In this document: positions 1 through 64,000 of the stretch, one piece after another
How positions within the stretch are numbered: position 1 is the first letter of the stretch
Layout: each line of letters starts with the position of its first letter
Assembly: GCF_001591385.1 (NCBI RefSeq)
Contig: NZ_BCUU01000016.1
Coordinates: forward strand, 1 to 64,000
Origin: Variovorax soli NBRC 106424
GTDB taxonomy: Bacteria > Pseudomonadota > Gammaproteobacteria > Burkholderiales > Burkholderiaceae_C
Reading direction: 5' to 3'
DNA length: 64,000 nt
Notes under the pieces: model-generated
Databases searched by the model: none
Seen by the model: only the letters and a program-made list of their open reading frames with translations
What the model was told of the DNA's origin: nothing
Program-made: the position numbers and the translations under genes

Positions 1-1010
1 CCGGGCCGCTGCGCCCGGGCGCGCACGCGCAGGCCCGACCACAAGGGCACTTCCAGCGCCACGTCTTCGCGCCGCGCGGCGTCGAAAAGCATCGACAGCG
101 GCAGGGCGAACAGGTCGGTCGCATGCAGCCTGCCGGGGCTGCCGGCCAGCATGGGCTGGTGCAGCATCTGCCGGGCGCAGGCATTGGCGCCGGTGACGAA
201 GCCCTCCTCGTCCAGGCCCAGCAGGCCCATCGCATCGGGGCCGACGCTGTAGCCCGGCCAGGCCAGGTGGAGCAGCAGCGCGCAAGGGTGCTGCAGCATC
301 AGAGCGTTCTCGATGGCGCGTGCCGAGGCGGCCGCCAGGTGCTTGAGCTCGGGCCGCTCCTGCTCGTTCACGCCGGTGAGGTCGAGCATGCCCACGCAGC
401 TGCCCTGGGGGTTGAACAGGGGCGCCCCGGCGCAGCTGTAGATGCTCGTCGCGTCGAAGAAATGCTCGCCCCGGTGCAGCCACACCGGCTCCTGCTCGGC
501 CAGCACGGCGCCGATGGCCGTGGTGCCCACGGCCGCTTCCGAGAGGTCCACGCCGATGCGCGCCAGGTCGAGCGCGCGCTGCGCATCGCGCTCGCCCAGC
601 CGGGGCAGCGCGCCCAGGTCGACCACGATGCCTTCGGCGTCGGTGAGGATCGGGAAGTAGCGCGTGTCGGCCAGGGTGCGCGAGAGCCGCTCGATCACCG
701 GTCGCGCCGCGGCGGCCAGCTGCCTGTTGCGCTCGGCCACTTCGCGCGCCCGGCTGCGCGACACGGCATCGAAGCTCACAGCCTGCTGCGGCCGGTGGCC
801 CGCCCCGAGGCAGCGCTGCCATGAGCGGGTGATCCAGGGCTCGATGCGCGGCTGCGTGCCGGTGTGGGGCACGGCGCCGTCGAACCATTCGCGGCGCGCC
901 TGTGCAATGAGGGTGCCGCGTTCGGGCCGCGGCAGCGAAGAGGATGAGGTGAGCATTTGCTTTGGAGTGGAGCGCGGTGCGCGCGCCGGAGCGGGGCCAG
1001 CCTGTTTCAT
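1..1010 (-). CDS. AcoR-like GAF-domain transcriptional activator (partial, C-terminus outside window)
   Basis: An open minus-strand frame runs from an ATG at 1010 off the left edge with no stop, so only about the first 336 residues are visible. They resemble the sensory half of acetoin-type activators: an N-terminal helical stretch with WITRSWQRC, a GAF-like core with SIYSCAGAPLF and GMLDLTGV, and the start of a second sensory segment. The effector part (sigma-54 AAA+ and/or Fis HTH) would lie outside the window and is not seen. A second in-frame ATG at 956 is a possible start. The gene is divergent from the CO-dehydrogenase-like operon at 1175, so it is probably that operon's activator (inference). 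Confidence 0.8.
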   Translation of the reverse strand, partial: MKQAGPAPARAPRSTPKQMLTSSSSLPRPERGTLIAQARREWFDGAVPHTGTQPRIEPWITRSWQRCLGAGHRPQQAVSFDAVSRSRAREVAERNRQLAAAARPVIERLSRTLADTRYFPILTDAEGIVVDLGALPRLGERDAQRALDLARIGVDLSEAAVGTTAIGAVLAEQEPVWLHRGEHFFDATSIYSCAGAPLFNPQGSCVGMLDLTGVNEQERPELKHLAAASARAIENALMLQHPCALLLHLAWPGYSVGPDAMGLLGLDEEGFVTGANACARQMLHQPMLAGSPGRLHATDLFALPLSMLFDAARREDVALEVPLWSGLRVRARAQRP

Positions 1011-1042
1011 TTTGAGAATTTCATGCGCAGCGCGCAATGCGT

Positions 1043-1058
1043 CTAGGGTTTTGCCTAG
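1043..1058. promoter_or_regulatory. Inverted repeat in the divergent regulator/cox intergenic region
   Basis: The 164-base gap between the divergent regulator and coxS contains CTAGG-N6-CCTAG, with GC-rich flanks (GCGC/GCATGCGC) that partly extend the symmetry. This is where an operator for the divergent regulator would be expected. I could not find a convincing sigma-54 (GG-N10-GC) or sigma-70 promoter here, so the assignment is only a suggestion. Confidence 0.25.
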
Positions 1059-1174
1059 CATGCGCCCGTAGTGCGGCGTCCAATATCCCCAACCGCCCCG
1101 TGTGCCGGCCCGCATCTGCGCGCACGGATTGTGGGACAGCACACCAGCCATCACCAAACTTTGGAGACAGCCAA

Positions 1175-1651
<477 letters not shown>

Positions 1652-1667
1652 GCCCAAGGAGACGACC

Positions 1668-4052
<2,385 letters not shown>

Positions 4053-4079
4053 ACGAGAACGAAGAGAAGGACACACACC

Positions 4080-4871
4080 ATGTACGCATTCACCTTCGAA
4101 CGTCCCGCCACGCTGGCCGATGCGGTGAAGCTGGCCGGTGCCGGCGGCAAGCCGCTGGCCGGCGGCCAGACCCTGCTGGCCTCGATGAAGCTGCGCCTGT
4201 CCGCGCCCGAGCAACTGGTCGACCTGGGCGGCATCGCCGAGCTGGCCGGCATCAAGAAGGACGGCAACCAGCTCGTGATCGGCGCCATGACCAAGCATGC
4301 CGACGTGGCCCGCAACGCCGACGTGAAGTCGGCCTTCCCGGCGCTGGCCTGGCTGGCCGACCACATCGGCGACCGCCAGGTGCGGGCCATGGGCACCATC
4401 GGCGGCTCGCTCGCCAACAACGACCCGGCCGCCTGCTACCCGAGCGCGGTGCTGGCCACGGGCGCCACGGTGGTCACCACGCAGCGCGAGATCGCTGCCG
4501 ACGACTTCTTCCAGGGCCTCTTCGCCACGGCGCTGAAGGACGGCGAACTCATCACCGCGGTGCGCTTCCCCATCCCGAAGCGGGCGGTGTACGAGAAGCA
4601 CCTGCAGCAGGCCTCGCACTTCCCGCTGGTGGGCGTGTTCCTGGCGCAGTTCGACAATGGCGTGCGCGTGGCCGTCACCGGTGCCGGCAACGGCGTGTTC
4701 CGCCATGCCGGCCTGGAGGATGCGCTGAACAAGAGCTTCACGCCGCAAGCTGCGGCTGCCGTGAAGATCGATGCCAGCGACCTCAACAGTGACCTGCACG
4801 CGTCGGCTGCCTACCGCGCCAACCTGATCAGCGTCCTGGCCCAGCGCGCCGTCGCCAAGGCCCTCGGTTAA
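4080..4871 (+). CDS. coxM: CO dehydrogenase-type FAD-binding medium subunit
   Basis: The 263-residue flavoprotein subunit accepts electrons from CoxS and passes them on to the respiratory chain. FAD pyrophosphate-binding motifs are visible: AGGQTLLASMK near residue 26 and TIGGSLANNDP near residue 108. This is followed by the C-terminal CODH flavoprotein domain. It begins 27 bases after coxL and stops 9 bases before the MoxR ATPase gene, consistent with one transcript. Length and motif order are normal for the family. Confidence 0.93.
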   Translation: MYAFTFERPATLADAVKLAGAGGKPLAGGQTLLASMKLRLSAPEQLVDLGGIAELAGIKKDGNQLVIGAMTKHADVARNADVKSAFPALAWLADHIGDRQVRAMGTIGGSLANNDPAACYPSAVLATGATVVTTQREIAADDFFQGLFATALKDGELITAVRFPIPKRAVYEKHLQQASHFPLVGVFLAQFDNGVRVAVTGAGNGVFRHAGLEDALNKSFTPQAAAAVKIDASDLNSDLHASAAYRANLISVLAQRAVAKALG

Positions 4872-4880
4872 CCTCGCTCG

Positions 4881-5798
4881 ATGACTGCCACGCCTGACAC
4901 CACCGCTCCCTGGTCCTCCATCGACGCGGTGGTGCAGGCGCTGCAAGCGGCCGGCTACTACGCCGACCGGCGGCTGGCCACGGCGGTGTTCCTCGCCCTG
5001 AAGCTGCAGCGCCCGCTGCTGCTGGAAGGCGAGCCCGGCGTGGGGAAGACCGAGCTGGCCAAGGCGCTGGCGCAGGCCCTCGGCCGCGAGCTGCTGCGCC
5101 TGCAGTGCTACGACGGACTGGAGCAGCGCGAGGCGCTGTACGAATGGAACTACGCCGCGCAACTGCTGCACATGCGGGCAGCAGAAGCACAAGGCATCAC
5201 CCACGACATCGAATCCGAGGTCTACCAGCCGCGCTACCTGGTGCGCCGGCCCTTGCTGCAGGCGCTCGAAACCCTGCCGCCCGGTGCGGTCTTGCTCATC
5301 GACGAGGTGGACCGGGCCGACGAGCCCTTCGAGGCCTTCCTGCTGGAGTATCTGGGCGAGTACCAGGTGAGCATTCCGGAACTGGGCACGGTGCGCGCCA
5401 TCGTGCCGCCGGTGACCATCCTCACCAGCAACCGCACGCGCGACCTGAACGATGCGGTCAAGCGCCGCTGCCTCTACCACTGGCTGGACTACCCCGAGCG
5501 CGAACGCGAACTGGCCATCGTGCGCGCCCAAGTGCCGCAAGCCAGCCAGCAGCTCTCCCAGCAGGTGGCCGACTTCGTGGGGCGCCTGCGCGCCATGCCG
5601 CAGTCCACTGCGTTCCAGCGCGTGCCCGGCATCGCGGAAAGCGTGGAATGGGCGCGTGCGCTGGTGGCGCTGGACACGCTGGAGCTCGACCCCGAAGTGG
5701 TGGTGGACACGGCCGGCATCCTGTTCAAGCAGCGCGACGACGTGGCCGCACTCAACAGTGCGCTGGCCGGCGAGCTGCTCAAGCCGGTCGACGCCTGA
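4881..5798 (+). CDS. coxD: MoxR-family AAA+ ATPase CoxD
   Basis: A 305-residue MoxR-type ATPase with Walker A GEPGVGKT at residues 50-57 and Walker B LLIDEVD at about 138-144, followed by sensor and lid elements. In carboxydotrophs, CoxD is a chaperone that matures the unusual active site of the molybdenum enzyme, working with the VWA protein CoxE. That role is established for form I systems and is inferred here. The gene follows coxM by 9 bases and precedes the VWA gene by 37 bases. Confidence 0.92.
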   Translation: MTATPDTTAPWSSIDAVVQALQAAGYYADRRLATAVFLALKLQRPLLLEGEPGVGKTELAKALAQALGRELLRLQCYDGLEQREALYEWNYAAQLLHMRAAEAQGITHDIESEVYQPRYLVRRPLLQALETLPPGAVLLIDEVDRADEPFEAFLLEYLGEYQVSIPELGTVRAIVPPVTILTSNRTRDLNDAVKRRCLYHWLDYPERERELAIVRAQVPQASQQLSQQVADFVGRLRAMPQSTAFQRVPGIAESVEWARALVALDTLELDPEVVVDTAGILFKQRDDVAALNSALAGELLKPVDA

Positions 5799-5835
5799 CG
5801 GACGGACACACGGCCCCAGCGGCAGCGAGCGCCCC

Positions 5836-7044
5836 ATGACCCCGATACAGCAGCTCGGCGATTCCCGTCGCGGCAAGCTTGCGGGCAACATCGCCGCCTT
5901 CGGCCGCGCGCTGCGGCGCGCCGGCGTGCCCATCGACGCGGCGCGCATCGCCCTGGCTTCGCAGGCCGCCACGCTCGTCGGCGTTGCGGCCAAGGAAGAC
6001 CTGAGCGCCGCCATGGAGTCGGTCATGGTCAGCCGCGAGCAGGACCGGATGGTGTTCCGCGAACTGTTCGAGGCCTGGTTCCAGGATCCGGAGCTGGCCA
6101 ACAAGCTGCTCGCGCAGATGCTGCCGAGCGCCGAGGGCAAGGCCGAGCCGCCGCGCCGGCGCCCTCGCGTGCGCGAAGCGCTGGCCGCCCCGGGCGTGGC
6201 CAGGCCGGCGGCGCAGAACGACAAGGAAGTGCAGTTCGACGCCGCCATGACCGCCAGCGAGCGCGCCCGCCTGCACCATGCGGACTTCAATGCGCTGGGG
6301 GCGGAGGAATACCGCCTGGTCGAGCGCCTGGCCCGCGAGATCGCATTGCCGGTGCCGACGCTGCCCGCGCGGCGCCTGCGCCATGCCGGCGCGGGCCGAT
6401 CGCATTCGCGCATGCACTGGCCCGGCGTGCTGCACGAGGCCGGCCGCACCGGCGGCGAGCTGGTGTGGCTGCCGCGGCTCGTGCAGCGCGAGCAGCCGTT
6501 GCCGCTGTTGGTGCTGGTGGACGTGTCGGGCTCGATGGAGCGCTATGCGCGTCTGCTGCTGGCCTTTTTGCATGCGTCCACGCGGCGGGCCGGGCGGCGC
6601 GACGTGTTCGCCTTCGGCACGCACCTCACCGACCTGACGCCGGCCTTCCGCCTGACCGACACCGACGAGATGCTGCTGGCCGCCAGCGCCGCCATCGACG
6701 ACTTCGCGGGCGGCACGCGGCTGGGCGAATCGCTGGTGCAACTGCGCACCGGGCATGCGCGCCGCCTCACCGGCCGGCGCAGCCTGGTGCTGCTCATCAC
6801 CGACGGGCTGGATACCGGCGAGCCGGAACTGCTCGAGGAGCAACTTCTGTGGCTCAAGCGCCATGCGCGGCGCGTGCTCTGGCTCAACCCGCTGCTGCGC
6901 TTCGAAGGCTACGCACCGCTGGCGCGCGGTGCGGCCATGTTGCACCGCCATGCGGACGCGATGCTCGCGGTCCACAATCTGAGCGCACTCGAACAACTGG
7001 CCCGCAGCCTGGCCGCCCTCATGAAGACGGGCGGCGCACGCTGA
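5836..7044 (+). CDS. coxE: VWA-domain protein CoxE
   Basis: A 402-residue protein. A conserved N-terminal helical region precedes a basic, proline-rich linker (about residues 100-130) and a C-terminal von Willebrand A domain with MIDAS motif DVSGSM at residues 229-234. MoxR ATPases and such VWA proteins act as a pair, and CoxD/CoxE are a known example in active-site maturation. Start 5836 (MTPIQQLGD) is preferred because in-frame upstream codons would overlap coxD deeply. No transmembrane segment is evident, so a cytoplasmic location is expected. Confidence 0.9.
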   Translation: MTPIQQLGDSRRGKLAGNIAAFGRALRRAGVPIDAARIALASQAATLVGVAAKEDLSAAMESVMVSREQDRMVFRELFEAWFQDPELANKLLAQMLPSAEGKAEPPRRRPRVREALAAPGVARPAAQNDKEVQFDAAMTASERARLHHADFNALGAEEYRLVERLAREIALPVPTLPARRLRHAGAGRSHSRMHWPGVLHEAGRTGGELVWLPRLVQREQPLPLLVLVDVSGSMERYARLLLAFLHASTRRAGRRDVFAFGTHLTDLTPAFRLTDTDEMLLAASAAIDDFAGGTRLGESLVQLRTGHARRLTGRRSLVLLITDGLDTGEPELLEEQLLWLKRHARRVLWLNPLLRFEGYAPLARGAAMLHRHADAMLAVHNLSALEQLARSLAALMKTGGAR

Positions 7045-7116
7045 TCGAGCGGGCACACACGGCCAGCACCCATTCCCCGAACGAACGAACACACACACTC
7101 ACAAGGAAATACCAGC

Positions 7117-7671
7117 ATGGACATGCAAGGCACGCGGCAATTGGCTGTCACGCAGCAGCAGGCCTGGGATGCGCTCAACGATCCCGAGATGCTCAAGAAA
7201 TGCCTGCCCGGATGCGACAAGTTCGAGAGCACCGGCGACGGGCAGTACGCCGTCACCATGGCGGTGAAGGTCGGCCCGGTGTCGGCCAAGTTCAACGGCA
7301 GGGTCACGCTCAGCGATGTGCAGCCGCCGGCGAGCTACAAGCTGGCCTTCGAAGGGCAGGGCGGCGTGGCCGGCTTCGGCAAGGGCGCATCGGAAGTGAG
7401 CCTCGTGCCCAACGACGGCGGCTGCGAGCTGGGCTACACGGTGCAGGCGCAGGTGGGCGGCAAGGTGGCGCAGCTGGGCCAGCGGCTCATCGACGGTGCG
7501 GCCAAGTCGATGGCCGACGATTTCTTCAAGCGCTTCGACCAGGAGCTGCAGGCGCTGTACGCGCCGGCCCCGGCTGCCGATGCCGCCGAAGCTGCCGCCG
7601 GCGAAGAGGACGAGCCGGCCAAGCGCAGCTGGCGCGAGCGCCTGGGCCTGGGCGGCGGCAAAAAGGACTGA
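7117..7671 (+). CDS. coxG: CoxG-like SRPBCC-domain protein
   Basis: A 184-residue protein with a START/SRPBCC-type fold signature: a helix after MDMQGTRQLAVTQQQAW, alternating strands, and a long C-terminal helix near DGAAKSMADDFFKRF. The tail is acidic, alanine-rich and then basic (LGLGGGKKD). CoxG proteins have been linked to membrane anchoring of CO dehydrogenase and to quinone transfer; this is family knowledge, not visible here. The gene lies 72 bases after coxE and 39 bases before the XdhC-like gene, inside the operon. Confidence 0.88.
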   Translation: MDMQGTRQLAVTQQQAWDALNDPEMLKKCLPGCDKFESTGDGQYAVTMAVKVGPVSAKFNGRVTLSDVQPPASYKLAFEGQGGVAGFGKGASEVSLVPNDGGCELGYTVQAQVGGKVAQLGQRLIDGAAKSMADDFFKRFDQELQALYAPAPAADAAEAAAGEEDEPAKRSWRERLGLGGGKKD

Positions 7672-7710
7672 CGGAGCACCTGCTCTTTCGCTTCGCGGGA
7701 TATTCGAGCC

Positions 7711-8718
7711 ATGGAAAACCTGGATGTGATGGTGCTGCGCACCCTGCGCGACTGGCGCCTGGCCGGCCGGCGCGCCTTGCTGACCACGGTGGTGCGTACC
7801 TGGGGTTCGTCGCCGCGCCCGGTGGGCTCGATCATGGCGCTGGCCGAAGACGGTGCGGTCGTCGGGTCGGTCTCGGGCGGCTGCATCGAGGACGACCTGA
7901 TCGCCCGCTACAGCCGCGCGCATGGCGCCGACAACGCGATGCCCACTGGTGCGCCGTCGATGGTGAAGTACGGCATCACGGCGGACGAGGCGCATCGCTT
8001 CGGCCTGCCGTGCGGCGGCACGCTGGAGCTGCTGCTGGAATACGACCCCGATGCGGAATCGTTGAAGGCGCTGGTGGCCGAGCTGGAGCAGGGCCACATG
8101 ATGCAGCGCACCGTTTCGCTGAAAGACGGCAGCGTGCGCCTCGCGCCCTCGCTGGCGCCGGCCGAGTTGAAGGTGACCGAGGGCGAACTGGTCAACACCT
8201 TCGGCCCCGAGTACCGCATGCTGCTGATCGGCGCCGGCCAGCTGGCCGAGTACCTCGCGACCATGGCGCGCTTCTCCGGCTTTGCCGTGACGCTGTGCGA
8301 CCCGCGCACCGAGTACCGCGCCGTGTGGGACGTGCCGGGCGTGGCCATCAGCACCGAGATGCCCGACGACGCGGTGCGCGCCTTCAAGCCCGACCGCCGC
8401 AGCTGCGTGGTGGCCTTGACGCACGACCCCAAGCTGGACGACCTGGCCTTGCTCGAGGCCTTGGAGACCGATGCGTTCTACGTGGGTGCGATCGGTTCGC
8501 GCCGCAATGCGCAGGCCCGGCGCGACCGCATGATCGAGCACTTCGAGCAAACCGAAAGTTCGCTCGCGCGCCTGCGCGGGCCCATCGGCATCTACATCGG
8601 CAGCAAGACGCCGCCGGAGATCGCGGTGAGCGTGATGGCGGAAATCCTGGCGGTGAAGAACGGCGTGCCGCTGCCGCGCGAGATGGAGGTGGCGCATGCG
8701 AAATCACTACAGGCGTGA
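7711..8718 (+). CDS. XdhC/CoxF-family molybdenum cofactor maturation protein
   Basis: A 335-residue XdhC-family protein. The N-terminal XdhC/CoxI domain has GSSPRPVG and GSVSGGCIEDDL with its conserved cysteine. The C-terminal Rossmann fold starts at LIGAGQLAEYLA and ends with GAIGSRRNAQARR. Such proteins bind and sulfurate the molybdenum cofactor before insertion into the large subunit. As the last gene of the cox run, it completes an apparently self-contained maturation set (D, E, G, XdhC). Assigning CoxF versus CoxI from sequence alone is unsafe, so no symbol is given. Confidence 0.9.
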   Translation: MENLDVMVLRTLRDWRLAGRRALLTTVVRTWGSSPRPVGSIMALAEDGAVVGSVSGGCIEDDLIARYSRAHGADNAMPTGAPSMVKYGITADEAHRFGLPCGGTLELLLEYDPDAESLKALVAELEQGHMMQRTVSLKDGSVRLAPSLAPAELKVTEGELVNTFGPEYRMLLIGAGQLAEYLATMARFSGFAVTLCDPRTEYRAVWDVPGVAISTEMPDDAVRAFKPDRRSCVVALTHDPKLDDLALLEALETDAFYVGAIGSRRNAQARRDRMIEHFEQTESSLARLRGPIGIYIGSKTPPEIAVSVMAEILAVKNGVPLPREMEVAHAKSLQA

Positions 8719-8735
8719 GGGCCGCGTAGCCCTTT
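8718..8735 (+). terminator. Weak hairpin after the cox operon
   Basis: A five-base stem AGGGC/GCCCT with a six-base loop overlaps the last base of the xdhC-like stop codon and is followed by only three T residues. The rest of 8719-8870 holds no gene that I can support. The stem is short, so termination here is a low-confidence reading. Confidence 0.25.
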
Positions 8736-8870
8736 AGCAGTAGGCGCCGCGTGCGCGCGTCTCCTGCATGCCACGAGGGTGTGTAACGCTGCCCCCTCTT
8801 GCGCATGAATCGACACCGAGTCAACGGAAAATGAAGGGCGAGGCTTGACCTCGTGTTCTTTTTCTTGTTG

Positions 8871-9833
8871 ATGAAGCAGTTTTTCTCATTCTTCGGTGAC
8901 GCGCGGGGGCGCCTGAGCAACGGCTCGGTTCGCTTCGTCACGCATCGCAGCGCAGTGGCCATGGCGGGCACTGCTGCGGTGCTCTTTTCGGTGATCGCGC
9001 TGGCGGTGGGCGTGGCCATCGGCATGCATCTGTCCTCCTCCATGCCCGGCACCACCCCCGCCGATGACCGCGGTGCACACCGCGCAACGCGCGACTACGT
9101 GGTGGGAGAAATCGGCAAGCTCAATGCGTCCGTCGCGCAGTTCGAGCCGCGCATCGCCTCGCTCGCCAGGCAGATCGGCGAGCTGCGCCATCTGCAGTCG
9201 CGGCTGGGCGAGAAGAAGGCCGCACCGCGCAAAGCTGGCGGCGAGATCGACCGCGATGGGGAAGGCGGCCCGCTGCTGCCGCCCCGCAACTGCCCGCCAG
9301 CGGCGTCGGCGCAACCTGGGCAGGCCGACGCCACGCGCATGCAGGCGCAGATCGACTGCATCGGCTCGCTGCTGACGGTGCTCGAGCGCGAGGCCGTCGC
9401 GCATGCGAATGCCTGGGCATCGATTCCGGGGCGCGCGCCGATCGATGGTGCGCGCTTCACTTCATCGTTCGGCAACCGCATGGATCCGTTCAACAGCCGG
9501 CTGGGCTTTCATTCGGGCATCGACCTGGCCGCGCCGACCGGCACGCCGATTCTTGCGACCGCGGGTGGCCGCGTGATCTACGCCGGCGAGAAAAGCGGCT
9601 ACGGGCATGTGGTGGAAATCGACCACGGCAACGGACTCGTGACGCGCTACGCGCATGCGTCGCGGCTGGCGGTGCGCGAAGGCGACCTGGTGCTGCCGCG
9701 CCAGCACATCGCCGACGTCGGATCGACCGGCCGCTCGACGGGGCCGCACCTGCACATGGAGGTGCTGGAGAACGGCTCGCCCATCAATCCGGCGGCCTAC
9801 ATGGCGCTGTTCGCCGAGCCTGTCGATGGCTGA
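8871..9833 (+). CDS. Membrane-anchored M23-family peptidase
   Basis: A 320-residue protein with a short cytoplasmic N-terminus, one membrane segment at about residues 29-51, a periplasmic linker rich in charged residues, and a C-terminal LytM/M23 domain. The zinc ligands are visible in HSGIDLAAP (H and D) and GPHLHME (HxH), so the domain looks catalytically intact. Such enzymes cut peptidoglycan cross-links. The ATG at 8871 is chosen; an in-frame GTG at 8853 would add six hydrophobic residues. The next gene overlaps the stop, and a bactofilin follows. Bactofilins often partner with M23 peptidases in cell-shape control (family knowledge). Confidence 0.88.
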   Translation: MKQFFSFFGDARGRLSNGSVRFVTHRSAVAMAGTAAVLFSVIALAVGVAIGMHLSSSMPGTTPADDRGAHRATRDYVVGEIGKLNASVAQFEPRIASLARQIGELRHLQSRLGEKKAAPRKAGGEIDRDGEGGPLLPPRNCPPAASAQPGQADATRMQAQIDCIGSLLTVLEREAVAHANAWASIPGRAPIDGARFTSSFGNRMDPFNSRLGFHSGIDLAAPTGTPILATAGGRVIYAGEKSGYGHVVEIDHGNGLVTRYAHASRLAVREGDLVLPRQHIADVGSTGRSTGPHLHMEVLENGSPINPAAYMALFAEPVDG

Positions 9834-10188
9834 TCGCAGCTATGGCCACTTCACGCAGCAGGCCTACACGCTGCAGCCTCGCCGCTCGCGCGTCGCGGGC
9901 TTCGGCCAATGGGTGCTGAGCTGCGCCTTGTGTCTGGCGCTGGGCGCCGCGGCGGCCATCGGCTATGCGCGAGCGCCGGTGCTGCCGAGTGCGACCACGG
10001 CGTGTGCCGCCTCGCCTGAAGACGACAAGGCCGAGCAGGAATTGACGCGCACCCGCCTGGCGCTGCAGCAGGAAGTGGCGGCGCGAGGCGCCGTGCAGGA
10101 GGCGGCGGACGCGTCGGCTGCCGAAGTCCGGCGATTGAATGAAGAACTGCGCTTCTTGCGCAGCCAGGGCCAGCCGCCGCGCCGCTGA
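9826..10188 (+). CDS. Small single-pass membrane protein with coiled coil
   Basis: A 120-residue hypothetical protein whose ATG overlaps the stop of the M23 peptidase by eight bases, implying translational coupling. It has an N-terminal cytoplasmic stretch, one hydrophobic segment at about residues 27-46 (VLSCALCLALGAAAAIGYA), and a C-terminal helix of heptad-like E/A/L/R pattern with coiled-coil character. I do not recognise a named family. Position between an M23 peptidase and a bactofilin suggests a partner or adaptor of an envelope-shaping complex (inference). Confidence 0.75.
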   Translation: MADRSYGHFTQQAYTLQPRRSRVAGFGQWVLSCALCLALGAAAAIGYARAPVLPSATTACAASPEDDKAEQELTRTRLALQQEVAARGAVQEAADASAAEVRRLNEELRFLRSQGQPPRR

Positions 10189-10216
10189 CCTTTCAGAGAA
10201 CCACAGAAGAGGCCCC

Positions 10217-10681
10217 ATGTTTGGAAGCAAGAAGAAAATCTCGGCGGATGTGCGCCGGACCCGATTCACCACCCTGATCGCACGGGACGTGGTGATCGCC
10301 GGCGACCTCGAGTTTGCCGAGGGCCTGCGCATGGATGGCCATGTCAAGGGCAACGTGACGGGCAAGGCCGACAGCCAGGCACTGCTGGTGGTGAGCGAAC
10401 ACGGCAAGATCACGGGCAACGTGCGCGGCTACGACCTGATCGTGAACGGCACCATCGTCGGCGACGTGATCGCCGAACATTTCGTCGACCTGCAGGCCAA
10501 TGCTCATGTCACGGGCAACATCGAGTACCTGCAGCTGCGCATGGATTGCGGTGCGACGGTGGACGGCAAGCTGACGAAGCGCGACGCCACTTCGTCGGCG
10601 GCTGCTGGCAAGCCTGCCTCGGCGGCGGCTTCCACTGGATCGGCAAGAGATGGTCATCTGGTGCCGAGCCCGAGCGCCTGA
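10217..10681 (+). CDS. Bactofilin (polymer-forming cytoskeletal protein)
   Basis: A 154-residue bactofilin (DUF583). The central right-handed beta-helix shows the repeating hydrophobic/glycine pattern: VVIAGDLEF, GHVKGNV, GKITGNV, GTIVGDV, AHVTGNI, ATVDGKL. Flexible N- and C-terminal tails flank it. Bactofilins self-assemble without nucleotide and often place peptidoglycan enzymes. The ATG at 10217 follows an AGAAGAGG ribosome site. The gene is 28 bases behind the coiled-coil protein gene and closes the module. Confidence 0.92.
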   Translation: MFGSKKKISADVRRTRFTTLIARDVVIAGDLEFAEGLRMDGHVKGNVTGKADSQALLVVSEHGKITGNVRGYDLIVNGTIVGDVIAEHFVDLQANAHVTGNIEYLQLRMDCGATVDGKLTKRDATSSAAAGKPASAAASTGSARDGHLVPSPSA

Positions 10682-10717
10682 TTTTTCTCGATTGGCCGGC
10701 GCGCTTGCGTGGCGGGG

Positions 10718-10976
10718 CAGGCGAGGCGCGGCCGGGGCTGCGGGCCGGGGGCTCATCCGTGGCGGCCGGCGCTTTGCGCCGACTTCACTGCGGTGCTCGG
10801 CTTCGGGGGCTGCATCGCGGAACTCGCTCTGTTCACTTCGTTCTCGACGCTCAAACAGCCGCGATGAGTCAGAAGTTGAAGCGCGCAAGGTGCCCTTGCG
10901 CGCAGCCCCCGAAGCCTGCGCTCCTCGTCGCCCCGGAAATCGCCCCCGGCCCGCAGCCCCGCCCGCGCCTCGCCTG
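10718..10976. repeat. Long nested inverted-repeat element, copy A
   Basis: The 439-base gap 10682-11120 is dominated by a nested hairpin. The outer arms are 10718-10752 and 10942-10976, matching at 34 of 35 positions. The middle arms 10799-10813 and 10902-10916 are a perfect 15-base inverted repeat. The inner arms 10813-10820 and 10859-10866 are a perfect 8-base repeat. The apex contains a GAACTCGCTC/CTCAAACAG-type segment. Segment 10768-10783 is identical, in reverse complement, to 11847-11862 in a second element downstream. Short open frames here have no plausible coding signature. I interpret it as a non-coding dispersed repeat, MITE- or REP-like. Confidence 0.8.
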
Positions 10977-11120
10977 GGGACGTCGGTTGGAAATTCGGGG
11001 GGCGCATCAGTGCTTGTTCGCGATGCACACCTCGTGCCACACTGAACGAGCAAGGCTTTAGGTGAGGCATCTCCCGCTTGAAGCAGATGCGAAAGCCTTC
11101 GAAGCCCGCACGCCGGTCAA

Positions 11121-11549
11121 ATGGAAAACACCATCATTTCCGAAGCCACTCCCGAAGAAGTGCGGTCCGGCGCGCTTGGCAGCAGGTTGCGCCACTTCAA
11201 CTACGGCTTCGTCGGTGAGTATCCGGAGCAACAGTACATCCGCCTCAATGCCAAGAGCGCGGACGGCCGGTTGCTCGGCGGGCTGCGAGGCTTCGTGTTT
11301 CTCCATTGGCTGACCATCGACGTGCTCTTCGTCGAAGCTGACGTGCGAGGCGCGGGACTGGGTGGCCACCTGCTCGCCGAGGCCGAGCGACGCGCCGTGC
11401 AGTTGGGAGCGAGGAACGCGAAGCTTGAGACCTTCGAGTGGCAGGCGCCCAAGTTCTATCTGAAGCATGGCTACGAGGAATACGCCCGCATCGACGACTA
11501 CGCGCCTGGGTTCTACTTGGCGTGCATGAGGAAGTCACTTGTCCCGTGA
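11121..11549 (+). CDS. GNAT-family N-acetyltransferase
   Basis: A 142-residue acetyltransferase of the GNAT superfamily. The acetyl-CoA pyrophosphate loop reads RGAGLGGHLL at about residues 76-85, preceded by strand 4 (LTIDVLFVE) and followed by motif B with FYLKHGYEEY. The substrate cannot be told from the sequence. It stands alone between two inverted-repeat elements (copies at 10718-10976 and 11701-11908), which suggests local insertion or rearrangement around it. No clear ribosome site is visible before the ATG. Confidence 0.85.
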   Translation: MENTIISEATPEEVRSGALGSRLRHFNYGFVGEYPEQQYIRLNAKSADGRLLGGLRGFVFLHWLTIDVLFVEADVRGAGLGGHLLAEAERRAVQLGARNAKLETFEWQAPKFYLKHGYEEYARIDDYAPGFYLACMRKSLVP

Positions 11550-11700
11550 GGTTGCCTGCGCGCATACCTGCGCCGTCGGCCAAGAGCGGAGCTTCGTTGA
11601 GGACTTGGTATGCGCTGGATCTCTTGAACTTCGCCTTCGACCCGTTGAATCCGCCGCCCCGAAGCCGCTGTTCAGTCCGCAATCCCCACGCCGCATCCAG

Positions 11701-11908
11701 CCAAGGCCTGAGTGCCACTGCGCGCCGGCGCGCCTCTGGGCCGCCGAGCATCGCAGCCGCGGGCGGATCAGGGCCGCGCGCTGTTTGAGCGCAACGTAGT
11801 GGAGCGAGTTCGCGCGGACCCCGCCCGTGGCGAGAAGCGCAGGGGAGTCGGCGCAAAGCGCCGACCGGCACAGTGAAGCGCCGGTGCGCAGTGGCACTCA
11901 GGCCTTGG
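11701..11908. repeat. Long inverted-repeat element, copy B
   Basis: The 555-base gap 11550-12104 has no supported gene. It contains an element bounded by 31-base arms at 11701-11731 and 11878-11908 that match at 30 positions. Inside are a CTGTTTGAGCG...GCGAGTTC segment and a GTCGGCGCAAAGCGCC block (11847-11862), both found in the opposite orientation in copy A at 10718-10976. The shared core shows the two are one repeat family with different outer arms. The remaining sequence, 11550-11700 and 11909-12104, shows nothing I can assign apart from the ribosome site of the next gene. Confidence 0.8.
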
Positions 11909-12104
11909 CCCGCGCGACACAAGCACGCAGTCCTGGTTCCGGGAGGCTCCCGATATCACATTCGACCAGGGGCCCATTCTCGAATCGCGACGACCCAAAG
12001 CCCCGCGCTCATGCAAACTTCAGCTTATTTGCCCGACGCTCGCCCGCAGGTCTGACGAAGCAGGCCCAGCGTCGTCGTCCGCCCACGCCAGGAGACAACA
12101 ACCC

Positions 12105-13103
12105 ATGACCCCCACCCGCAGAACACTGCTGCTGTGCGCAGCCGGCGCCGCATTGGCTTCTTCGCTCGCACCGGCAGCAGCCTTTGCCCAAGGCGCGGCC
12201 GCCAACTACCCCGCCAAGCCCATCCGCCTGATCGTGCCCTTCCCGCCCGGCGGCGGCACCGACATCCTCTCGCGCCTGGTGGCCACCAAGCTCACCGAAT
12301 CCGCCAAGTGGACCGTGGTGGCCGACAACCGCGCCGGCGCCGGCGGCACCATCGGCATTGCCGAAGCCGCGCGCGCCGCGCCCACCGGCTATGACATCGT
12401 CATGGGCCAGAAGGACAACATGGTCGTCGCGCCCTGGCTCTACAAGAGCCTCAGCTACGACCCGGTCAAGGACTTCGTCGCCGTCGCCCACGTGGCCTAC
12501 ACGCCGGTGGTGATCGTCACGCGCACCGACTCCAAGTTCAAGACCCTGAAGGACGTGGTCGACGCTGCGCGCGCCCAGCCCGATGCCATCACCTTCGGCT
12601 CGCCCGGCAACGGCACCACCATCCACCTGGCCGGCGAGATCTTCAAGAGCGCGGCCAACATCAAGATCCGCCACGTGCCCTACAAGGGCTCCAACGCCGC
12701 GATGATGGACGTGCTGGCCGGCAACGTGGACCTGATGGTGTCCTCGCTGCCCTCGGCCATGGCGCAGATCAAGTCGGGCAAGCTGCGCCCGCTGGCCGTC
12801 ACCTCGATCAAGCGCAGCACCACGCTGCCCGACGTGCCCACTGTGGCCGAGCAGGGCTACAAGGACTTCGACGTCAGCACCTGGTATGGCCTGTTCCTGC
12901 CGGCCGGCACCTCGCCCGAGATCGTGGCCAAGGTCAATGCGGAGGTGAACAAGCTGCTGGCCCAGCCCGACGTGAAGCAGGCCATCCACGACCAGGGCGC
13001 CGAGCCGCAGTCGATGACGCCGGAGCAATTCGGCACGCTGCTCAAGACCGACTACCAGAAGTGGAAGGGCATCGTGCAGGCCTCGGGCGCCACGATCGAA
13101 TAG
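12105..13103 (+). CDS. Bug-family (TctC) tripartite tricarboxylate transporter substrate-binding protein
   Basis: A 332-residue periplasmic binding protein of the Bug/TctC family, which is greatly expanded in Burkholderiales. A signal peptide with a twin-arginine-like start (TRRT), hydrophobic core and AFA-type cleavage region spans about residues 1-28. It is followed by the family hallmarks YPAKPIRLIVPFPPGGGTDI and GFGSPGNGTT-like ligand loops. There are no tctA/tctB membrane genes beside it, so it is an orphan receptor, common in this lineage; the ligand is unknown. A CAGGAGAC site precedes the ATG. It is convergent with a LysR gene and shares a terminator with it. Confidence 0.92.
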   Translation: MTPTRRTLLLCAAGAALASSLAPAAAFAQGAAANYPAKPIRLIVPFPPGGGTDILSRLVATKLTESAKWTVVADNRAGAGGTIGIAEAARAAPTGYDIVMGQKDNMVVAPWLYKSLSYDPVKDFVAVAHVAYTPVVIVTRTDSKFKTLKDVVDAARAQPDAITFGSPGNGTTIHLAGEIFKSAANIKIRHVPYKGSNAAMMDVLAGNVDLMVSSLPSAMAQIKSGKLRPLAVTSIKRSTTLPDVPTVAEQGYKDFDVSTWYGLFLPAGTSPEIVAKVNAEVNKLLAQPDVKQAIHDQGAEPQSMTPEQFGTLLKTDYQKWKGIVQASGATIE

Positions 13104-13112
13104 TCAGCAAGG

Positions 13113-13138
13113 AAGGCCGGCTAGGGCTTGCCGGCCTT
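13113..13138. terminator. Bidirectional terminator between tctC-like gene and lysR
   Basis: A perfect nine-base stem AAGGCCGGC (13113-13121) / GCCGGCCTT (13130-13138) separates two convergent genes. It is followed by CTT-CTT on the plus strand and a short TT-rich end on the minus strand. The lysR stop codon lies inside the stem. Confidence 0.6.
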
Positions 13139-14047
13139 CTTCGTCGCCGTCTTCTTGATCACGAATGCGGTGATGAAGTCGACAAAGCTCTGCGCCGCCG
13201 GCGACAGCGACCTGGCGGCGGCGTTGAAGATGCAGACCTCACGGTAGAACACCGGCTCGGCCAGCGGCCGCATCACCAGGCCATGGCCTTGCACCAGCGG
13301 GGCTGCGTACGAGGGGCAGGCCGTCACGCCCAGGCCGGCCGCCACCAGGCCCAGCGCGGTAGTCATGTAGGACACCTGGTGCACCGGCAGCAGCATGGGC
13401 GGCGCGGCCAGTCCGGCTGCCGCCAGTTCGGGCTCCAGTCGCCGCATGAAATCGTGCGTGGGCGCGATGAAGGGCAGGCCGGCCAGCTCGCGCCAGCGCA
13501 CCTGCTTGCGGCGGGCCAACGGGTGGTCGGGTTTGCAGATGAAGTGATGGCGGTCGCGCAGCAGCGGCCGGCGCTCCACCTCGGGCGGCGCCGCCACGTC
13601 GGGTCCGACGGCCAGTTCCGACTGGCCCGCCAGCACCCGCTCCAGCATCTGCTCGGGCACCGTGTCCAGCAGCCGCACCTCGATGTGCGGATGGTGTTCG
13701 CGGTAGGCGGCAATCACTTGCGGCATCAGCGTGCAGGCCATCATCTGCGGCGCGGCCACGCGCAGCAGGCCCTTCTTCTTGTCCCGCAGTTCGCCCACGC
13801 TGTGCACGGCCTCCTCCAGTTCGCTCAGCATTCGCTGCGCAAAGGGGTACAGGTCGCGGCCGGCTTCGGACAGCTCCACGCGCCGCGTGTTGCGGTCGAG
13901 CAGGCGCACGCCCAGTTCGGATTCGAGCTCGCGCACCAGCACGCTCATGGCGGCCTGCGTCAGGTGCAGCTGCTTGGCCGCTTCGGTGAAGCTGGCGCAG
14001 TCGGCCACGGCGACGAATGCGCGCAGCTGGCGCAGGGTGAGATTCAT
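13121..14047 (-). CDS. LysR-family transcriptional regulator
   Basis: A 308-residue LysR-type regulator: N-terminal winged HTH (MNLTLRQLRAFVAVADCASF, then AAKQLHLTQAAMSVLVREL) and a C-terminal substrate-binding domain. The start at 14047 overlaps the stop of the upstream mnhG by four bases (ATGA), so it seems translationally coupled to the Mrp antiporter operon. LysR genes are usually divergent from their targets. The orphan Bug gene downstream is convergent. The effector and targets are unknown; control of the antiporter or of the Bug protein are both possible. The last residues are basic (KKTATKKAGKP). Confidence 0.9.
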   Translation of the reverse strand: MNLTLRQLRAFVAVADCASFTEAAKQLHLTQAAMSVLVRELESELGVRLLDRNTRRVELSEAGRDLYPFAQRMLSELEEAVHSVGELRDKKKGLLRVAAPQMMACTLMPQVIAAYREHHPHIEVRLLDTVPEQMLERVLAGQSELAVGPDVAAPPEVERRPLLRDRHHFICKPDHPLARRKQVRWRELAGLPFIAPTHDFMRRLEPELAAAGLAAPPMLLPVHQVSYMTTALGLVAAGLGVTACPSYAAPLVQGHGLVMRPLAEPVFYREVCIFNAAARSLSPAAQSFVDFITAFVIKKTATKKAGKP

Positions 14048-14439
14048 GCCGCCGGCGGTTGATTGTCGCGCGGCCTGGAAGTCGAGGGCGGCGGCACCTT
14101 CTTCTGGCCGACGTCGGTGGTGCGCGCGCGGAACAGCGCGGCGCGCACCAGGAAGATGGTGGTCACCGGTGCCGTGAGCGCCACGAACACCGCGATCAGG
14201 ATCGCGTGCAGGAACAGGCTGTGGCCCTGCACCGAGAAATACACGATGGTCGCGATGGTCAGGCTCCACACGCCCACCGTCGCGCCCAGCGTGGGCGCAT
14301 GGATGCGCCGGAAGAAGGTGGGCAGCCGCACCAGGCCGAAGGAGCCGATGGCCGCGAAGGCCGCGCCCACCACGGCGAACACGCCGGTGACGATCTCGGC
14401 CCACAGCGGCAGGGGGCCCATGATGAAGTCTTCGGTCAT
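14044..14439 (-). CDS. mnhG: Na+/H+ (Mrp-type) antiporter subunit G
   Basis: A 131-residue membrane protein of the MnhG/PhaG family with three hydrophobic segments and the conserved region GSFGLVRLPTFFRRIHAPT. It is the last antiporter gene. Its ATG overlaps the mnhF stop by four bases, and its stop overlaps the lysR start. The C-terminus is a hydrophilic, proline-rich tail. The multi-subunit Mrp complex exchanges Na+ or K+ for protons at the cytoplasmic membrane. Confidence 0.9.
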   Translation of the reverse strand: MTEDFIMGPLPLWAEIVTGVFAVVGAAFAAIGSFGLVRLPTFFRRIHAPTLGATVGVWSLTIATIVYFSVQGHSLFLHAILIAVFVALTAPVTTIFLVRAALFRARTTDVGQKKVPPPSTSRPRDNQPPAA

Positions 14440-14714
14440 TCGATGACCTCCCCGCGCAGCAGGAACTTGGCCAGCGAGGTGGAGCCCACGAAGCCGAACA
14501 GCGCGATGAGCATTGCCGCCTCGAAGTACACGTTGCTCGAATAGTTGATGCCCAGCACCAGCATCATCAGCATGCCGTTGATGTAGAGGCAGTCCAGCGC
14601 GGTGATGCGGTCCTGCGCGGCGGGGCCGGCCAGCAGGCGGTACAGGGCGCACAGCATGGCCACCGCCAGCAGCAGCAGCGCGAGCTTGAGTGACCAGAAG
14701 AGCACGGGGGTCAT
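14436..14714 (-). CDS. mnhF: Mrp-type antiporter subunit F
   Basis: A 92-residue protein with three hydrophobic segments, matching MnhF/PhaF (RLLAGPAAQDRITALD is the family signature). The four-base overlaps with mnhE upstream and mnhG downstream show a translationally coupled operon. The small size is normal for the family. Confidence 0.9.
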   Translation of the reverse strand: MTPVLFWSLKLALLLLAVAMLCALYRLLAGPAAQDRITALDCLYINGMLMMLVLGINYSSNVYFEAAMLIALFGFVGSTSLAKFLLRGEVIE

Positions 14715-15202
14715 GACTCGAAGATCTCCATGAGGGGACGCTCGTAGCGCGTCTTGATGAGCTCGATGAAGGCCGCGTCGTCCTGCAGGTCGAACACGTG
14801 GATGATGAGCGTGGCGCGGTCCAGCGACAGTTCGGCCCAGGCGGTGCCGGGCGTCAGGCAGAAGATCATCGCCAGCACCGCCAGGCCGCTGGGGTCGCGC
14901 ATGTCCAGCGGAATGTGGATGAAGTGCGAGGCAATGCCCTTCGTGCGGCGCGTGAGCAGCAGCCGGGCCACGTCCCATGCCGACTGCAGCAGGTCCTGCA
15001 TGACGTGCCCCGCCAGCTTCAGCGCCACCAGCGGGCGCCGCACCGAGGCTTCCTTCGGCCGCAGGCTGCGCGTGAGCAGCGGCACGCCCACCGCCAGCAC
15101 GGCGGCCAGCAGCAAGGTGGCCGGGTGCAGCGACTGGTTGAGCAGCACCCACACGGCGAACAGCGCCAGCGACAGGATGGGCGAGGGCATCCAGCGCTTC
15201 AT
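14711..15202 (-). CDS. mnhE: Mrp-type antiporter subunit E
   Basis: A 163-residue MnhE/PhaE protein with N-terminal membrane helices (SLALFAVWVLLNQSLH) and the family's C-terminal cytoplasmic region, including LTPGTAWAELS and HVFDL. Start 15202 (MKRWMPSP) overlaps the mnhD stop by four bases. It is a required non-catalytic subunit of the cation/proton antiporter. Confidence 0.9.
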   Translation of the reverse strand: MKRWMPSPILSLALFAVWVLLNQSLHPATLLLAAVLAVGVPLLTRSLRPKEASVRRPLVALKLAGHVMQDLLQSAWDVARLLLTRRTKGIASHFIHIPLDMRDPSGLAVLAMIFCLTPGTAWAELSLDRATLIIHVFDLQDDAAFIELIKTRYERPLMEIFES

Positions 15203-16914
15203 GGCAGCGGAGCCCTCGGTACGTCGGTGGCCGTCGGCGAAGGCTTCTGCCGGGCCCTGAGCACCGCGCGCCGATAGTCCTGCGGCGAACGCAGTTCCTG
15301 TGCAGTGGCCTGCGCATGGTGCATGACGGGGCCCGCGCCGACGGTGAGCGCCAGGCTGGCCCCCAGCAGCGCGGCCACCGGCAGCACCTCCAGCGCACGC
15401 AGGCTGGGTTGCCCGCCTTCGGGCGTGGTCCAGAAATGGCGGATGCCGGCACGGCTGAAGGCCACCAGCGTGAAGAAGCCCGAGACCAGCAGCAGCGCCA
15501 GGAAGGTCCAGCCCGCGGCATTGAGCGAGGGCGCCTCCATCACGCCCGACAGCATGGCGAACTTGCCCACGAAGCCGGACAGCGGCGGCAGCCCCGCCAG
15601 CAGCAGCGTGCAGAACACGAAGGACAGCCCCAGGAAGGCGACGCCGGCCGGAATGGCGCGGCCGTACAGCGCCTGCTCGTCGTCGTCCAGGTTCACGTCG
15701 CCCAGCGGCTTGAGGTCTTCGGCCAGGAAGGGCGCGGCGCCGGCGGACTCGAAGGCGGCGATGCTGGAGCCGGCATTGCGCCAGCGCTCGATCATGTCGA
15801 TGAGCAGGAAGAAGCCTGCAGCCGCCAGCGTGGAGCTCAGCATGTAGTAGAGCGCGCCGGCCCACACGCCCGGCTGTGCGAGCCCGACCGCGGCCAGCAG
15901 CGTGCCGGCCGACATGAGCACCCCGAAGCTCGCCAGGTTGGCCAGCCGCTGCGTGCCGATGGTGCCCAGCGCCGCCACGAACAGCGTGACCAGCCCGATG
16001 GCGATGAGCACGTTCTGGCCGAAGAAGCCGCCGTTGATATAGGGCGCGTCCGCCACGAAGAACAGCGTCCACAGGCGCAGCACGGTGTACACGCCCAGCT
16101 TGGTGAGCAGCGTGAACACGGCGCTCACCGGCAGCACGGCCGCGCTGTAGGCCGGCACCAGCCAGAAGTTCAGCGGCCAGGCCCCCGCCTTGGCGAAGAA
16201 GGCCACGGCCAGGATCGCGCCGGCCGCATGCACCAGGCCGCGGTCCGCCGCGGGCAGCTGGGCAATGCGCGCGCCCAGGTCCGCCATGTTCAGCGTGCCC
16301 GTGGCGCCGTACATCATCGCCGCGCCGATGAGGAAGAGGGCCGACGCGGCCAGGTTGATCGCGATGTAGTGCAGCCCGGCGCGCGCGCGCAGCTTGCCCG
16401 AGCCGTGCAGCAGCAATCCGTAGGAGGCCGCCAGCATCACCTCGAAGAACACGAAGAGGTTGAACAGGTCGCCGGTGAGGAAGGCGCCGTTCAGGCCCAT
16501 CAGCTGCAATTGCAGCAGCGGATGGAAGTGCACGCCCGCCCGGTCCCAGCGCGAGGTGGAATAGATGGACGCGGCGAATGCGATCACGCCGGTGAGCGCC
16601 ACCATCATGGTCGACAGCCGGTCGGCCACCAGCACGATGCCGAAGGGCGCGCGCCAGTTGCCCGGCAGGTACACGCCGATGGAGCCCGGCCCGCCGCCGG
16701 TGCCGGGCGCGTTCACCCAGCGCAGCAGCGCCAGCGCCACGAGCAGGCCCAGCAGCCCGGAGGCGACGGTCAGCACCGACTTGATGCGCCGGTGCCGCTC
16801 CTCGAGCGTGAGCATCAGCCCGGCGGTGAGCAGCGGCAGCAGGATCGGCACCGCCACCAGGTGCGGCATGGTGGCTTCGAGCAGGCGGTCGAGCAGGGCG
16901 AAGAAGGAGGTCAT
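15199..16914 (-). CDS. mnhD: Mrp-type antiporter subunit D
   Basis: A 571-residue polytopic protein of the NuoM/N-like proton-translocating family (Proton_antipo_M). It carries motifs such as GDLFNLFVFFEVML near residue 140 and KAGAWPLNFWLVPAYS near residue 240, which hold the conserved membrane-embedded lysine and glutamate of this family. It lies between mnhC and mnhE with four-base overlaps on both sides. The length is slightly over the usual value because of a hydrophilic C-terminal tail. Confidence 0.92.
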   Translation of the reverse strand: MTSFFALLDRLLEATMPHLVAVPILLPLLTAGLMLTLEERHRRIKSVLTVASGLLGLLVALALLRWVNAPGTGGGPGSIGVYLPGNWRAPFGIVLVADRLSTMMVALTGVIAFAASIYSTSRWDRAGVHFHPLLQLQLMGLNGAFLTGDLFNLFVFFEVMLAASYGLLLHGSGKLRARAGLHYIAINLAASALFLIGAAMMYGATGTLNMADLGARIAQLPAADRGLVHAAGAILAVAFFAKAGAWPLNFWLVPAYSAAVLPVSAVFTLLTKLGVYTVLRLWTLFFVADAPYINGGFFGQNVLIAIGLVTLFVAALGTIGTQRLANLASFGVLMSAGTLLAAVGLAQPGVWAGALYYMLSSTLAAAGFFLLIDMIERWRNAGSSIAAFESAGAAPFLAEDLKPLGDVNLDDDEQALYGRAIPAGVAFLGLSFVFCTLLLAGLPPLSGFVGKFAMLSGVMEAPSLNAAGWTFLALLLVSGFFTLVAFSRAGIRHFWTTPEGGQPSLRALEVLPVAALLGASLALTVGAGPVMHHAQATAQELRSPQDYRRAVLRARQKPSPTATDVPRAPLP

Positions 16915-17255
16915 CGCTCGCCTTCCTCGCCGTCCACGTGGTCGGTCCCGTGCAGGCCGCGCGTGGCCAGCAGCACCACCAGGAACAGGGCGGTCATGGC
17001 AAAGCCGATGACGATGGCCGTGAGCACCAGGGCCTGCGGCATCGGGTCGGCCGTGTTGGCCAGGGTGGCGGTAATGCCCGGCACCAGGATGGGCTCGCTG
17101 TCCACCTTGAGCCGGCCCATGCTGAAGATGAAGAGGTTGACCGCGTACGACAGCAGCGTCAGGCCCATGATCACCTGGAAGCTGCGCGGACGCAGCAGCA
17201 GGTACACGCCCGAGGCAGTGAGAACGCCGATGGCGATGGCGAGCACGGCTTGCAT
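16911..17255 (-). CDS. mnhC: Mrp-type antiporter subunit C
   Basis: A 114-residue NuoK-like subunit with three membrane helices (MQAVLAIAIGVLTASGVYLL; then VIMGLTLLSYAVNLFIF; then ALVLTAIVIGFAMTALFLVV). The conserved glycine-rich and asparagine-bearing segment GLTLLSYAVNL is visible. The start codon at 17255 shares a base with the mnhA stop. It sits in the canonical position between the A/B fusion and D. Confidence 0.92.
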   Translation of the reverse strand: MQAVLAIAIGVLTASGVYLLLRPRSFQVIMGLTLLSYAVNLFIFSMGRLKVDSEPILVPGITATLANTADPMPQALVLTAIVIGFAMTALFLVVLLATRGLHGTDHVDGEEGER

Positions 17256-20236
17256 CAGGCGGGCGCTCCGGTGGATGCCGCTTCGCGCGCGGCGGCTGCT
17301 TCGGCTTCTTCGGCCTTCTGCGCCTCCTCGGCCGCGCGCTCGCGCTGCTCGTCGGCCCAGCGGTGGCTGCGCACCGACTGGTGGGCCAGTGCCGTGAGGA
17401 TCAGCATGGTGGAGCCCAGCACCAGGGTGAACACCCCCATGTCGAAGAACAGCGCGCTGGGCACGTGCACCTCGCCCAGCACCGGCAGGTGCAGGTGCGC
17501 GGTGTGCGTGGTCAGGAAGGGGTAGTCCAGCACCAGCGCGCCCAGGCCCGTGGCCAGTGCCAGCAGCAGGCCGGTGGCGATCCAGCGGCGCGGGTAGATG
17601 CGCAGGTGCTCTTCCACCCACTCGGTGCCCGAGACGATGTACTGCAGAAGCAGCGCCACCGACATCACCAGCCCGGCCACGAAGCCGCCGCCCGGCTGGT
17701 TGTGGCCGCGCATGAAGAAGTAGACCGACACCAGCACCGACAGCGGCAGCAGCAGCCGCACCAGCACGGCCGGCACCATCAGGTAGCCGACGGCGGTGTC
17801 GTGCGCCAGGCGCGGGTTGACCAGGTCGCTGTCGCCTTCCTGTTGCTTCACCAGCTGCTGCGGCGGCAGCGCCATCGACTCGACGGCCGGACGGAAGCGG
17901 CGCAGCAGCGCATACACCGTGAGCGCCACCGCGCCCAGCACCGTGATCTCGCCGAAGGTGTCGAAGCCGCGGAAGTCCACCAGCATCACGTTCACGACGT
18001 TGGTGCCGCCGCCTTCGCTCAGGGCATGGTCCAGGAAGAAGCCGGAGATGCTCTGCGGGAAAGGCCGCGTCATCAGCATCCAGGCCAGCGCCGCCATGCC
18101 GCAGCCGGCCGCGCCGGCAATGAAGAGGTCGCGCCCGCGGCGGCCCCAGCGGCGAATCCGGGAACCCACGGGCAGTTCGGCCTGCTTGCGCAGCGGCAGC
18201 CAGCGCAGGCCCAGCAGCATCAGCACGGTGGTGACCGTCTCGGCAATGAGCTGCGTCAGCGCCAGGTCGGGCGCGGAGAACCAGATGAAGGTGATGCAGC
18301 ACACCAGGCCCGCGCCGGCGCTGAGCATGAGCGCCGCGAGCCGGTGGTACTTGGCCTGCCAGGCGGCGGTGACGGCGCAGATGCCGCCCAGCAGCCAGGT
18401 CATGGCGAACATTGGCGAGAAGGGCAGCAGCCCGGTGGGCTGGTGGCTGGCGGGCTGCAGGTAGAGCGCGGCCGTTGCGCCGCCCACCGCCAGCGCCGCC
18501 ATGAAGAGCAGCTGCGTCTGCAGGCGGCGCGTGCCCAGGATGCGGCGCCCGCGCCGGCCGGCTTCGCTCAGGCGTGCCAGCGAGTTCTCGAAAACGCGCT
18601 GCCCGTCGAAGCGATGCAGCAGCGGCGTGAACGCCAGGCCGCCGCGCGCACGCCGCCAGCGGTGCACCAGGTAGATGAAGACGCCGCCGCCCATGGCCAC
18701 GAAGCTCATGAGCAGGGGCAGGTTGAAGCCGTGCCACAAGGCCAGCGTGTAGTCGGGCAGCGTGCCGCCCACCACCGGTGCCGCCGCCGCGGCGAGCAGG
18801 GGGCCCACCGACCAGGCCGGCGCAATGCCCACCACCAGGCAGATCACCACCAGCACCTCGCCTGGCACCCGCATCCAGCGCGGCGGCTCGTGCGGCACCT
18901 TGGGCACGTCGTCGACGGTGCAGGGCGGGCCGAAGAACACGTCGACCACCAGGCGCAGCGAATAGGCCACGCTGAACATGCCCGCCAGCGTGGCGATGAG
19001 CGGCAGCACGGTGCTCACCCAGGGGGCGGCCTCGATGTAGACGGTCTCGGCGAAGAACATCTCCTTGGACAGGAAGCCGTTGAGCAGCGGCACGCCGGCC
19101 ATGGCCGCGCTGGCGATGATGGCCAGCGTGCCCGTGATGGGCATCAGCTTGAGAAGGCCGCTGAGCTTGCGGATGTCGCGCGTGCCGCTCTCGTGGTCGA
19201 TGATGCCTGCCGCCATGAAGAGCGACGCCTTGAAGGTGGCGTGGTTCATTACGTGGAAGACCGCTGCCACCGCGGCCATGGGGCTGCCCAGCCCCAGCAG
19301 CAGCACGATCAACCCGAGGTGCGAGATGGTGGAGTAGGCCAGCAGCGCCTTCAGGTCGCGCTGGAACATGGCCACGTAGCCGCCCAGCAGCAGTGTGATG
19401 GCACCGGTGAAGCTCACCAGCCAGAACCAGGTCTCGGTGCCCGAGAGCACCGGCCACAGGCGCGCAAGCAGGAACACGCCCAGCTTCACCATGGTGGCCG
19501 AGTGCAGGTAGGCCGACACCGGCGTGGGCGCCGCCATGGCGCGCGGCAACCAGAAATGGAAAGGGAACTGCGCGCTCTTGGTGAAGGCGCCCAGCAGCAC
19601 CAGCAGCAGCGCCGGCAGGTACAGCGGGCTGGCGCGGACCTGGTCGCCGGCGGCCAGCACGTCGGCGAGCTCGTAGCTGCCCGTGATGCGCCCCAGCACC
19701 AGCACGCCGGCCAGCAGGCACAGCCCGCCCGCGCCGGTGATGGTGAGGGCCATGCGCGCGCCGCGCCGTGCGTCGCGCCGATGGTGCCAGTAGCCGATGA
19801 GCAGGAAGGAGAAGAGGCTGGTGAGTTCCCAGAACAGCACCAGCTGTATCAGGTTGCCCGAGAGAACCACGCCCAGCATGGCGCCCATGAAGGCGAGGAA
19901 GAAGGAGAAGAAGCGCGGCACCGGGTCCGAGGAGGACATGTAGTAGCGCGCATAGAGCACCACCAGCGCCCCGATGCCCAGCACCAGCATGGCGAAGAGC
20001 CACGAGAAGCCGTCCAGCCGCAGCACGAAGTCAAGCCCCAGCTCGGGCACCCAGCTGATGCGCTCGGTGATGATCTCGCCCCTGGCGATCCGCGGAAAGA
20101 GCCAGGCGATGGAGCCGGCGCATCCGAGCGCGACAAGGCCCGCCAGCGTCGATTCCCGGTTGCGTGCGTCAGAAGGCAACAGGGCCGCGAGGATGCTGGC
20201 GATGAAGGGCAGCGCGACAACGAGGACCAGCGACAT
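17255..20236 (-). CDS. mnhA: Mrp-type antiporter subunit A fused to subunit B domain
   Basis: This 993-residue protein combines a NuoL-like MnhA core (about residues 1-770, with HSATMVKLGVFLLARL and the family lysine/glutamate residues) with a C-terminal MnhB/PhaB domain (about 800-960, MRGHNQPGGGFVAGLVMS is diagnostic). It ends in a short charged tail. A/B fusion, group 2 Mrp type, is usual in proteobacteria (PhaAB), so this is an antiporter of six polypeptides and seven functions. It is the first gene of the operon. A 19-base palindrome sits immediately upstream of the ATG, where a ribosome site would be expected. Confidence 0.92.
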   Translation of the reverse strand: MSLVLVVALPFIASILAALLPSDARNRESTLAGLVALGCAGSIAWLFPRIARGEIITERISWVPELGLDFVLRLDGFSWLFAMLVLGIGALVVLYARYYMSSSDPVPRFFSFFLAFMGAMLGVVLSGNLIQLVLFWELTSLFSFLLIGYWHHRRDARRGARMALTITGAGGLCLLAGVLVLGRITGSYELADVLAAGDQVRASPLYLPALLLVLLGAFTKSAQFPFHFWLPRAMAAPTPVSAYLHSATMVKLGVFLLARLWPVLSGTETWFWLVSFTGAITLLLGGYVAMFQRDLKALLAYSTISHLGLIVLLLGLGSPMAAVAAVFHVMNHATFKASLFMAAGIIDHESGTRDIRKLSGLLKLMPITGTLAIIASAAMAGVPLLNGFLSKEMFFAETVYIEAAPWVSTVLPLIATLAGMFSVAYSLRLVVDVFFGPPCTVDDVPKVPHEPPRWMRVPGEVLVVICLVVGIAPAWSVGPLLAAAAAPVVGGTLPDYTLALWHGFNLPLLMSFVAMGGGVFIYLVHRWRRARGGLAFTPLLHRFDGQRVFENSLARLSEAGRRGRRILGTRRLQTQLLFMAALAVGGATAALYLQPASHQPTGLLPFSPMFAMTWLLGGICAVTAAWQAKYHRLAALMLSAGAGLVCCITFIWFSAPDLALTQLIAETVTTVLMLLGLRWLPLRKQAELPVGSRIRRWGRRGRDLFIAGAAGCGMAALAWMLMTRPFPQSISGFFLDHALSEGGGTNVVNVMLVDFRGFDTFGEITVLGAVALTVYALLRRFRPAVESMALPPQQLVKQQEGDSDLVNPRLAHDTAVGYLMVPAVLVRLLLPLSVLVSVYFFMRGHNQPGGGFVAGLVMSVALLLQYIVSGTEWVEEHLRIYPRRWIATGLLLALATGLGALVLDYPFLTTHTAHLHLPVLGEVHVPSALFFDMGVFTLVLGSTMLILTALAHQSVRSHRWADEQRERAAEEAQKAEEAEAAAAREAASTGAPA

Positions 20237-20238
20237 CG

Positions 20239-20257
20239 CGGTCGATTCTATCGACCG
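20239..20257 (-). promoter_or_regulatory. Perfect palindrome abutting the mnhA start codon
   Basis: CGGTCGA-N5-TCGACCG is a perfect seven-base inverted repeat that ends two bases before the mnhA ATG (20236) on the minus strand. It occupies the place of the ribosome-binding site, and no purine-rich Shine-Dalgarno stretch is visible. It could be a repressor operator or an RNA hairpin that limits translation of the antiporter operon. Confidence 0.4.
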
Positions 20258-20318
20258 GTCTTGTCTTTTCCGCGGTGGCTCAGCGCAGTGAAGGGATACC
20301 GCGCGGCTCAGGCGCTCT

Positions 20319-20693
20319 TCATGCGGTGAATGCGCGCACCGTCTTCACCCCGAGCCAGGTCAGCGCGAGCGACCCGCACAGGTGCAAGCAGGCCGTGAAC
20401 AGGGCGGTGGCCAGCTCGCCTTCCATCAGCATGGTGACCACTTCCATCGAGAAGCTCGAGAAGGTCGTGAGGCCGCCAAGAAAGCCCGTGACCAGCGCCA
20501 GGCGCCAGACCGGAGAGATCTCGGGCATGAGGGCCAGCGACGCCACCACGACGCCGATCAGGTAGCCACCGATGAGGTTGGCGGCCAGCGTGCCCAGCGG
20601 GACCGTGCCCACGCCCAGCCACAGGGTGAGGCCCCAGCGCGCCAATGCGCCGAGGGCGGCGCCAACGCTGATGGCAACGACAGCGAACAACAT
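20319..20693 (-). CDS. crcB: Fluoride ion channel CrcB (Fluc)
   Basis: A 124-residue protein with four hydrophobic segments. Fluc signatures are visible: GTLAANLIGGYLIG with its pore asparagine, and GFLGGLTTFSSFS with the conserved TTFSSF pore phenylalanines. It works as a dual-topology dimer that lets fluoride leave the cell. Its ATG is only four bases after the dctM stop, so it seems to be the last gene of the TRAP operon. I see no fluoride riboswitch motif upstream. Confidence 0.93.
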   Translation of the reverse strand: MLFAVVAISVGAALGALARWGLTLWLGVGTVPLGTLAANLIGGYLIGVVVASLALMPEISPVWRLALVTGFLGGLTTFSSFSMEVVTMLMEGELATALFTACLHLCGSLALTWLGVKTVRAFTA

Positions 20694-20697
20694 GCCG

Positions 20698-22011
20698 CTA
20701 TTTTTCCACGCCCATCATCGCGTTCGGCAGCACCGTCACGATGCCTGGAAAGATGGTGATGAGGGCGATGCAGGCCACGAGGCAGAAGAAGAACGGAATG
20801 GCCGCCCTGGCGATCACGTTGCTGTCCTTGCCCGTCATGTTCTGCAGCACGAAGAGATTGAAGCCCACAGGCGGCGTGACCTCGGCGATTTCCACCAGCA
20901 GCACCACGAAGATGCCGAACCACACCAGGTCGAAGCCGGCCTTCTGCACCATCGGCAGGACCACGGCGCTGGTGAGCACGATCATCGAGATGCCATCGAG
21001 CGCCGTGCCCAGCACCAGGTACACCACCACCAGTGCGCTGATGAGCGCGTAGGGCGACAGGTGCATGCTGTCCACCCATTCGGCCAATTCGCGCGGAATA
21101 CCGGTGAAGGCCATGGTCTTGGTCAGGAACGCGGCGCCGGCCAGGATGAACATGATCATGCAGCTGGTGCGGGTGGCGCCCATCAGGGCATCCTTGAAGT
21201 TCTGCCAGGTCAGGCTCTTGCCCCACGCCGCGATGGCCAGCGAGCCCAGTACGCCGAAGGCCGCGCACTCGGTGGCGGTGGCCCAGCCGGCCACCAGCAC
21301 CCACACGATGAAGACGATCAGCAGCGCGCAGGGAATCAGATTGCCCGAGAGCTTGAGCTTCTGAATGAAGCCGGTGGGCGGATCGGCCGGCGGCACCTGG
21401 TCGGGGTGGCGCAGGCTCCACCAGCCGATGTAGCCGGAAAACAGCAGCATCAGCAGCAGGCCCGGCAGGAAGCCGGCCAGGAAGATGCGGATGATGGAAG
21501 CATCGGCGGCCACGGCGTACACCACCATGGTGATCGACGGCGGAATGAGGATGCCCAGCGTGCCGGCCGTGGCCAGCGAGCCGATGGCCAGCTTCTCGTT
21601 GTAGCCGCGCCGCTTGAGCTCGGGCAGCGCCACCTTGGCAATGGTGGCGCAGGTGGCCGCCGAGGAGCCCGACACCGAGCCGAACACGCCGCAACCCAGG
21701 ATGGTGGTGTGCATCAGCCGTCCGGGCACCCGGTTGAGCCAGGGGCGCAGGCCTTCGAACATCTCTTCGGACAGGCGCGTGCGAAACAGGATCTCGCCCA
21801 TCCAGATGAACAGGGGCAGGGCGGCCAGTTCCCAGCTGGCGTTGCTTTCCCAGAAGGCCGAGAAGAGGTTCTTGCCGGGCAGCGTGCTGGTGAAGAAGGC
21901 CTGGCCGACCCAGCCGACGATGGCCAGCGTCATCGCGATCCATACGCCGCCGGCCAGCAGCACCAGCATGATGGCGAGCAGCAGCGCGCCCATGAGTAGG
22001 GTTTCAAGCAC
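20698..22011 (-). CDS. dctM: TRAP transporter large permease DctM
   Basis: A 437-residue DctM-type permease with 11-12 hydrophobic segments. Family features are visible, such as SGSSAATCATIAKVALPELKRRGY and GTLGILIPPSITMVVYA. It imports an organic acid or related solute with sodium, using the DctP receptor. The start used is a GTG at 22011; an ATG at 21993 (MGALLLAIM) is a good alternative, because neither has a strong ribosome site. Order P-Q-M-crcB on the minus strand. Confidence 0.93.
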   Translation of the reverse strand: MLETLLMGALLLAIMLVLLAGGVWIAMTLAIVGWVGQAFFTSTLPGKNLFSAFWESNASWELAALPLFIWMGEILFRTRLSEEMFEGLRPWLNRVPGRLMHTTILGCGVFGSVSGSSAATCATIAKVALPELKRRGYNEKLAIGSLATAGTLGILIPPSITMVVYAVAADASIIRIFLAGFLPGLLLMLLFSGYIGWWSLRHPDQVPPADPPTGFIQKLKLSGNLIPCALLIVFIVWVLVAGWATATECAAFGVLGSLAIAAWGKSLTWQNFKDALMGATRTSCMIMFILAGAAFLTKTMAFTGIPRELAEWVDSMHLSPYALISALVVVYLVLGTALDGISMIVLTSAVVLPMVQKAGFDLVWFGIFVVLLVEIAEVTPPVGFNLFVLQNMTGKDSNVIARAAIPFFFCLVACIALITIFPGIVTVLPNAMMGVEK

Positions 22012-22032
22012 GTCTTGGCTTTCTTGTTGTTC

Positions 22033-22566
22033 TTAGATGTCGGAAGAGAAATCGCCGGCCGCGTGCCGCTCTTCCACTGCGCGCTGGTAGCTGGGCTTTT
22101 CGCCGCGCACCACGCCCACCAGTTCGTCGATCATGGCAATGAGCAGCAGCCAGCAGCCGATGACGAAGCTCGATTGCGGAATCCAGATCGGGATGACCAG
22201 CAGGCCCGTGGCCATCTCGGCGAAGGCGTAGCTCTCCCAGGTGAAGCTGGTGGCCCAGTACGTGAGGTAGGCCACCGACACCGCCGCGATCAGCAGGCAG
22301 ATGGCGTCGAGCGCGCGCCGCACCTTGGACGGGACAGCGTCCAGCAGCAGCGTGACCCGCACGAAGTCGCCATGCCGGAAGGCATGCGCCATGGCGAGGA
22401 AGGCGGCGGCCGCGCACAGCCAGGCCACCGCGTCGTTCAGTCCGCTGACGTGCCAGTTCATCTGCCGGCCCACGCCGGCGACGATCATCAGCACGAAGAT
22501 GAGGAACACGCAGAAGGCGCCCAGGGCGCCTGCACCGTTGTAGAGGCCGTCGAGCAGTCGGCGCAC
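22033..22566 (-). CDS. dctQ: TRAP transporter small permease DctQ
   Basis: A 177-residue protein with four membrane segments, the standard DctQ architecture. The GTG start at 22566 has a good GGAAGG ribosome site nine bases upstream. DctQ forms the membrane complex with DctM (21 bases downstream) and receives ligand from DctP. The sequence is not otherwise diagnostic of substrate. Confidence 0.9.
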   Translation of the reverse strand: MRRLLDGLYNGAGALGAFCVFLIFVLMIVAGVGRQMNWHVSGLNDAVAWLCAAAAFLAMAHAFRHGDFVRVTLLLDAVPSKVRRALDAICLLIAAVSVAYLTYWATSFTWESYAFAEMATGLLVIPIWIPQSSFVIGCWLLLIAMIDELVGVVRGEKPSYQRAVEERHAAGDFSSDI

Positions 22567-22586
22567 GGGTCAGGCCTTCCGCGTCA

Positions 22587-23567
22587 TCACTTCTTCTTGT
22601 ACGCGTCGACGATCGCCTGACCGTCCGAACCCGCAGCCTTGAGCCAGTCGGCCTGCATGATGCCGCCCACCTGGCGCATGTCGGCGTCGAGCTTGGGCGA
22701 GGGCTTGTGGATCTTCATGCCGCGCTCGGACAAGAGGCGCTTGTATTCGTCGTTCTTTTCCTGCGCCACCTTCCAGCCGCGCGCTTGCGCATCGGCCGCA
22801 GCCTTGGTCACCGCGGCCTTGGTGGTGGGGTCGAGCGCGTCGAAGGCCTTGACGTTCACCAGCACTGCGTTCTTCGGGATCCAGGCCTGCGTGTCGTAGA
22901 AGTTCTTGATGTGCTCGTAGGTCTTGGTGTCGTAGCCGGTGGAGCCCGAGCTCATGTAGCTCTCGATCACGCCGGTGGCCATGGCCTGGGCCAGTTCGGC
23001 CTGCTGGATCTGGACCGGCTGCGCGCCGATGAGTTCGGCGATCTTGGCCGTGGCGGGGCTGTAGGCGCGCCACTTGATGCCGCGCAGGTCGGCCACCGAG
23101 CCGATCTCCTTCTTCACGTAGATGCCCTGCGGCGCCCACGGCACCATGAAGAGCACCTTGATGCCCTGGGCGGCCAGCAGCTTGTCCATGGCCGGCTTGG
23201 AGACCTCGTAGAGCTTCTTCGCCTCCGCATAGGTGGTGGCCAGGAAGGGCACGCCGTCCAGCGCGTAGATGGGATTCTCGTTGGCGAAGTTGGCCAGCAG
23301 GATCTCGCCGGCCTGGGCCTGGCTGCTCTGCACCGCGCGCTTGATCTCGGTGGCCTTGAACAGCGACGCGTTGGCATGCACCGTGATCTTGAGCTTGCCG
23401 CCCGTGGCCGCGTCCACGTCCTTGGCGAACTGCGCGATGTTTTCGGTGTGGTAGTTGGTGGCCGGGTAGGCGGTGGGCAGGTCCCACTTGGTCTGTGCCA
23501 GGGCGCTGGTGCCGAGGCCGAGGCTCATGCCGATGCCGGCGAGTGCGGCGCGAAGCTTGTAGTTCAT
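22587..23567 (-). CDS. dctP: TRAP transporter substrate-binding protein DctP
   Basis: A 326-residue periplasmic receptor. A signal peptide covers residues 1 to about 24 (ending SALAQ), followed by the DctP fold. The conserved ligand arginine region is in LRGIKWRAYSP, and the following GAQPVQIQQAE segment is typical. Start 23567 (MNYKLR) has a GGAGAACAC ribosome site. The ligand cannot be stated; family members bind C4-dicarboxylates, keto acids and others. Confidence 0.92.
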   Translation of the reverse strand: MNYKLRAALAGIGMSLGLGTSALAQTKWDLPTAYPATNYHTENIAQFAKDVDAATGGKLKITVHANASLFKATEIKRAVQSSQAQAGEILLANFANENPIYALDGVPFLATTYAEAKKLYEVSKPAMDKLLAAQGIKVLFMVPWAPQGIYVKKEIGSVADLRGIKWRAYSPATAKIAELIGAQPVQIQQAELAQAMATGVIESYMSSGSTGYDTKTYEHIKNFYDTQAWIPKNAVLVNVKAFDALDPTTKAAVTKAAADAQARGWKVAQEKNDEYKRLLSERGMKIHKPSPKLDADMRQVGGIMQADWLKAAGSDGQAIVDAYKKK

Positions 23568-23669
23568 GTGTTCTCCAACAGACAAGGCGGAAAAAATGAA
23601 GAAGCGAGCTTACGTGCAAGTTGTGGGCCAAGAAGTGGGGCATTCCCGTGGGCGCGGCGCGCGCCCAAC

Positions 23670-23700
23670 GCCAACGGGCCGCATGACGCGGCCCGTTGGC
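23670..23700. terminator. Strong hairpin between comEA-like gene and TRAP operon
   Basis: A perfect 13-base stem, GCCAACGGGCCGC / GCGGCCCGTTGGC, with a five-base loop lies 19 bases downstream of the comEA-like stop. No T-run follows on the minus strand, so it may be a terminator of modest strength or an mRNA-stabilising end. The two genes on either side are not a natural operon. Confidence 0.5.
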
Positions 23701-23719
23701 ATGTACCGGAGCAAAAGGT

Positions 23720-24064
23720 TTACGGCTTGGTGCTGCCCTTGGCTGATGCTGCGGCGGGCTGGGCCGGCTTGGCCGGTGCAGCTGGTGCAGCGGCTGCGGC
23801 CTTGTACGGCTGGCCATTGACCGTCAGGCCTTCGCCCGAGAGCTTCTCGGCCGTCTTCTCCTTCACGCCCTTCACGCGGGCCATGAAGTCGTCCCAGTTC
23901 TTGAACTCACCCTGCTTGCGGGCATCGACGATGCGCTGCGACATGGCCGGGCCCACGCCCTTGAGGCCATCGAGTTCGGCGGGGGTGGCCTTGTTGGCGT
24001 CGACGGCGGCGAAGGCCGAGGCGGCAGCCAGCATGGCCAGGCCGGCCAGAAGTTTCTTCAACAT
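23720..24064 (-). CDS. ComEA-like helix-hairpin-helix DNA-binding protein
   Basis: A 114-residue exported protein with a signal peptide (MLKKLLAGLAMLAAASAFAA), then a double helix-hairpin-helix domain: VDANKATPAELDGLKGVGPA and a second hairpin, followed by an Ala/Pro/Lys-rich tail. Short ComEA-type proteins bind incoming DNA in the periplasm during transformation, and many betaproteobacteria carry such stand-alone copies. Start 24064 has a GGGAGAAATC ribosome site. It is monocistronic. The role in competence is inferred from family only. Confidence 0.85.
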   Translation of the reverse strand: MLKKLLAGLAMLAAASAFAAVDANKATPAELDGLKGVGPAMSQRIVDARKQGEFKNWDDFMARVKGVKEKTAEKLSGEGLTVNGQPYKAAAAAPAAPAKPAQPAAASAKGSTKP

Positions 24065-24232
24065 TGATTTCTCCCTGATATCTTCTTGAATGGAAGCAAC
24101 ATTGCGTTGTTCCACCGGTCACAGGATGCGACCGGCAGTTTTCAAACGGTATCGCGGGGCGCGGCGTTGACAGCGTGCACCCTGGTCCCCGCCCGGGAAT
24201 ATTCACGAAGGAGAAAGAGGCGCGCGCGCCGC

Positions 24233-25420
24233 TCAGAGTTCTTCGACCCGGCGCGGCGGATAACTGTCCCAGGCCTGGCAGCCGGGGCAATGCCAGAAGT
24301 ACTGGTGCGCCTCGAAGCCGCAGGCCGCGCAGCGATAGCGCATCAGGGGACGCACCGCCTGGTCGAGCGCGCGCTGCACGGGTGGGTGCAGGGCTTCGCG
24401 CTCGAAGCGTTCGCCGGCCAGCCAGCGGCTTGCCGCCGCCAGCGACGGCTGGTGCTGCAGGTGGGCCACATAGCTGTCGCGCGGAGTGACCGCGGCTTCG
24501 CCGTCGCCGGTGCCTGCCCCGGTATCGGTCAGCGTGGTTCCGCCCAGCGCCACGATGGCGTCCACCACGTCGATGGACGGCGCCGCGGCGTAGCGGCGCT
24601 GCAGCAGTGCGAGCGCCTCGCCCGAGCGCTGCGCTGCAGCGCCTGCCTGCTGCAGCAGCGAGGCGTAGAGCGGCAGCGCCAGCGGCGCAGTATCGGAAAG
24701 TGCGACGAGGGTGTCGAAGGCCTTGCCTGCTTCGCCGTTGCGCAACTGCAGCGCGGCCGTATCAATGGCAGGGCGCGGCGCCGTGGGCGCAATCTCGGTG
24801 GCCTGCCGAAGCAGCCGCCCGGCTTCATCGAACTCGCCGCGCGCCACATGCTCGGCCGCCTGCTCGCACAGGTAGTGCGCGCGGCGCGTGCTGTAGCTGG
24901 CCTGATCGGACTCGTCGAGCTTGCGGGCCACCTCCGCGGCCTGCGTCCATTCGCGCGAGCGCTCGTAGATGGCCAGCAGCGCCAGCCGCGCCTCGTTCTC
25001 GTAATGGGTGCCTTCTAGCTTTTGCAGGGCGGCCTCGGCGCGGTCCAGCAGGCCGGCGCGCAGGAAGTCCTGCGCCAGCGCATGCTGCGCGCGGTCGCGG
25101 TCGGCGCGGCTCAGGTCGCCGCGCGACAGCAGGTGCTCATGCACGCGCACGGCGCGCTGGTATTCGCCGCGGCGGCGAAACAGGTTGCCCAGCGCGAAGT
25201 GCAGCTCCTGCGTGTCGGGGTCGTTCTGCACCGCCTCGATGAAGGCATCGATGGCCTGGTCCTGCTGCTCGTTGAGCAGGAAGTTCAGGCCGCGGAAATA
25301 CGCCTTGGGCGCCTGGCGGTTTTCCAGCCGCAGCTGGCGCAGGTCGAAGCGCGAGGCCAGCCAGCCCAGCACGAAAGCCAGGGGCAGCCCCAGCAGGAGC
25401 CAGCTGAGATCAAAGTCCAT
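24233..25420 (-). CDS. lapB: LPS assembly protein LapB (YciM)
   Basis: A 395-residue protein with an N-terminal membrane anchor (LLLGLPLAFVLGWLASRF), a run of TPR-like helical repeats from about residue 40 to 340, and a C-terminal rubredoxin-type metal site (CAACGF and CPGC). This is the LapB architecture. In enterobacteria, LapB regulates FtsH degradation of LpxC and so sets LPS synthesis. The ATG overlaps the end of lapA by 11 bases. It is the last gene of the gyrA-to-lapB array. Confidence 0.92.
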   Translation of the reverse strand: MDFDLSWLLLGLPLAFVLGWLASRFDLRQLRLENRQAPKAYFRGLNFLLNEQQDQAIDAFIEAVQNDPDTQELHFALGNLFRRRGEYQRAVRVHEHLLSRGDLSRADRDRAQHALAQDFLRAGLLDRAEAALQKLEGTHYENEARLALLAIYERSREWTQAAEVARKLDESDQASYSTRRAHYLCEQAAEHVARGEFDEAGRLLRQATEIAPTAPRPAIDTAALQLRNGEAGKAFDTLVALSDTAPLALPLYASLLQQAGAAAQRSGEALALLQRRYAAAPSIDVVDAIVALGGTTLTDTGAGTGDGEAAVTPRDSYVAHLQHQPSLAAASRWLAGERFEREALHPPVQRALDQAVRPLMRYRCAACGFEAHQYFWHCPGCQAWDSYPPRRVEEL

Positions 25421-25760
25421 GATGGCGCGCCACCGTCAGGTCGGTGCCGCTGCTGTTGTTGTTGTTGATGAGGTTGTCGGAGGCCACGCTGGCGTTGCCG
25501 GCCGGCGCAGCGGACTGGACGATGGCCGGCGGCGCTGCCGGCCTGGCCGCATTGCTGCGATGCCGCCACCAGCCGGGCAGCATGCCCAGGGCGCCCACCA
25601 CCATGCCGCCCGCGAAGGCGACCAGCACCACCAGCACCAGCGGCGCGCGCCAGTAGGTGCCGAAGAAGAAGTTGACGGTCGCATCGTGCTGGTTGTTCAG
25701 CGCGAAAGCGAAGAGGGTAAAAAAAATGGCTGCCTTGAGCAGCCACAGCAGGTATTTCAT
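25410..25760 (-). CDS. lapA: LapA-domain inner membrane protein
   Basis: A 116-residue protein with two N-terminal hydrophobic segments (LLWLLKAAIFFTLFAFAL and VLVVLVAFAGGMVVGAL) around the LapA signature NNQHDATVNFFFG. It is followed by a hydrophilic Ala/Ser/Asn tail. It is always beside lapB in related genomes and probably forms a complex with it. The region between lapA and ihfB is 43 bases. Confidence 0.88.
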   Translation of the reverse strand: MKYLLWLLKAAIFFTLFAFALNNQHDATVNFFFGTYWRAPLVLVVLVAFAGGMVVGALGMLPGWWRHRSNAARPAAPPAIVQSAAPAGNASVASDNLINNNNSSGTDLTVARHHGL

Positions 25761-25803
25761 GGGCGCTTTCCGGTGACCGGAAAGATTCTACGAGCGCGAA
25801 GGC

Positions 25804-26127
25804 TCATTCACCCTTGCGGGCCGGCGGCTCGCCGCCCAGTTGGGCGCTGCGCTCGTCCACCGCTTCGCGCAGGGCCTTGCCCGGCTTGAAGTGGGGAACG
25901 CGCTTTTCCGGCACGGCCACGCTTTCGCCCGAGCGGGGATTGCGCCCGATGCGCGGCGGCCTGCGGCTGACCGAAAAGCTGCCGAAGCCACGGATCTCGA
26001 TGCGATTGCCACGGACCAGCGCGTCGCTCATGGCGTCGAGGATGGTCTTGACGGCCGACTCCGCGTCGCGATGGGTGAGCTGCGCGAAGCGTGCGGCGAG
26101 TTCTTCTACGAGATCGGAACGGGTCAT
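25804..26127 (-). CDS. ihfB: Integration host factor beta subunit
   Basis: A 107-residue HU/IHF family protein. The beta-arm signature [14 protein letters not shown] (about residues 57-70) marks it as IHF; the proline that intercalates DNA is in this arm. IHF bends DNA and acts in recombination, replication and sigma-54 promoter activation, which is relevant to the glnA promoter in this window. It lies downstream of rpsA after a terminator-like hairpin, in the usual rpsA-ihfB order, and is slightly longer at the C-terminus than in E. coli. Confidence 0.93.
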
Positions 26128-26142
26128 GTCGGGCGACTATAA

Positions 26143-26183
26143 ATAAAAAAAGGACAGGGAGCCCTTTCGGGCCGACCCTGTCC
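26143..26183 (-). terminator. rpsA rho-independent terminator
   Basis: On the minus strand, GGACAGGG...GGCCC, a GAAA-type loop and GGGCTCCCTGTCC form a 13-base stem with a small bulge. It is followed by TTTTTTT, an ideal intrinsic terminator. It ends 16 bases before the ihfB ATG, so ihfB either gets read-through transcripts or its own promoter overlapping this region. Confidence 0.8.
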
Positions 26184-26196
26184 CCCTGGCAGCGGC

Positions 26197-27885
26197 TTAC
26201 TTGTCGCCGTTGTTGTCCAGCTTGGCGCGCAGCAGGGCGCCCAGGCTGGTGGTGCCGGCGTTTTCGCGAGCCGACTGCTGGGCCAGGCTGGCCATGGCGC
26301 CTTGCTCGTCGACCATGTCCTTCTGCTTGACCGACAGCTGGATGTTGCGGGTCTTGCGATCCACGTTGACCACCACGGCCGTCACTTCGTCGCCTTCCTT
26401 GAGCACGTTGCGGGCGTCTTCCACGCGGTCGCGGGAGATTTCCGAAGCGCGCAGGTAGCCGACGATGTCGTTGCCCAGGTCGATCTCAGCGCCGCGGGCG
26501 TCCACGGTCTTGACCTTGCCGGTCACGACCTGGCCCTTGTCGTTCACCGAGGTGAAGGTGGTGAAGGGGTCGCTGTCCAGCTGCTTGATGCCCAGGCTGA
26601 TGCGCTCGCGGTCGACGTCGACGGCCAGCACGATCGCTTCGACTTCCTGGCCCTTCTTGTAGTTGCGCACGGCGGTTTCGCCGGGCTCGTTCCACGAGAG
26701 GTCGGACAGGTGCACCAGGCCGTCGATGCCGGCAGCCAGGCCCACGAACACGCCGAAGTCGGTGATCGACTTGATCGGGCCCTTGACGCGGTCGCCGCGC
26801 TTGGTGTTTTGCGCGAACTCTTGCCACGGGTTGGCCTTGCACTGCTTCATGCCCAGGCTGATGCGGCGCTTGTCTTCGTCGATTTCCAGGACCATGACTT
26901 CGACTTCGTCGCCCAGCGAAACGATCTTGTTCGGGGCGATGTTCTTGTTGGTCCAGTCCATTTCGGAGACGTGCACCAGGCCTTCGATGCCCGGCTCGAG
27001 CTCGACGAACGCGCCGTAGTCGGCAATGTTCGTGACCTTGCCGAACAGGCGGGTGCCTTGCGGGTAGCGGCGCGAAACGCCCATCCACGGGTCGTCGCCC
27101 ATCTGCTTGAGACCCAGCGACACGCGGTTCTTCTCGGTGTCGAACTTGAGGATCTTGGCAGTGATTTCCTGACCGGCCTGAACGACTTCGCTCGGGTGGC
27201 GGACACGGCGCCAGGCCATGTCGGTGATGTGCAGCAGGCCGTCGATGCCGCCGAGGTCGACGAACGCACCGTATTCGGTGATGTTCTTGACGACGCCGCG
27301 AACCACGGCGCCTTCCTTCAGCGTTTCCATCAGCTTGGCGCGCTCTTCGCCCATGCTGGCTTCCACCACGGCACGGCGCGACAGCACGACATTGTTGCGC
27401 TTGCGGTCGAGCTTGATGACCTTGAATTCGAGGGTCTTGTTCTCGAAGGGCGTCAGGTCCTTGATCGGACGGGTGTCGATCAGCGAACCCGGCAGGAAGG
27501 CGCGGATGCCGTTGACGAGCACCGTGAGGCCGCCCTTGACCTTGCCGGAGGTGGTGCCGGTGACGAACTCGCCGGATTCCAGAGCCTTTTCCAGGCTCAT
27601 CCACGAAGCGAGGCGCTTGGCGGTGTCGCGCGACAGGATGGTGTCGCCGTAGCCGTTTTCGACCGAGCCGATGGCCACGGAAACGAAATCGCCGGCCTGG
27701 ACTTCGAGTTCACCCTTGTCGTTCTTGAATTCTTCGATCGGCACGTAGGCTTCGGACTTGAGGCCTGCGTTGACCACGACGTGGTTGTGTTCCACGCGCA
27801 CGACTTCGGCGGTGATGACTTCGCCGGAGCGCATTTCGGAGCGCTTCAGGGATTCTTCGAATAGGGCGGCAAAAGATTCAGACAT
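26197..27885 (-). CDS. rpsA: 30S ribosomal protein S1
   Basis: A 562-residue protein with six S1 RNA-binding domains: repeats of the VxGxVxxIxDxGAFVxL type, e.g. [20 protein letters not shown] and [21 protein letters not shown]1 binds mRNA at the ribosome and is needed for initiation on weak Shine-Dalgarno sites. The start at 27885 ([17 protein letters not shown]) has an AAGGAAC ribosome site and matches the family N-terminus. The 213-base leader between cmk and rpsA has a hairpin that may be regulatory. Confidence 0.96.
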
Positions 27886-27912
27886 TGAGGTTCCTTCCGT
27901 CAGGCAGGTTTC

Positions 27913-27941
27913 CAGTCGCAAGTGCGAAATTGCGGCGACTG
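27913..27941 (-). promoter_or_regulatory. Hairpin in the rpsA 5' leader
   Basis: A perfect seven-base stem CAGTCGC/GCGACTG encloses a 15-base loop that can pair further. It lies 27 bases upstream of the rpsA ATG on the minus strand. S1 represses its own translation through leader structure in enterobacteria; whether this simple hairpin does the same is unknown. Confidence 0.35.
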
Positions 27942-28098
27942 TTTTTATGGCTGGAGACGGCGGTTTGGGCGTGAGCCCGGTTGGTTGAACAACCCATCTG
28001 GGCCGATGCGCTGGCGCGCGGTGGGGACCCGATGGACGGTAGGCCCTCAGTGGGTGACCGAGGGCCAGCTTCTCAAGATGGCTCGGCGGCCCGGCTGT

Positions 28099-30216
28099 TC
28101 AATGCCTGGGTGCCGATGCCGCCCCGAAAGGCTGCACTTGCTGCCACCAGTCCAGCACCTGATCGACCGATTGAGAAACCGTTTGATCGGAGTTGTCCAG
28201 GAGGCGAGCATCCTGCGCCGGCTTGAGAGGGGCGGTGCTGCGGGAGGTGTCCCGGGCATCACGCGCCTCCAGATCCTGGCGAAGACTGTCGAGTGTAACG
28301 GAAATTCCCTTTGAAATCAATTGCTTATACCGCCGCTCGGCCCGGTGGCTGGCGCTGGCGGTCAGGAAGACCTTGAGTTGCGCGTCTGGGAAGATGACGG
28401 TGCCCATGTCCCGGCCGTCCGCCACCAGCCCCGGCAGGCGGCGCAGGCGCTTTTGCAGGTCGACCAGGGCCTGGCGCACGGCGGGCAGGGCGGACACGCG
28501 CGAGGCATCCATGCCGGCGGCTTCGGTGCGGATGGCTTCGGTCACGTCCTCGTCGCCCAGCATCACCCGGCCGGTGGAAAAGTCCAGGGGCAGGCTGCGC
28601 GCGATCTCGGCGATGCGCGGCTCGTCGGCCGGCGTGGCCGCCAGGCCGGCACGGCTCATGGCCAGGCCGGTGACGCGGTACAGCGCACCCGAATCCAGGT
28701 AGTGGTAGCCCAGTTCGTTGGCCACCTCGAGCGCCAGGGTGCCCTTGCCCGAGGCCGTCGGGCCGTCGATGCAGATCACGGGCACGGTCACCGGCTCGCT
28801 CACCGAGAACAGGGTCTCGAAGTAGTCGGGGAAGGTCTTGGCCACGCACTTGGGGTCGAGGATGCGCACCGGCAGGCGGTCGGGGTTGAAGGCCGCCAGC
28901 GAGAAGCACATGGCCACGCGGTGGTCGTCGTAGGTGTGAATGCTCGCTGCCCGCCATTGGCCCGCGGCCAGCGGCTGGATGCGGATGAAGTCGGTGCCCG
29001 TCTCCACCTGCGCGCCGAGCTTGCGCAGCTCGTTGGCCATGGCGTCGATGCGGTCGGTTTCCTTCACGCGCCAGCTGGCGATGTTGCGCAGGACGCTGGG
29101 GCCGTCGGCGTAGAGCGCCATCACGGCCAGCGTCATCGCGGCGTCCGGAATGTGGTTGGCGTCCAGGTCGATGGCCTTCAGTGGCCAGGCGCCGCGCGAG
29201 ATGCGCAGCCAGTTGGGGCCGCTGTCGACCTGGGCGCCCATGCTCCGCGCGGCCTCGACGAAGCGGATGTCGCCCTGGATGGAGTCGGCCCCCACGCCCT
29301 CGATGCGGATGCCGTCCTGCCCGGCGACCGGCGCCGCAACCGGCGCGGCAATGGCACCCAGCGCGATGAAGTAGCTGGCCGAAGAGGCATCCGACTCGAT
29401 GTGGATGCTGCCCGGCGTGCGGTACTGGCTGCCGGCCGGGATCACGAAGCGGCTCCACCCGTCGCGCCGCACCTGGATGCCGAAGCGCGCCAGCAGGTTG
29501 AGCGTGATTTCGATGTAGGGCTTGGAGATCAGCTCCCCGATTACGTCGATGGTGATCGTGCGCCCCGCCGCCGGGCCGCCCCAAGGCGGGGCAGCCCCCT
29601 CGGGGGGCGGCGAACCACGCGAAGCGGGGAGCGTGGGGGCCACAGACGCCAGCGGCAGGGCCAGCAGCAGCGCGGTGAGGAACTGGCTGGACACGTCGCC
29701 CCGCACCCGGATCGGCTGCGACAGGTTCAGCTCGTCCAGCGGCACGGGGTGGATCTGCAGCGGCGGAAAACCGGGGTTGCCCAGGTAGTCGATGCGGCAG
29801 CCCAGGCCGATGAGCGCGTCGACCAGGTCGCCGATGGGCCGCTCGTGCATGCGCGGCACGCCGCTGAGCTTGAATTCGCCGCCCAGCAGGGCGAGGGCCG
29901 CGGTGAGCGGACGCATGGCGGTGCCCGCATTGCCGAGGAACAGCTCGGCCTGCCGGGCGCCTTCCTTCAGCTGCCCGCCCAGGCCGGTGATGCGGGTGAT
30001 GCCCGAACGCTGCTCGACGCCGCAGCCCAGCTGCGCGAGCGCGGCCAGCATCACGCGGGTGTCGTCCGAATCCAGGAGGTCGTGCACCTCGGTCGTGCCT
30101 TGCGCCAGGGCCGCCAGCAGCAGCACGCGGTTGGAGATGCTCTTGGAGCCGGGCAACTGCACGGTTCCGCCGGCGGCGCGCAGCGCGGGAAGGTCGAGGA
30201 AAGCGATGTCGTACAT
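28099..30216 (-). CDS. aroA-cmk: Bifunctional EPSP synthase / cytidylate kinase fusion
   Basis: One uninterrupted 705-residue frame. Residues 1 to about 470 form 3-phosphoshikimate 1-carboxyvinyltransferase (shikimate pathway): [10 protein letters not shown] at 21-30, [11 protein letters not shown] at about 94, SKPYIEITL at 231, and [11 protein letters not shown] at 430-440. Residues from about 479 form CMP/dCMP kinase: the P-loop [10 protein letters not shown] at 485-494, YLDSGALYR, and [13 protein letters not shown]. They are joined by a short linker with no stop or frameshift. Most bacteria have two adjacent genes (aroA, cmk); such fusions are known in Comamonadaceae. Residues 191-220 are an extra loop encoded by a palindromic repeat (see 29573-29641). 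It is preceded by tyrA and followed by rpsA. Confidence 0.94.
29573..29641. repeat. Palindromic GC-rich repeat inside the aroA coding frame
   Basis: A 69-base unit with several self-complementary blocks: CCGCC-CCAA-GGCGG, GCCCCC-TC-GGGGGC, and CCACGC...GCGTGG. From my knowledge of Comamonadaceae intergenic sequence, this closely resembles a common dispersed intergenic repeat. Here it lies wholly within the AroA-Cmk frame and encodes, on the minus strand, a Pro/Gly/Ala-rich loop (about residues 191-220) between LALPLA and ITIDVIGEL, where E. coli AroA has about five residues. Confidence 0.75.
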
Positions 30217-30275
30217 GGAGGGAGTGCCTCGTGAAGGCGAGGGCTTCGTTCAGCGCCTTCGTGGGGATTCTTCGT

Positions 30276-31160
30276 TCAAGCGTCGGGCGATTCGGTGCTG
30301 CTGCCCAGGCGCCACTCGCCGCGCACCTGGCTGGCCGCGGTGATGGCCTGCTCCAGGTCGGTGACGTTGTCGGTGCGCATCATGGTCTCGAGTTCGTCCA
30401 GCGCCTGACGGAAGAACTGCGACTGGCGCAGCACCTGCTCGCGGTTGGCCAGCAGCACGTCGCGCCACAGCGTGGGCTCGCCGGCGGCGATCCGGGTGAA
30501 GTCGCGGAACCCGGGGCCAGCCAGTTCGAGGAAGGTGTCGCCCTCCGGCTGGGAGGCAATGCCGTTCATGAAGGCGAAGGCCAGCAGGTGCGGCAGATGG
30601 CTCACGGCGGCAAAGGCGCTGTCGTGCGCCTGGTGCGTCATCTGGCTCACGTGGGCGCCGACGCTGGTCCAGACTTGCGCGGCGCGCTGCACGTTGGAGC
30701 GCAGGGTGGCCTTGATGGGCGTGAGCACCACTTGGCGGCCAATGAAGAGATCGGCCTCGGCATGCTCGATGCCCGCCACTTCCTTGCCAGCGATGGGATG
30801 CGCTGGCACGAAGCATTTCAGCTTGCCTTCCAGGCTTTGCTGCGCGGCCTCGATGACGTCGCTCTTGGTCGATCCCACGTCCATTACCAGCGTCTCGGCG
30901 CCGATGCCGTGGCGGATGGCCCTGAAGGTGGCTTCGGTCGCGGCCACCGGCACCGCCAGCAGCACCAGGTCGGCGCCCGACACCGCCATCAGCGCCGAGG
31001 GCGCGGCCACGTCGATCACCCCCAGCTGCTTGGCCCGTTCGGTGGTGGAGGGCGACTTGCTGTAGCCCACCACGCGCTTGACCAGCCCGGCGCGCTTGAG
31101 CGCCAGGGCGAACGAGCCGCCCATCAGGCCGCAGCCGATCAGTCCCAGTTGCTCGAACAT
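30276..31160 (-). CDS. tyrA: Prephenate dehydrogenase
   Basis: A 294-residue enzyme converting prephenate to 4-hydroxyphenylpyruvate for tyrosine. The NAD-binding glycine motif GLIGCGLMGGS is at residues 6-16, and the prephenate-binding helix with HPIAGKEVAG and VSHLPHLLAF is visible. The length is normal for the monofunctional form. It follows pheA by 13 bases on the same strand and precedes aroA-cmk, so the branch enzymes for Phe and Tyr are co-transcribed. Confidence 0.94.
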   Translation of the reverse strand: MFEQLGLIGCGLMGGSFALALKRAGLVKRVVGYSKSPSTTERAKQLGVIDVAAPSALMAVSGADLVLLAVPVAATEATFRAIRHGIGAETLVMDVGSTKSDVIEAAQQSLEGKLKCFVPAHPIAGKEVAGIEHAEADLFIGRQVVLTPIKATLRSNVQRAAQVWTSVGAHVSQMTHQAHDSAFAAVSHLPHLLAFAFMNGIASQPEGDTFLELAGPGFRDFTRIAAGEPTLWRDVLLANREQVLRQSQFFRQALDELETMMRTDNVTDLEQAITAASQVRGEWRLGSSTESPDA

Positions 31161-31173
31161 TGCGCTGTCGCCT

Positions 31174-32292
31174 TCAAGCCTTGACCGGATAGGCGCCCAG
31201 GACCTTGTAGAAGGCGCAGAGCTGCTTCAGTTCGGCCAGCGCGGCAGCCACATGGGGCTGCGACGGGTGGCCGTCGAGGTCGATGTAGAAGTAGTACTCC
31301 CACTGGCCCGTGCGTGCCGGGCGCGACTCGAAGCGCGTCATGGAGACGTTGTTCGTCTTCAGCGGCACCAGCAGGTCGTGCACCGCGCCGGGCTTGTTGG
31401 GCACCGACACCACCAGGCTGGTGCAGTCGTGGCCCGAGGCCGGCGGCATGGCCAGCGTGCTCGGCAGCGTGATGATGGAGAAGCGGGTGCGGTTGTACGC
31501 ATCGTCCTGGATGGCGTGCGCCACGATGTGCAGGCCGTACTGGGTGGCCGCGCGTTCGCTGGCCAGGCCCGCCCAGGCGGGGTTGGTGGCGGCCAGCCGC
31601 GCACCTTCGGCATTGCTGGAGACGGCGCGCCGTTCCGCATGGGGCAGGTGCTTGGCCAGCCAGGCCTGGCACTGCGCCAGGGCCTGGGGGTGCGCCAGCA
31701 CGGCCTCGATGCCTTCCAGCGAGTTCTCCTTGCGCAGCAGGTTGTGCCGGATCAGCAGGCTGACCTCGCCCACCACGTGGGTCGGCGAGTGCAGGAACAT
31801 GTCGAGCGAGCGCGTGACCACGCCTTCGTTGGAGTTCTCGACGCCCACCACGCCGTACTGGGCGCTGCCGCTGGTGGTGGCATGGAACACCTCGTCGAAG
31901 CTGGCGCAATAGATGAGGTCGGCCGCGCCGCCGAAGTACTCGATGGCCGCCTGTTCGCAGAAGGTGCCTTCGGGGCCGAGCACCGCCACGCGCTGGGGCG
32001 ATTCGAGGGCCAGGCAGGCCGACATGATCTCGCGCCAGATGGCCGCGACATGGGAGCCCTTGAGCGGGCCCTGGTTGCTCCTGGTCATCTTCTCGATGAC
32101 CTGCGCCACCCGGTCCGGGCGGAAGTAGGGCGTGCCTTCGCGTTTCTTGACTTCGCCCACCTGTTCGGCGACGTGCGCGCGCTGGTTCAGCAGCGTGAGC
32201 AGCTGCTGGTCCAGCGAGTCGATCTGCACGCGCAGATCGGCCAGGCTGGAGGAAGGGTCGGAAGGAGGGGTAGGCGCGGCGGGGGAGGTCAT
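31174..32292 (-). CDS. pheA: Bifunctional chorismate mutase / prephenate dehydratase (P-protein)
   Basis: A 372-residue protein. AroQ-type chorismate mutase covers about residues 15-100 (LRVQIDSLDQQLLTLLNQRA). Prephenate dehydratase covers about 103-280 (LGPEGTFCEQAA, then GVVGVENSNEG, then TRFSI). A C-terminal ACT domain with the ESRP phenylalanine-binding motif runs to the end. It makes phenylpyruvate and is expected to be inhibited by phenylalanine. The ATG at 32292 lies five bases after the serC stop; a TTG at 32301 would add three residues. In the dehydratase, TRFSI replaces the commoner TRFxV-type ending, a conservative change. Confidence 0.94.
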   Translation of the reverse strand: MTSPAAPTPPSDPSSSLADLRVQIDSLDQQLLTLLNQRAHVAEQVGEVKKREGTPYFRPDRVAQVIEKMTRSNQGPLKGSHVAAIWREIMSACLALESPQRVAVLGPEGTFCEQAAIEYFGGAADLIYCASFDEVFHATTSGSAQYGVVGVENSNEGVVTRSLDMFLHSPTHVVGEVSLLIRHNLLRKENSLEGIEAVLAHPQALAQCQAWLAKHLPHAERRAVSSNAEGARLAATNPAWAGLASERAATQYGLHIVAHAIQDDAYNRTRFSIITLPSTLAMPPASGHDCTSLVVSVPNKPGAVHDLLVPLKTNNVSMTRFESRPARTGQWEYYFYIDLDGHPSQPHVAAALAELKQLCAFYKVLGAYPVKA

Positions 32293-32297
32293 GCGAT

Positions 32298-33419
32298 TCA
32301 AGCGTGGAGTCGCTCGAATTCTCGCATGTACCCCACAAGCGCTTGCACGCCGGCCAGCGGCATGGCGTTGTAGATGCTCGCGCGCATGCCGCCCACGGAC
32401 TTGTGGCCCTTGAGCTGCAGCAGCCCGGCTTCACGTGCGCCCGCCAGGAAAGCCTCGTTGCGGCCGTCATCGGCCAGGAAGAAGGGCACGTTCATGCGCG
32501 AACGGCACGCTGTCGCCACCTTGTTCGAATAGAAGGCCGAGCCGTCGATGAAGTCGTACAGCAGCTTCGCCTTGGCGACGTTGCGCGCCTCCATGGCGGC
32601 CACGCCGGTGAGCTCGCCTTCCGTCTGCTCGAGCAGCCACTGGAAGGTGAGACCGGCCATGTAGATGCCCCAGGTGGGCGGGGTGTTGTACATGGACTGG
32701 TTGTCGGCCACGGTGCGGTAGTTGAACGCGCTCGGGCAGATCTCCAGGGCATGGCCCAGCAGGTCGTCGCGCACCACCACGATCGTGAGGCCCGCGGGGC
32801 CGATGTTCTTCTGGGCACCGCCAAAAGCCAGGCCGACACGGCGCCAGTCGACGCTGCGCGAGGCCACGTGCGACGAGAAGTCGATGACCAGCGGTGCCGA
32901 ACTGCCCAGCGCGGCCAGGTCGGGCAACTGCTGGAATTCGACGCCGTGGATGGTCTCGTTGGAGCAAAGATGCACGTACGAGGCACCGTCGCTCAGCTGC
33001 CAGCCGGCCGGATCGGGCAGCTGCGTGTGGCCGTTGTCGGCGTTGCTGGCCGCCACATGCGCGGTGCAGTAGCGCTGCGCTTCCTTGGCCGACTTCTGGC
33101 TCCAGGAGCCGGTGACCACGAAGTCGACGGTCTTGCCGCGCGACAGGTTGAGCGGAACGATGGCGTTCTCGCCCAGTCCGCCGCCCTGCATGAACAGCAC
33201 GTGAAAGTGCTGCGGAATGGCCAGCAGCGTGCGCAGGTCGGCCTCGGCCCGGGCCAGGATGGCGCCGAACTCCTTGCCGCGATGGCTCATTTCCATCACG
33301 CCCATGCCGCTGCCCTGCCAGTCGAGCATTTCGGCGGCGGCGCGCTCGAGCACCGCCTCCGGCATGGCCGCCGGCCCTGCCGAGAAGTTGTAGGGGCGCG
33401 GGCCCTTGGCCGCGCTCAC
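32298..33419 (-). CDS. serC: Phosphoserine aminotransferase
   Basis: A 373-residue class V aminotransferase that makes O-phosphoserine (serine pathway) and can also act in pyridoxal phosphate synthesis. The PLP-lysine region reads [13 protein letters not shown], and [11 protein letters not shown] marks the N-terminus. It starts with GTG at 33419, overlapping the DUF2059 stop by four bases (GTGA), so it is translationally coupled. The gene order with pheA is usual in betaproteobacteria. Confidence 0.95.
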
Positions 33420-33985
33420 TTCTTCGCCGGCGCCTTGGCCGGGGCCTTGCCGCCGTCGGTGGGGGCGCCCAGGGCCTTGGCCACGCTGGTGTCCAGCGCG
33501 CGGATCTTGGGCTCGATGGTGGCGCGGGTGTCCTCGACCACCTTCTTGGTCAGGGCGGTCTGCATCTGCGGGTTCAGGTCCTGGTACTTCTTGGCCAGGG
33601 GCGAGCTGATCCAGGCGACCAGCTGCTTGAGTTCTTCTTCGGAGAAGTTCTGCTCCAGGATCGGGCCCAGCGTGGTGGGCGCAGCCTGCAGGGCCTTGTC
33701 GCGCACGATCGGGTAGGACTCGTCGAAGTACTTCTTCAGTTCGGCATCGGCGGCCTTGGCGGCGGCTTCACGCTTCTCGGCGGGAACCTGCGTTTGCAGA
33801 TAGCCGGAGCCTGCCTGAGCGATCGGGTCGCTTGCCTGCTGCACCAGGGCGCGCGACAGCGCCTCGATGCCGGGCTTTTGCAGGTCGAGGAACTGCTTGA
33901 TCAGCGCGGCCTTGCCGTCCTGTGCCCAGCTGAAGGAAGAAGCGGTGAGGGCAGCAGCCAGCACGGCAAGTTTGATCTTGTTCAC
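33416..33985 (-). CDS. Periplasmic DUF2059 protein
   Basis: A 189-residue exported protein with a signal peptide of about 21 residues (ending SSFSWAQ), a helical DUF2059-like domain ([22 protein letters not shown] is the recognisable part), and a Pro/Ala/Lys tail. It starts with GTG at 33985, overlapping the gyrA stop by four bases. The function is unknown. It is found between gyrA and serC in related betaproteobacteria. Confidence 0.85.
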
Positions 33986-36624
33986 TGAGGGTTCTCCGTA
34001 GAAGTTGAAGTGTCGTCGGCACCCGTTTCGGTGTCGCCGTTGGCGTCGTTCTCGACGATGCGTTGCAGACCACTGAGCTTGGAGCCTTCGTCCAGGCCGA
34101 TCAGCGTCACACCTTGGGTGGCTCGTCCGAGTTCGCGGATTTCCGCGACGCGTGTACGCACGAGCACGCCCTTGTCGGTGATCAGCATGATCTCGTCGTC
34201 CGCGTGCACCAGGGTGGCGGCAACGACCTTGCCGTTGCGCTCACTCTGCTGAATCGCAATCATGCCCTTGGTTCCGCGGCCATGACGGGTGTACTCGGTA
34301 ATATTTGTACGTTTTCCGAATCCGTTTTCGGTGGCCGTGAGCACGCTCTGCTGCTCGTCCTCGGCCACCAGCATGGCGATCACGCGCTGGCTTTCCTCCA
34401 GCGTCATGCCCTTCACGCCTCGCGCGTTGCGGCCCATGGGCCGCACGTCGTTCTCGTCGAAGCGCACGGCCTTGCCGCCGTCCGAGAACAGCATCACGTC
34501 GTGCTTGCCGTCGGTGAGCGCCGCGCCGATGAGGAAGTCGCCGTCGTCCAGGTCCACGGCAATGATGCCGGCCTTGCGCGGGTTGCTGAATTCGTCCAGC
34601 GCCGTCTTCTTCACCGTGCCCATCGAGGTCGCCATGAAGACGAACTGGTCGGCCGGGAAGGTGCGCTTGTCGCCCGTGAGCGGCAGCACCACGTTGATCT
34701 TCTCGCCTTCCTGCAGCGGGAACATGTTGACGATGGGGCGCCCGCGCGAGCCGCGCGAGCCGGCCGGCACTTCCCACACCTTGAGCCAGTACAGGCGCCC
34801 GCGGTTGGAGAAGCACAGGATGTAGTCGTGCGTGTTGGCGATGAAGAGCTGGTCGATCCAGTCGTCTTCCTTCGTGGCCGTGGCCTGCTTGCCGCGCCCG
34901 CCGCGCTTTTGCGCGCGGTATTCGCCCAGCGGCTGGCTCTTGATGTAGCCGCTGTGCGAGAGCGTCACCACCATGTCGGTGGGCGTGATCAGGTCTTCGG
35001 TGGACAGGTCGTAGGCGCTGTGCTCGATCTGGCTGCGGCGCGCGCCCAGCTTGGTGTTGCCGAACTCCTGCTTCACCGCGGTGAGTTCCTCGCCGATGAT
35101 GATGGACACGCGCGCGGGCTTGGCCAGGATGTCGAGCAGGTCCTCGATCTCCGCCATGACTTCCTTGTACTCGGCCACGATCTTGTCCTGCTCCAGGCCC
35201 GTGAGGCGCTGCAGGCGCATCTGCAGGATTTCCTGGGCCTGGGTGTCCGAAAGGCGGTACAGGCCGTCGCCGCCCATGCCGAACTCCTTTTCCAGGCCTT
35301 CGGGGCGGTAGTCGTCGGCATTGATGGTGCCGCCGTCGGCCCGGCTGCGGGTGAGCATCTCGCGCACCAGCTTGCTGTCCCAGCTGCGGGCCATCAGCTC
35401 GGCCTTGGCCACTGGCGGGGTGGGGGCGTTGCGGATGATCGCGATGAAGTCGTCGATGTTGGCCAGCGCCACCGCCAGGCCCTCCAGCACATGGCCGCGG
35501 TCGCGCGCCTTGCGCAGGTTGAACACCGTGCGGCGGGTGACCACTTCGCGGCGGTGCTGCAGGAAGACCTCGACCAGGTCCTTCAGGTTGCACAGCTTCG
35601 GCTGGCCGTCCACCAGGGCGACCATGTTGATGCCGAAGGTGTCCTGCATCTGCGTCTGCTTGTACAGGTTGTTGAGCACCACCTCGGGCACTTCGCCGCG
35701 CTTGAGCTCGATCACCAGGCGCATGCCCGACTTGTCGGATTCGTCCTGGATGTGGCTGATGCCCTCGAGCTTCTTCTCGCGCCACAGCTCGGCCATGCGC
35801 TCCTGCAGCGTCTTCTTGTTGACCTGGTAGGGCAGCTCGTCGACCACGATGGCCTGACGCTGGCCGCGGTCGATGTCCTCGAAGTGCACCTTGGCGCGCA
35901 TGACCACCTTGCCGCGGCCGGTGCGGTAGCCGTCCTTGATGCCGTTGATGCCGTAGATGATGCCGGCGGTGGGGAAATCGGGCGCGGGCACGATTTCCAT
36001 CAGCTCGTCGATGGTGGCTTGCGGATTGGCCAGCAAATGCAGGCATGCATCCACCACTTCGCCCAGGTTGTGCGGCGGAATATTGGTGGCCATGCCCACC
36101 GCAATACCGCCCGAGCCATTGACCAGCAGATTGGGCAGGCGACTCGGCAATACCAGCGGTTCTTTTTCGCTGCCGTCGTAATTCGGCCCGAAATCGACGG
36201 TTTCCTTGTCGATATCGGCCAGCATTTCATGCGCAATCTTCGCCAGGCGGATTTCCGTGTAGCGCATTGCCGCGGCGTTGTCGCCGTCGACTGAGCCGAA
36301 ATTGCCCTGGCCGTCAACCAGCATATGCCGCATGGAGAAATCCTGCGCCATGCGCACGATCGTGTCGTATACGGACTGGTCGCCGTGCGGGTGGTACTTA
36401 CCGATGACGTCGCCCACGATACGCGCCGACTTCTTATAGGGGCGGTTCCAGTCGTTGTTGAGCTCGTGCATGGCGTACAGCACGCGCCGGTGCACCGGCT
36501 TGAGGCCGTCGCGGGCGTCGGGAAGCGCGCGCCCGACGATCACGCTCATCGCGTAATCGAGATAGCTGCGGCGCATCTCCTCTTCGAGGCTGATGGGTAG
36601 AGTTTCTTTGGCGAACGAGGTCAT
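33982..36624 (-). CDS. gyrA: DNA gyrase subunit A
   Basis: An 880-residue type II topoisomerase subunit. Catalytic Tyr122 lies in AAMRYTEIR, and numbering matches E. coli exactly through the N-terminal domain. The GyrA-box-like QKRGGRGK and the C-terminal beta-pinwheel are present. In the quinolone region, residues 81-87 read GDQSVYD, so position 83 is Gln and 84 is Ser instead of Ser-Ala. The start at 36624 ([16 protein letters not shown]) is chosen over an in-frame upstream codon because family N-termini begin here, although the ribosome site is weak. It is the first gene of the ten-gene minus-strand array. Confidence 0.96.
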
Positions 36625-36813
36625 GAAGGGGAGGGCCAGCAGGCAAGGACCCGAAATTTTACGCCCTCGCAGGTGTAGCAGCGCAGCAACAGATGGGGCC
36701 GTATTCGGCCTTTGAGGGGCGATTGGCCCCCCGTATCCGACCTGTTTGCTAAAGACCCTATGGCACAATCGTTCCAGCGTTTTGGGTGGTGGTCACTTAA
36801 AGCGTCCTTGTTT

Positions 36814-36835
36814 CGCAGCGCGGCTGCGGCTTTTT
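36814..36835 (+). promoter_or_regulatory. Terminator-like hairpin in the ompA leader
   Basis: CGCAGC-GCG-GCTGCG followed by GC and five T residues lies 16 bases before the ompA ATG, between the gyrA and ompA divergent starts. It looks like an intrinsic terminator in a 5' leader and could be an attenuator or a stabilising 5' stem. No convincing sigma-70 promoter could be set with normal spacing. Confidence 0.35.
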
Positions 36836-36851
36836 CCCCAAGAGGAGAACC

Positions 36852-37496
36852 ATGAAGAAACTGAATAAAGTGGCGATGATGTTTGCAGTCGCTGCGCTCG
36901 CCACTGCCGCCGGCGCGCAGACCCGTGTCACCGCCGCGAACGGCGGTCCCGCCATCGACAACTGGCAGAACGGTACGGGCGAACTGGTCTGGAAGAACGG
37001 CACCAACGAACTGTGCTGGCGCGATGCGAACTGGACGCCCGCAACGGCTGCTGTGGGTTGCGACGGCGCTCTGGTTCCCGCCGCTGCTCCCGCTCCGGCT
37101 CCCGCACCCGCTCCGGTTGCACCTCCCGCTCCCGTGGCTTCGAAGGTGACCTTCGCTGCTGACGCCTTCTTCGACTTCGACAAGGCTGTGCTCAAGCCCG
37201 AAGGCCGCGCCAAGCTGGACGACCTGGTCAACAAGATCCGTGGCGTGAACCTGGAAGTGATCATCGCCGTGGGCCACACCGACTCGATCGGTACGGACGC
37301 CTACAACCAGAAGCTGTCGGTTCGCCGTGCTGAAGCCGTCAAGTCCTACCTGGTCAGCAAGGGCATCGAACGCAACCGCGTCTACACCGAAGGCAAGGGC
37401 GAGAAGCAGCCTGTTGCGGACAACCGCACCAAGGAAGGCCGCGCCAAGAACCGTCGCGTGGAAATCGAAGTGGTTGGCACGCAAGCCACCAAGTAA
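36852..37496 (+). CDS. ompA: OmpA-family outer membrane protein
   Basis: A 214-residue exported protein. After the signal peptide (about residues 1-22) comes a short unusual N-terminal region with a cysteine pair (ELCWRDANW and AAVGCDG). Then comes an Ala-Pro-rich hinge (about 77-97), and a C-terminal OmpA peptidoglycan-binding domain ([20 protein letters not shown], with the conserved aspartate and arginine). There is no eight-stranded beta-barrel, so it is closer to a periplasmic peptidoglycan-associated protein. A strong AAGAGGAGAACC site precedes the ATG. Codon use is that of a highly expressed gene. Confidence 0.92.
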
Positions 37497-37517
37497 TCCG
37501 AAAGGATTTACAACTAA

Positions 37518-37539
37518 CCCCGCTCCGGCGGGGTTTTTT
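37518..37539 (+). terminator. ompA terminator 1
   Basis: CCCCGC-TCCG-GCGGGG followed by six T residues, 21 bases after the ompA stop. It is a textbook intrinsic terminator. Confidence 0.9.
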
Positions 37540-37548
37540 GCTTCAGGG

Positions 37549-37571
37549 GCCCCGCTCGTGCGGGGCTTTTT
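37549..37571 (+). terminator. ompA terminator 2
   Basis: A second stem, GCCCCGC-TCGT-GCGGGGC followed by TTTTT, lies directly behind the first. Tandem terminators fit a very highly expressed ompA upstream of a separate ubiG unit. Confidence 0.85.
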
Positions 37572-37612
37572 CATTGTTTTCCCGCGATGGGCCCCCATTC
37601 ATAATCCGAAGA

Positions 37613-38341
37613 ATGAGCAGCAGCAATAACGTGAACGCCGATCCGGCCGAATTGGCGAAATTTTCCGAGCTTGCCCATCGCTGGTGGGATATGGAAAGCG
37701 AGTTTCGGCCTTTGCACGAAATCAATCCGTTGCGCCTGGAATGGATTGACGGCATGGCGCCGCTGGCCGGCCAGCGCGCCCTCGACGTGGGCTGCGGCGG
37801 CGGCATCCTGGCGGATTCCATGGCGCGAAAAGGCGCCCAGGTGCTGGGCATCGACCTGGCCGACAAGGCCTTGAAGGTGGCGCAGCTTCATGCGCTGGAG
37901 GCCGGCACCCAGAACATCAAGTACCGCCATGTGGCCGTGGAAGCACTGGCGGCGGAGCAGCCCGCCAGCTTCGACGTCGTCACCTGCATGGAAATGCTGG
38001 AGCACGTGCCGGAGCCGGCGTCCGTGGTCAAGGCCTGCGCCGAACTGGTCAAGCCGGGCGGCTGGGTGTTCTTCTCGACCATCCACCGCAACTTCAAGTC
38101 CTTTCTCTTTGCCATCGTCGGTGCGGAGTACGTGCTGGGCATGCTCCCCAAGGGCACCCATGAATACAGGAAACTGATCCGCCCGAGCGAGCTCGCGTCG
38201 TACTGCCGCGCCGCCGGCCTGGACCTGCGGCACACGCGTGGCATGGAATACAACCCGCTCACGCGGCGCTACTGGCTCAGCGACAACACGAGCGTCAACT
38301 ACATGTTCGCCACGCAGCGGCCGCAGGCGGTGGGCGCATGA
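37613..38341 (+). CDS. ubiG: Ubiquinone biosynthesis O-methyltransferase UbiG
   Basis: A 242-residue class I SAM methyltransferase that performs the two O-methylations in ubiquinone synthesis. Motif I reads [10 protein letters not shown] at about residues 58-67. UbiG-specific stretches are [19 protein letters not shown] and [12 protein letters not shown]. Start 37613 ([11 protein letters not shown]) fits the family N-terminus and lies past the ompA terminators. The stop overlaps the gph start (ATGA), a coupled ubiG-gph pair common in betaproteobacteria. Confidence 0.95.
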
Positions 38342-39030
38342 GCGAACGATCCTTCGATGCGGTGCTGTTCGACCTCGACGGGACGCTCATCGACAGCGCG
38401 CCCGACCTGGGTGCAGCCGCCGACAAGATGCGCACCGACCGCGGCATGGCATCCCTGCCCTTGGATCGCTACCGCCCCATGGCCGGCTCGGGCGCGCGGG
38501 GCATGCTGGGCGTGGCCTTCGGTATCACGCCTGAGCATCCGGACTTTCCGGAACTGCGCGAAGAGTTCTTCGTCAACTACGAGCGGGCCATGACCGTACG
38601 CACGCGGGCCTTCGACGGGGTCGTGGAGCTGATCGACCAACTGTCGCAGCAAGGCCTGCGCTGGGGGGTGGTGACCAACAAGTCGGTGCGTTTCGCCGTG
38701 CCGCTGACTGCCGCGATGCCGATGTTCGCTACCTCGGGGGCGCTCGTGTGCGGCGACACCACGCCCTTCGCCAAGCCCCATCCCGAGCCCTTGTTCGAGG
38801 CTGCGCGGCGTCTAGGCGTCCTGCCGGAACGCTGCTTCTTCGTGGGCGATGACGAGCGCGACGTCATGGCGGGCCGGGCTGCCGGCATGCGCACCGTGGC
38901 GGCGACCTACGGCTACCTGGGCGATCGGGCGGACACCGAGTTGTGGCAGGCCGATGCCAGCATTTCCAGTCCCGGCGCGCTCTTAACCCTGATCGCGTCG
39001 GCAAATTCAGGCGAGCTGCTCTTTAAATAG
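38338..39030 (+). CDS. gph: HAD-family phosphoglycolate phosphatase
   Basis: A 230-residue haloacid-dehalogenase phosphatase. The nucleophile and acid are Asp12 and Asp14 in [10 protein letters not shown]. Motif II includes VVTNKS, and motif III/IV includes [15 protein letters not shown] cap helix domain lies between. It clears 2-phosphoglycolate, and related proteins act on other small phosphoesters. It overlaps ubiG by four bases and ends 29 bases before the tmRNA. Confidence 0.9.
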
Positions 39031-39042
39031 TGCGCCAAGCCC

Positions 39043-39048
39043 TAAAAT
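39043..39048 (+). promoter_or_regulatory. Candidate -10 element of ssrA
   Basis: TAAAAT lies 12 bases before the mature tmRNA 5' end, just after the gph stop. A -35 match at normal spacing is poor (TCTTTA at 39020-39025), so the assignment is tentative. Confidence 0.35.
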
Positions 39049-39059
39049 AGACAGTTCCT

Positions 39060-39446
39060 GGGGCTGCATTGGTTTCGACGTGGGTTCGGAATCGCAGCGG
39101 GGCATGTCGAGCTGAATGCGCTCGTAAAACAGATTCAAACAAACTAACTGCAAACGACGAACGTTTCGCACTCGCTGCTTAATAACCAGTGAGCCTTGCA
39201 ACAGTTGGCCTATGGGCTGGGCAAGGGGGCGCTAGAGCAATCCGGCGCCTCCCGGCTGCAAGGTTATTCACATAGGCTGGCTTCGATCCGGGTGCCTTGG
39301 GTCGGGGCAAGACAATAGGGCACTGGCGGCCGGTGTAGCGTGCGACTGCGCGACGCCGGTGGCGAGATCCAAATCAGATCGCTAAACATGTAGAACTGCG
39401 CGAGGAAGGCTTGCGGACGGGGGTTCGAATCCCCCCAGCTCCACCA
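39060..39446 (+). ncRNA. ssrA: Transfer-messenger RNA (tmRNA)
   Basis: A 387-base tmRNA, one-piece form. The 5' end GGGGCTG pairs with CAGCTCC before the encoded CCA at 39444-39446. The T-loop GTTCGAATC is present. The tag reading frame starts at GCA 39150 and ends at TAA 39182, giving A-N-D-E-R-F-A-L-A-A, the common betaproteobacterial tag. With SmpB it frees stalled ribosomes and marks the truncated protein for proteolysis. A good intrinsic terminator follows. No integrase or duplicated 3' end (att site) is visible next to it. Confidence 0.97.
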
Positions 39447-39455
39447 GCACACAAG

Positions 39456-39487
39456 ATCCCGGCCGCTTTCGGCGGCCGGGATTTTTT
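39456..39487 (+). terminator. ssrA terminator
   Basis: An 11-base stem ATCCCGGCCGC / GCGGCCGGGAT with a five-base loop, then a run of T. It starts 10 bases after the tmRNA 3' end and is a strong intrinsic terminator. Confidence 0.92.
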
Positions 39488-39539
39488 CTTTGCTTCAGCA
39501 CCGCGTGCGCATGGGTCCGCACACCTTGCGCTGCACGAC

Positions 39540-39938
39540 TCACGATCCCGAGTCAGGTGCGGGCTCGAACAACTCGACAAGATTTCCTGACGGATCCTGC
39601 AGCAGGATCTGCCGGCCGCCTGGACCTGAAACGATCTCGTTGCGAAACGAGACGCCGGCCTTCTCGAGGGCGTTCACTTCCCCATCGAGGTCGCTGGTTC
39701 GCACGATGATCCGGTTCCACCCGCCGGGCTCGGGCTTGCTGCCGTCGGGCATGGGCTGTGAGCCACCGCCCGGGCCTTTGGGCGGGCTGAGCACGAGTTG
39801 CATGTTCTCGCGCGAGAGGATCGCGAAGTACGGGCCCGACTGGGCCGTGACCTCGAACCTCAGGTTCCTCGTGTAGAACGCGATGGCCGCGTCGACATCG
39901 TCCACGATGTAGCGGACCATGAGTGCGTTGAGCTTCAT
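39540..39938 (-). CDS. VOC-superfamily (glyoxalase/bleomycin-resistance-like) protein
   Basis: A 132-residue single-domain VOC protein. Paired beta-alpha-beta-beta-beta modules are visible, with VRYIVDDVDAAIAFYTRNLRF at the start and LLQDPSGNLVELFEP at the end; the last Glu is a usual metal ligand. The substrate is unknown; families of this kind include fosfomycin/bleomycin resistance proteins and dioxygenases. Start 39938 has an AAGGAGATC ribosome site, so an upstream in-frame codon at 40016 is rejected. It is monocistronic, convergent with ssrA. Confidence 0.88.
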   Translation of the reverse strand: MKLNALMVRYIVDDVDAAIAFYTRNLRFEVTAQSGPYFAILSRENMQLVLSPPKGPGGGSQPMPDGSKPEPGGWNRIIVRTSDLDGEVNALEKAGVSFRNEIVSGPGGRQILLQDPSGNLVELFEPAPDSGS

Positions 39939-40093
39939 AGTGAGATCTCCTTGGGGACTGCAGACCACTCTAGACCTTGCCAGAGCATCTACTGCCGGCA
40001 GGGTTGAGCCGTTCATCTGCCCCTCCCAGGTCCGTGTGGCACTCGGCGTGGGATAGCATGGCCCCTCTCTCTCGCACCGATCGGAGGCGTCTC

Positions 40094-40138
40094 GTGAAGG
40101 TGGTCATGCTCTACGAAGTCGCGGCGGACCATGACTGA
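40094..40138 (+). pseudogene. Possible relic of a YCII-type gene start
   Basis: In the 232-base gap between the VOC gene and the TSUP gene, a GGAGGCGTCTC ribosome-like site is followed by a GTG frame of 14 codons reading VKVVMLYEVAADHD and then a stop. The start resembles the N-terminus of YCII-related small proteins (K-V-V-M-L-Y-E). It may be the remnant of a deleted gene. The fragment is short, so chance similarity cannot be excluded. Confidence 0.3.
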
Positions 40139-40170
40139 CCGACGCCACGGCTGAACGTCCGAGCCCCTCG

Positions 40171-40911
40171 ATGCTCGCCGACAACCCCTGGCAACTCGCG
40201 CTGGCTTGCGCCGTCGCGCTGGCCGCATCGACGCTGGGAGGACTCTCCGGCTTCGGAACGGGCCTTGTGCTTCCGGTCTTCCTGGTTCCGCTGGTCGGCG
40301 TCGTCAACGTCGTTCCCGTGATGGCGGTTGCCATGCTTCTGAACAACGGCAGCCGCGTACTGGCGTTCTGGCAGGACATTCAGTGGGCGCATGCACGCCG
40401 CATCCTCGTGCTCGGCTTGCCCGCATGCCTGGCCGGGGCTTACGGCTACACGCTGCTGAGTTCGAAGTGGGTCGCGGTGCTGCTGGGTTCATTCCTTCTG
40501 GCCAGCGTGCCGCTTCGCCGCCTTCTTCACCGGTCCCGCCGCCGGTTTCCGCCGGCGGTGGAAGTCGGCGCGGGCGCAGGCTTCGGCTTCGTCAACGGCG
40601 GCGTGACCGGTGCCGGCGTCCTTCTCATCTCCATCCTCATGTCCGCCGGACTGTCCGGCAGCGCGCTCGTCGCGACGGACGCTGTCGTCTCCGTGATCAT
40701 GGGCGCTGCCAAGGTCGTGCTCTTCGGCCGGCTCTCCGCACTCGATCTGGAACTGGCCGTCCTCGGCCTGCTGGTCGGCCTGTTCACGGCCCCTGGCGCC
40801 TTCCTCGCGCGGGCCTTGCTGCGCCGCATTCCGGCAGGGGTTCACGCGTGGTTCATGGAACTGATCGTCGTCGTCGGGGCCCTTGCATTGCTGTGGCGGG
40901 CAAGAGGCTGA
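40171..40911 (+). CDS. TSUP-family (TauE/SafE) membrane transporter
   Basis: A 246-residue polytopic protein with about eight hydrophobic segments in two pseudo-repeats. The TauE/SafE features are GGLSGFGTGLVLPVFLVPLVG near the N-terminus and the related GFGFVNGGVTGAGVLLISI in the second half. Members export sulfite, organosulfonates or other anions; the substrate cannot be inferred. It lies 48 bases before the methyltransferase gene. No good ribosome site precedes the ATG. Confidence 0.87.
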   Translation: MLADNPWQLALACAVALAASTLGGLSGFGTGLVLPVFLVPLVGVVNVVPVMAVAMLLNNGSRVLAFWQDIQWAHARRILVLGLPACLAGAYGYTLLSSKWVAVLLGSFLLASVPLRRLLHRSRRRFPPAVEVGAGAGFGFVNGGVTGAGVLLISILMSAGLSGSALVATDAVVSVIMGAAKVVLFGRLSALDLELAVLGLLVGLFTAPGAFLARALLRRIPAGVHAWFMELIVVVGALALLWRARG

Positions 40912-40959
40912 GCAAAGGCCGCCTTATAGTTGCGAACCCCTCCAGCGCCTGAGATCACC

Positions 40960-42558
40960 ATGCCGGATTCAGTCACCAGCCAGCTCAGCAACTACTACGA
41001 CGAGGTGCCCTACGAATCGCACCCGTTTCCGCAGACGGCGGCAGAGCACCTGGAGGCGATCGCCTTTCTGTTCGGACTGGATGTTCCGCCGCCTGCCAGG
41101 GCCCGTGTGCTGGAACTCGGCTGCGCCTCCGGCGGCAACCTGATTCCGCTGGCTGCACGATTTCCCGAAGCCACTGTGGTGGGCGTGGACCTGTCCGCGG
41201 TGCAGACGCGCCAGGGCCAGGCGGCGGTGGACCGCGCAGGACTGTCGAACCTGCGGCTGCGCCAGTTCGACATCGCCGCAATCGACGAGGCCTTCGGCCA
41301 GTTCGACTACATCATCTGCCACGGCGTCTACAGCTGGGTGCCGGCTGCCGTGCAGGAGGCCATCCTGCGCGTGTGCTCGCGCAACCTGGCGCCCCAGGGT
41401 GTGGCCTACATCAGCTACAACGTTCACCCGGGCTGGAAGTCGCGCGAGATCGTGCGCGACGCGATGATCCTGCGCGGCGGGCCGCGCGACGAGCCCGGCG
41501 AGAAGCTTTCCTATGCGCGCGGCATGCTCGAGTTCCTGGACCAGTCCGCCCGCCCGGGCAGCGTGCTCAAGGCCACGCTCGAGGAGATGATGCCGGTCGT
41601 GCGCAGTGCCAGCCCCTCCTACCTCATGCACGAGTTCCTCGAGCCGTGCAATTCGCCCTGCTATTTCAAGGAGTTCGTGGCGCGCGCCAACCAGGCGGGC
41701 CTGGCCTATTTCGCCGATGCGGAGCCGGCCACCATGTTCGTGCAGAACTACGGCGAGCAGGTACGGGCACCGCTGCTTCGCGAATGCGGTGGCAGCCAGG
41801 TGATGATGGAGCAGTACCTGGACTTCCTGGTCAACCGGTCCTTCCGCCAGAGCCTGCTGGTGCGGCAGGAGCGCGCCAGCCAGATCCGCTACCGGCTCGA
41901 CCCCGATCGCCTGCGCCAGCTCGAATATGCCGGCGTCTTCTTCGCCGAAGACGGCGGCGCGCTCACGCTGGACGCGCGTGAGCAACCGTGCCATGCGCTG
42001 CGCAACCTCAAGGTCACGCTGCGTCTGCCCGTGCACAAGGCGGTGGCACTGGTGCTGGACGAGCGCTATCCGGCCTCGGTGGGCGTCGATGCGTTGATCA
42101 CCTCGGTGGCCGAGCGCACCGGCGAGCCCCGCGCGCAGGTCGACGCCTTCGTGATGGCCATGCTGGAAGAACTGCTGATCCTGGGCGCGGTGCGGATTCG
42201 CCGCGCGCCGGTGGATGCGGCGGTGCACGTGGCGGAATTTCCGCGTGCCCTGGCCAGCGTGCGCAGCGCGCCCGATCTGGCGCTGGCATCGGGGCCGCAG
42301 GCGCAGGCCTGCAACCAGTGGCACGAGCAGGTCCCGCTGTCGGTGATCGAGCGCTGCCTGCTGCCCTTGCTCGACGGCGGCCATTCGCACCAGGCGCTGG
42401 CCGACTTCCTGGCCGACGAGGCGCGCGCCGAGCGCCTGCGCTTCATCAAGGACGACCAGCCCCTCACCGACGACGAGGCGCTGCGCGACTTCACCCGACA
42501 ACAGGTGGCCCTGGCCCTCAAGGACTTGAGGCGAAAGGGCTTGTTGACCGCCGCCTGA
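40960..42558 (+). CDS. SAM methyltransferase with methyltransferase regulatory domain
   Basis: A 532-residue protein. The N-terminal half is a class I methyltransferase with motif I VLELGCASGGN (residues 50-60) and a following acidic loop (GVDLSAVQ). From about residue 215 a MethyTransf_Reg-like domain follows (PSYLMHEFLEPCNSPCYFKEF), then a C-terminal extension with winged-helix character rich in L/A/R, including DVQLLGLALKDLRRKG-type helices. The acceptor substrate is unknown; proteins of this design are often near envelope or secretion genes. Start 40960 (MPDSVTSQ) is an ATG, preferred to an upstream TTG. Confidence 0.82.
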   Translation: MPDSVTSQLSNYYDEVPYESHPFPQTAAEHLEAIAFLFGLDVPPPARARVLELGCASGGNLIPLAARFPEATVVGVDLSAVQTRQGQAAVDRAGLSNLRLRQFDIAAIDEAFGQFDYIICHGVYSWVPAAVQEAILRVCSRNLAPQGVAYISYNVHPGWKSREIVRDAMILRGGPRDEPGEKLSYARGMLEFLDQSARPGSVLKATLEEMMPVVRSASPSYLMHEFLEPCNSPCYFKEFVARANQAGLAYFADAEPATMFVQNYGEQVRAPLLRECGGSQVMMEQYLDFLVNRSFRQSLLVRQERASQIRYRLDPDRLRQLEYAGVFFAEDGGALTLDAREQPCHALRNLKVTLRLPVHKAVALVLDERYPASVGVDALITSVAERTGEPRAQVDAFVMAMLEELLILGAVRIRRAPVDAAVHVAEFPRALASVRSAPDLALASGPQAQACNQWHEQVPLSVIERCLLPLLDGGHSHQALADFLADEARAERLRFIKDDQPLTDDEALRDFTRQQVALALKDLRRKGLLTAA

Positions 42559-42612
42559 TCTCCATTCGGGCGGTACTTCCCAACCTCAAGAACGACATCC
42601 AGGAGAGTGATG

Positions 42613-44346
42613 ATGAAAGTGATGCAACCCCGACTGCGCGCCGTGCTGGGCGCTGTACTGGCCCTGGGCGCCCTGGGCGCCGCGCAGGCCGCTTCCAAGG
42701 CGCCGGTCGCCGCCGAGAACGGCATGGTGGTCACTGCGCAGCACCTGGCCAGCCAGGTGGGCGTCGATGTACTCAAGCGTGGTGGCAACGCAGTGGATGC
42801 GGCGGTGGCCGTGGGCTATGCGCTGGCGGTGGTGTATCCGGCGGCTGGCAACCTGGGCGGCGGCGGCTTCATGACCATCCAGCTGGCGGACGGCCGCAAG
42901 ACCTTCCTTGACTTCCGCGAGAAGGCGCCGCTGGCGGCCACGGCCGACATGTACCTCGATAAGGACGGCAACGTCATCAAGGGACTGTCCACCAAGGGGC
43001 ACCTGGCGGTGGGCGTGCCGGGCAGCGTCTCGGGCATGGAGTACGCGCGCGAGAAGTACGGCACCATGAAGCGCGCCCAGCTGATCGCGCCGTCCGTGCA
43101 ACTGGCCGACAAGGGCTTCGTGCTGGAACAGGGCGACGTCGACCTGCTGCTGACCGCCACCAAGGACTTCGCCGAAGACCCGGCCACCGCGGCCATCTTC
43201 CTGAACAAGTCGGGCCAGCCCTACAAGGCGGGCGACCGCCTGGTGCAGAAGGACCTGGCGCGCACGCTGCGCGAAGTCAGCACCAAGGGCACCGACGGCT
43301 TCTACAAGGGCTGGGTGGCCCAGGCCATTGCTGATTCGAGCAAGGCCGGCAAGGGCATCATCACCTTGGAAGACCTGGCGCAGTACAAGACGCGCGAAAT
43401 GGCGCCGGTGGAATGCGACTACCGCGGCTACCGCGTGGTGTCGGCGCCGCCGCCGAGCTCGGGCGGCGTGATCATCTGCGAGATGCTCAACATCCTGGAG
43501 GGCTACCCGCTCAAGGACCTGGGCTGGAACTCGGCCCAGAGCGCGCACTACATGATCGAAGCCATGCGCCACGCCTACGTGGACCGCAACAGCTACCTGG
43601 GCGATCCCGACTTCGTGAAGAACCCGATGGAGCGCCTGCTCGACAAGGGCTACGCCGAGAAGATCCGCGCCGTGATCGATCCGAAGAAAGCCGGCGTCTC
43701 GAAGGACATCAAGCCGGGCGTGGCGCCGCACGAAGGCAGCAACACGACCCACTACTCCATTGCCGACAAGTGGGGCAATGCGGTGTCGGTCACCTACACG
43801 CTCAACGACTGGTTCGGCGCCAAGGTCACGGCCGCCAAGACCGGCGTGCTGCTCAACGACGAGATGGACGACTTCACCGCCAAGGTGGGCGTGCCCAACC
43901 TGTACGGCCTGGTGCAGGGCGAAGCCAACAAGATCGAGCCGGGCAAGCGCCCGCTGTCGTCGATGAGCCCGACCATCGTCTCCAAGGACGGCAAGCCGGT
44001 GATGGTGGTGGGCACGCCGGGCGGCAGCCGCATCATCACCGCGGTGCTGCAGACCATGATCAACGCCATCGACCACGGCATGACGGTGCAGGAAGCGGTG
44101 GACGCTCCGCGCTTCCACCAGCAGTGGCTGCCCGACGTGACCAACGTCGAGACCTTCGCCTTCTCGGCCGACACCCGCAAGATCCTGACCGACATGGGCC
44201 ACAACCTGGGCGTGCCGCAGCCGGCCAACCACCTGGCGGCCATCATCGTGGGCGCGCCTTCGCTGGGCGGCAAGCCGGTGGCCGCCAACCGCTTCTACGG
44301 CGCCAACGACCCGCGCCGCAACACGGGGCTGGCGCTGGGCTACTGA
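42613..44346 (+). CDS. ggt: Gamma-glutamyltransferase
   Basis: A 577-residue periplasmic Ntn hydrolase that cleaves glutathione and transfers the gamma-glutamyl group. It has a signal peptide of about 28 residues (ending AAQAAS). The precursor cleaves itself before Thr378 in NTTHYS, giving large and small subunits; the small subunit would be residues 378-577. The GGT signature region is complete, with WGNAVSVTYTLN and SSMSPTIV. Three overlapping start codons (GTG 42607, ATG 42610, ATG 42613) follow AGGAG; 42613 has the best spacing. It precedes rsuA by three bases. Confidence 0.94.
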   Translation: MKVMQPRLRAVLGAVLALGALGAAQAASKAPVAAENGMVVTAQHLASQVGVDVLKRGGNAVDAAVAVGYALAVVYPAAGNLGGGGFMTIQLADGRKTFLDFREKAPLAATADMYLDKDGNVIKGLSTKGHLAVGVPGSVSGMEYAREKYGTMKRAQLIAPSVQLADKGFVLEQGDVDLLLTATKDFAEDPATAAIFLNKSGQPYKAGDRLVQKDLARTLREVSTKGTDGFYKGWVAQAIADSSKAGKGIITLEDLAQYKTREMAPVECDYRGYRVVSAPPPSSGGVIICEMLNILEGYPLKDLGWNSAQSAHYMIEAMRHAYVDRNSYLGDPDFVKNPMERLLDKGYAEKIRAVIDPKKAGVSKDIKPGVAPHEGSNTTHYSIADKWGNAVSVTYTLNDWFGAKVTAAKTGVLLNDEMDDFTAKVGVPNLYGLVQGEANKIEPGKRPLSSMSPTIVSKDGKPVMVVGTPGGSRIITAVLQTMINAIDHGMTVQEAVDAPRFHQQWLPDVTNVETFAFSADTRKILTDMGHNLGVPQPANHLAAIIVGAPSLGGKPVAANRFYGANDPRRNTGLALGY

Positions 44347-44349
44347 TCG

Positions 44350-45081
44350 ATGCAGCTTCAGGAGATTCTGTATTCGCAGGGCTTCGGCACCCGGCGCGTG
44401 TGCGCCGGGCTGGTCCAGCAGGGCTATGTGACGGTGCAGGGCCGGGCGCAGGACGACGCCTTCGCCGACTTCGAGGCGGTGGACGGCCTGGCTTTCACCG
44501 TGCAGGGCACGCCGTGGATCTACCAGGCCAAGGCCTACGTGATGCTGCACAAGCCGGCCGGTACTGAGTGCTCGCAAAAGCCCTCGACCTACCCGAGCAT
44601 CTACACGCTGCTGCCCGCGCCCCTGCGCCAGCGCCCCAACAAGGGCGCGGTGCAGGGGGTGCAGGCCATCGGCCGGCTGGACCAGGACACCACCGGCCTG
44701 CTGCTGCTCACCGACGACGGCCAGTTCATCCACCGCATGGGCTCGCCCAAGCACCATGTTCCCAAGGTGTACGAGGTCACGGCCAAGCACCCGGTGGATG
44801 CCGGCCAGGTGAGCAAGCTGCTGGCCGGCGTGGTGCTGGACGACGACCCCAAGCCGGTGCGGGCGGCTGCCTGCGAGGCCACCGGCGAGCACACGCTGCG
44901 CCTGACCCTCACCGAAGGCAAGTACCACCAGGTCAAGCGCATGCTGGCGGCGGTGGGCAACCGGGTGGAGGCGCTGCACCGCTCCCGCATCGGCGAGCTG
45001 GCCCTGCCGGCCGACCTGGCTCCCGGCCAGTGGCGCTGGCTGGCGCCGGCCGAAGTGCAGGCGTTGCGTACTGGCAAATAG
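44350..45081 (+). CDS. rsuA: 16S rRNA pseudouridine synthase, RsuA type
   Basis: A 243-residue RsuA/RluB family enzyme. An N-terminal S4-like RNA-binding segment covers residues 1-60, and the catalytic aspartate is in GRLDQDTTGLLLLTDDG at about 113-129. Conserved KYHQVKRMLAAVGN follows. RsuA makes pseudouridine 516 in 16S rRNA; the RluE subgroup acts on 23S rRNA, so the exact target is by family likeness. It is three bases after ggt, an unusual but close spacing. Confidence 0.88.
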   Translation: MQLQEILYSQGFGTRRVCAGLVQQGYVTVQGRAQDDAFADFEAVDGLAFTVQGTPWIYQAKAYVMLHKPAGTECSQKPSTYPSIYTLLPAPLRQRPNKGAVQGVQAIGRLDQDTTGLLLLTDDGQFIHRMGSPKHHVPKVYEVTAKHPVDAGQVSKLLAGVVLDDDPKPVRAAACEATGEHTLRLTLTEGKYHQVKRMLAAVGNRVEALHRSRIGELALPADLAPGQWRWLAPAEVQALRTGK

Positions 45082-45171
45082 CGCAGAAACAGGCACGGGA
45101 AGCGGGTGCCGGCGTCATCGGAAGCCAAGTCTCGAACGTTAGACTTCTCGCCATCCTTTTCGGAACCTCCC

Positions 45172-46176
45172 GTGCGCTTTCCCGCTAACCTGAAAGGCCG
45201 CCTTGCGGCCTTTTTCCTGTCCGCTGCAGCCGCCGCCAGCGCCCTGGCCGCCGTGCCGTCCGACCAGCCGCCGGCGCCCATCTTCGTCCTGAACTCGCTG
45301 GACGCCTCGGTCAGCGTCATCGACCCCATCCGCTGGAGCGAAACCCAGCGCATCGGCACCGGCAAGGAGCCGCACCACCTCTACCTCACGCCGGACGAGC
45401 GCTCGGTGATCGTGGCCAACTCCGCCAGCGACTCGCTCACCTTCTTCAACCCCCGCACGGCCGAGGTCCAGCGCGTGGTGACGGGCATCATCGACCCCTA
45501 CCACCTGCGCTTTTCACCGGACATGAAGTGGTTCGTCACCGCCGGCAACCGCCTCAACCATGTGGACGTCTACAGCTGGGACGGCAAGGATGTGAAGCTG
45601 GTCAAGCGCATTCCCACCGGCAAGACGCCCAGCCACATCTGGATCGACAGCAAGAGCACCACCGCCTACGTCACCATGCAGGACAGCGACGAGCTCGTCG
45701 CCGTCGACCTGGCCACCCAGTTCATCCGCTGGCGCGTGCCCACCGGCCCGATGCCCGCCGACATCTTCGGCGTCCACCAGGACAAGACCCTGCTGGTGGG
45801 CCTGACCGGCGGCGATGGCGTGCAGGTGTTCGACGTGGCGGGCCCCGTGCCCAAGGCCGTGGGCATCATCCCCACCGGCAAGGGGGCGCATGCCTTTCGC
45901 TCCATGGGCGATGGCAAGAGCGTGCTGGTGAGCAACCGGGTGGCCAATTCCATCAGCCGCATCGACATCGCCACCCTGAAGGTGGCCGACACCTTCAAGG
46001 TGCCGGGCGGGCCCGACTGCATGGATGTGTCGGCCGACGGCAAGACCCTCTATGTCACCTCGCGCTGGGCCAAGAAGCTCAGCGTGGTCGACCTGAACAG
46101 CCGCGAGGTTGTCCGGCAGATCAATGTGGGCCGCTCGCCGCACGGCGTCTGGACGCTGGACCATGCAAGACGCTAA
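45172..46176 (+). CDS. Exported YncE-like beta-propeller protein
   Basis: A 334-residue secreted protein. A GTG start at 45172 gives a signal peptide (LAAFFLSAAAAASALAA) and is preceded by an in-frame region without signal character. Six or seven YVTN-type blades follow, e.g. PIFVLNSLDASVSVIDP, YLTPDERSVIVANSASDS, and SADGKTLYVTSRWAKKLSVVD. Such propellers are periplasmic, and some bind DNA or act with metal or quinoprotein systems; no function is claimed. The last codons overlap the deacetylase start by 14 bases, suggesting coupling. Confidence 0.85.
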   Translation: MRFPANLKGRLAAFFLSAAAAASALAAVPSDQPPAPIFVLNSLDASVSVIDPIRWSETQRIGTGKEPHHLYLTPDERSVIVANSASDSLTFFNPRTAEVQRVVTGIIDPYHLRFSPDMKWFVTAGNRLNHVDVYSWDGKDVKLVKRIPTGKTPSHIWIDSKSTTAYVTMQDSDELVAVDLATQFIRWRVPTGPMPADIFGVHQDKTLLVGLTGGDGVQVFDVAGPVPKAVGIIPTGKGAHAFRSMGDGKSVLVSNRVANSISRIDIATLKVADTFKVPGGPDCMDVSADGKTLYVTSRWAKKLSVVDLNSREVVRQINVGRSPHGVWTLDHARR

Positions 46177-47005
46177 GAAGAAACTGAAGAAGATCGTTGT
46201 GGCCGCGGCCCTGTTCGGGCTGGGCGCCGTGCTGGCGCATGCCCAGGCACCTGCTGCGGCGCCGGCCCCCGCAACGGCGAGTTGCGCCAAGCCCGTCTAC
46301 CTGACCTTCGACACCGGCCACATGGGCGTGGCGCCGCTGGTCGCCGAGGTGCTCAAGCGCCAGGACGTCAAGGTGACCTTCTTCGGCGCCGCCGAACGCA
46401 CCACCACCGGCGGCGACAGCCTGGACAACAGCTGGAAGCCCTGGTGGGCCGCCCGCGCGGCCGAGGGCCACGAATTCGCCTCCCACACCTACGACCACGT
46501 CTACTGGCGCGGCGACGTCAAGGGCCTGGAGCCGCGCTTTCGCGTGCGGCCCACGGCCGGCGGGCTGGCCAACCGCGAGTTCACCTGGACGGCGGCCCAG
46601 TACTGCGAAGACATCGCCAAGGCCGCGGACCGGCTCGAGTACGTCACCGGCAAGAAGCCGCTGCCGCTGTTCCGCGCCCCCGGCGGCAAGACCTCGCCGC
46701 GCTTCCTGGCGGAAATGCGCAAGTGCGGCTTCGAGCACGTCGGCTGGTCGCCGGCCGGTTTCCTGGGCGACGAACTGCCCAGCGAAACGTACAGCAACGA
46801 AAAGCTGCTGCTGCAGGCACTGCAGAACATCCGCAGCGGCGACATTCTCATGGCGCACCTGGGCATCTGGTCGCGCCAGGATCCGTGGGCGCCGGCGGTG
46901 CTGGAGCCGCTCATCGTGGGCCTGAAGCAGGAAGGCTTCTGCTTCCAGACCCTGCGCCAGCACCCGGCCTACAAGGACTGGATCGCGGCGCACACGACGC
47001 ACTGA
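46163..47005 (+). CDS. Polysaccharide deacetylase (NodB-like) with altered metal motif
   Basis: A 280-residue exported carbohydrate esterase family 4 protein, with signal peptide to about residue 28. The NodB domain has the MT1 motif TFDTG (Asp50 then Thr51) where most members have TFDDG, and the MT2 motif SHTYDH (His108 and His112). MT3 (RAPGGKTSP), and a late DILMAHLG give the fold. The replaced second Asp would normally bind the divalent metal, so activity or metal choice may be changed. It overlaps the propeller gene. The substrate is unknown: peptidoglycan or an exopolysaccharide are both possible. Confidence 0.85.
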   Translation: MQDAKKKLKKIVVAAALFGLGAVLAHAQAPAAAPAPATASCAKPVYLTFDTGHMGVAPLVAEVLKRQDVKVTFFGAAERTTTGGDSLDNSWKPWWAARAAEGHEFASHTYDHVYWRGDVKGLEPRFRVRPTAGGLANREFTWTAAQYCEDIAKAADRLEYVTGKKPLPLFRAPGGKTSPRFLAEMRKCGFEHVGWSPAGFLGDELPSETYSNEKLLLQALQNIRSGDILMAHLGIWSRQDPWAPAVLEPLIVGLKQEGFCFQTLRQHPAYKDWIAAHTTH

Positions 47006-47033
47006 GGGGCGCCAAGGGTAGGGGGAAGAAAAA

Positions 47034-48026
47034 ATGCTGCTGGAATCCTTGACCGACGAGTTTTCCGCCGTGCAGGGCTGGCTGTTCGAACAGGTGGTGG
47101 AACCCGCCGTGTTTCACCTCGGCTTGAGCGGCTATCTCGAAGACGCTTTCGACGCCACCGGCTGGCTGCTGGTCGGCCTGATCCAGGTCGCGATCCTGCT
47201 GGCCATCATCGGGCCGCTGGAGCGCTGGCGGCCGGTCGACCCGGTCACCGACCGGGCGGCCGTGCGGACCGACATTCTCTACACGCTGCTGCACCGCCTG
47301 GGGCTCTTCCCCCTGGCCATGTTCTTCGCGCTGCAGCCCTTCTTCGACGGCGTCGTGGGGCCGCTGCGCACGGCGGGCTGGAGCGGCTGGCAGCTCGACG
47401 CCATCTGGCCCGGCGTGACCGACATTCCCCTGGTGTCCTTCCTGCTCTACCTGGTGGTGCTGGACTTCCTCGATTACTGGATCCACCGGGGCCAGCACAC
47501 CTTCCAGTGGTGGTGGAGCCTGCATGCGCTGCACCATTCGCAGCGGCAGATGACCATGTGGTCGGACAACCGCAACCACCTGCTGGACGATGCGCTGCGG
47601 GACTGCATCATCGTGCTGGTGGCCCAGCTCATCGGCGTGGCGCCGGGCCAGTTCATCGCACTGGTGGCCATCGCGCAGCTGTCCGAGAGCCTGCAGCATG
47701 CCAATCTGCGGCTGTCCTTCGGCGCTTTCGGCAATCGCCTTTGGGTGAGCCCTCGCTTCCATCGCCTGCACCATAGCATCGGGCTGGGCCATGAAGCATC
47801 CGGCGGACGGCAGGGCGAAGCGGTTCGCCTGGGTGGCCACAATTTCGGCGTGCTGCTGCCGTGGTGGGACATGCTCTTCGGCACTGCCAACTTCGAGAAT
47901 CGCTACGACCCCACCGGCATCCGCGACCAGGTCGAGCCCGATGCGCACGGCCGCCTGCGCGACTACGGGCGCGGCTTCTGGTCGCAGCAATGGCTGGGCC
48001 TGCTGCGCCTGGCAGGCCGGGCCTGA
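47034..48026 (+). CDS. Sterol desaturase / fatty acid hydroxylase family membrane protein
   Basis: A 330-residue integral membrane di-iron oxygenase-like protein. Histidine boxes are visible in HRGQHTFQWWWSLHALHHS and FHRLHHSIGLGHE, with further His in the second box (SNRNHLL to SPRFH). N-terminal hydrophobic helices are at about residues 40-60 and 85-110. Bacterial members modify hopanoids, fatty acids or carotenoids; the substrate here is unknown. It is 28 bases behind the deacetylase with its own ribosome site (AGGGGGAAG). Confidence 0.87.
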   Translation: MLLESLTDEFSAVQGWLFEQVVEPAVFHLGLSGYLEDAFDATGWLLVGLIQVAILLAIIGPLERWRPVDPVTDRAAVRTDILYTLLHRLGLFPLAMFFALQPFFDGVVGPLRTAGWSGWQLDAIWPGVTDIPLVSFLLYLVVLDFLDYWIHRGQHTFQWWWSLHALHHSQRQMTMWSDNRNHLLDDALRDCIIVLVAQLIGVAPGQFIALVAIAQLSESLQHANLRLSFGAFGNRLWVSPRFHRLHHSIGLGHEASGGRQGEAVRLGGHNFGVLLPWWDMLFGTANFENRYDPTGIRDQVEPDAHGRLRDYGRGFWSQQWLGLLRLAGRA

Positions 48027-48068
48027 CTTTTCGCAGCCCGGCAACGGCACGCGCTATCCTCGGCGCCG

Positions 48069-48944
48069 ATGCGTCTTCTTCTCGACTCCTTCTGGCGAGC
48101 CGTCGCCTACTGCCTGCATCCGCGCGTGATCGTGCTGTCGGTCGCACCGCTGATCCTCATGGCGGTGCTGGCGGCAGGACTGGGCTATTTCTACTGGGAC
48201 CCGGCCGTGGCCTGGATGCGCGAGGCGCTCGACGCCTGGCCGATTCTTTCCAGCCTGTGGGGCTGGATCGAGCGGGCCGGTGCCAGCGACGTGAAGGCGG
48301 TGTTGGCGCCGCTGGCCGTGGTGTTTGCGGCCACGCCGGTGATCGTGGTGCTGTCGCTGCTGATCGTCTCGGGCCTGATGGCGCCGGCCCTGACCCGCCT
48401 GGTGGGGCAGCGGCGCTTTCCGTCGCTGGAGGAAAAAAAGGGCGCATCCTTCATCCTGAGCGTGTTCCGTTCGCTGGGCATGACGGTGCTGGCCTTGCTG
48501 GCGCTGATCGTTTCCGTGCCGCTGTGGCTGGTGCCGCCCCTGGTGCTGGTGCTGCCGCCGCTCATCTGGGGCTGGCTGACCTACCAGGTGATGAGCTTCG
48601 ATGCGCTGGCCGAGCATGCCAGCGCCGAGGAGCGCAAGACCCTGCTGCGCGCCCATCGCTGGCCGCTGTTCGGCATCGGCATCCTGTGCGGCCTGCTGGG
48701 CGCCGCGCCCAGCGTGGTGTGGGCCTCGGGGCTGCTGTTCGCGGCGGCCTTCTTCGTGCTGGTGCCGCTGGCCATCTGGATCTACACCCTGGTGTTCGCC
48801 TTCTCGGCCCTGTGGTTCGCCCACTATTGCCTGGACGCCCTGGCGCAGCTGCGCGCGGCCCGTGCCGCCGCGCAGCCGCCGGCCGGCAGCCTGCCCGCCA
48901 TCGAGATCGATCCGGCTGCCGCCGCCCAATGGGGAGCCCCCTGA
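48069..48944 (+). CDS. EI24/CysZ-type membrane protein
   Basis: A 291-residue polytopic protein with about six hydrophobic segments and a central EI24-domain stretch, from LVSGLMAPALTRLVGQ to VLVLPPLIWGWLTYQVMSFD. The E. coli relative CysZ is a sulfate channel; many EI24 proteins lack known roles. The stop shares TGATG with the start of the CinA-like gene, indicating coupled translation. Confidence 0.82.
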   Translation: MRLLLDSFWRAVAYCLHPRVIVLSVAPLILMAVLAAGLGYFYWDPAVAWMREALDAWPILSSLWGWIERAGASDVKAVLAPLAVVFAATPVIVVLSLLIVSGLMAPALTRLVGQRRFPSLEEKKGASFILSVFRSLGMTVLALLALIVSVPLWLVPPLVLVLPPLIWGWLTYQVMSFDALAEHASAEERKTLLRAHRWPLFGIGILCGLLGAAPSVVWASGLLFAAAFFVLVPLAIWIYTLVFAFSALWFAHYCLDALAQLRAARAAAQPPAGSLPAIEIDPAAAAQWGAP

Positions 48945-49765
48945 TGAATCAACAGAACAAATCCAATCCGCAGCGCTTCGGCCTGATCGTCATTGGCGAC
49001 GAGATCCTCTCGGGCAAGCGCATCGACAAGCACATGCCCAAGGTGATCGGGCTGCTGGCCGCGCGCGGCCTGGCGCTCAGCTGGGCCGAATACGTGGGCG
49101 ACGACCCGCAGCGCATCACCGCCGCGCTGGTGCGGGCCTTTGCATCGGGCGATGTGGTGTTTTCCACCGGGGGCATCGGCGCCACGCCCGACGATCACAC
49201 CCGCCAATGCGCGGCGGCGGCATTGGGCGTGCCGCTGGCGCTGCACCCGCAGGCCGAGGCGCTGATCCGCGAGCGCATGCAGGACACGGCCCGCGAGCAG
49301 GGCGTGCCCTACGAGCCCGACCGGCCCGACAACATCCACCGCCTGAACATGGGCGTGTTTCCGCAGGGCGCCGAAATCATCCGCAACCCCTACAACAAGA
49401 TCCCCGGCTTCAGCGTCAACAAGGTGCATTTCGTGCCGGGCTTTCCGGTGATGGCCTGGCCGATGATCGAATCGGTCCTCGAAGAGCGCTATGCGCACCT
49501 TTTTGCGGCGGTCGGCACCAGCGAGAAATCGGTCATCGTGTTCGGCGCCATGGAAGCCACCCTGACCCCGCTGATGCTGTCCATCGAAGAGCGCTTTGCC
49601 GGCATCAAGGTGTTCAGCCTCCCCAGCGTGGACCACCCGGTTTACGGCCGGCACATCGAACTGGGCGTCAAAGGTGATCCGCAGCAGATCGAAGCGGCCT
49701 ACACTCTGCTGCTCGAAGGTTTGCACGGCTTTAAAGCGAAGCTGGGTCCCGAATTGGTGCGTTAA
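48944..49765 (+). CDS. Molybdopterin-binding (CinA N-terminal type) protein
   Basis: A 273-residue MoCF-domain protein with CinA-like motifs: [15 protein letters not shown] at residues 15-29, [13 protein letters not shown] at about 82, and a C-terminal domain ending [10 protein letters not shown]. The CinA C-terminal (nicotinamide deamidase) domain is absent, so it is the short form. The function may involve pyridine nucleotide processing, but this is not proven. It ends 148 bases before glnA, whose promoter lies in between. Confidence 0.88.
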
Positions 49766-49793
49766 GTCTGTTGGCACCAAACAAGGGCTCGAT

Positions 49794-49810
49794 GGCACTT
49801 CATTGGTGCA
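49794..49810 (+). promoter_or_regulatory. Putative NtrC-binding site upstream of glnA
   Basis: GGCACTTCATTGGTGCA contains GCAC-N7-GTGC, the symmetric core of the NtrC consensus TGCACC-N5-GGTGCA. It lies about 50 bases upstream of the sigma-54 -24 element of glnA, a workable enhancer distance. The left half-site is less perfect than the right. Confidence 0.6.
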
Positions 49811-49849
49811 TGACGCTGCGCAACACGCCCGGCAAGCCTCCCGATCCAG

Positions 49850-49865
49850 TGGCACAGAACCTGCA
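49850..49865 (+). promoter_or_regulatory. Sigma-54 promoter of glnA
   Basis: TGGCACAGAACCTGCA matches the sigma-54 consensus TGGCAC-N5-TTGCA at spacing 12 between GG (49851) and GC (49863), with one mismatch (C for T). It is 48 bases before the glnA ATG, so the leader is short. This suggests nitrogen-responsive transcription by NtrC, whose gene is just downstream. Confidence 0.75.
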
Positions 49866-49913
49866 TTCTTTGCCCCAACGTTTCCTCACCACCCATCCAA
49901 CCAGGAGAATTTG

Positions 49914-51329
49914 ATGGCCAAGACCGTCGCCGATGTACTCAAACTCGTCAAGGAAAACGAGGTCAAGTTCGTCGACTTCCGTTTCACCGACACCCGCGGC
50001 AAGGAGCAGCACGTCACCGTGCCGGTGTCGCACTTTGACGAAGACAAGTTCTCGGCCGGCCACGCTTTCGACGGTTCGTCCATTGCCGGCTGGAAGGGCA
50101 TCGAAGCCTCCGACATGCTGCTGATGCCCGATCCGAACACGGCCGTCATCGACCCCTTCTTCGAGGAAACCACCCTCAACCTGACCTGCGACGTGCTGGA
50201 GCCGGCCGACGGCAAGCCCTACGACCGCGACCCCCGCTCCATCGCCAAGAAGGCCGAGGCCTACCTGAAGGCATCCGGCCTGGGCGACACCGCCTTCTTC
50301 GGTCCGGAACCTGAATTCTTCATCTTCGACGACGTGCGCTGGAAGGCCGACATGTCGGGCTCCTTCGTCGAAATCGACGTCGACGAAGCCCCCTGGAACA
50401 CCGGCAAGAAGTACGAAAGCGGCAACTCCGGCCACCGTCCCACCGTCAAGGGCGGCTACTTCCCGGTTCCCCCGGTCGACAGCACGCAGGACATCCGTGC
50501 CGAGATCTCGCTGGTGCTCGAATCGCTGGGCATCCCGGTCGAAGTGTTCCACCACGAAGTGGCTGGCGCCGGCCAGAACGAAATCGGCACCAAGTTCTCG
50601 ACCCTGGTCGAGCGTGCCGACTGGACGCAAAAGCTCAAGTACGTGATCTGGAACGTCTGCCACGCCTACGGGAAGACCGCCACCTTCATGCCCAAGCCCA
50701 TCCAGGGCGACAACGGCTCGGGCATGCACGTGCACCAGTCGATCTGGAAGGACGGCAAGAACCTGTTCGCCGGCGACGGCTATGCCGGCCTGTCGGACAC
50801 GGCCCTGTACTACATCGGCGGCATCATCAAGCACGCCCGCGCCCTGAACGCCATCACCAACCCCGGCACCAACAGCTACAAGCGCCTGGTGCCCGGCTTC
50901 GAAGCGCCGGTGAAGCTGGCCTACTCGGCCAAGAACCGCTCGGCCTCGATCCGCATCCCGTTCGTGAGCAACCCCAAGGCACGCCGCATCGAAGCCCGCT
51001 TCCCCGATCCGCTGGCCAACCCCTACCTGTGCTTCTCGGCCCTGCTGATGGCGGGCCTGGACGGCATCGAGAACAAGATCCACCCGGGCGAAGCCGCCAC
51101 CAAGGACCTGTACCACCTGCCGCCGGAAGAAGACGCACTGGTGCCCACCGTGTGCCACAGCCTCGACCAGGCGCTGGAGTACCTCGACAAGGGCCGTTCG
51201 TTCCTGACCAAGGGCGGCGTGTTCACCGATGCCTTCATCGATGCCTACATCGACCTGAAGATGCAGGAAGTCACGCGTTTCCGCATGGCGCCGCACCCGG
51301 TCGAGTTCGACATGTACTACTCGCTGTAA
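49914..51329 (+). CDS. glnA: Glutamine synthetase type I
   Basis: A 471-residue GSI enzyme that makes glutamine from glutamate and ammonium. Active-site motifs include [17 protein letters not shown], and the nucleotide/metal region GSGMHVHQS. The adenylylation tyrosine is Tyr400 in KDLYHLPPE, equivalent to Tyr397 of E. coli, so GlnE control is expected. Start 49914 ([11 protein letters not shown]) follows an AGGAG site. Transcription is likely from a sigma-54 promoter. A strong terminator follows, so ntrBC are a separate transcript or partly so. Confidence 0.97.
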
Positions 51330-51357
51330 TCAGCGCGCCATCTTCGTAAGAAGAAAG

Positions 51358-51387
51358 AAGGACGGCCTCGGCCGTCCTTTGTTTTTT
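51358..51387 (+). terminator. glnA terminator
   Basis: AAGGACGGCC and GGCCGTCCTT form a strong stem, followed by TG and TTTTTT. It is 29 bases after the glnA stop and is an intrinsic terminator. Confidence 0.9.
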
Positions 51388-51462
51388 ATGGGGGCATTGC
51401 CTCTGGCGCGGGAACCGAATTGCATCAAAATGCGTCGATTGCCGTACGCTCGACCCAAGATC

Positions 51463-51996
51463 ATGAAGACACGTCACTCCACGCTCCTGCTGGCTGCCTC
51501 GCTGGCCGCACTGGCTGCTGCGCCCGTTCATGCGCAAAGCGGCAAGGTCTGGCGCTGCGGCAACGAATACACCAACAACGCCACGGTCGCGCAGCAGCGC
51601 GGCTGCAAGGTGATGGAAGGCGGCAACGTCACGGTGGTGCAGTCGTCGCGTCCGTACGTGGCGTCCAACAACACCAGCAGTGGCAGCAGCAGCGGTGCGC
51701 GCTCACCGGCCGGCAGCCCGCGCGTGGAAAGCGCCGACCAGCGCGCCCGCGACAACGATGCACGTGCGGTGCTCGAGTCGGAGCTGCGCAAGGCCGAGTC
51801 CAAGCAGACGGAACTGCTCAAGGAATACAACAACGGCCAGCCCGAGAAGCAGGGCAGCGAAGCCAGGAACTACCAGAAGTACCTCGATCGCGTGGCCGAG
51901 ATGAAGGCGCAGATCGACCGCAACGAAAGCGACATCGCCGGCATTCGCCGCGAGTTGGGTCGCATGGCGCCGCCGGCGGCGCCCACGCAGAACTGA
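51463..51996 (+). CDS. Exported conserved hypothetical protein upstream of ntrB
   Basis: A 177-residue protein with a signal peptide of about 25 residues (ending VHAQ), then a short DUF4124-like region with a cysteine pair (WRCGNEYTN and GCKVMEG). A Ser-rich linker and a long charged helix (about 105-165) of coiled-coil type follow. It lies between glnA and ntrB, a position it seems to keep in related genomes (recollection). The function is unknown. Start 51463 (MKTRHSTLL) is chosen by the signal peptide; an upstream in-frame region lacks one. Confidence 0.75.
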   Translation: MKTRHSTLLLAASLAALAAAPVHAQSGKVWRCGNEYTNNATVAQQRGCKVMEGGNVTVVQSSRPYVASNNTSSGSSSGARSPAGSPRVESADQRARDNDARAVLESELRKAESKQTELLKEYNNGQPEKQGSEARNYQKYLDRVAEMKAQIDRNESDIAGIRRELGRMAPPAAPTQN

Positions 51997-52035
51997 TGGC
52001 GCTGGCGTTTCGCCGCCGCAAGCCGGCGCCCTGAC

Positions 52036-53112
52036 ATGGCATTCGGCAAGCCTTCCGCGCCGGCACGGCGCTTTCAGGCCTTCGACCTGCTCGCCACGCT
52101 GATTGCGGTGGTCAAGAGCGACGGCTCGGTGCTGTTCGCCAACGCCGCCCTCGAAGACGCGCTGGGCACTTCGCGCCGCACGCTGGAAGGCTCGCAGTTC
52201 GGCGCCTGCTTCAGCGAGCCCAACGTGCTGCGCACCGCCATCGAGGGCGCCCGCGCCCACGACTTCGCCACCCTGCGCTACGAAGCCTTCCTGCGCCGGG
52301 TCAACCATGAACTGCTGCCGGTGCTGGTGACGCTGGCCCAGTCCGACAAGGCCGGCGAGCTGGTCGTGGAGATGTCGGTGCTGGAGCAGCAGGTGCGCCA
52401 GGACCGGGAGGAGCGCCTGCTCGACCAGGCCAAGGCCAACAAGGAGCTGATCCGCAACCTGGCCCACGAGATCAAGAATCCGCTGGGCGGCATCCGCGGC
52501 GCCGCCCAGCTGCTGCAGATGGAGGTCGAGTCGCGCGACCTGGTGGAGTACACCCAGGTCATCATCCACGAGGCGGACCGGCTGCAGACTCTGGTCGACC
52601 GCCTGCTGGCGCCGCATCGCAAGCCGCACGTGGTGGGCGACGTGAACATCCATGAGGTCATCGAGCGGGTGCGCTCGGTGATCCTCGCGGAGTTTCCGCG
52701 CGACCTGGAGATCGAGCGCGACTTCGATCCCTCCATTCCGGAGTTCCGGGGCGACCGCGAGCAGCTCATCCAGGCCACGCTCAACATCGCGCACAACGCG
52801 GCGCAGGCCCTGGCCGAGCGCCGCGCCGCCGGCGACGCGCAGATCACTTTCAAGACCCGGGTGGCGCGGCAGGTGATCTTCAACAAGCAGTGGTATCGAT
52901 TGGCATTGGAATTGCATGTCATCGACAATGGACCGGGTGTGCCGGATGCCATCAAGGACCGGATCTTTCTTCCGCTCGTTTCCGGGCGCGACGGTGGAAC
53001 CGGGCTTGGACTGACACTGGCACAGACTTTCGTGCAGCAGCATCACGGTGTGATCGAGTGCGACAGCGTTCCGGGCCGAACCGATTTCAAGATATTGATA
53101 CCGCTGCCTTGA
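52036..53112 (+). CDS. ntrB: Nitrogen regulation sensor histidine kinase NtrB
   Basis: A 358-residue cytosolic kinase. A PAS domain covers about residues 15-100. The HisKA dimerisation helix has His144 in NLAHEIKNPLGG. The HATPase domain has N-box LNIAHNAAQAL and G-boxes VIDNGPGVPD and GGTGLGLTLAQ. It phosphorylates NtrC under nitrogen limitation and is expected to be switched by PII. The ntrC gene follows 33 bases later. Confidence 0.95.
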   Translation: MAFGKPSAPARRFQAFDLLATLIAVVKSDGSVLFANAALEDALGTSRRTLEGSQFGACFSEPNVLRTAIEGARAHDFATLRYEAFLRRVNHELLPVLVTLAQSDKAGELVVEMSVLEQQVRQDREERLLDQAKANKELIRNLAHEIKNPLGGIRGAAQLLQMEVESRDLVEYTQVIIHEADRLQTLVDRLLAPHRKPHVVGDVNIHEVIERVRSVILAEFPRDLEIERDFDPSIPEFRGDREQLIQATLNIAHNAAQALAERRAAGDAQITFKTRVARQVIFNKQWYRLALELHVIDNGPGVPDAIKDRIFLPLVSGRDGGTGLGLTLAQTFVQQHHGVIECDSVPGRTDFKILIPLP

Positions 53113-53145
53113 CCCTGTGCTGGCAGCAAGCCAACAAGGAACTAA

Positions 53146-54708
53146 ATGAAGCCGATCTGGATAGTTGACGACGACCAATCGATCCGCTTCGTTCTGGAGA
53201 AGGCGCTGCTGCGCGAAGAGCTGCCCACCCGCAGCTTCACCAACACGCGCGAAGTGCTGGCCGCGCTCGAAGCCGCCGCCGAAGACGACAGCCAGGGGCC
53301 GCAGGTCCTGGTGAGCGACATCCGCATGCCTGGCGGCTCAGGGCTGGACCTGCTGGAGAAGATCAAGCAGAAGCACCCGGGCCTGCCGGTCATCATCATG
53401 ACCGCCTACTCGGACCTGGACAGCGCGGTGTCCGCCTTCCAGGGCGGTGCCTTCGAGTACCTGCCCAAGCCCTTCGACCTGCCGCGCGCCGTCGAACTCA
53501 TCCGCCGCGCGGTGGACGAGAGCCAGCGGGAGGAAGTGTCGGAAGAGCGCATGGTCGACGCGCCCGAGATGCTGGGCCAGGCCCCGGCCATGCAGGACGT
53601 GTTCCGTGCCATCGGCCGGCTGTCGCAGAGCAATGTCACGGTGCTCATCACCGGCGAATCGGGCTCGGGCAAGGAACTGGTGGCACGTGCGCTGCACAAG
53701 CATTCGCCGCGTGCCAGCGGGCCGTTCGTGGCCATCAACACCGCGGCCATTCCGAAGGACCTGCTGGAGTCGGAGCTGTTCGGCCATGAGCGCGGCGCCT
53801 TCACCGGCGCGCAGACCATGCGGCGCGGCCGTTTCGAGCAGGCCGAAGGCGGCACGCTGTTCCTCGACGAAATCGGCGATATGCCCTTCGACCTGCAGAC
53901 GCGCCTGCTGCGCGTGCTGTCGGACGGGCACTTCTACCGCGTGGGTGGGCACAACGCCGTCAAGGCCAATGTGCGCGTGATCGCCGCCACCCACCAGGAC
54001 CTGGAGCAGCGCGTCAAGGTCGGCGGCTTTCGCGAAGACCTGTTCCATCGCCTGAACGTCATCCGCCTGCGCCTGCCGGCGCTGCGCGAACGGCGCGAAG
54101 ACGTGCCCGCGCTCACGCGCCACTTCCTGCAGCAAAGCGCCAAGCAGCTGGGCGTGGAGCCCAAGCGCATTTCCGATGCTGCGCTGGCGCAGCTGTCGGC
54201 GTTCGGCTTCCCCGGCAACGTGCGGCAGCTGGAAAACATCTGCCATTGGCTCACGGTGATGGCGCCCGCGCAGCTGATCGAGCCCAAGGACCTGCCGCCG
54301 GAAGTGCTGATCGGCAGTGCCGGCGAAGCACCGGTGCCGGCAACGGACCCGGCCGCCCACGGCCTTGCGCCCACCGCCGGCGAGCGCGAAGGCGGTGGCG
54401 TTGCGCTGCCGGCGTCTGCCGCGGCGCCCGTGGCGGCGCCCATCGGTGCCAGCCCATCACTGCCTTCGTCGTCGTCTTCCACGTCATGGGAAAGCGGCCT
54501 GGAGCAGGAGGCGCAGGCCCTTCTGGCCGCCGGACGTCATGACGTGTGGGATGCGCTCACGCGCCGCTTCGAGTCGCGCCTGATCCTGACTGCGCTGGCC
54601 AATACCCGGGGCCGCCGGATCGAGGCGGCGCAAAAGCTGGGCATCGGCCGCAACACCATCACCCGCAAGATCGCGGAGCTGCACCTCGATCGCGACGCGA
54701 CCGATTGA
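53146..54708 (+). CDS. ntrC: Nitrogen regulation response regulator NtrC
   Basis: A 520-residue sigma-54 activator. The receiver phosphorylation site is Asp58 in VLVSDIRMP. The AAA+ domain has Walker A GESGSGKE (170-177) and the sigma-54 contact loop GAFTGA (217-222). The C-terminus is a Fis-type HTH (AAQKLGIGRNTITRKIAEL). An unusual Ala/Pro/Ser-rich linker of about 60 residues joins the last two. With NtrB it should control glnA through the site at 49794. The protein is longer than E. coli NtrC because of the linker. Confidence 0.96.
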   Translation: MKPIWIVDDDQSIRFVLEKALLREELPTRSFTNTREVLAALEAAAEDDSQGPQVLVSDIRMPGGSGLDLLEKIKQKHPGLPVIIMTAYSDLDSAVSAFQGGAFEYLPKPFDLPRAVELIRRAVDESQREEVSEERMVDAPEMLGQAPAMQDVFRAIGRLSQSNVTVLITGESGSGKELVARALHKHSPRASGPFVAINTAAIPKDLLESELFGHERGAFTGAQTMRRGRFEQAEGGTLFLDEIGDMPFDLQTRLLRVLSDGHFYRVGGHNAVKANVRVIAATHQDLEQRVKVGGFREDLFHRLNVIRLRLPALRERREDVPALTRHFLQQSAKQLGVEPKRISDAALAQLSAFGFPGNVRQLENICHWLTVMAPAQLIEPKDLPPEVLIGSAGEAPVPATDPAAHGLAPTAGEREGGGVALPASAAAPVAAPIGASPSLPSSSSSTSWESGLEQEAQALLAAGRHDVWDALTRRFESRLILTALANTRGRRIEAAQKLGIGRNTITRKIAELHLDRDATD

Positions 54709-54727
54709 GGCTTGAAGAAAGGGCCGC

Positions 54728-55243
54728 TCAGCGGCTGCGCTGGCCCTTGGTCAGCGTGTCCAGCTGAAAGCGGCCGCTGCGGTCCCACAGCCACGTGTCG
54801 ATGTAGGTGTGCGCGCCCACGCCGGTGGGCGGCGCCGGCAGCGGCGACGCATCCATGACGAGCTGCGCGATCATCGGCGGCACCTCGGGCGCATGCGAGG
54901 GCGTGCGGCTGAAGGTCACCTTCTTCACCGTGCCGTCGCTGTTCACATGCGTCTCGACGACCACCACCGCGTACACCAGCGGCGGGATCTTGCCGGGGTA
55001 GATGCGCGAGGGATACTTCTTGTAGATCGCATTCGCGCCCGCCTTGCGGTAGGCCTTGACCGCCGGTGTCTGGAAGCTGATGGTCTCCGCGGCGGGCGGG
55101 ACTTCATCGGCCCGGCCGGCCTCCGAGCCGGCGCCTTCGGTGCCAGGTTTGAGCGCGGTGCAGGCCGCAAGGCCGATGGCCAGCGGCATGACGGTGGACA
55201 GGAGAAGGTGGCGGTGGTCAATGCGCATCATCGTGCGCGGCAT
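54728..55243 (-). CDS. TonB C-terminal-like lipoprotein
   Basis: A 171-residue protein (ATG 55243) or shorter (ATG 55231 or 55228). It has an N-terminal lipoprotein signal with lipobox GLAAC. After a Glu/Ala/Pro-rich stretch, a TonB-C-like fold follows: YAVVVVETHVNSDGTVKKVTF, with the late proline-rich MDASPLPAPP. It lacks the N-terminal transmembrane anchor of true TonB, so it is more likely a periplasmic, outer-membrane- or inner-membrane-anchored relative. It is convergent with ntrC. The function is unknown. Confidence 0.75.
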   Translation of the reverse strand: MPRTMMRIDHRHLLLSTVMPLAIGLAACTALKPGTEGAGSEAGRADEVPPAAETISFQTPAVKAYRKAGANAIYKKYPSRIYPGKIPPLVYAVVVVETHVNSDGTVKKVTFSRTPSHAPEVPPMIAQLVMDASPLPAPPTGVGAHTYIDTWLWDRSGRFQLDTLTKGQRSR

Positions 55244-55305
55244 TGTGCGCCGACCGCGGCGGCTTGAACATCAGGCGGCATCTTCTGCGCGCCGCCCTGC
55301 CTACC

Positions 55306-56082
55306 TCATCCAAGCTCGAGGATCACGGGCGCATGGTCGCTCGGCTTGGCCCACTTGCGCGGCACGCGATCGATCACGCAACCCTTGACCTCCGGCACCA
55401 GCGCCTGGCTCACCAGGATGTGGTCGATGCGAAGGCCGCGATTCTTCTGGTAGCCCAGCATGCGGTAGTCCCACCACGAATAGCTTTTCTCGGGCTGCTC
55501 GAAGAGGCGAAAGCTGTCCACCAGGCCCAGGTCCAGCAGCGCCTTGAAGTGCTGGCGCTCCTCGGTGGTGTGGTGGATGGTTTCGCGCAGACCCTCGGGG
55601 TCGAAGCTGTCGCGGTCTTCCGGCGCGATGTTGAAGTCGCCCAGCAGCACCAGGCGCGAATGCGTGGTGAGTTCGGTGCGCAGCCAGTCGCGCAAGGCAT
55701 CGAGCCAGCGCATCTTGTAGGCGAACTTGTCGGTGCCGGGCGCCTGGCCGTTGACGAAATAGCCGTTGACCACCCGCACGGATTCGGTAGGCGTGTCGAC
55801 CGTGGCGCTGATCACGCGCGAATGCTCGTCGGTGAAGCCGCCGATGTTGCGCAGCACGTCGCGTGCAGGCGCGCGGCTGAGGATGGCCACGCCGTTGTAT
55901 GTCTTCTGACCGAACACCGCGGCCTCATAGCCGGCGGCCTGCAGTTCCATGAGCGGGAACTTGTCGTCGCTGAGCTTGAGCTCCTGCAGGCACAGCACGT
56001 CGACGGGGTTGGCGGCCAGCCAGTCGAGCACGTGCTGCAGACGCGCGGTAAGGGAGTTGACGTTCCAGGTGGCGATCTTCAT
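55306..56082 (-). CDS. xth: Exodeoxyribonuclease III
   Basis: A 258-residue AP endonuclease/3'-exonuclease of the ExoIII family. Visible motifs are MKIATWNVNS, LQELKL (metal-binding Glu), GDFNIAPE, and the C-terminal SDHAPVILEL with its catalytic His. It repairs abasic sites and blocked 3' ends. It has 62 bases of spacing to the lipoprotein gene and is likely monocistronic. Confidence 0.95.
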   Translation of the reverse strand: MKIATWNVNSLTARLQHVLDWLAANPVDVLCLQELKLSDDKFPLMELQAAGYEAAVFGQKTYNGVAILSRAPARDVLRNIGGFTDEHSRVISATVDTPTESVRVVNGYFVNGQAPGTDKFAYKMRWLDALRDWLRTELTTHSRLVLLGDFNIAPEDRDSFDPEGLRETIHHTTEERQHFKALLDLGLVDSFRLFEQPEKSYSWWDYRMLGYQKNRGLRIDHILVSQALVPEVKGCVIDRVPRKWAKPSDHAPVILELG

Positions 56083-56305
56083 GGCACTGCGTGACTACGT
56101 TGGACTTCCGATTATCGGGCGCGAGCCGGCGGCAATGCCGTCCATTAGTTAGTGAGGACTGCGCTATCGGGTATCAGTCTGCGCCTACAAGCACTGGCAA
56201 CTTGATGGAGACATGTCCTACCTGCCTGTGCGAATGGGCCTTGCGGTGTCCGGGTCTTCGCAGCCCCATGCTTGCAGCACCTATTCACCACTCAGGAGAA
56301 CTGAT

Positions 56306-57310
56306 ATGACGCAACTGTCGACCTTGTCGAAAAGCCGACGCCAACTCATCACCTACGGAGCTGCCACCCTGGGTGGATCGCTTCTTCTTTCCGCTTGCGG
56401 TGGAGGCGGCGACGACAAGACCGTCGCCACCCAGGTTGACGAGGCCAAGAGCGTCATGAATCAGGCCCAAGCGAAGCCGGAATGCAGCATCTTCGTCGAG
56501 GCGGTCAAGGCATGCGGCCTGGAGTCCACCCTCGATGACTCGGGCACCGTCACGGCATTCGCGTTCACGAACGACGGCTTCAACGCAACCCTGGGCGAGC
56601 TCAACGTCAGCAAGGACCAGCTGTTCGCCGACAAGACCACGCTGACCGCCATCGTGAAGTGCCACATCATGAGCAAGGCGCAGTTCACCGAGGCCATCGT
56701 GGAAGGCCACACGCTCGACACCATCGGCGGCGGCTTCTTCAAGATCGACAAGGAGAACAATGTCTTCACGGCCACGGACGGCCGCAACCGCCTGTGCAAG
56801 CTCACCAATACCGACGTGACGGCGCTCAACGGCGTGCTGCACGTGATCGACAAGACGATGCTGCCGGCCAACATGGACATCATCGTCACCTGCGAGGAAA
56901 AGCCCGACATCAAGCCGGACTGCGAAACCGCCATGCGCTGCATCGAGGCGTGCGGACTCACCGATACGCTCAAGCAGCCCGGCCCGTTCACCTTCTTCTG
57001 CCCGACCAACGCGGCCTTCCAGGCCGTGCTCATCGAGCTCAACATCACGCTGGAAGCGCTGCTGGCCGACATTCCGCGCTGCAAGAAGATCATGCAATGC
57101 CACATGGTGCCGGCGCGCAAGTGCAAGAAGGAGTTCAAGACCGACGAGCCTGTCGTGACCGTGCAAGTCGACGTGTCCATCAAGATCAACGCCACCTTCC
57201 AGGTGGTCGACCCGCGCGGCCGCATCTGCAACCTGAGCAAGCCCGACGTGCTCAACACCAACGGTGTGCTGCACCTGTGCGACAAGGTGATCCTGCCGGT
57301 CGACGCCTAA
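56306..57310 (+). CDS. Cysteine-rich tandem-fasciclin (FAS1) Tat lipoprotein
   Basis: A 334-residue exported lipoprotein. The start 56306 follows an AGGAG site. Residues 10-12 give a twin-arginine signal (SRRQLI), and Cys31 is the lipobox cysteine (LLSAC), then a GGGG linker. Two FAS1-like domains follow, at about 56-190 and 215-334: FAFTNDGFNATLGEL and FFCPTNAAFQAVLIEL are the matching H1-type motifs, and each ends with NGVLHVIDK or NGVLHLCDK. Unusually many cysteines occur, especially in the second domain (RCKKIMQC, ARKCKKEF). FAS1 domains usually mediate adhesion. Disulfide or metal binding is possible. Confidence 0.87.
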   Translation: MTQLSTLSKSRRQLITYGAATLGGSLLLSACGGGGDDKTVATQVDEAKSVMNQAQAKPECSIFVEAVKACGLESTLDDSGTVTAFAFTNDGFNATLGELNVSKDQLFADKTTLTAIVKCHIMSKAQFTEAIVEGHTLDTIGGGFFKIDKENNVFTATDGRNRLCKLTNTDVTALNGVLHVIDKTMLPANMDIIVTCEEKPDIKPDCETAMRCIEACGLTDTLKQPGPFTFFCPTNAAFQAVLIELNITLEALLADIPRCKKIMQCHMVPARKCKKEFKTDEPVVTVQVDVSIKINATFQVVDPRGRICNLSKPDVLNTNGVLHLCDKVILPVDA

Positions 57311-57330
57311 GTCACAGGTGACCGCCGCAT

Positions 57331-57357
57331 CATCGGCAGCCGTTTCGGCTGCCGATG
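57331..57357. terminator. Inverted repeat after the fasciclin gene
   Basis: A perfect 12-base stem CATCGGCAGCCG / CGGCTGCCGATG with a TTT loop lies 20 bases after the stop. No T-run follows directly, so it may act together with the next hairpin. Confidence 0.55.
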
Positions 57358-57372
57358 ATGTGGATGAAGACA

Positions 57373-57407
57373 GCATCGCGCTCCTCCAGGAGGCGCGATG
57401 CTTTTTT
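57373..57407 (+). terminator. Terminator between the fasciclin gene and App1 gene
   Basis: GCATCGCGCTCCT pairs with AGGAGGCGCGATGC (one bulged G) and six T residues follow. It lies between convergent genes and probably ends the fasciclin transcript. Confidence 0.8.
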
Positions 57408-57411
57408 GCGT

Positions 57412-58542
57412 CTAGCCAAGCGGCCAGGGCTGGCCGTCGCGCAGGATGTGCCAGGCTGCCGGGTCCACGCCTTCGAACGCGGCGGCGTACCGGGCTGCAT
57501 CGCGGCCTTCCGCGGTCACATCGCGGATCACGATGCCCTCGATGCGGCTTGCATGCCTGCGCGCCACGTCGCCGTAGATTTCCGGATCGAGTTCGCCCGA
57601 GTCGCCGACCAGCAGGAAGCGGCGCTGCGGAAAGTCCTCCATCAGCCGGGCAATGGCCGAGAGCTTGTGTGCGCGCGATTCGCCTTCGCCGGGGATGAGC
57701 GTGCGCAGCGTGGTCGATTCGCGCAGATGCATGCTGCCCGGCGGAAAGCCTTCGTGCCGCAGGAAATCCTGCAGCGGCGGCAGTAGCTGGATTGGGCTGG
57801 ACGACAGGTAGTGGAAGCGGGTCTGCGGATTGCGTGCCAGTGCGCCGTAGTGCTGCGCCATGCCCGGCGCCGGCTTGAAGCTGCGGGAAAAGGTGTTGAG
57901 CAGCATCTGCTGCTGGTCGCGCACCTGCGTCACCTTGATGGTGTCGTCGATGTCGGAGATGACCGACAGGCCGGTGGCAGGCACGAGCAGTGCGCGTCCT
58001 TCCACATCCGGGCGCGGGCCGGGCGTGCGCGCATGGAAGACGAGCCAGGGCGCGGTGCGTGCATCGGGCTTCAGGTCGACGGTGGCGCGCAGGCCGGTGC
58101 GGCCGCTGGCATCGCTGGTGGGCATCGGGACCAGGGGCGTGCCCTGGCCGAAGTCGATCTGCAGCACCGTGCCTTCTTCCGGCTCGGCATGGAAGAGCGT
58201 GGTGCGCTGTGCAAAGCGCAGCCGCGCGGCGGGGGACATGTCGCCCAGCTTCAGTCCGAGGTAGCGCGCCAGGCCCATGTCCAGGAGCTTGAAGCGATTC
58301 TTCTCGTGGATCCAGATCTGCACGTCCACTTCCAGCTGTCCGTTGCCCAGGTCGCGGGCGGTGCTGGGCAGGAAGAGCAGGTCTTCGTCAGGCTCGAGCG
58401 GTTCGGCCTTGGCATGGACTTCGGTGGTGGTGGCGGCACTGGCGAGCAGCGCAGCTGCGGGCAGCGCGGCGGCCAGCAGCTGCCGGCGGTGGCGGTCGAC
58501 GGACTCTGCGGCGCTTGCCGGCTCAGGCAGCCTTGCGCTCAT
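57412..58542 (-). CDS. App1-family phosphatidate phosphatase-like protein (DUF2183)
   Basis: A 376-residue exported protein with a twin-arginine-like signal (RHRRQLLAAALPAAAL, then an AxA-type end near residue 44). The C-terminal catalytic App1 domain has the HAD-like motif SDIDDT (196-201), and later LLVGDSGELDPEIYG. In yeast, App1 is a phosphatidate phosphatase; bacterial members are poorly known. Start 58542 (MSARLPEPA) overlaps the 3' end of folA by 20 bases, so it is coupled to the ccd-thyA-folA operon. Confidence 0.85.
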   Translation of the reverse strand: MSARLPEPASAAESVDRHRRQLLAAALPAAALLASAATTTEVHAKAEPLEPDEDLLFLPSTARDLGNGQLEVDVQIWIHEKNRFKLLDMGLARYLGLKLGDMSPAARLRFAQRTTLFHAEPEEGTVLQIDFGQGTPLVPMPTSDASGRTGLRATVDLKPDARTAPWLVFHARTPGPRPDVEGRALLVPATGLSVISDIDDTIKVTQVRDQQQMLLNTFSRSFKPAPGMAQHYGALARNPQTRFHYLSSSPIQLLPPLQDFLRHEGFPPGSMHLRESTTLRTLIPGEGESRAHKLSAIARLMEDFPQRRFLLVGDSGELDPEIYGDVARRHASRIEGIVIRDVTAEGRDAARYAAAFEGVDPAAWHILRDGQPWPLG

Positions 58543-59023
58543 AGGTGACGAAGCTGAAAGGCAGTCCGTCCTTGGCAGCCGTGTGCGTGCTGCGTGCCGT
58601 CTCGTGCCAATCGGCACCGAGCTGCGGCGCGTAGGTATCGCCCGCGAAATCGCGATCGATCTCGGTGACGACCGCGCGTTGCGCCAATGGCACGGCCTGC
58701 GCGTAGATTTCGCCGCCGCCGATCACCCACAGGTCGGCGGCGCCCGCGCACAGCGCAATCGCATCCGAAAGGCTCGCGGCGCGTTCGGCGCCTGCCGCCT
58801 GCCAGTCTGACTGCCGCGTGATGACGATGTTGCGCCGGCCCGGCAGCGGCCGGAAGCGCGGCGGCAACGAATCCCAGGTCTTGCGGCCCATCAGCACCGG
58901 TGCACCGCCGGTCTGCTGCTTGAAGTGCGCCAGGTCTTCGGGCAGGTGCCAGGGCATCTGGCCGTCCTTGCCGATGACGCCATTGCGCGCGCGCGCGAAG
59001 ATGATGTTGATGCGCTGCGCCAT
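58523..59023 (-). CDS. folA: Dihydrofolate reductase
   Basis: A 166-residue DHFR that regenerates tetrahydrofolate. The active-site acid is Asp30 in MPWHLPEDL, equivalent to Asp27 of E. coli. NADPH-binding motifs GRKTWDSLP and VIGGGEIYAQA are present. Start 59023 lies two bases after the thyA stop. Because thyA oxidises methylene-tetrahydrofolate to dihydrofolate, co-transcription with folA is logical. Confidence 0.95.
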   Translation of the reverse strand: MAQRINIIFARARNGVIGKDGQMPWHLPEDLAHFKQQTGGAPVLMGRKTWDSLPPRFRPLPGRRNIVITRQSDWQAAGAERAASLSDAIALCAGAADLWVIGGGEIYAQAVPLAQRAVVTEIDRDFAGDTYAPQLGADWHETARSTHTAAKDGLPFSFVTYERKAA

Positions 59024-59025
59024 GC

Positions 59026-59862
59026 TCACACGGCGACCGGCGCCTTGATGCCCGGATGCGGGTCGTAGCCCTCGATCTCGAAATCCTCGTACTGGTAGTC
59101 GAAGATGGATGCGGGCCGGCGCTTGATGCGCAGGGTGGGGTAGGGCCGCGGATCGCGCGAGAGCTGCAGCGCCACCTGCTCGGCATGGTTGCTGTAGATG
59201 TGGCAGTCGCCGCCGGTCCAGATGAAGTCGCCCACGTCGAGGTCGCACTGCTGCGCGATCATGTGCGTGAGCAGCGCGTAGCTGGCGATGTTGAAGGGCA
59301 CGCCCAGGAAGATGTCCGCGCTGCGCTGGTACAGCTGGCAGCTGAGCTTGCCGCGCTCGCCAGGCGCCTGGGGCGGCGCCACGTAGAACTGGAAGAAGGC
59401 GTGGCACGGCATGAGCGCCATCTTGGACAGATCGGCCACGTTCCAGGCGCTCACGATGATGCGGCGCGAATCGGGGTTGCTCTTGAGCGTGTCGATCACC
59501 TGCTGGATCTGGTCGATGTGCCCGCCGTCCGGCGTGGGCCAACTGCGCCACTGCACGCCGTACACCGGGCCCAGGTCGCCATCTTCGCGCGCCCATTCGT
59601 CCCAGATGGTGACGCCGCGTTCCTTGAGCCAGTTGTTGTTCGACGAGCCCGTGAGGAACCACAGCAGCTCGACGATGATGGACTTCAGGTGCACCTTCTT
59701 GGTGGTGACCAGCGGAAACCCTTCGTTCAGGTCGAAGCGCATCTGGTGGCCGAACACGCTCTTGGTGCCGGTGCCGGTGCGGTCGGACTTGAACACGCCC
59801 GTCTCGTTGACATGGCGCATGAAGTCTTCGTATTGGTGGCGGATGGGGCGGGTTGGTGACAT
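59026..59862 (-). CDS. thyA: Thymidylate synthase
   Basis: A 278-residue ThyA that methylates dUMP. The catalytic cysteine is Cys153 in [13 protein letters not shown], and the N-terminal folate/dUMP region includes [15 protein letters not shown]. Length and motifs are standard. Start 59862 lies one base after the ccdB stop (59864), so thyA appears to be translated as the third gene behind a toxin-antitoxin pair. A two-base gap to folA follows. Confidence 0.96.
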
Positions 59863-59863
59863 G

Positions 59864-60178
59864 TCAATACGAACCAAAAAGTGCGTCCAGCGCCTCTTGC
59901 ACCTGGTGCTGTTCGCCGCGCAGGTTGGCGACGGGCTGGCGCAGCCAGCCGCGAGGGAAGGTGGCCAGCGTGGGCGTATCCAGAACGACATCGCGATCCT
60001 GGATACGGAACAGGGGATGGATACGGTCCAATCGCGTGCCGTGCACGCGGGCATCGCGCAATGGGATCACGATGCGGGTTTCCACGGCGTCGAGGTAGTC
60101 GTTCTGGACATCGAGCACGTAGGGGGTATGCCGGTGCTCGGATTTGTCGGGGTTGGCGTAGACGTCGAAGCGCGCCAT
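59864..60178 (-). CDS. ccdB: CcdB-family toxin
   Basis: A 104-residue CcdB-like protein. The N-terminal half follows the family closely: [32 protein letters not shown]. The middle fits [16 protein letters not shown]. In plasmid F CcdB, the last residues Trp99-Gly100-Ile101 are essential for gyrase poisoning; here the C-terminus reads LFGSY, with none of the three in place. It lies four bases after the antitoxin gene and one base before thyA. The toxin's target and activity are therefore uncertain. Confidence 0.88.
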
Positions 60179-60182
60179 CGTT

Positions 60183-60482
60183 TCAGGCGACTTTCTTCCG
60201 GCTTGTGCCAGTGGGGGCCTCGCGTCCATCGCCCAGGCTGCGGGCAAAGGTGCGGTACTTGGCGCCCCAGATGCCTTCGTTGCGGATGCGCTCGTTGTAG
60301 TGTTCGATCGCTTCCTTGTTCTGCTCGGCCCATTGTTCCCAGTAGCGACGTTCCACTTCCTTTGCCAGCAGCGCGTCGACAGTCTGCGAGACGTTCATGC
60401 CCATCTCGCGCGCCATCTCCAGCACCTTGCTGTTGAGGCTGAGGTTGGTCGCCTTCTTGGGCGCATCGTTGAAGTTGAGCAT
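60183..60482 (-). CDS. ccdA: CcdA-family antitoxin
   Basis: A 99-residue antitoxin. An N-terminal ribbon-helix-helix DNA-binding region (KATNLSLNSKVLEMAREMG) is followed by a helical toxin-binding tail with EVERRYWEQWAEQNKEAIEHYN. The tail extends about 20 residues beyond plasmid CcdA with a basic end (GTSRKKVA). It should bind CcdB and repress its own promoter. An inverted repeat lies just upstream (60510-60530). It starts a five-gene operon with thyA and folA. Confidence 0.9.
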   Translation of the reverse strand: MLNFNDAPKKATNLSLNSKVLEMAREMGMNVSQTVDALLAKEVERRYWEQWAEQNKEAIEHYNERIRNEGIWGAKYRTFARSLGDGREAPTGTSRKKVA

Positions 60483-60509
60483 GGCTGCATCCTCGGGTGA
60501 GCACAGGGT

Positions 60510-60530
60510 ATGCGCATATTTTACGCGCAT
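60510..60530 (-). promoter_or_regulatory. Putative ccdAB operator/promoter
   Basis: ATGCGC-N9-GCGCAT flanks an A/T-rich core that reads TAAAAT on the minus strand, a plausible -10 element 36 bases before the ccdA ATG. A symmetrical site on the promoter is what an autoregulated CcdA-CcdB system would need. A short ATGCCCC repeat lies just upstream. Confidence 0.45.
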
Positions 60531-60552
60531 GCCCCATGCCCCATGCCCGTGC

Positions 60553-61989
60553 TCAGGCGCGCAGCACCCGCCCCGGGTTCAGCGTGTTGTTCGGATCCAG
60601 CGCGCCCTTGATGGCCCGCATCATCGAAAGCGCCACCGGCGACTTGTGCTTTTCCAGCTTGTGCGCCTTGAGCGAGCCGATGCCGTGCTCGGCCGAGATG
60701 GAGCCGCCGAAGCGCTGCACCGCGTCGTACACCAGCGTGTTCACGCGCTCTTCCTCGTTCAGCAGGAACGCGCGCGCATCGCCGTCGGCGGGGGCCTGCA
60801 CGTTGTAGTGCAGGTTGCCGTCGCCCAGGTGGCCGAAGTTGACCAGGCGCACGCCGGGAATCTCTTTTTCGAGCAGCGCATCGGTCTCGGCCACGAAGGC
60901 CGGAATGCGGGAGACGGCGATGGAGATGTCGTGCTTGATGTTCAGCCCTTCCTCGGCCTGCGCCAGCGGGATGCTTTCGCGCACATGCCACAGGGCCTTG
61001 GCCTGCGACAGGTTCTCGGCCACCACCGCGTCGCTCACGCAGCCCTCTTCGAAGGCCTTTTCCAGCAGAGCTTCGAAGCGTTGGCGTGCGTGGTCTTCCG
61101 ATTCGTTGTCGGAGTTCTCCAGCAGCACGCACCAGGGCGAGGCGCCTTCGCTGTCGGCAATGAAGGGCACGCGCTGCGCCGGAAAGTGCTTGGGCACCAG
61201 GCTGAGCGCGAAGCGGCCCATCACCTCGAAGCCCGTGAGCCCAGCGCCCAGGTGCCGGTGGGCCAGGCCCAGCAGCTGCACTGCATGTTCCAGCGAAGGG
61301 ACCGCCGCCCACGCGGTGAGCCGCGCCGCCGGCAGCGGATACAGCTTCATGGTGGCGGCGGTGATGATGCCCAGCGTGCCTTCGCTGCCGACGATGAGGT
61401 CGCGCAGGTCATAGCCGGTGTTGTCCTTGCGCAGGCCGCTGGTGCCTTCCCAGATCTCGCCTTGGGGCGTGACCACTTCCAGGCCCAGGCACAGCTCGCG
61501 CGCATTGCCGTAGCGCAGCACCTGCGTGCCGCCGGCATTGGTCGCCAGGTTGCCGCCGATGGTGCAGCTGCCTTCGGCGGCCAGGCTCAGCGGAAAGAGA
61601 AAGCCCGCCGTGCGCGCCGCCTCCTGCAGGCTCTGCAGCACGCAGCCCGCTTCCACCGTCACCGTGAGGTTGGCCGCGTCGAGGCTGCGCACGGCGTTCA
61701 TGCGCGTGAGGCTCAGCACCACCTGCCGGCCGCTGGCATCGGGGATGGAGCCCACGGCCAGCCCGGTGTTGCCGCCCTGCGGCACGATGGACACGCCCGC
61801 GGCCGCGCAAGCCTTGACCACGTCGGCCACCTGAGCGGTGCTGGCCGGGCGCACCACCGCCAGCGCCTTGCCGCGCTCGCGCTTGCGCCAGTCCTGCTCC
61901 CAGGCGGTGAGGTCGCCTTCGGTCAGCACGTTGTGTTCGCCGACGATGCGGCGCAGTGGGTCGATGAGTTGCTGGTCTGTGGTGGTCAT
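60553..61989 (-). CDS. FAD-linked oxidase of the D-lactate dehydrogenase / GlcD type
   Basis: A 478-residue flavoenzyme. The N-terminal PCMH FAD-binding domain has PQGGNTGLAVGS (about residue 70) and GTLGIITAA. The C-terminal FAD-linked oxidase domain has NFGHLGDGNLHYNV and SAEHGIGSLK. Likely substrates are 2-hydroxyacids such as D-lactate, glycolate or D-2-hydroxyglutarate; they cannot be told apart here. It overlaps the DUF2069 gene by four bases on the same strand. The promoter region of ccdA lies after its stop. Confidence 0.9.
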   Translation of the reverse strand: MTTTDQQLIDPLRRIVGEHNVLTEGDLTAWEQDWRKRERGKALAVVRPASTAQVADVVKACAAAGVSIVPQGGNTGLAVGSIPDASGRQVVLSLTRMNAVRSLDAANLTVTVEAGCVLQSLQEAARTAGFLFPLSLAAEGSCTIGGNLATNAGGTQVLRYGNARELCLGLEVVTPQGEIWEGTSGLRKDNTGYDLRDLIVGSEGTLGIITAATMKLYPLPAARLTAWAAVPSLEHAVQLLGLAHRHLGAGLTGFEVMGRFALSLVPKHFPAQRVPFIADSEGASPWCVLLENSDNESEDHARQRFEALLEKAFEEGCVSDAVVAENLSQAKALWHVRESIPLAQAEEGLNIKHDISIAVSRIPAFVAETDALLEKEIPGVRLVNFGHLGDGNLHYNVQAPADGDARAFLLNEEERVNTLVYDAVQRFGGSISAEHGIGSLKAHKLEKHKSPVALSMMRAIKGALDPNNTLNPGRVLRA

Positions 61990-62432
61990 TTCTCGGCTTC
62001 CGCACGCAGGGCATCGGCGCGCGCCAGGCGGGTGCGCACGTGCCAGGCGCAGGCAACGAACAGCAGCAGGCACAGCACGATCTCGACGCCGGCGAGGACC
62101 CGGCCCATGACCTGCGTGTCGCTCCAGGCGCGCACCACGCCCTCGGTGAAGTAGATCCACACCAGCAGGCTCACCCAGCGGTAGGTGTACATGCGCCGTT
62201 TCAGTAGGCCCGCCAGCGGCAGCACCAATGGCAGCACCTTGAGCGCCAGCAGCGAGCCGCCCGGGCGCACCGGCGCCAGCCACAACTCCCAGGCCAGGCC
62301 CAGCACGATCAATCCCGCCAGGCTGCCGACCGCGAGCGCGCGCGTGGCCGCCACGGCGCCATCGCCGGGGTTGGACGCGGCGGCTGAGGCGGCGGACGGG
62401 CGGGGAAGGGGGGCGGTCGGAAGAGGCGGCAT
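61986..62432 (-). CDS. DUF2069 membrane protein
   Basis: A 148-residue protein with four hydrophobic segments. The DUF2069 hallmarks are LKVLPLVLPLAGLLKRRMYTYRW and IYFTEGVVRAWSD. The start 62432 (MPPLPTAP) gives the family size; an in-frame ATG at 62477 would overlap the divergent yihY start. Its function is unknown. It is translationally coupled to the FAD-linked oxidase gene. Confidence 0.85.
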   Translation of the reverse strand: MPPLPTAPLPRPSAASAAASNPGDGAVAATRALAVGSLAGLIVLGLAWELWLAPVRPGGSLLALKVLPLVLPLAGLLKRRMYTYRWVSLLVWIYFTEGVVRAWSDTQVMGRVLAGVEIVLCLLLFVACAWHVRTRLARADALRAEAEK

Positions 62433-62465
62433 GGTGGTGGAAACCCGATGGCATGATAGCGACCC

Positions 62466-63707
62466 ATGAATCGCCATTCGCTATGGAGGGAGCTGTCCCA
62501 TTTTCCGTGGCGCAACACCGCCGCCGTGCTGGGCGAGCGCTTCCGCGAAGACCGCCTCGGCCTGTCGGCCAGCAGCCTCACTTTCACGACCACCATTGCA
62601 CTGGTGCCTTTCTTCACCGTGGCACTGGCGCTGTTCACGGCCTTTCCCATCTTCGCGAAGATGCAGGGCCGCGTGCAGCGCTGGCTGGTGGAAAGCCTCA
62701 TACCGGAGAACATCGCCCGCCAGGTGCTGGGCTACCTGACCCAGTTCGCGAGCAAGGCCGGCGGCCTGGGTGTGCTGGGCCTGGTGGTGCTGCTGCTGAC
62801 GGCCTTCGCCCTCATCTTGACCATCGACCGCACGCTCAACAACATCTGGCGCGTGCGCGAGCCGCGGCCGCTGGCGCAGCGGGTGCTGGTGTACTGGGCG
62901 GCCGCCACGCTGGGGCCACTGGTGCTGGCGCTGAGCCTGTCCACCACCTCTTATGTGTTCGCGGCCTCGCGCGGGCTGGTGGACGACGCGGGCCTCAAGC
63001 TGGTGTTCGACACGGCGGAGTTCCTGCTGCTGGCCGGCGGCATGGCCAGTCTCTATCACTATGTGCCCAATACCGAGGTCAAGTGGTCGCATGCGTGGGC
63101 GGGCGGCCTGTTCGTGGCGGTGGCCATCGAAATCGCCAAGAAGCTGCTGGCCCTGTACTTCAGCATGGTGCCGACCTATTCGGTGCTGTACGGCGCCTTT
63201 GCGGCTTTCCCGATCTTGCTGGTGTGGATCTACATCGCCTGGCTGATCGTGCTGTTCGGCGCGGTCATCGCCGCCTACCTGCCGAGCCTGCTGGCGGGCG
63301 TTGCGCGGCGTGGCGGCACGCCGGGCTGGCCGCTGCAGCTGGCGATCGAGGTGCTGCAGCATCTGTCGGACGAGCGGGACATGCCGCAAAAGGGCCTGGG
63401 CCTGGCCAGCCTGGGGGAGCGCATGCGGGTCGACGCGCTGCAGCTGGCGCCGGTGGTCGAGGCGCTGGTGCGGCTGGACTGGGTGGGGCACATCGCGGAA
63501 CAGCGGGCCGACGAGGATCCCCGCCTGGTGCTGCTGGTGAACCCGGCCACCACGCCCATGGAGCCGCTGCTGCGCGAGATGCTGCTGGTTCGCTCCGAGG
63601 TGCTGGCGCCGCTGTGGGACATGGCGCCGCTGGGGCGGCTGTACCTGGGCGAGGTACTGTCCTCGCCCCGCGGCCTGCCGGCCGCACAGCCGGTTGTCAG
63701 ATCTTGA
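62466..63707 (+). CDS. YihY/BrkB-family membrane protein
   Basis: A 413-residue protein with about six hydrophobic segments, from SLTFTTTIALVPFFTVALALF to LLVWIYIAWLIVLFGAVIAAYL. The family's PNTEVKWSHAWAGGL is visible, and a long hydrophilic C-terminal region has winged-helix character. It was once called ribonuclease BN by mistake; it is a membrane protein of unknown function. It is divergent from DUF2069 with a 33-base gap. Its end overlaps the convergent DUF962 gene by 11 bases. Confidence 0.88.
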   Translation: MNRHSLWRELSHFPWRNTAAVLGERFREDRLGLSASSLTFTTTIALVPFFTVALALFTAFPIFAKMQGRVQRWLVESLIPENIARQVLGYLTQFASKAGGLGVLGLVVLLLTAFALILTIDRTLNNIWRVREPRPLAQRVLVYWAAATLGPLVLALSLSTTSYVFAASRGLVDDAGLKLVFDTAEFLLLAGGMASLYHYVPNTEVKWSHAWAGGLFVAVAIEIAKKLLALYFSMVPTYSVLYGAFAAFPILLVWIYIAWLIVLFGAVIAAYLPSLLAGVARRGGTPGWPLQLAIEVLQHLSDERDMPQKGLGLASLGERMRVDALQLAPVVEALVRLDWVGHIAEQRADEDPRLVLLVNPATTPMEPLLREMLLVRSEVLAPLWDMAPLGRLYLGEVLSSPRGLPAAQPVVRS

Positions 63708-64000
63708 CGCGGCCGCGCAGGATGTCGCGGTACATCGCCCAGTCGCCCATGAAGCTGTAGAGCGGGCGCTTGAACGAGGCGGGTTTGTTCTTCTCGAAGC
63801 CGAAATGCCCGATCCAGGCAAAGGCGTAGCCCACCACGATGGTGGGCAGCAGCCACCACCCGTTGCCCGTGACGAAGAGCGTGGCCAGGCACACCAGCGA
63901 GAGCGACGAGCCGACGAAATGCAGCTGCCGGCAGGTGCGGTTGCTGTGCTCGCTCAGGTAGAAGGGATAGAACTCCGAGAAGCTCTTGAAGCTGCGCGGA
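63697..64000 (-). CDS. DUF962 (Mpo1-like) membrane protein, partial
   Basis: The C-terminal part (about 100 residues) of a DUF962/Mpo1-family protein; the start lies beyond the right edge. Visible family features are RSFKSFSEFYPFYLSEH, NRTCRQLHFVGSS with its conserved histidine, and IGHFGFEKNKPASF. In yeast, Mpo1 is a dioxygenase that alpha-oxidises 2-hydroxy fatty acids; bacterial functions are less known. It is convergent with yihY. Confidence 0.8.
   Translation of the reverse strand, partial: PRSFKSFSEFYPFYLSEHSNRTCRQLHFVGSSLSLVCLATLFVTGNGWWLLPTIVVGYAFAWIGHFGFEKNKPASFKRPLYSFMGDWAMYRDILRGRVKI

Follow-up and report, generated by a model that had tools for sequence, protein, structure and literature searches.

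What is a GC-rich palindrome doing inside the reading frame of a biosynthetic enzyme, and has the protein come to make use of it? The window (the whole 64,000-nucleotide stretch of Variovorax soli DNA analysed here) carries on its minus strand, at 28099..30216, an aroA-cmk fusion gene of 705 aa, in which EPSP synthase (AroA) is joined to what we take to be cytidylate kinase (Cmk), and which remains open across an insert lying between the AroA motifs LALPLA and ITIDVIGEL. The identity of the AroA part is backed both by sequence and by predicted fold. Our reading, which we hold with considerable confidence, is that this loop arose when a mobile repeat of the Burkholderiales, ~79 nt long and structured, inserted in frame, and that the protein tolerates it rather than having recruited it.

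Covariance model R1 positions the whole element at 29562..29640 (minus strand; 79 nt, in frame, A193-R219) with a score of 77.6 bits; a match that is true by construction, because the AroA copy is itself one of the 95 sequences behind the model. The original prediction had described a 69-base palindromic unit at 29573-29641; the unit is there, but the model and the pairing of its arms together lengthen it by about 10 bases. Its estimate of 25-30 extra in-frame residues agrees with the 26 by which this surface loop exceeds that of all four congeners examined (G122, G215, G285 and G347; 59 residues vs 33 between the same two motifs), each of which has the short loop.

Within the 64-kb window R1 finds no second match at E<=1. 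Elsewhere in the 5.6-Mb genome of Variovorax soli there are, by contrast with a unit confined to AroA, some 25 further copies: a BLAST search with the unit returns 40 rows at E<=10, of which 26 fall below 0.05, and the covariance model gives 26 matches at E<=0.01, the AroA copy being included in both counts. The proposal that AroA contains, with its frame kept, a repeat dispersed in this family of bacteria is supported. Fragmentation of the assembly (239 contigs) might invite the suspicion of an assembly artefact or contamination, an explanation to which we attach next to no weight: the copy is interior to a 73-kb contig, the 705-aa frame is open throughout, and inserts at the same loop recur in other assemblies, including the 2-contig genome G298.

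Anatomy of the element

Working from the 5′ end of the element along the minus strand, we see a conserved leader, GCCCCCACGCTC (29629..29640), recognised from the alignment of copies, followed by hairpin 1 (29615..29628; CC-CGC-TTC-GCG-T-GG), for which covariation gives the family form xyCRC-NNN-GYG-T-y'x'. The pairs flanking its CRC/GYG core score 0.93 and 0.85, vs 0.46 and 0.47, in the 123 of 144 copies that could be parsed, the parsing itself having demanded a paired core. Next comes hairpin 2, GCCCCCCGAGGGGGC (29594..29608), which is almost invariant in the alignment. Hairpin 3 then closes the element: an inner arm, GCCCCGCC (29585..29592), defined by arm pairing and covariation and variable in sequence among copies; a conserved loop, TTGGGGCGGCCCGGC (29570..29584), apparent from alignment and covariation; and an outer arm, GGCGGGGC (29562..29569), which forms the right end of the element.

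Hairpin 3 is an 8-bp stem around TTGGGGCGGCCCGGC, the sequence of which is largely free whilst its pairing is maintained. Across 95 sequences 87.2% of cells are paired, two-sided differences occur in 223 cells as against 76 in shuffles and affect all 8 pairs, and the covariation score of 0.677 (0.203 when shuffled) drops to 0.200 or less once the partner is slid by 1-3 columns. In 152 copies spread over 13 genomes, Watson-Crick pairing at positions 2-8 reaches 0.68-0.91, vs 0.37-0.64 after arms are exchanged at random within each genome; from position 9 on, pairing is at background, and it is because of this fall past position 8 that we fix the right end of the element where we do. The 152-copy set omits those copies not parsed by our regular expression (L112, L116 and L120 in AroA, plus others).

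As parsed, 147 of these 152 copies measure 77-83 nt, one 75 and four 87-91; mean GC of element copies is 0.787, and in the alignment the 5′ end reads GCCC and the 3′ end is variable. Folded as a lone single strand the AroA copy makes only a modest gain over shuffles (z -1.9); the structure of the element rests on covariation across copies, and does so without the single-copy fold. No Rfam family matches at E<=1 over the 11 loci searched. An RNA structure under selection would be expected to show more G-U pairs than the 5.3% found among paired cells of the arms, which suggests to us a structure that matters as DNA rather than as RNA. In the AroA copies of G110 and G358 the arms depart from perfect complementarity at 3/8 and 1/8 places, respectively. 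A general decay of pairing in resident copies was considered and set aside, being visible in single AroA copies only; copies inside genes as a group are no worse paired than others (6.70 vs 6.19 of 8).

The AroA loop across relatives

Among the matches listed, those that run across the entire insert come from at least 10 genomes of the family (399 searched, 391 with any AroA match), matches having been ranked by E-value with insert-spanning rows first, such that strongly decayed inserts may escape. The ten (G000, G065, G298, G358, G375, G318, G070, G377, G110 and G132) represent 8 genera, and in all of them the insert occupies one loop, in one orientation and one frame, the copies in G318 and G132 being truncated or decayed. 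An insert at this loop is likewise present in Rhodoferax ND4_Bin_2 and in Ramlibacter paludis XY19, two of the 80 named loci, as judged by R1 for 12 of the loci and by loop length for the rest, with L095 and L100 assessed by eye. Nearly every AroA that we have seen has the short loop, as do all four sister-species proteins in the alignment that the original prediction had called for; a loop conserved throughout the family is not what is found.

Some neighbouring observations concern the same gene. In Acidovorax defluvii a second AroA loop, immediately preceding the IHTYDDHR motif, houses a decayed, oppositely oriented copy (L083, 2669-2747, minus strand). The AroA loop of L048 holds an insert that equals that of L113 in length (61 residues) but is of unrelated sequence and has no model match, possibly a very old copy of the element. 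G375 has two aroA copies, on contigs C189 and C24, both with the insert, which may reflect contamination or a mixture of strains.

Do these inserts descend from one event? A single ancient insertion, followed by many precise losses or by recombination between genera, with later conversion lending the copies a recent look, would account for the constancy of loop, orientation and frame; we judge it improbable, if not negligibly so. In an AroA tree of 127 rows with the loop excised, which takes in congeners picked to accompany the insert rows, 11 changes are needed to account for the 12 insert rows, no fewer than 8 being imposed by branches with good support, and the labels are scattered rather than clustered (177 of 500 label shuffles are equally low). 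On the midpoint-rooted tree a single origin demands one gain and at least 31 losses. The inserts are also more alike than their flanks in 32 of 34 pairs drawn from different coded or named genera, for instance 0.92 vs 0.74 for G298/G375 and 0.92 vs 0.75 for G377/Rhodoferax, with one pair equal and one reversed (G000/G377, 0.71 vs flanks of 0.74); a pattern that recent transfer would fit too. Congeneric pairs show little difference between insert and flanks (0.89 vs 0.91 for G298/G358; 0.86 vs 0.85 for G070/G377).

Subtype bears on the same question. The copy in the window is of a different subtype, closest to copies outside AroA (0.96 to one in G318 and 0.94 to that in RecJ of its own genome; 0.82 to the best AroA copy). 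Each of the eight other AroA inserts compared has its closest relative in another AroA copy (0.82-0.92), which would also fit a single insertion or local transfer, although the margin is in some cases thin (0.92 vs 0.90; 0.82 vs 0.81); six of the eight could be set against sampled copies from their own genome, giving 0.71-0.90. These nearest-copy comparisons, like those of insert and flank, cover 9 of the 12 AroA rows, with genomes partly sampled and the two named genomes represented by the AroA copy alone. Because the window's copy lies nearest to non-AroA copies and the eight others nearest to AroA copies, sequence likeness lets us argue with confidence for at least two separate insertions into AroA, and the events were probably many more than two.

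The original prediction went on to suggest that the repeat had been domesticated, for which we find no support. The fold returned by AlphaFold2 is that of an EPSP synthase (mean pLDDT 86.7; best PDB match 7tm5, TM 0.81/0.87), in which the insert joins helix 177-190 to strand 221-226 as a low-confidence loop, with block means of 54-62 and values <50 at 208-216; the loop is accordingly predicted to be disordered. Between G298 and G358 the insert has a pN/pS of 1.41 (10 vs 3 changes), compared with 0.10 and 0.20 in the flanks, as would befit a tolerated linker free of amino-acid constraint, albeit from one pair with few changes. Some useful property conferred on AroA, or on the AroA-Cmk fusion, would explain why the frame is kept in several lineages, and the equal length of the unrelated L048 and L113 inserts looks as if length had outlasted sequence. 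Set against the predicted disorder, the pN/pS ratio, the absence of the loop from the four congeners and its presence in so few of the 399 genomes, however, such recruitment seems to us very unlikely.

Copies inside other genes

Several genes, AroA included, have taken up the element repeatedly. Outside AroA, 46 of 142 copies from eleven genomes lie in frame within genes, a share that may be biased because the copies were gathered mostly by similarity to AroA inserts. The set from the window's own genome (25 examined of the 26 matches) was not chosen by AroA likeness, and here 8 of the 25 are in frame within genes, seven of the eight being AroA or supported by Pfam and the eighth being the copy on C45. 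Coding status was assigned from GC content by codon position, an open frame being demanded on either side, and only open in-frame copies were sought. The description of the repeat as 'intergenic-type' is incomplete: about a third of the copies sampled are in frame inside genes.

All 30 ORFs scanned, out of 50 candidates, contain Pfam domains, and in 29 of the 30 the insert falls within a domain or between domains of one protein; in L224 Pfam supports only the part to the right of the insert, the left side being assigned by likeness to L205/L206. Proteins with an in-frame element, named beyond their Pfam labels by reading the order of domains, include RecJ, HrpA, TrpE, FtsY, a Mur ligase, FdhD and a CobB/CbiA-type protein, together with GlnD, PurL, UvrA, RecQ, a class I tRNA synthetase, and UvrD and RecG-type helicases.

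All four congeners are empty at the sites occupied in RecJ, TrpE, FtsY and an RND transporter, HrpA lacks the element in 2/4, and an AMP-binding enzyme lacks it in both of the relatives aligned (75-76% flank identity, orthology unsure). The HrpA loop that carries the insert in L003 also holds other inserts without a model match in L297 (G122) and L287 (G347), that of L297 containing a GC-rich palindrome. Where both anchors were found, the net insertion relative to congeners amounts to 84 nt in TrpE, 84 in FtsY and 81 in RecJ, each a multiple of 3. These figures bear on the idea that splicing of the RNA, or skipping during translation, keeps the repeat out of the protein: the covarying hairpin would suit such a device, yet no constraint on frame or stops would then be needed, and the share of G-U pairs is below that expected of a selected RNA, such that we give the idea very little credence.

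In several cases different genera are hit at an identical or almost identical site: RecQ (G070, G132), GlnD (G070, G358), UvrA (G070, G298/G358) and PurL (G377, G298). The inserts exceed their flanks in likeness in GlnD (0.90 vs 0.65-0.73) and UvrA (0.89 vs 0.62-0.86), and slightly so in RecQ (0.94 vs 0.88-0.90). Those in PurL belong to different subtypes and are less alike than their flanks (0.77 vs 0.80-0.83), and therefore point to two separate insertions. The UvrA inserts of L205 and L206 (G298/G358) are identical over 79 nt between flanks of 0.91-0.94, which suggests either conversion or a constraint acting on the DNA. For the same pair of genomes the AroA insert has a pS of 0.10 vs 0.29-0.34 in the flanks; gene conversion between copies would be our guess. 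Because this low synonymous divergence and the identical UvrA inserts would both fit gene conversion or re-insertion, the count of AroA events may be blurred.

Beyond these genes, R1 detects the element in 106 of 141 genomes of the family (E<=1e-6), in 30 of 300 of the order, with several other families among them (E<=1e-5), and in 2 of 143 of the class sample, both from the window's own family (E<=1e-6); these surveys used stricter filters, with the loss of weak copies, and in that of the family no more than 33 copies were counted per genome. Some copies in G114 and G132 stand in tandem, repeating every ~81 nt. A search for carriage on plasmids gave one partial match, to an Azoarcus plasmid, using a short GC-rich query with the low-complexity filter on. 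In the Xenophilus E41 locus L032, the AroA loop of which is short, a copy at 534-612 sits just ahead of the start of a gene that we assume to be tyrA-like.

Movement of the element and its relation to known repeats

We envisage that the element would move as a folded single strand, served by an enzyme supplied in trans; the variable arms might alternatively be rewritten through hairpin-templated repair. Insertion would be widespread, with purifying selection sparing intergenic copies and those in frame within flexible loops, where the GC-rich, stop-poor sequence would be translated as a Pro/Gly/Ala/Ser linker. Recurrence at one AroA loop would then mark a permissive, possibly a preferred, site. 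A stronger version of this reading (an active element recognised by its shape rather than its sequence, the 8-bp terminal stem of which is rewritten as it spreads, and which re-enters the same surface loops of the housekeeping proteins AroA, RecQ, PurL, UvrA and GlnD across genera and so keeps supplying the proteomes of free-living bacteria with fresh Pro/Gly/Ala linkers) is one that we put forward tentatively, thinking it rather less probable than otherwise.

Several candidate details were discarded. Target-site duplication is apparent in one filled/empty case from genus g62 (GGAACGC, with one right-hand base changed), but is not general over the 152 copies, where the best of 280 offset pairs reaches z 3.1. 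Copying of the arms from the host upon insertion is rejected because many G114 copies have the same, common arms beside differing flanks. A RAYT acting on an adjacent element likewise found no support: within ~1.5 kb either side of 14 Y1_Tnp loci no convincing element was found (best 17.8 bits, E 0.12). Y1_Tnp genes do occur in 21 of 22 element-bearing genomes tried vs 10 of the 16 in which the model has no match (Fisher p 0.028, uncorrected for kinship), making a Y1 transposase a weak lead as mobiliser. A single Y1-type transposase gene is present at G000:C2:47042-47365 (L141), close upstream of a gene that is presumably glutamate-synthase-like, and most of the family genomes tried have at least one.

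How does the element compare with repeats already described? It resembles a MITE in being short, dispersed, devoid of coding capacity of its own and located near or in genes, but differs in that no terminal inverted repeats are apparent in the alignment and target duplication is not general. The GTAG/CGTC REPs of 20-40 bp lie inside ORFs, many of them in genes for DNA synthesis or repair, with targets that include UvrA, UvrD/REP helicase and tRNA synthetases, and two Xanthomonas species carry a REP at nearly matching positions in recB (Di Nocera et al. 2013, PMC3733652). The habit of lying within ORFs, DNA-repair genes and tRNA synthetases among them, is shared; the element is longer (~79 nt), and in place of a fixed GTAG or CGTC end tag it has GCCC at its 5′ end and a variable 3′ end. 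It differs also from REP-RAYT systems, in that none of the 14 Y1_Tnp loci offers a RAYT-type gene flanked by the element.

The closest match is the Beta-proteobacterial repeat element, or BRE, which by its description (Hot et al. 2011, PMC3110155) is 75-91 bp at full length, GC-rich, dispersed, sometimes in tandem, variable between relatives, found in Comamonadaceae and other Betaproteobacteria, and in some copies situated wholly within coding sequences. Judged by that description (size, GC, hosts and habit), our element is probably the BRE: its length (75-91 nt) and high GC fit, it is dispersed in the family and in other families of the order, with tandem copies in G114 and G132, and some of its copies too are entirely inside coding sequences. 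The covarying stem, the in-frame translation and the recurrent protein sites do not feature in the accessible part of the BRE account (PMC3110155).

In-frame palindromes in Rickettsia and intragenic REPs in a range of bacteria are already known. In the literature searched, which covers few subscription journals, we found no description of the AroA insertion; as far as that search reaches, what appears new is the copy-variable covarying stem, the extent to which housekeeping proteins have received in-frame copies, and the repeated occupation of particular loops. Translated selfish palindromes are best known from Rickettsia, organisms that are hard to manipulate. Among the kin of free-living Variovorax such insertions are common, and sister species offer both occupied and vacant sites, so that two questions become directly testable: whether the inserts shape proteins or are only tolerated, and how a repeat with no transposase assigned to it moves. 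Like the Rickettsia palindromic elements (RPEs), which are ~150 bp and lie in frame in unrelated proteins (as reviewed in PMC10969869), it is a palindromic repeat inserted in frame within unrelated proteins, and it is set apart from them by its length of ~79 nt, its copy-variable stem arms and its home in the Burkholderiales.
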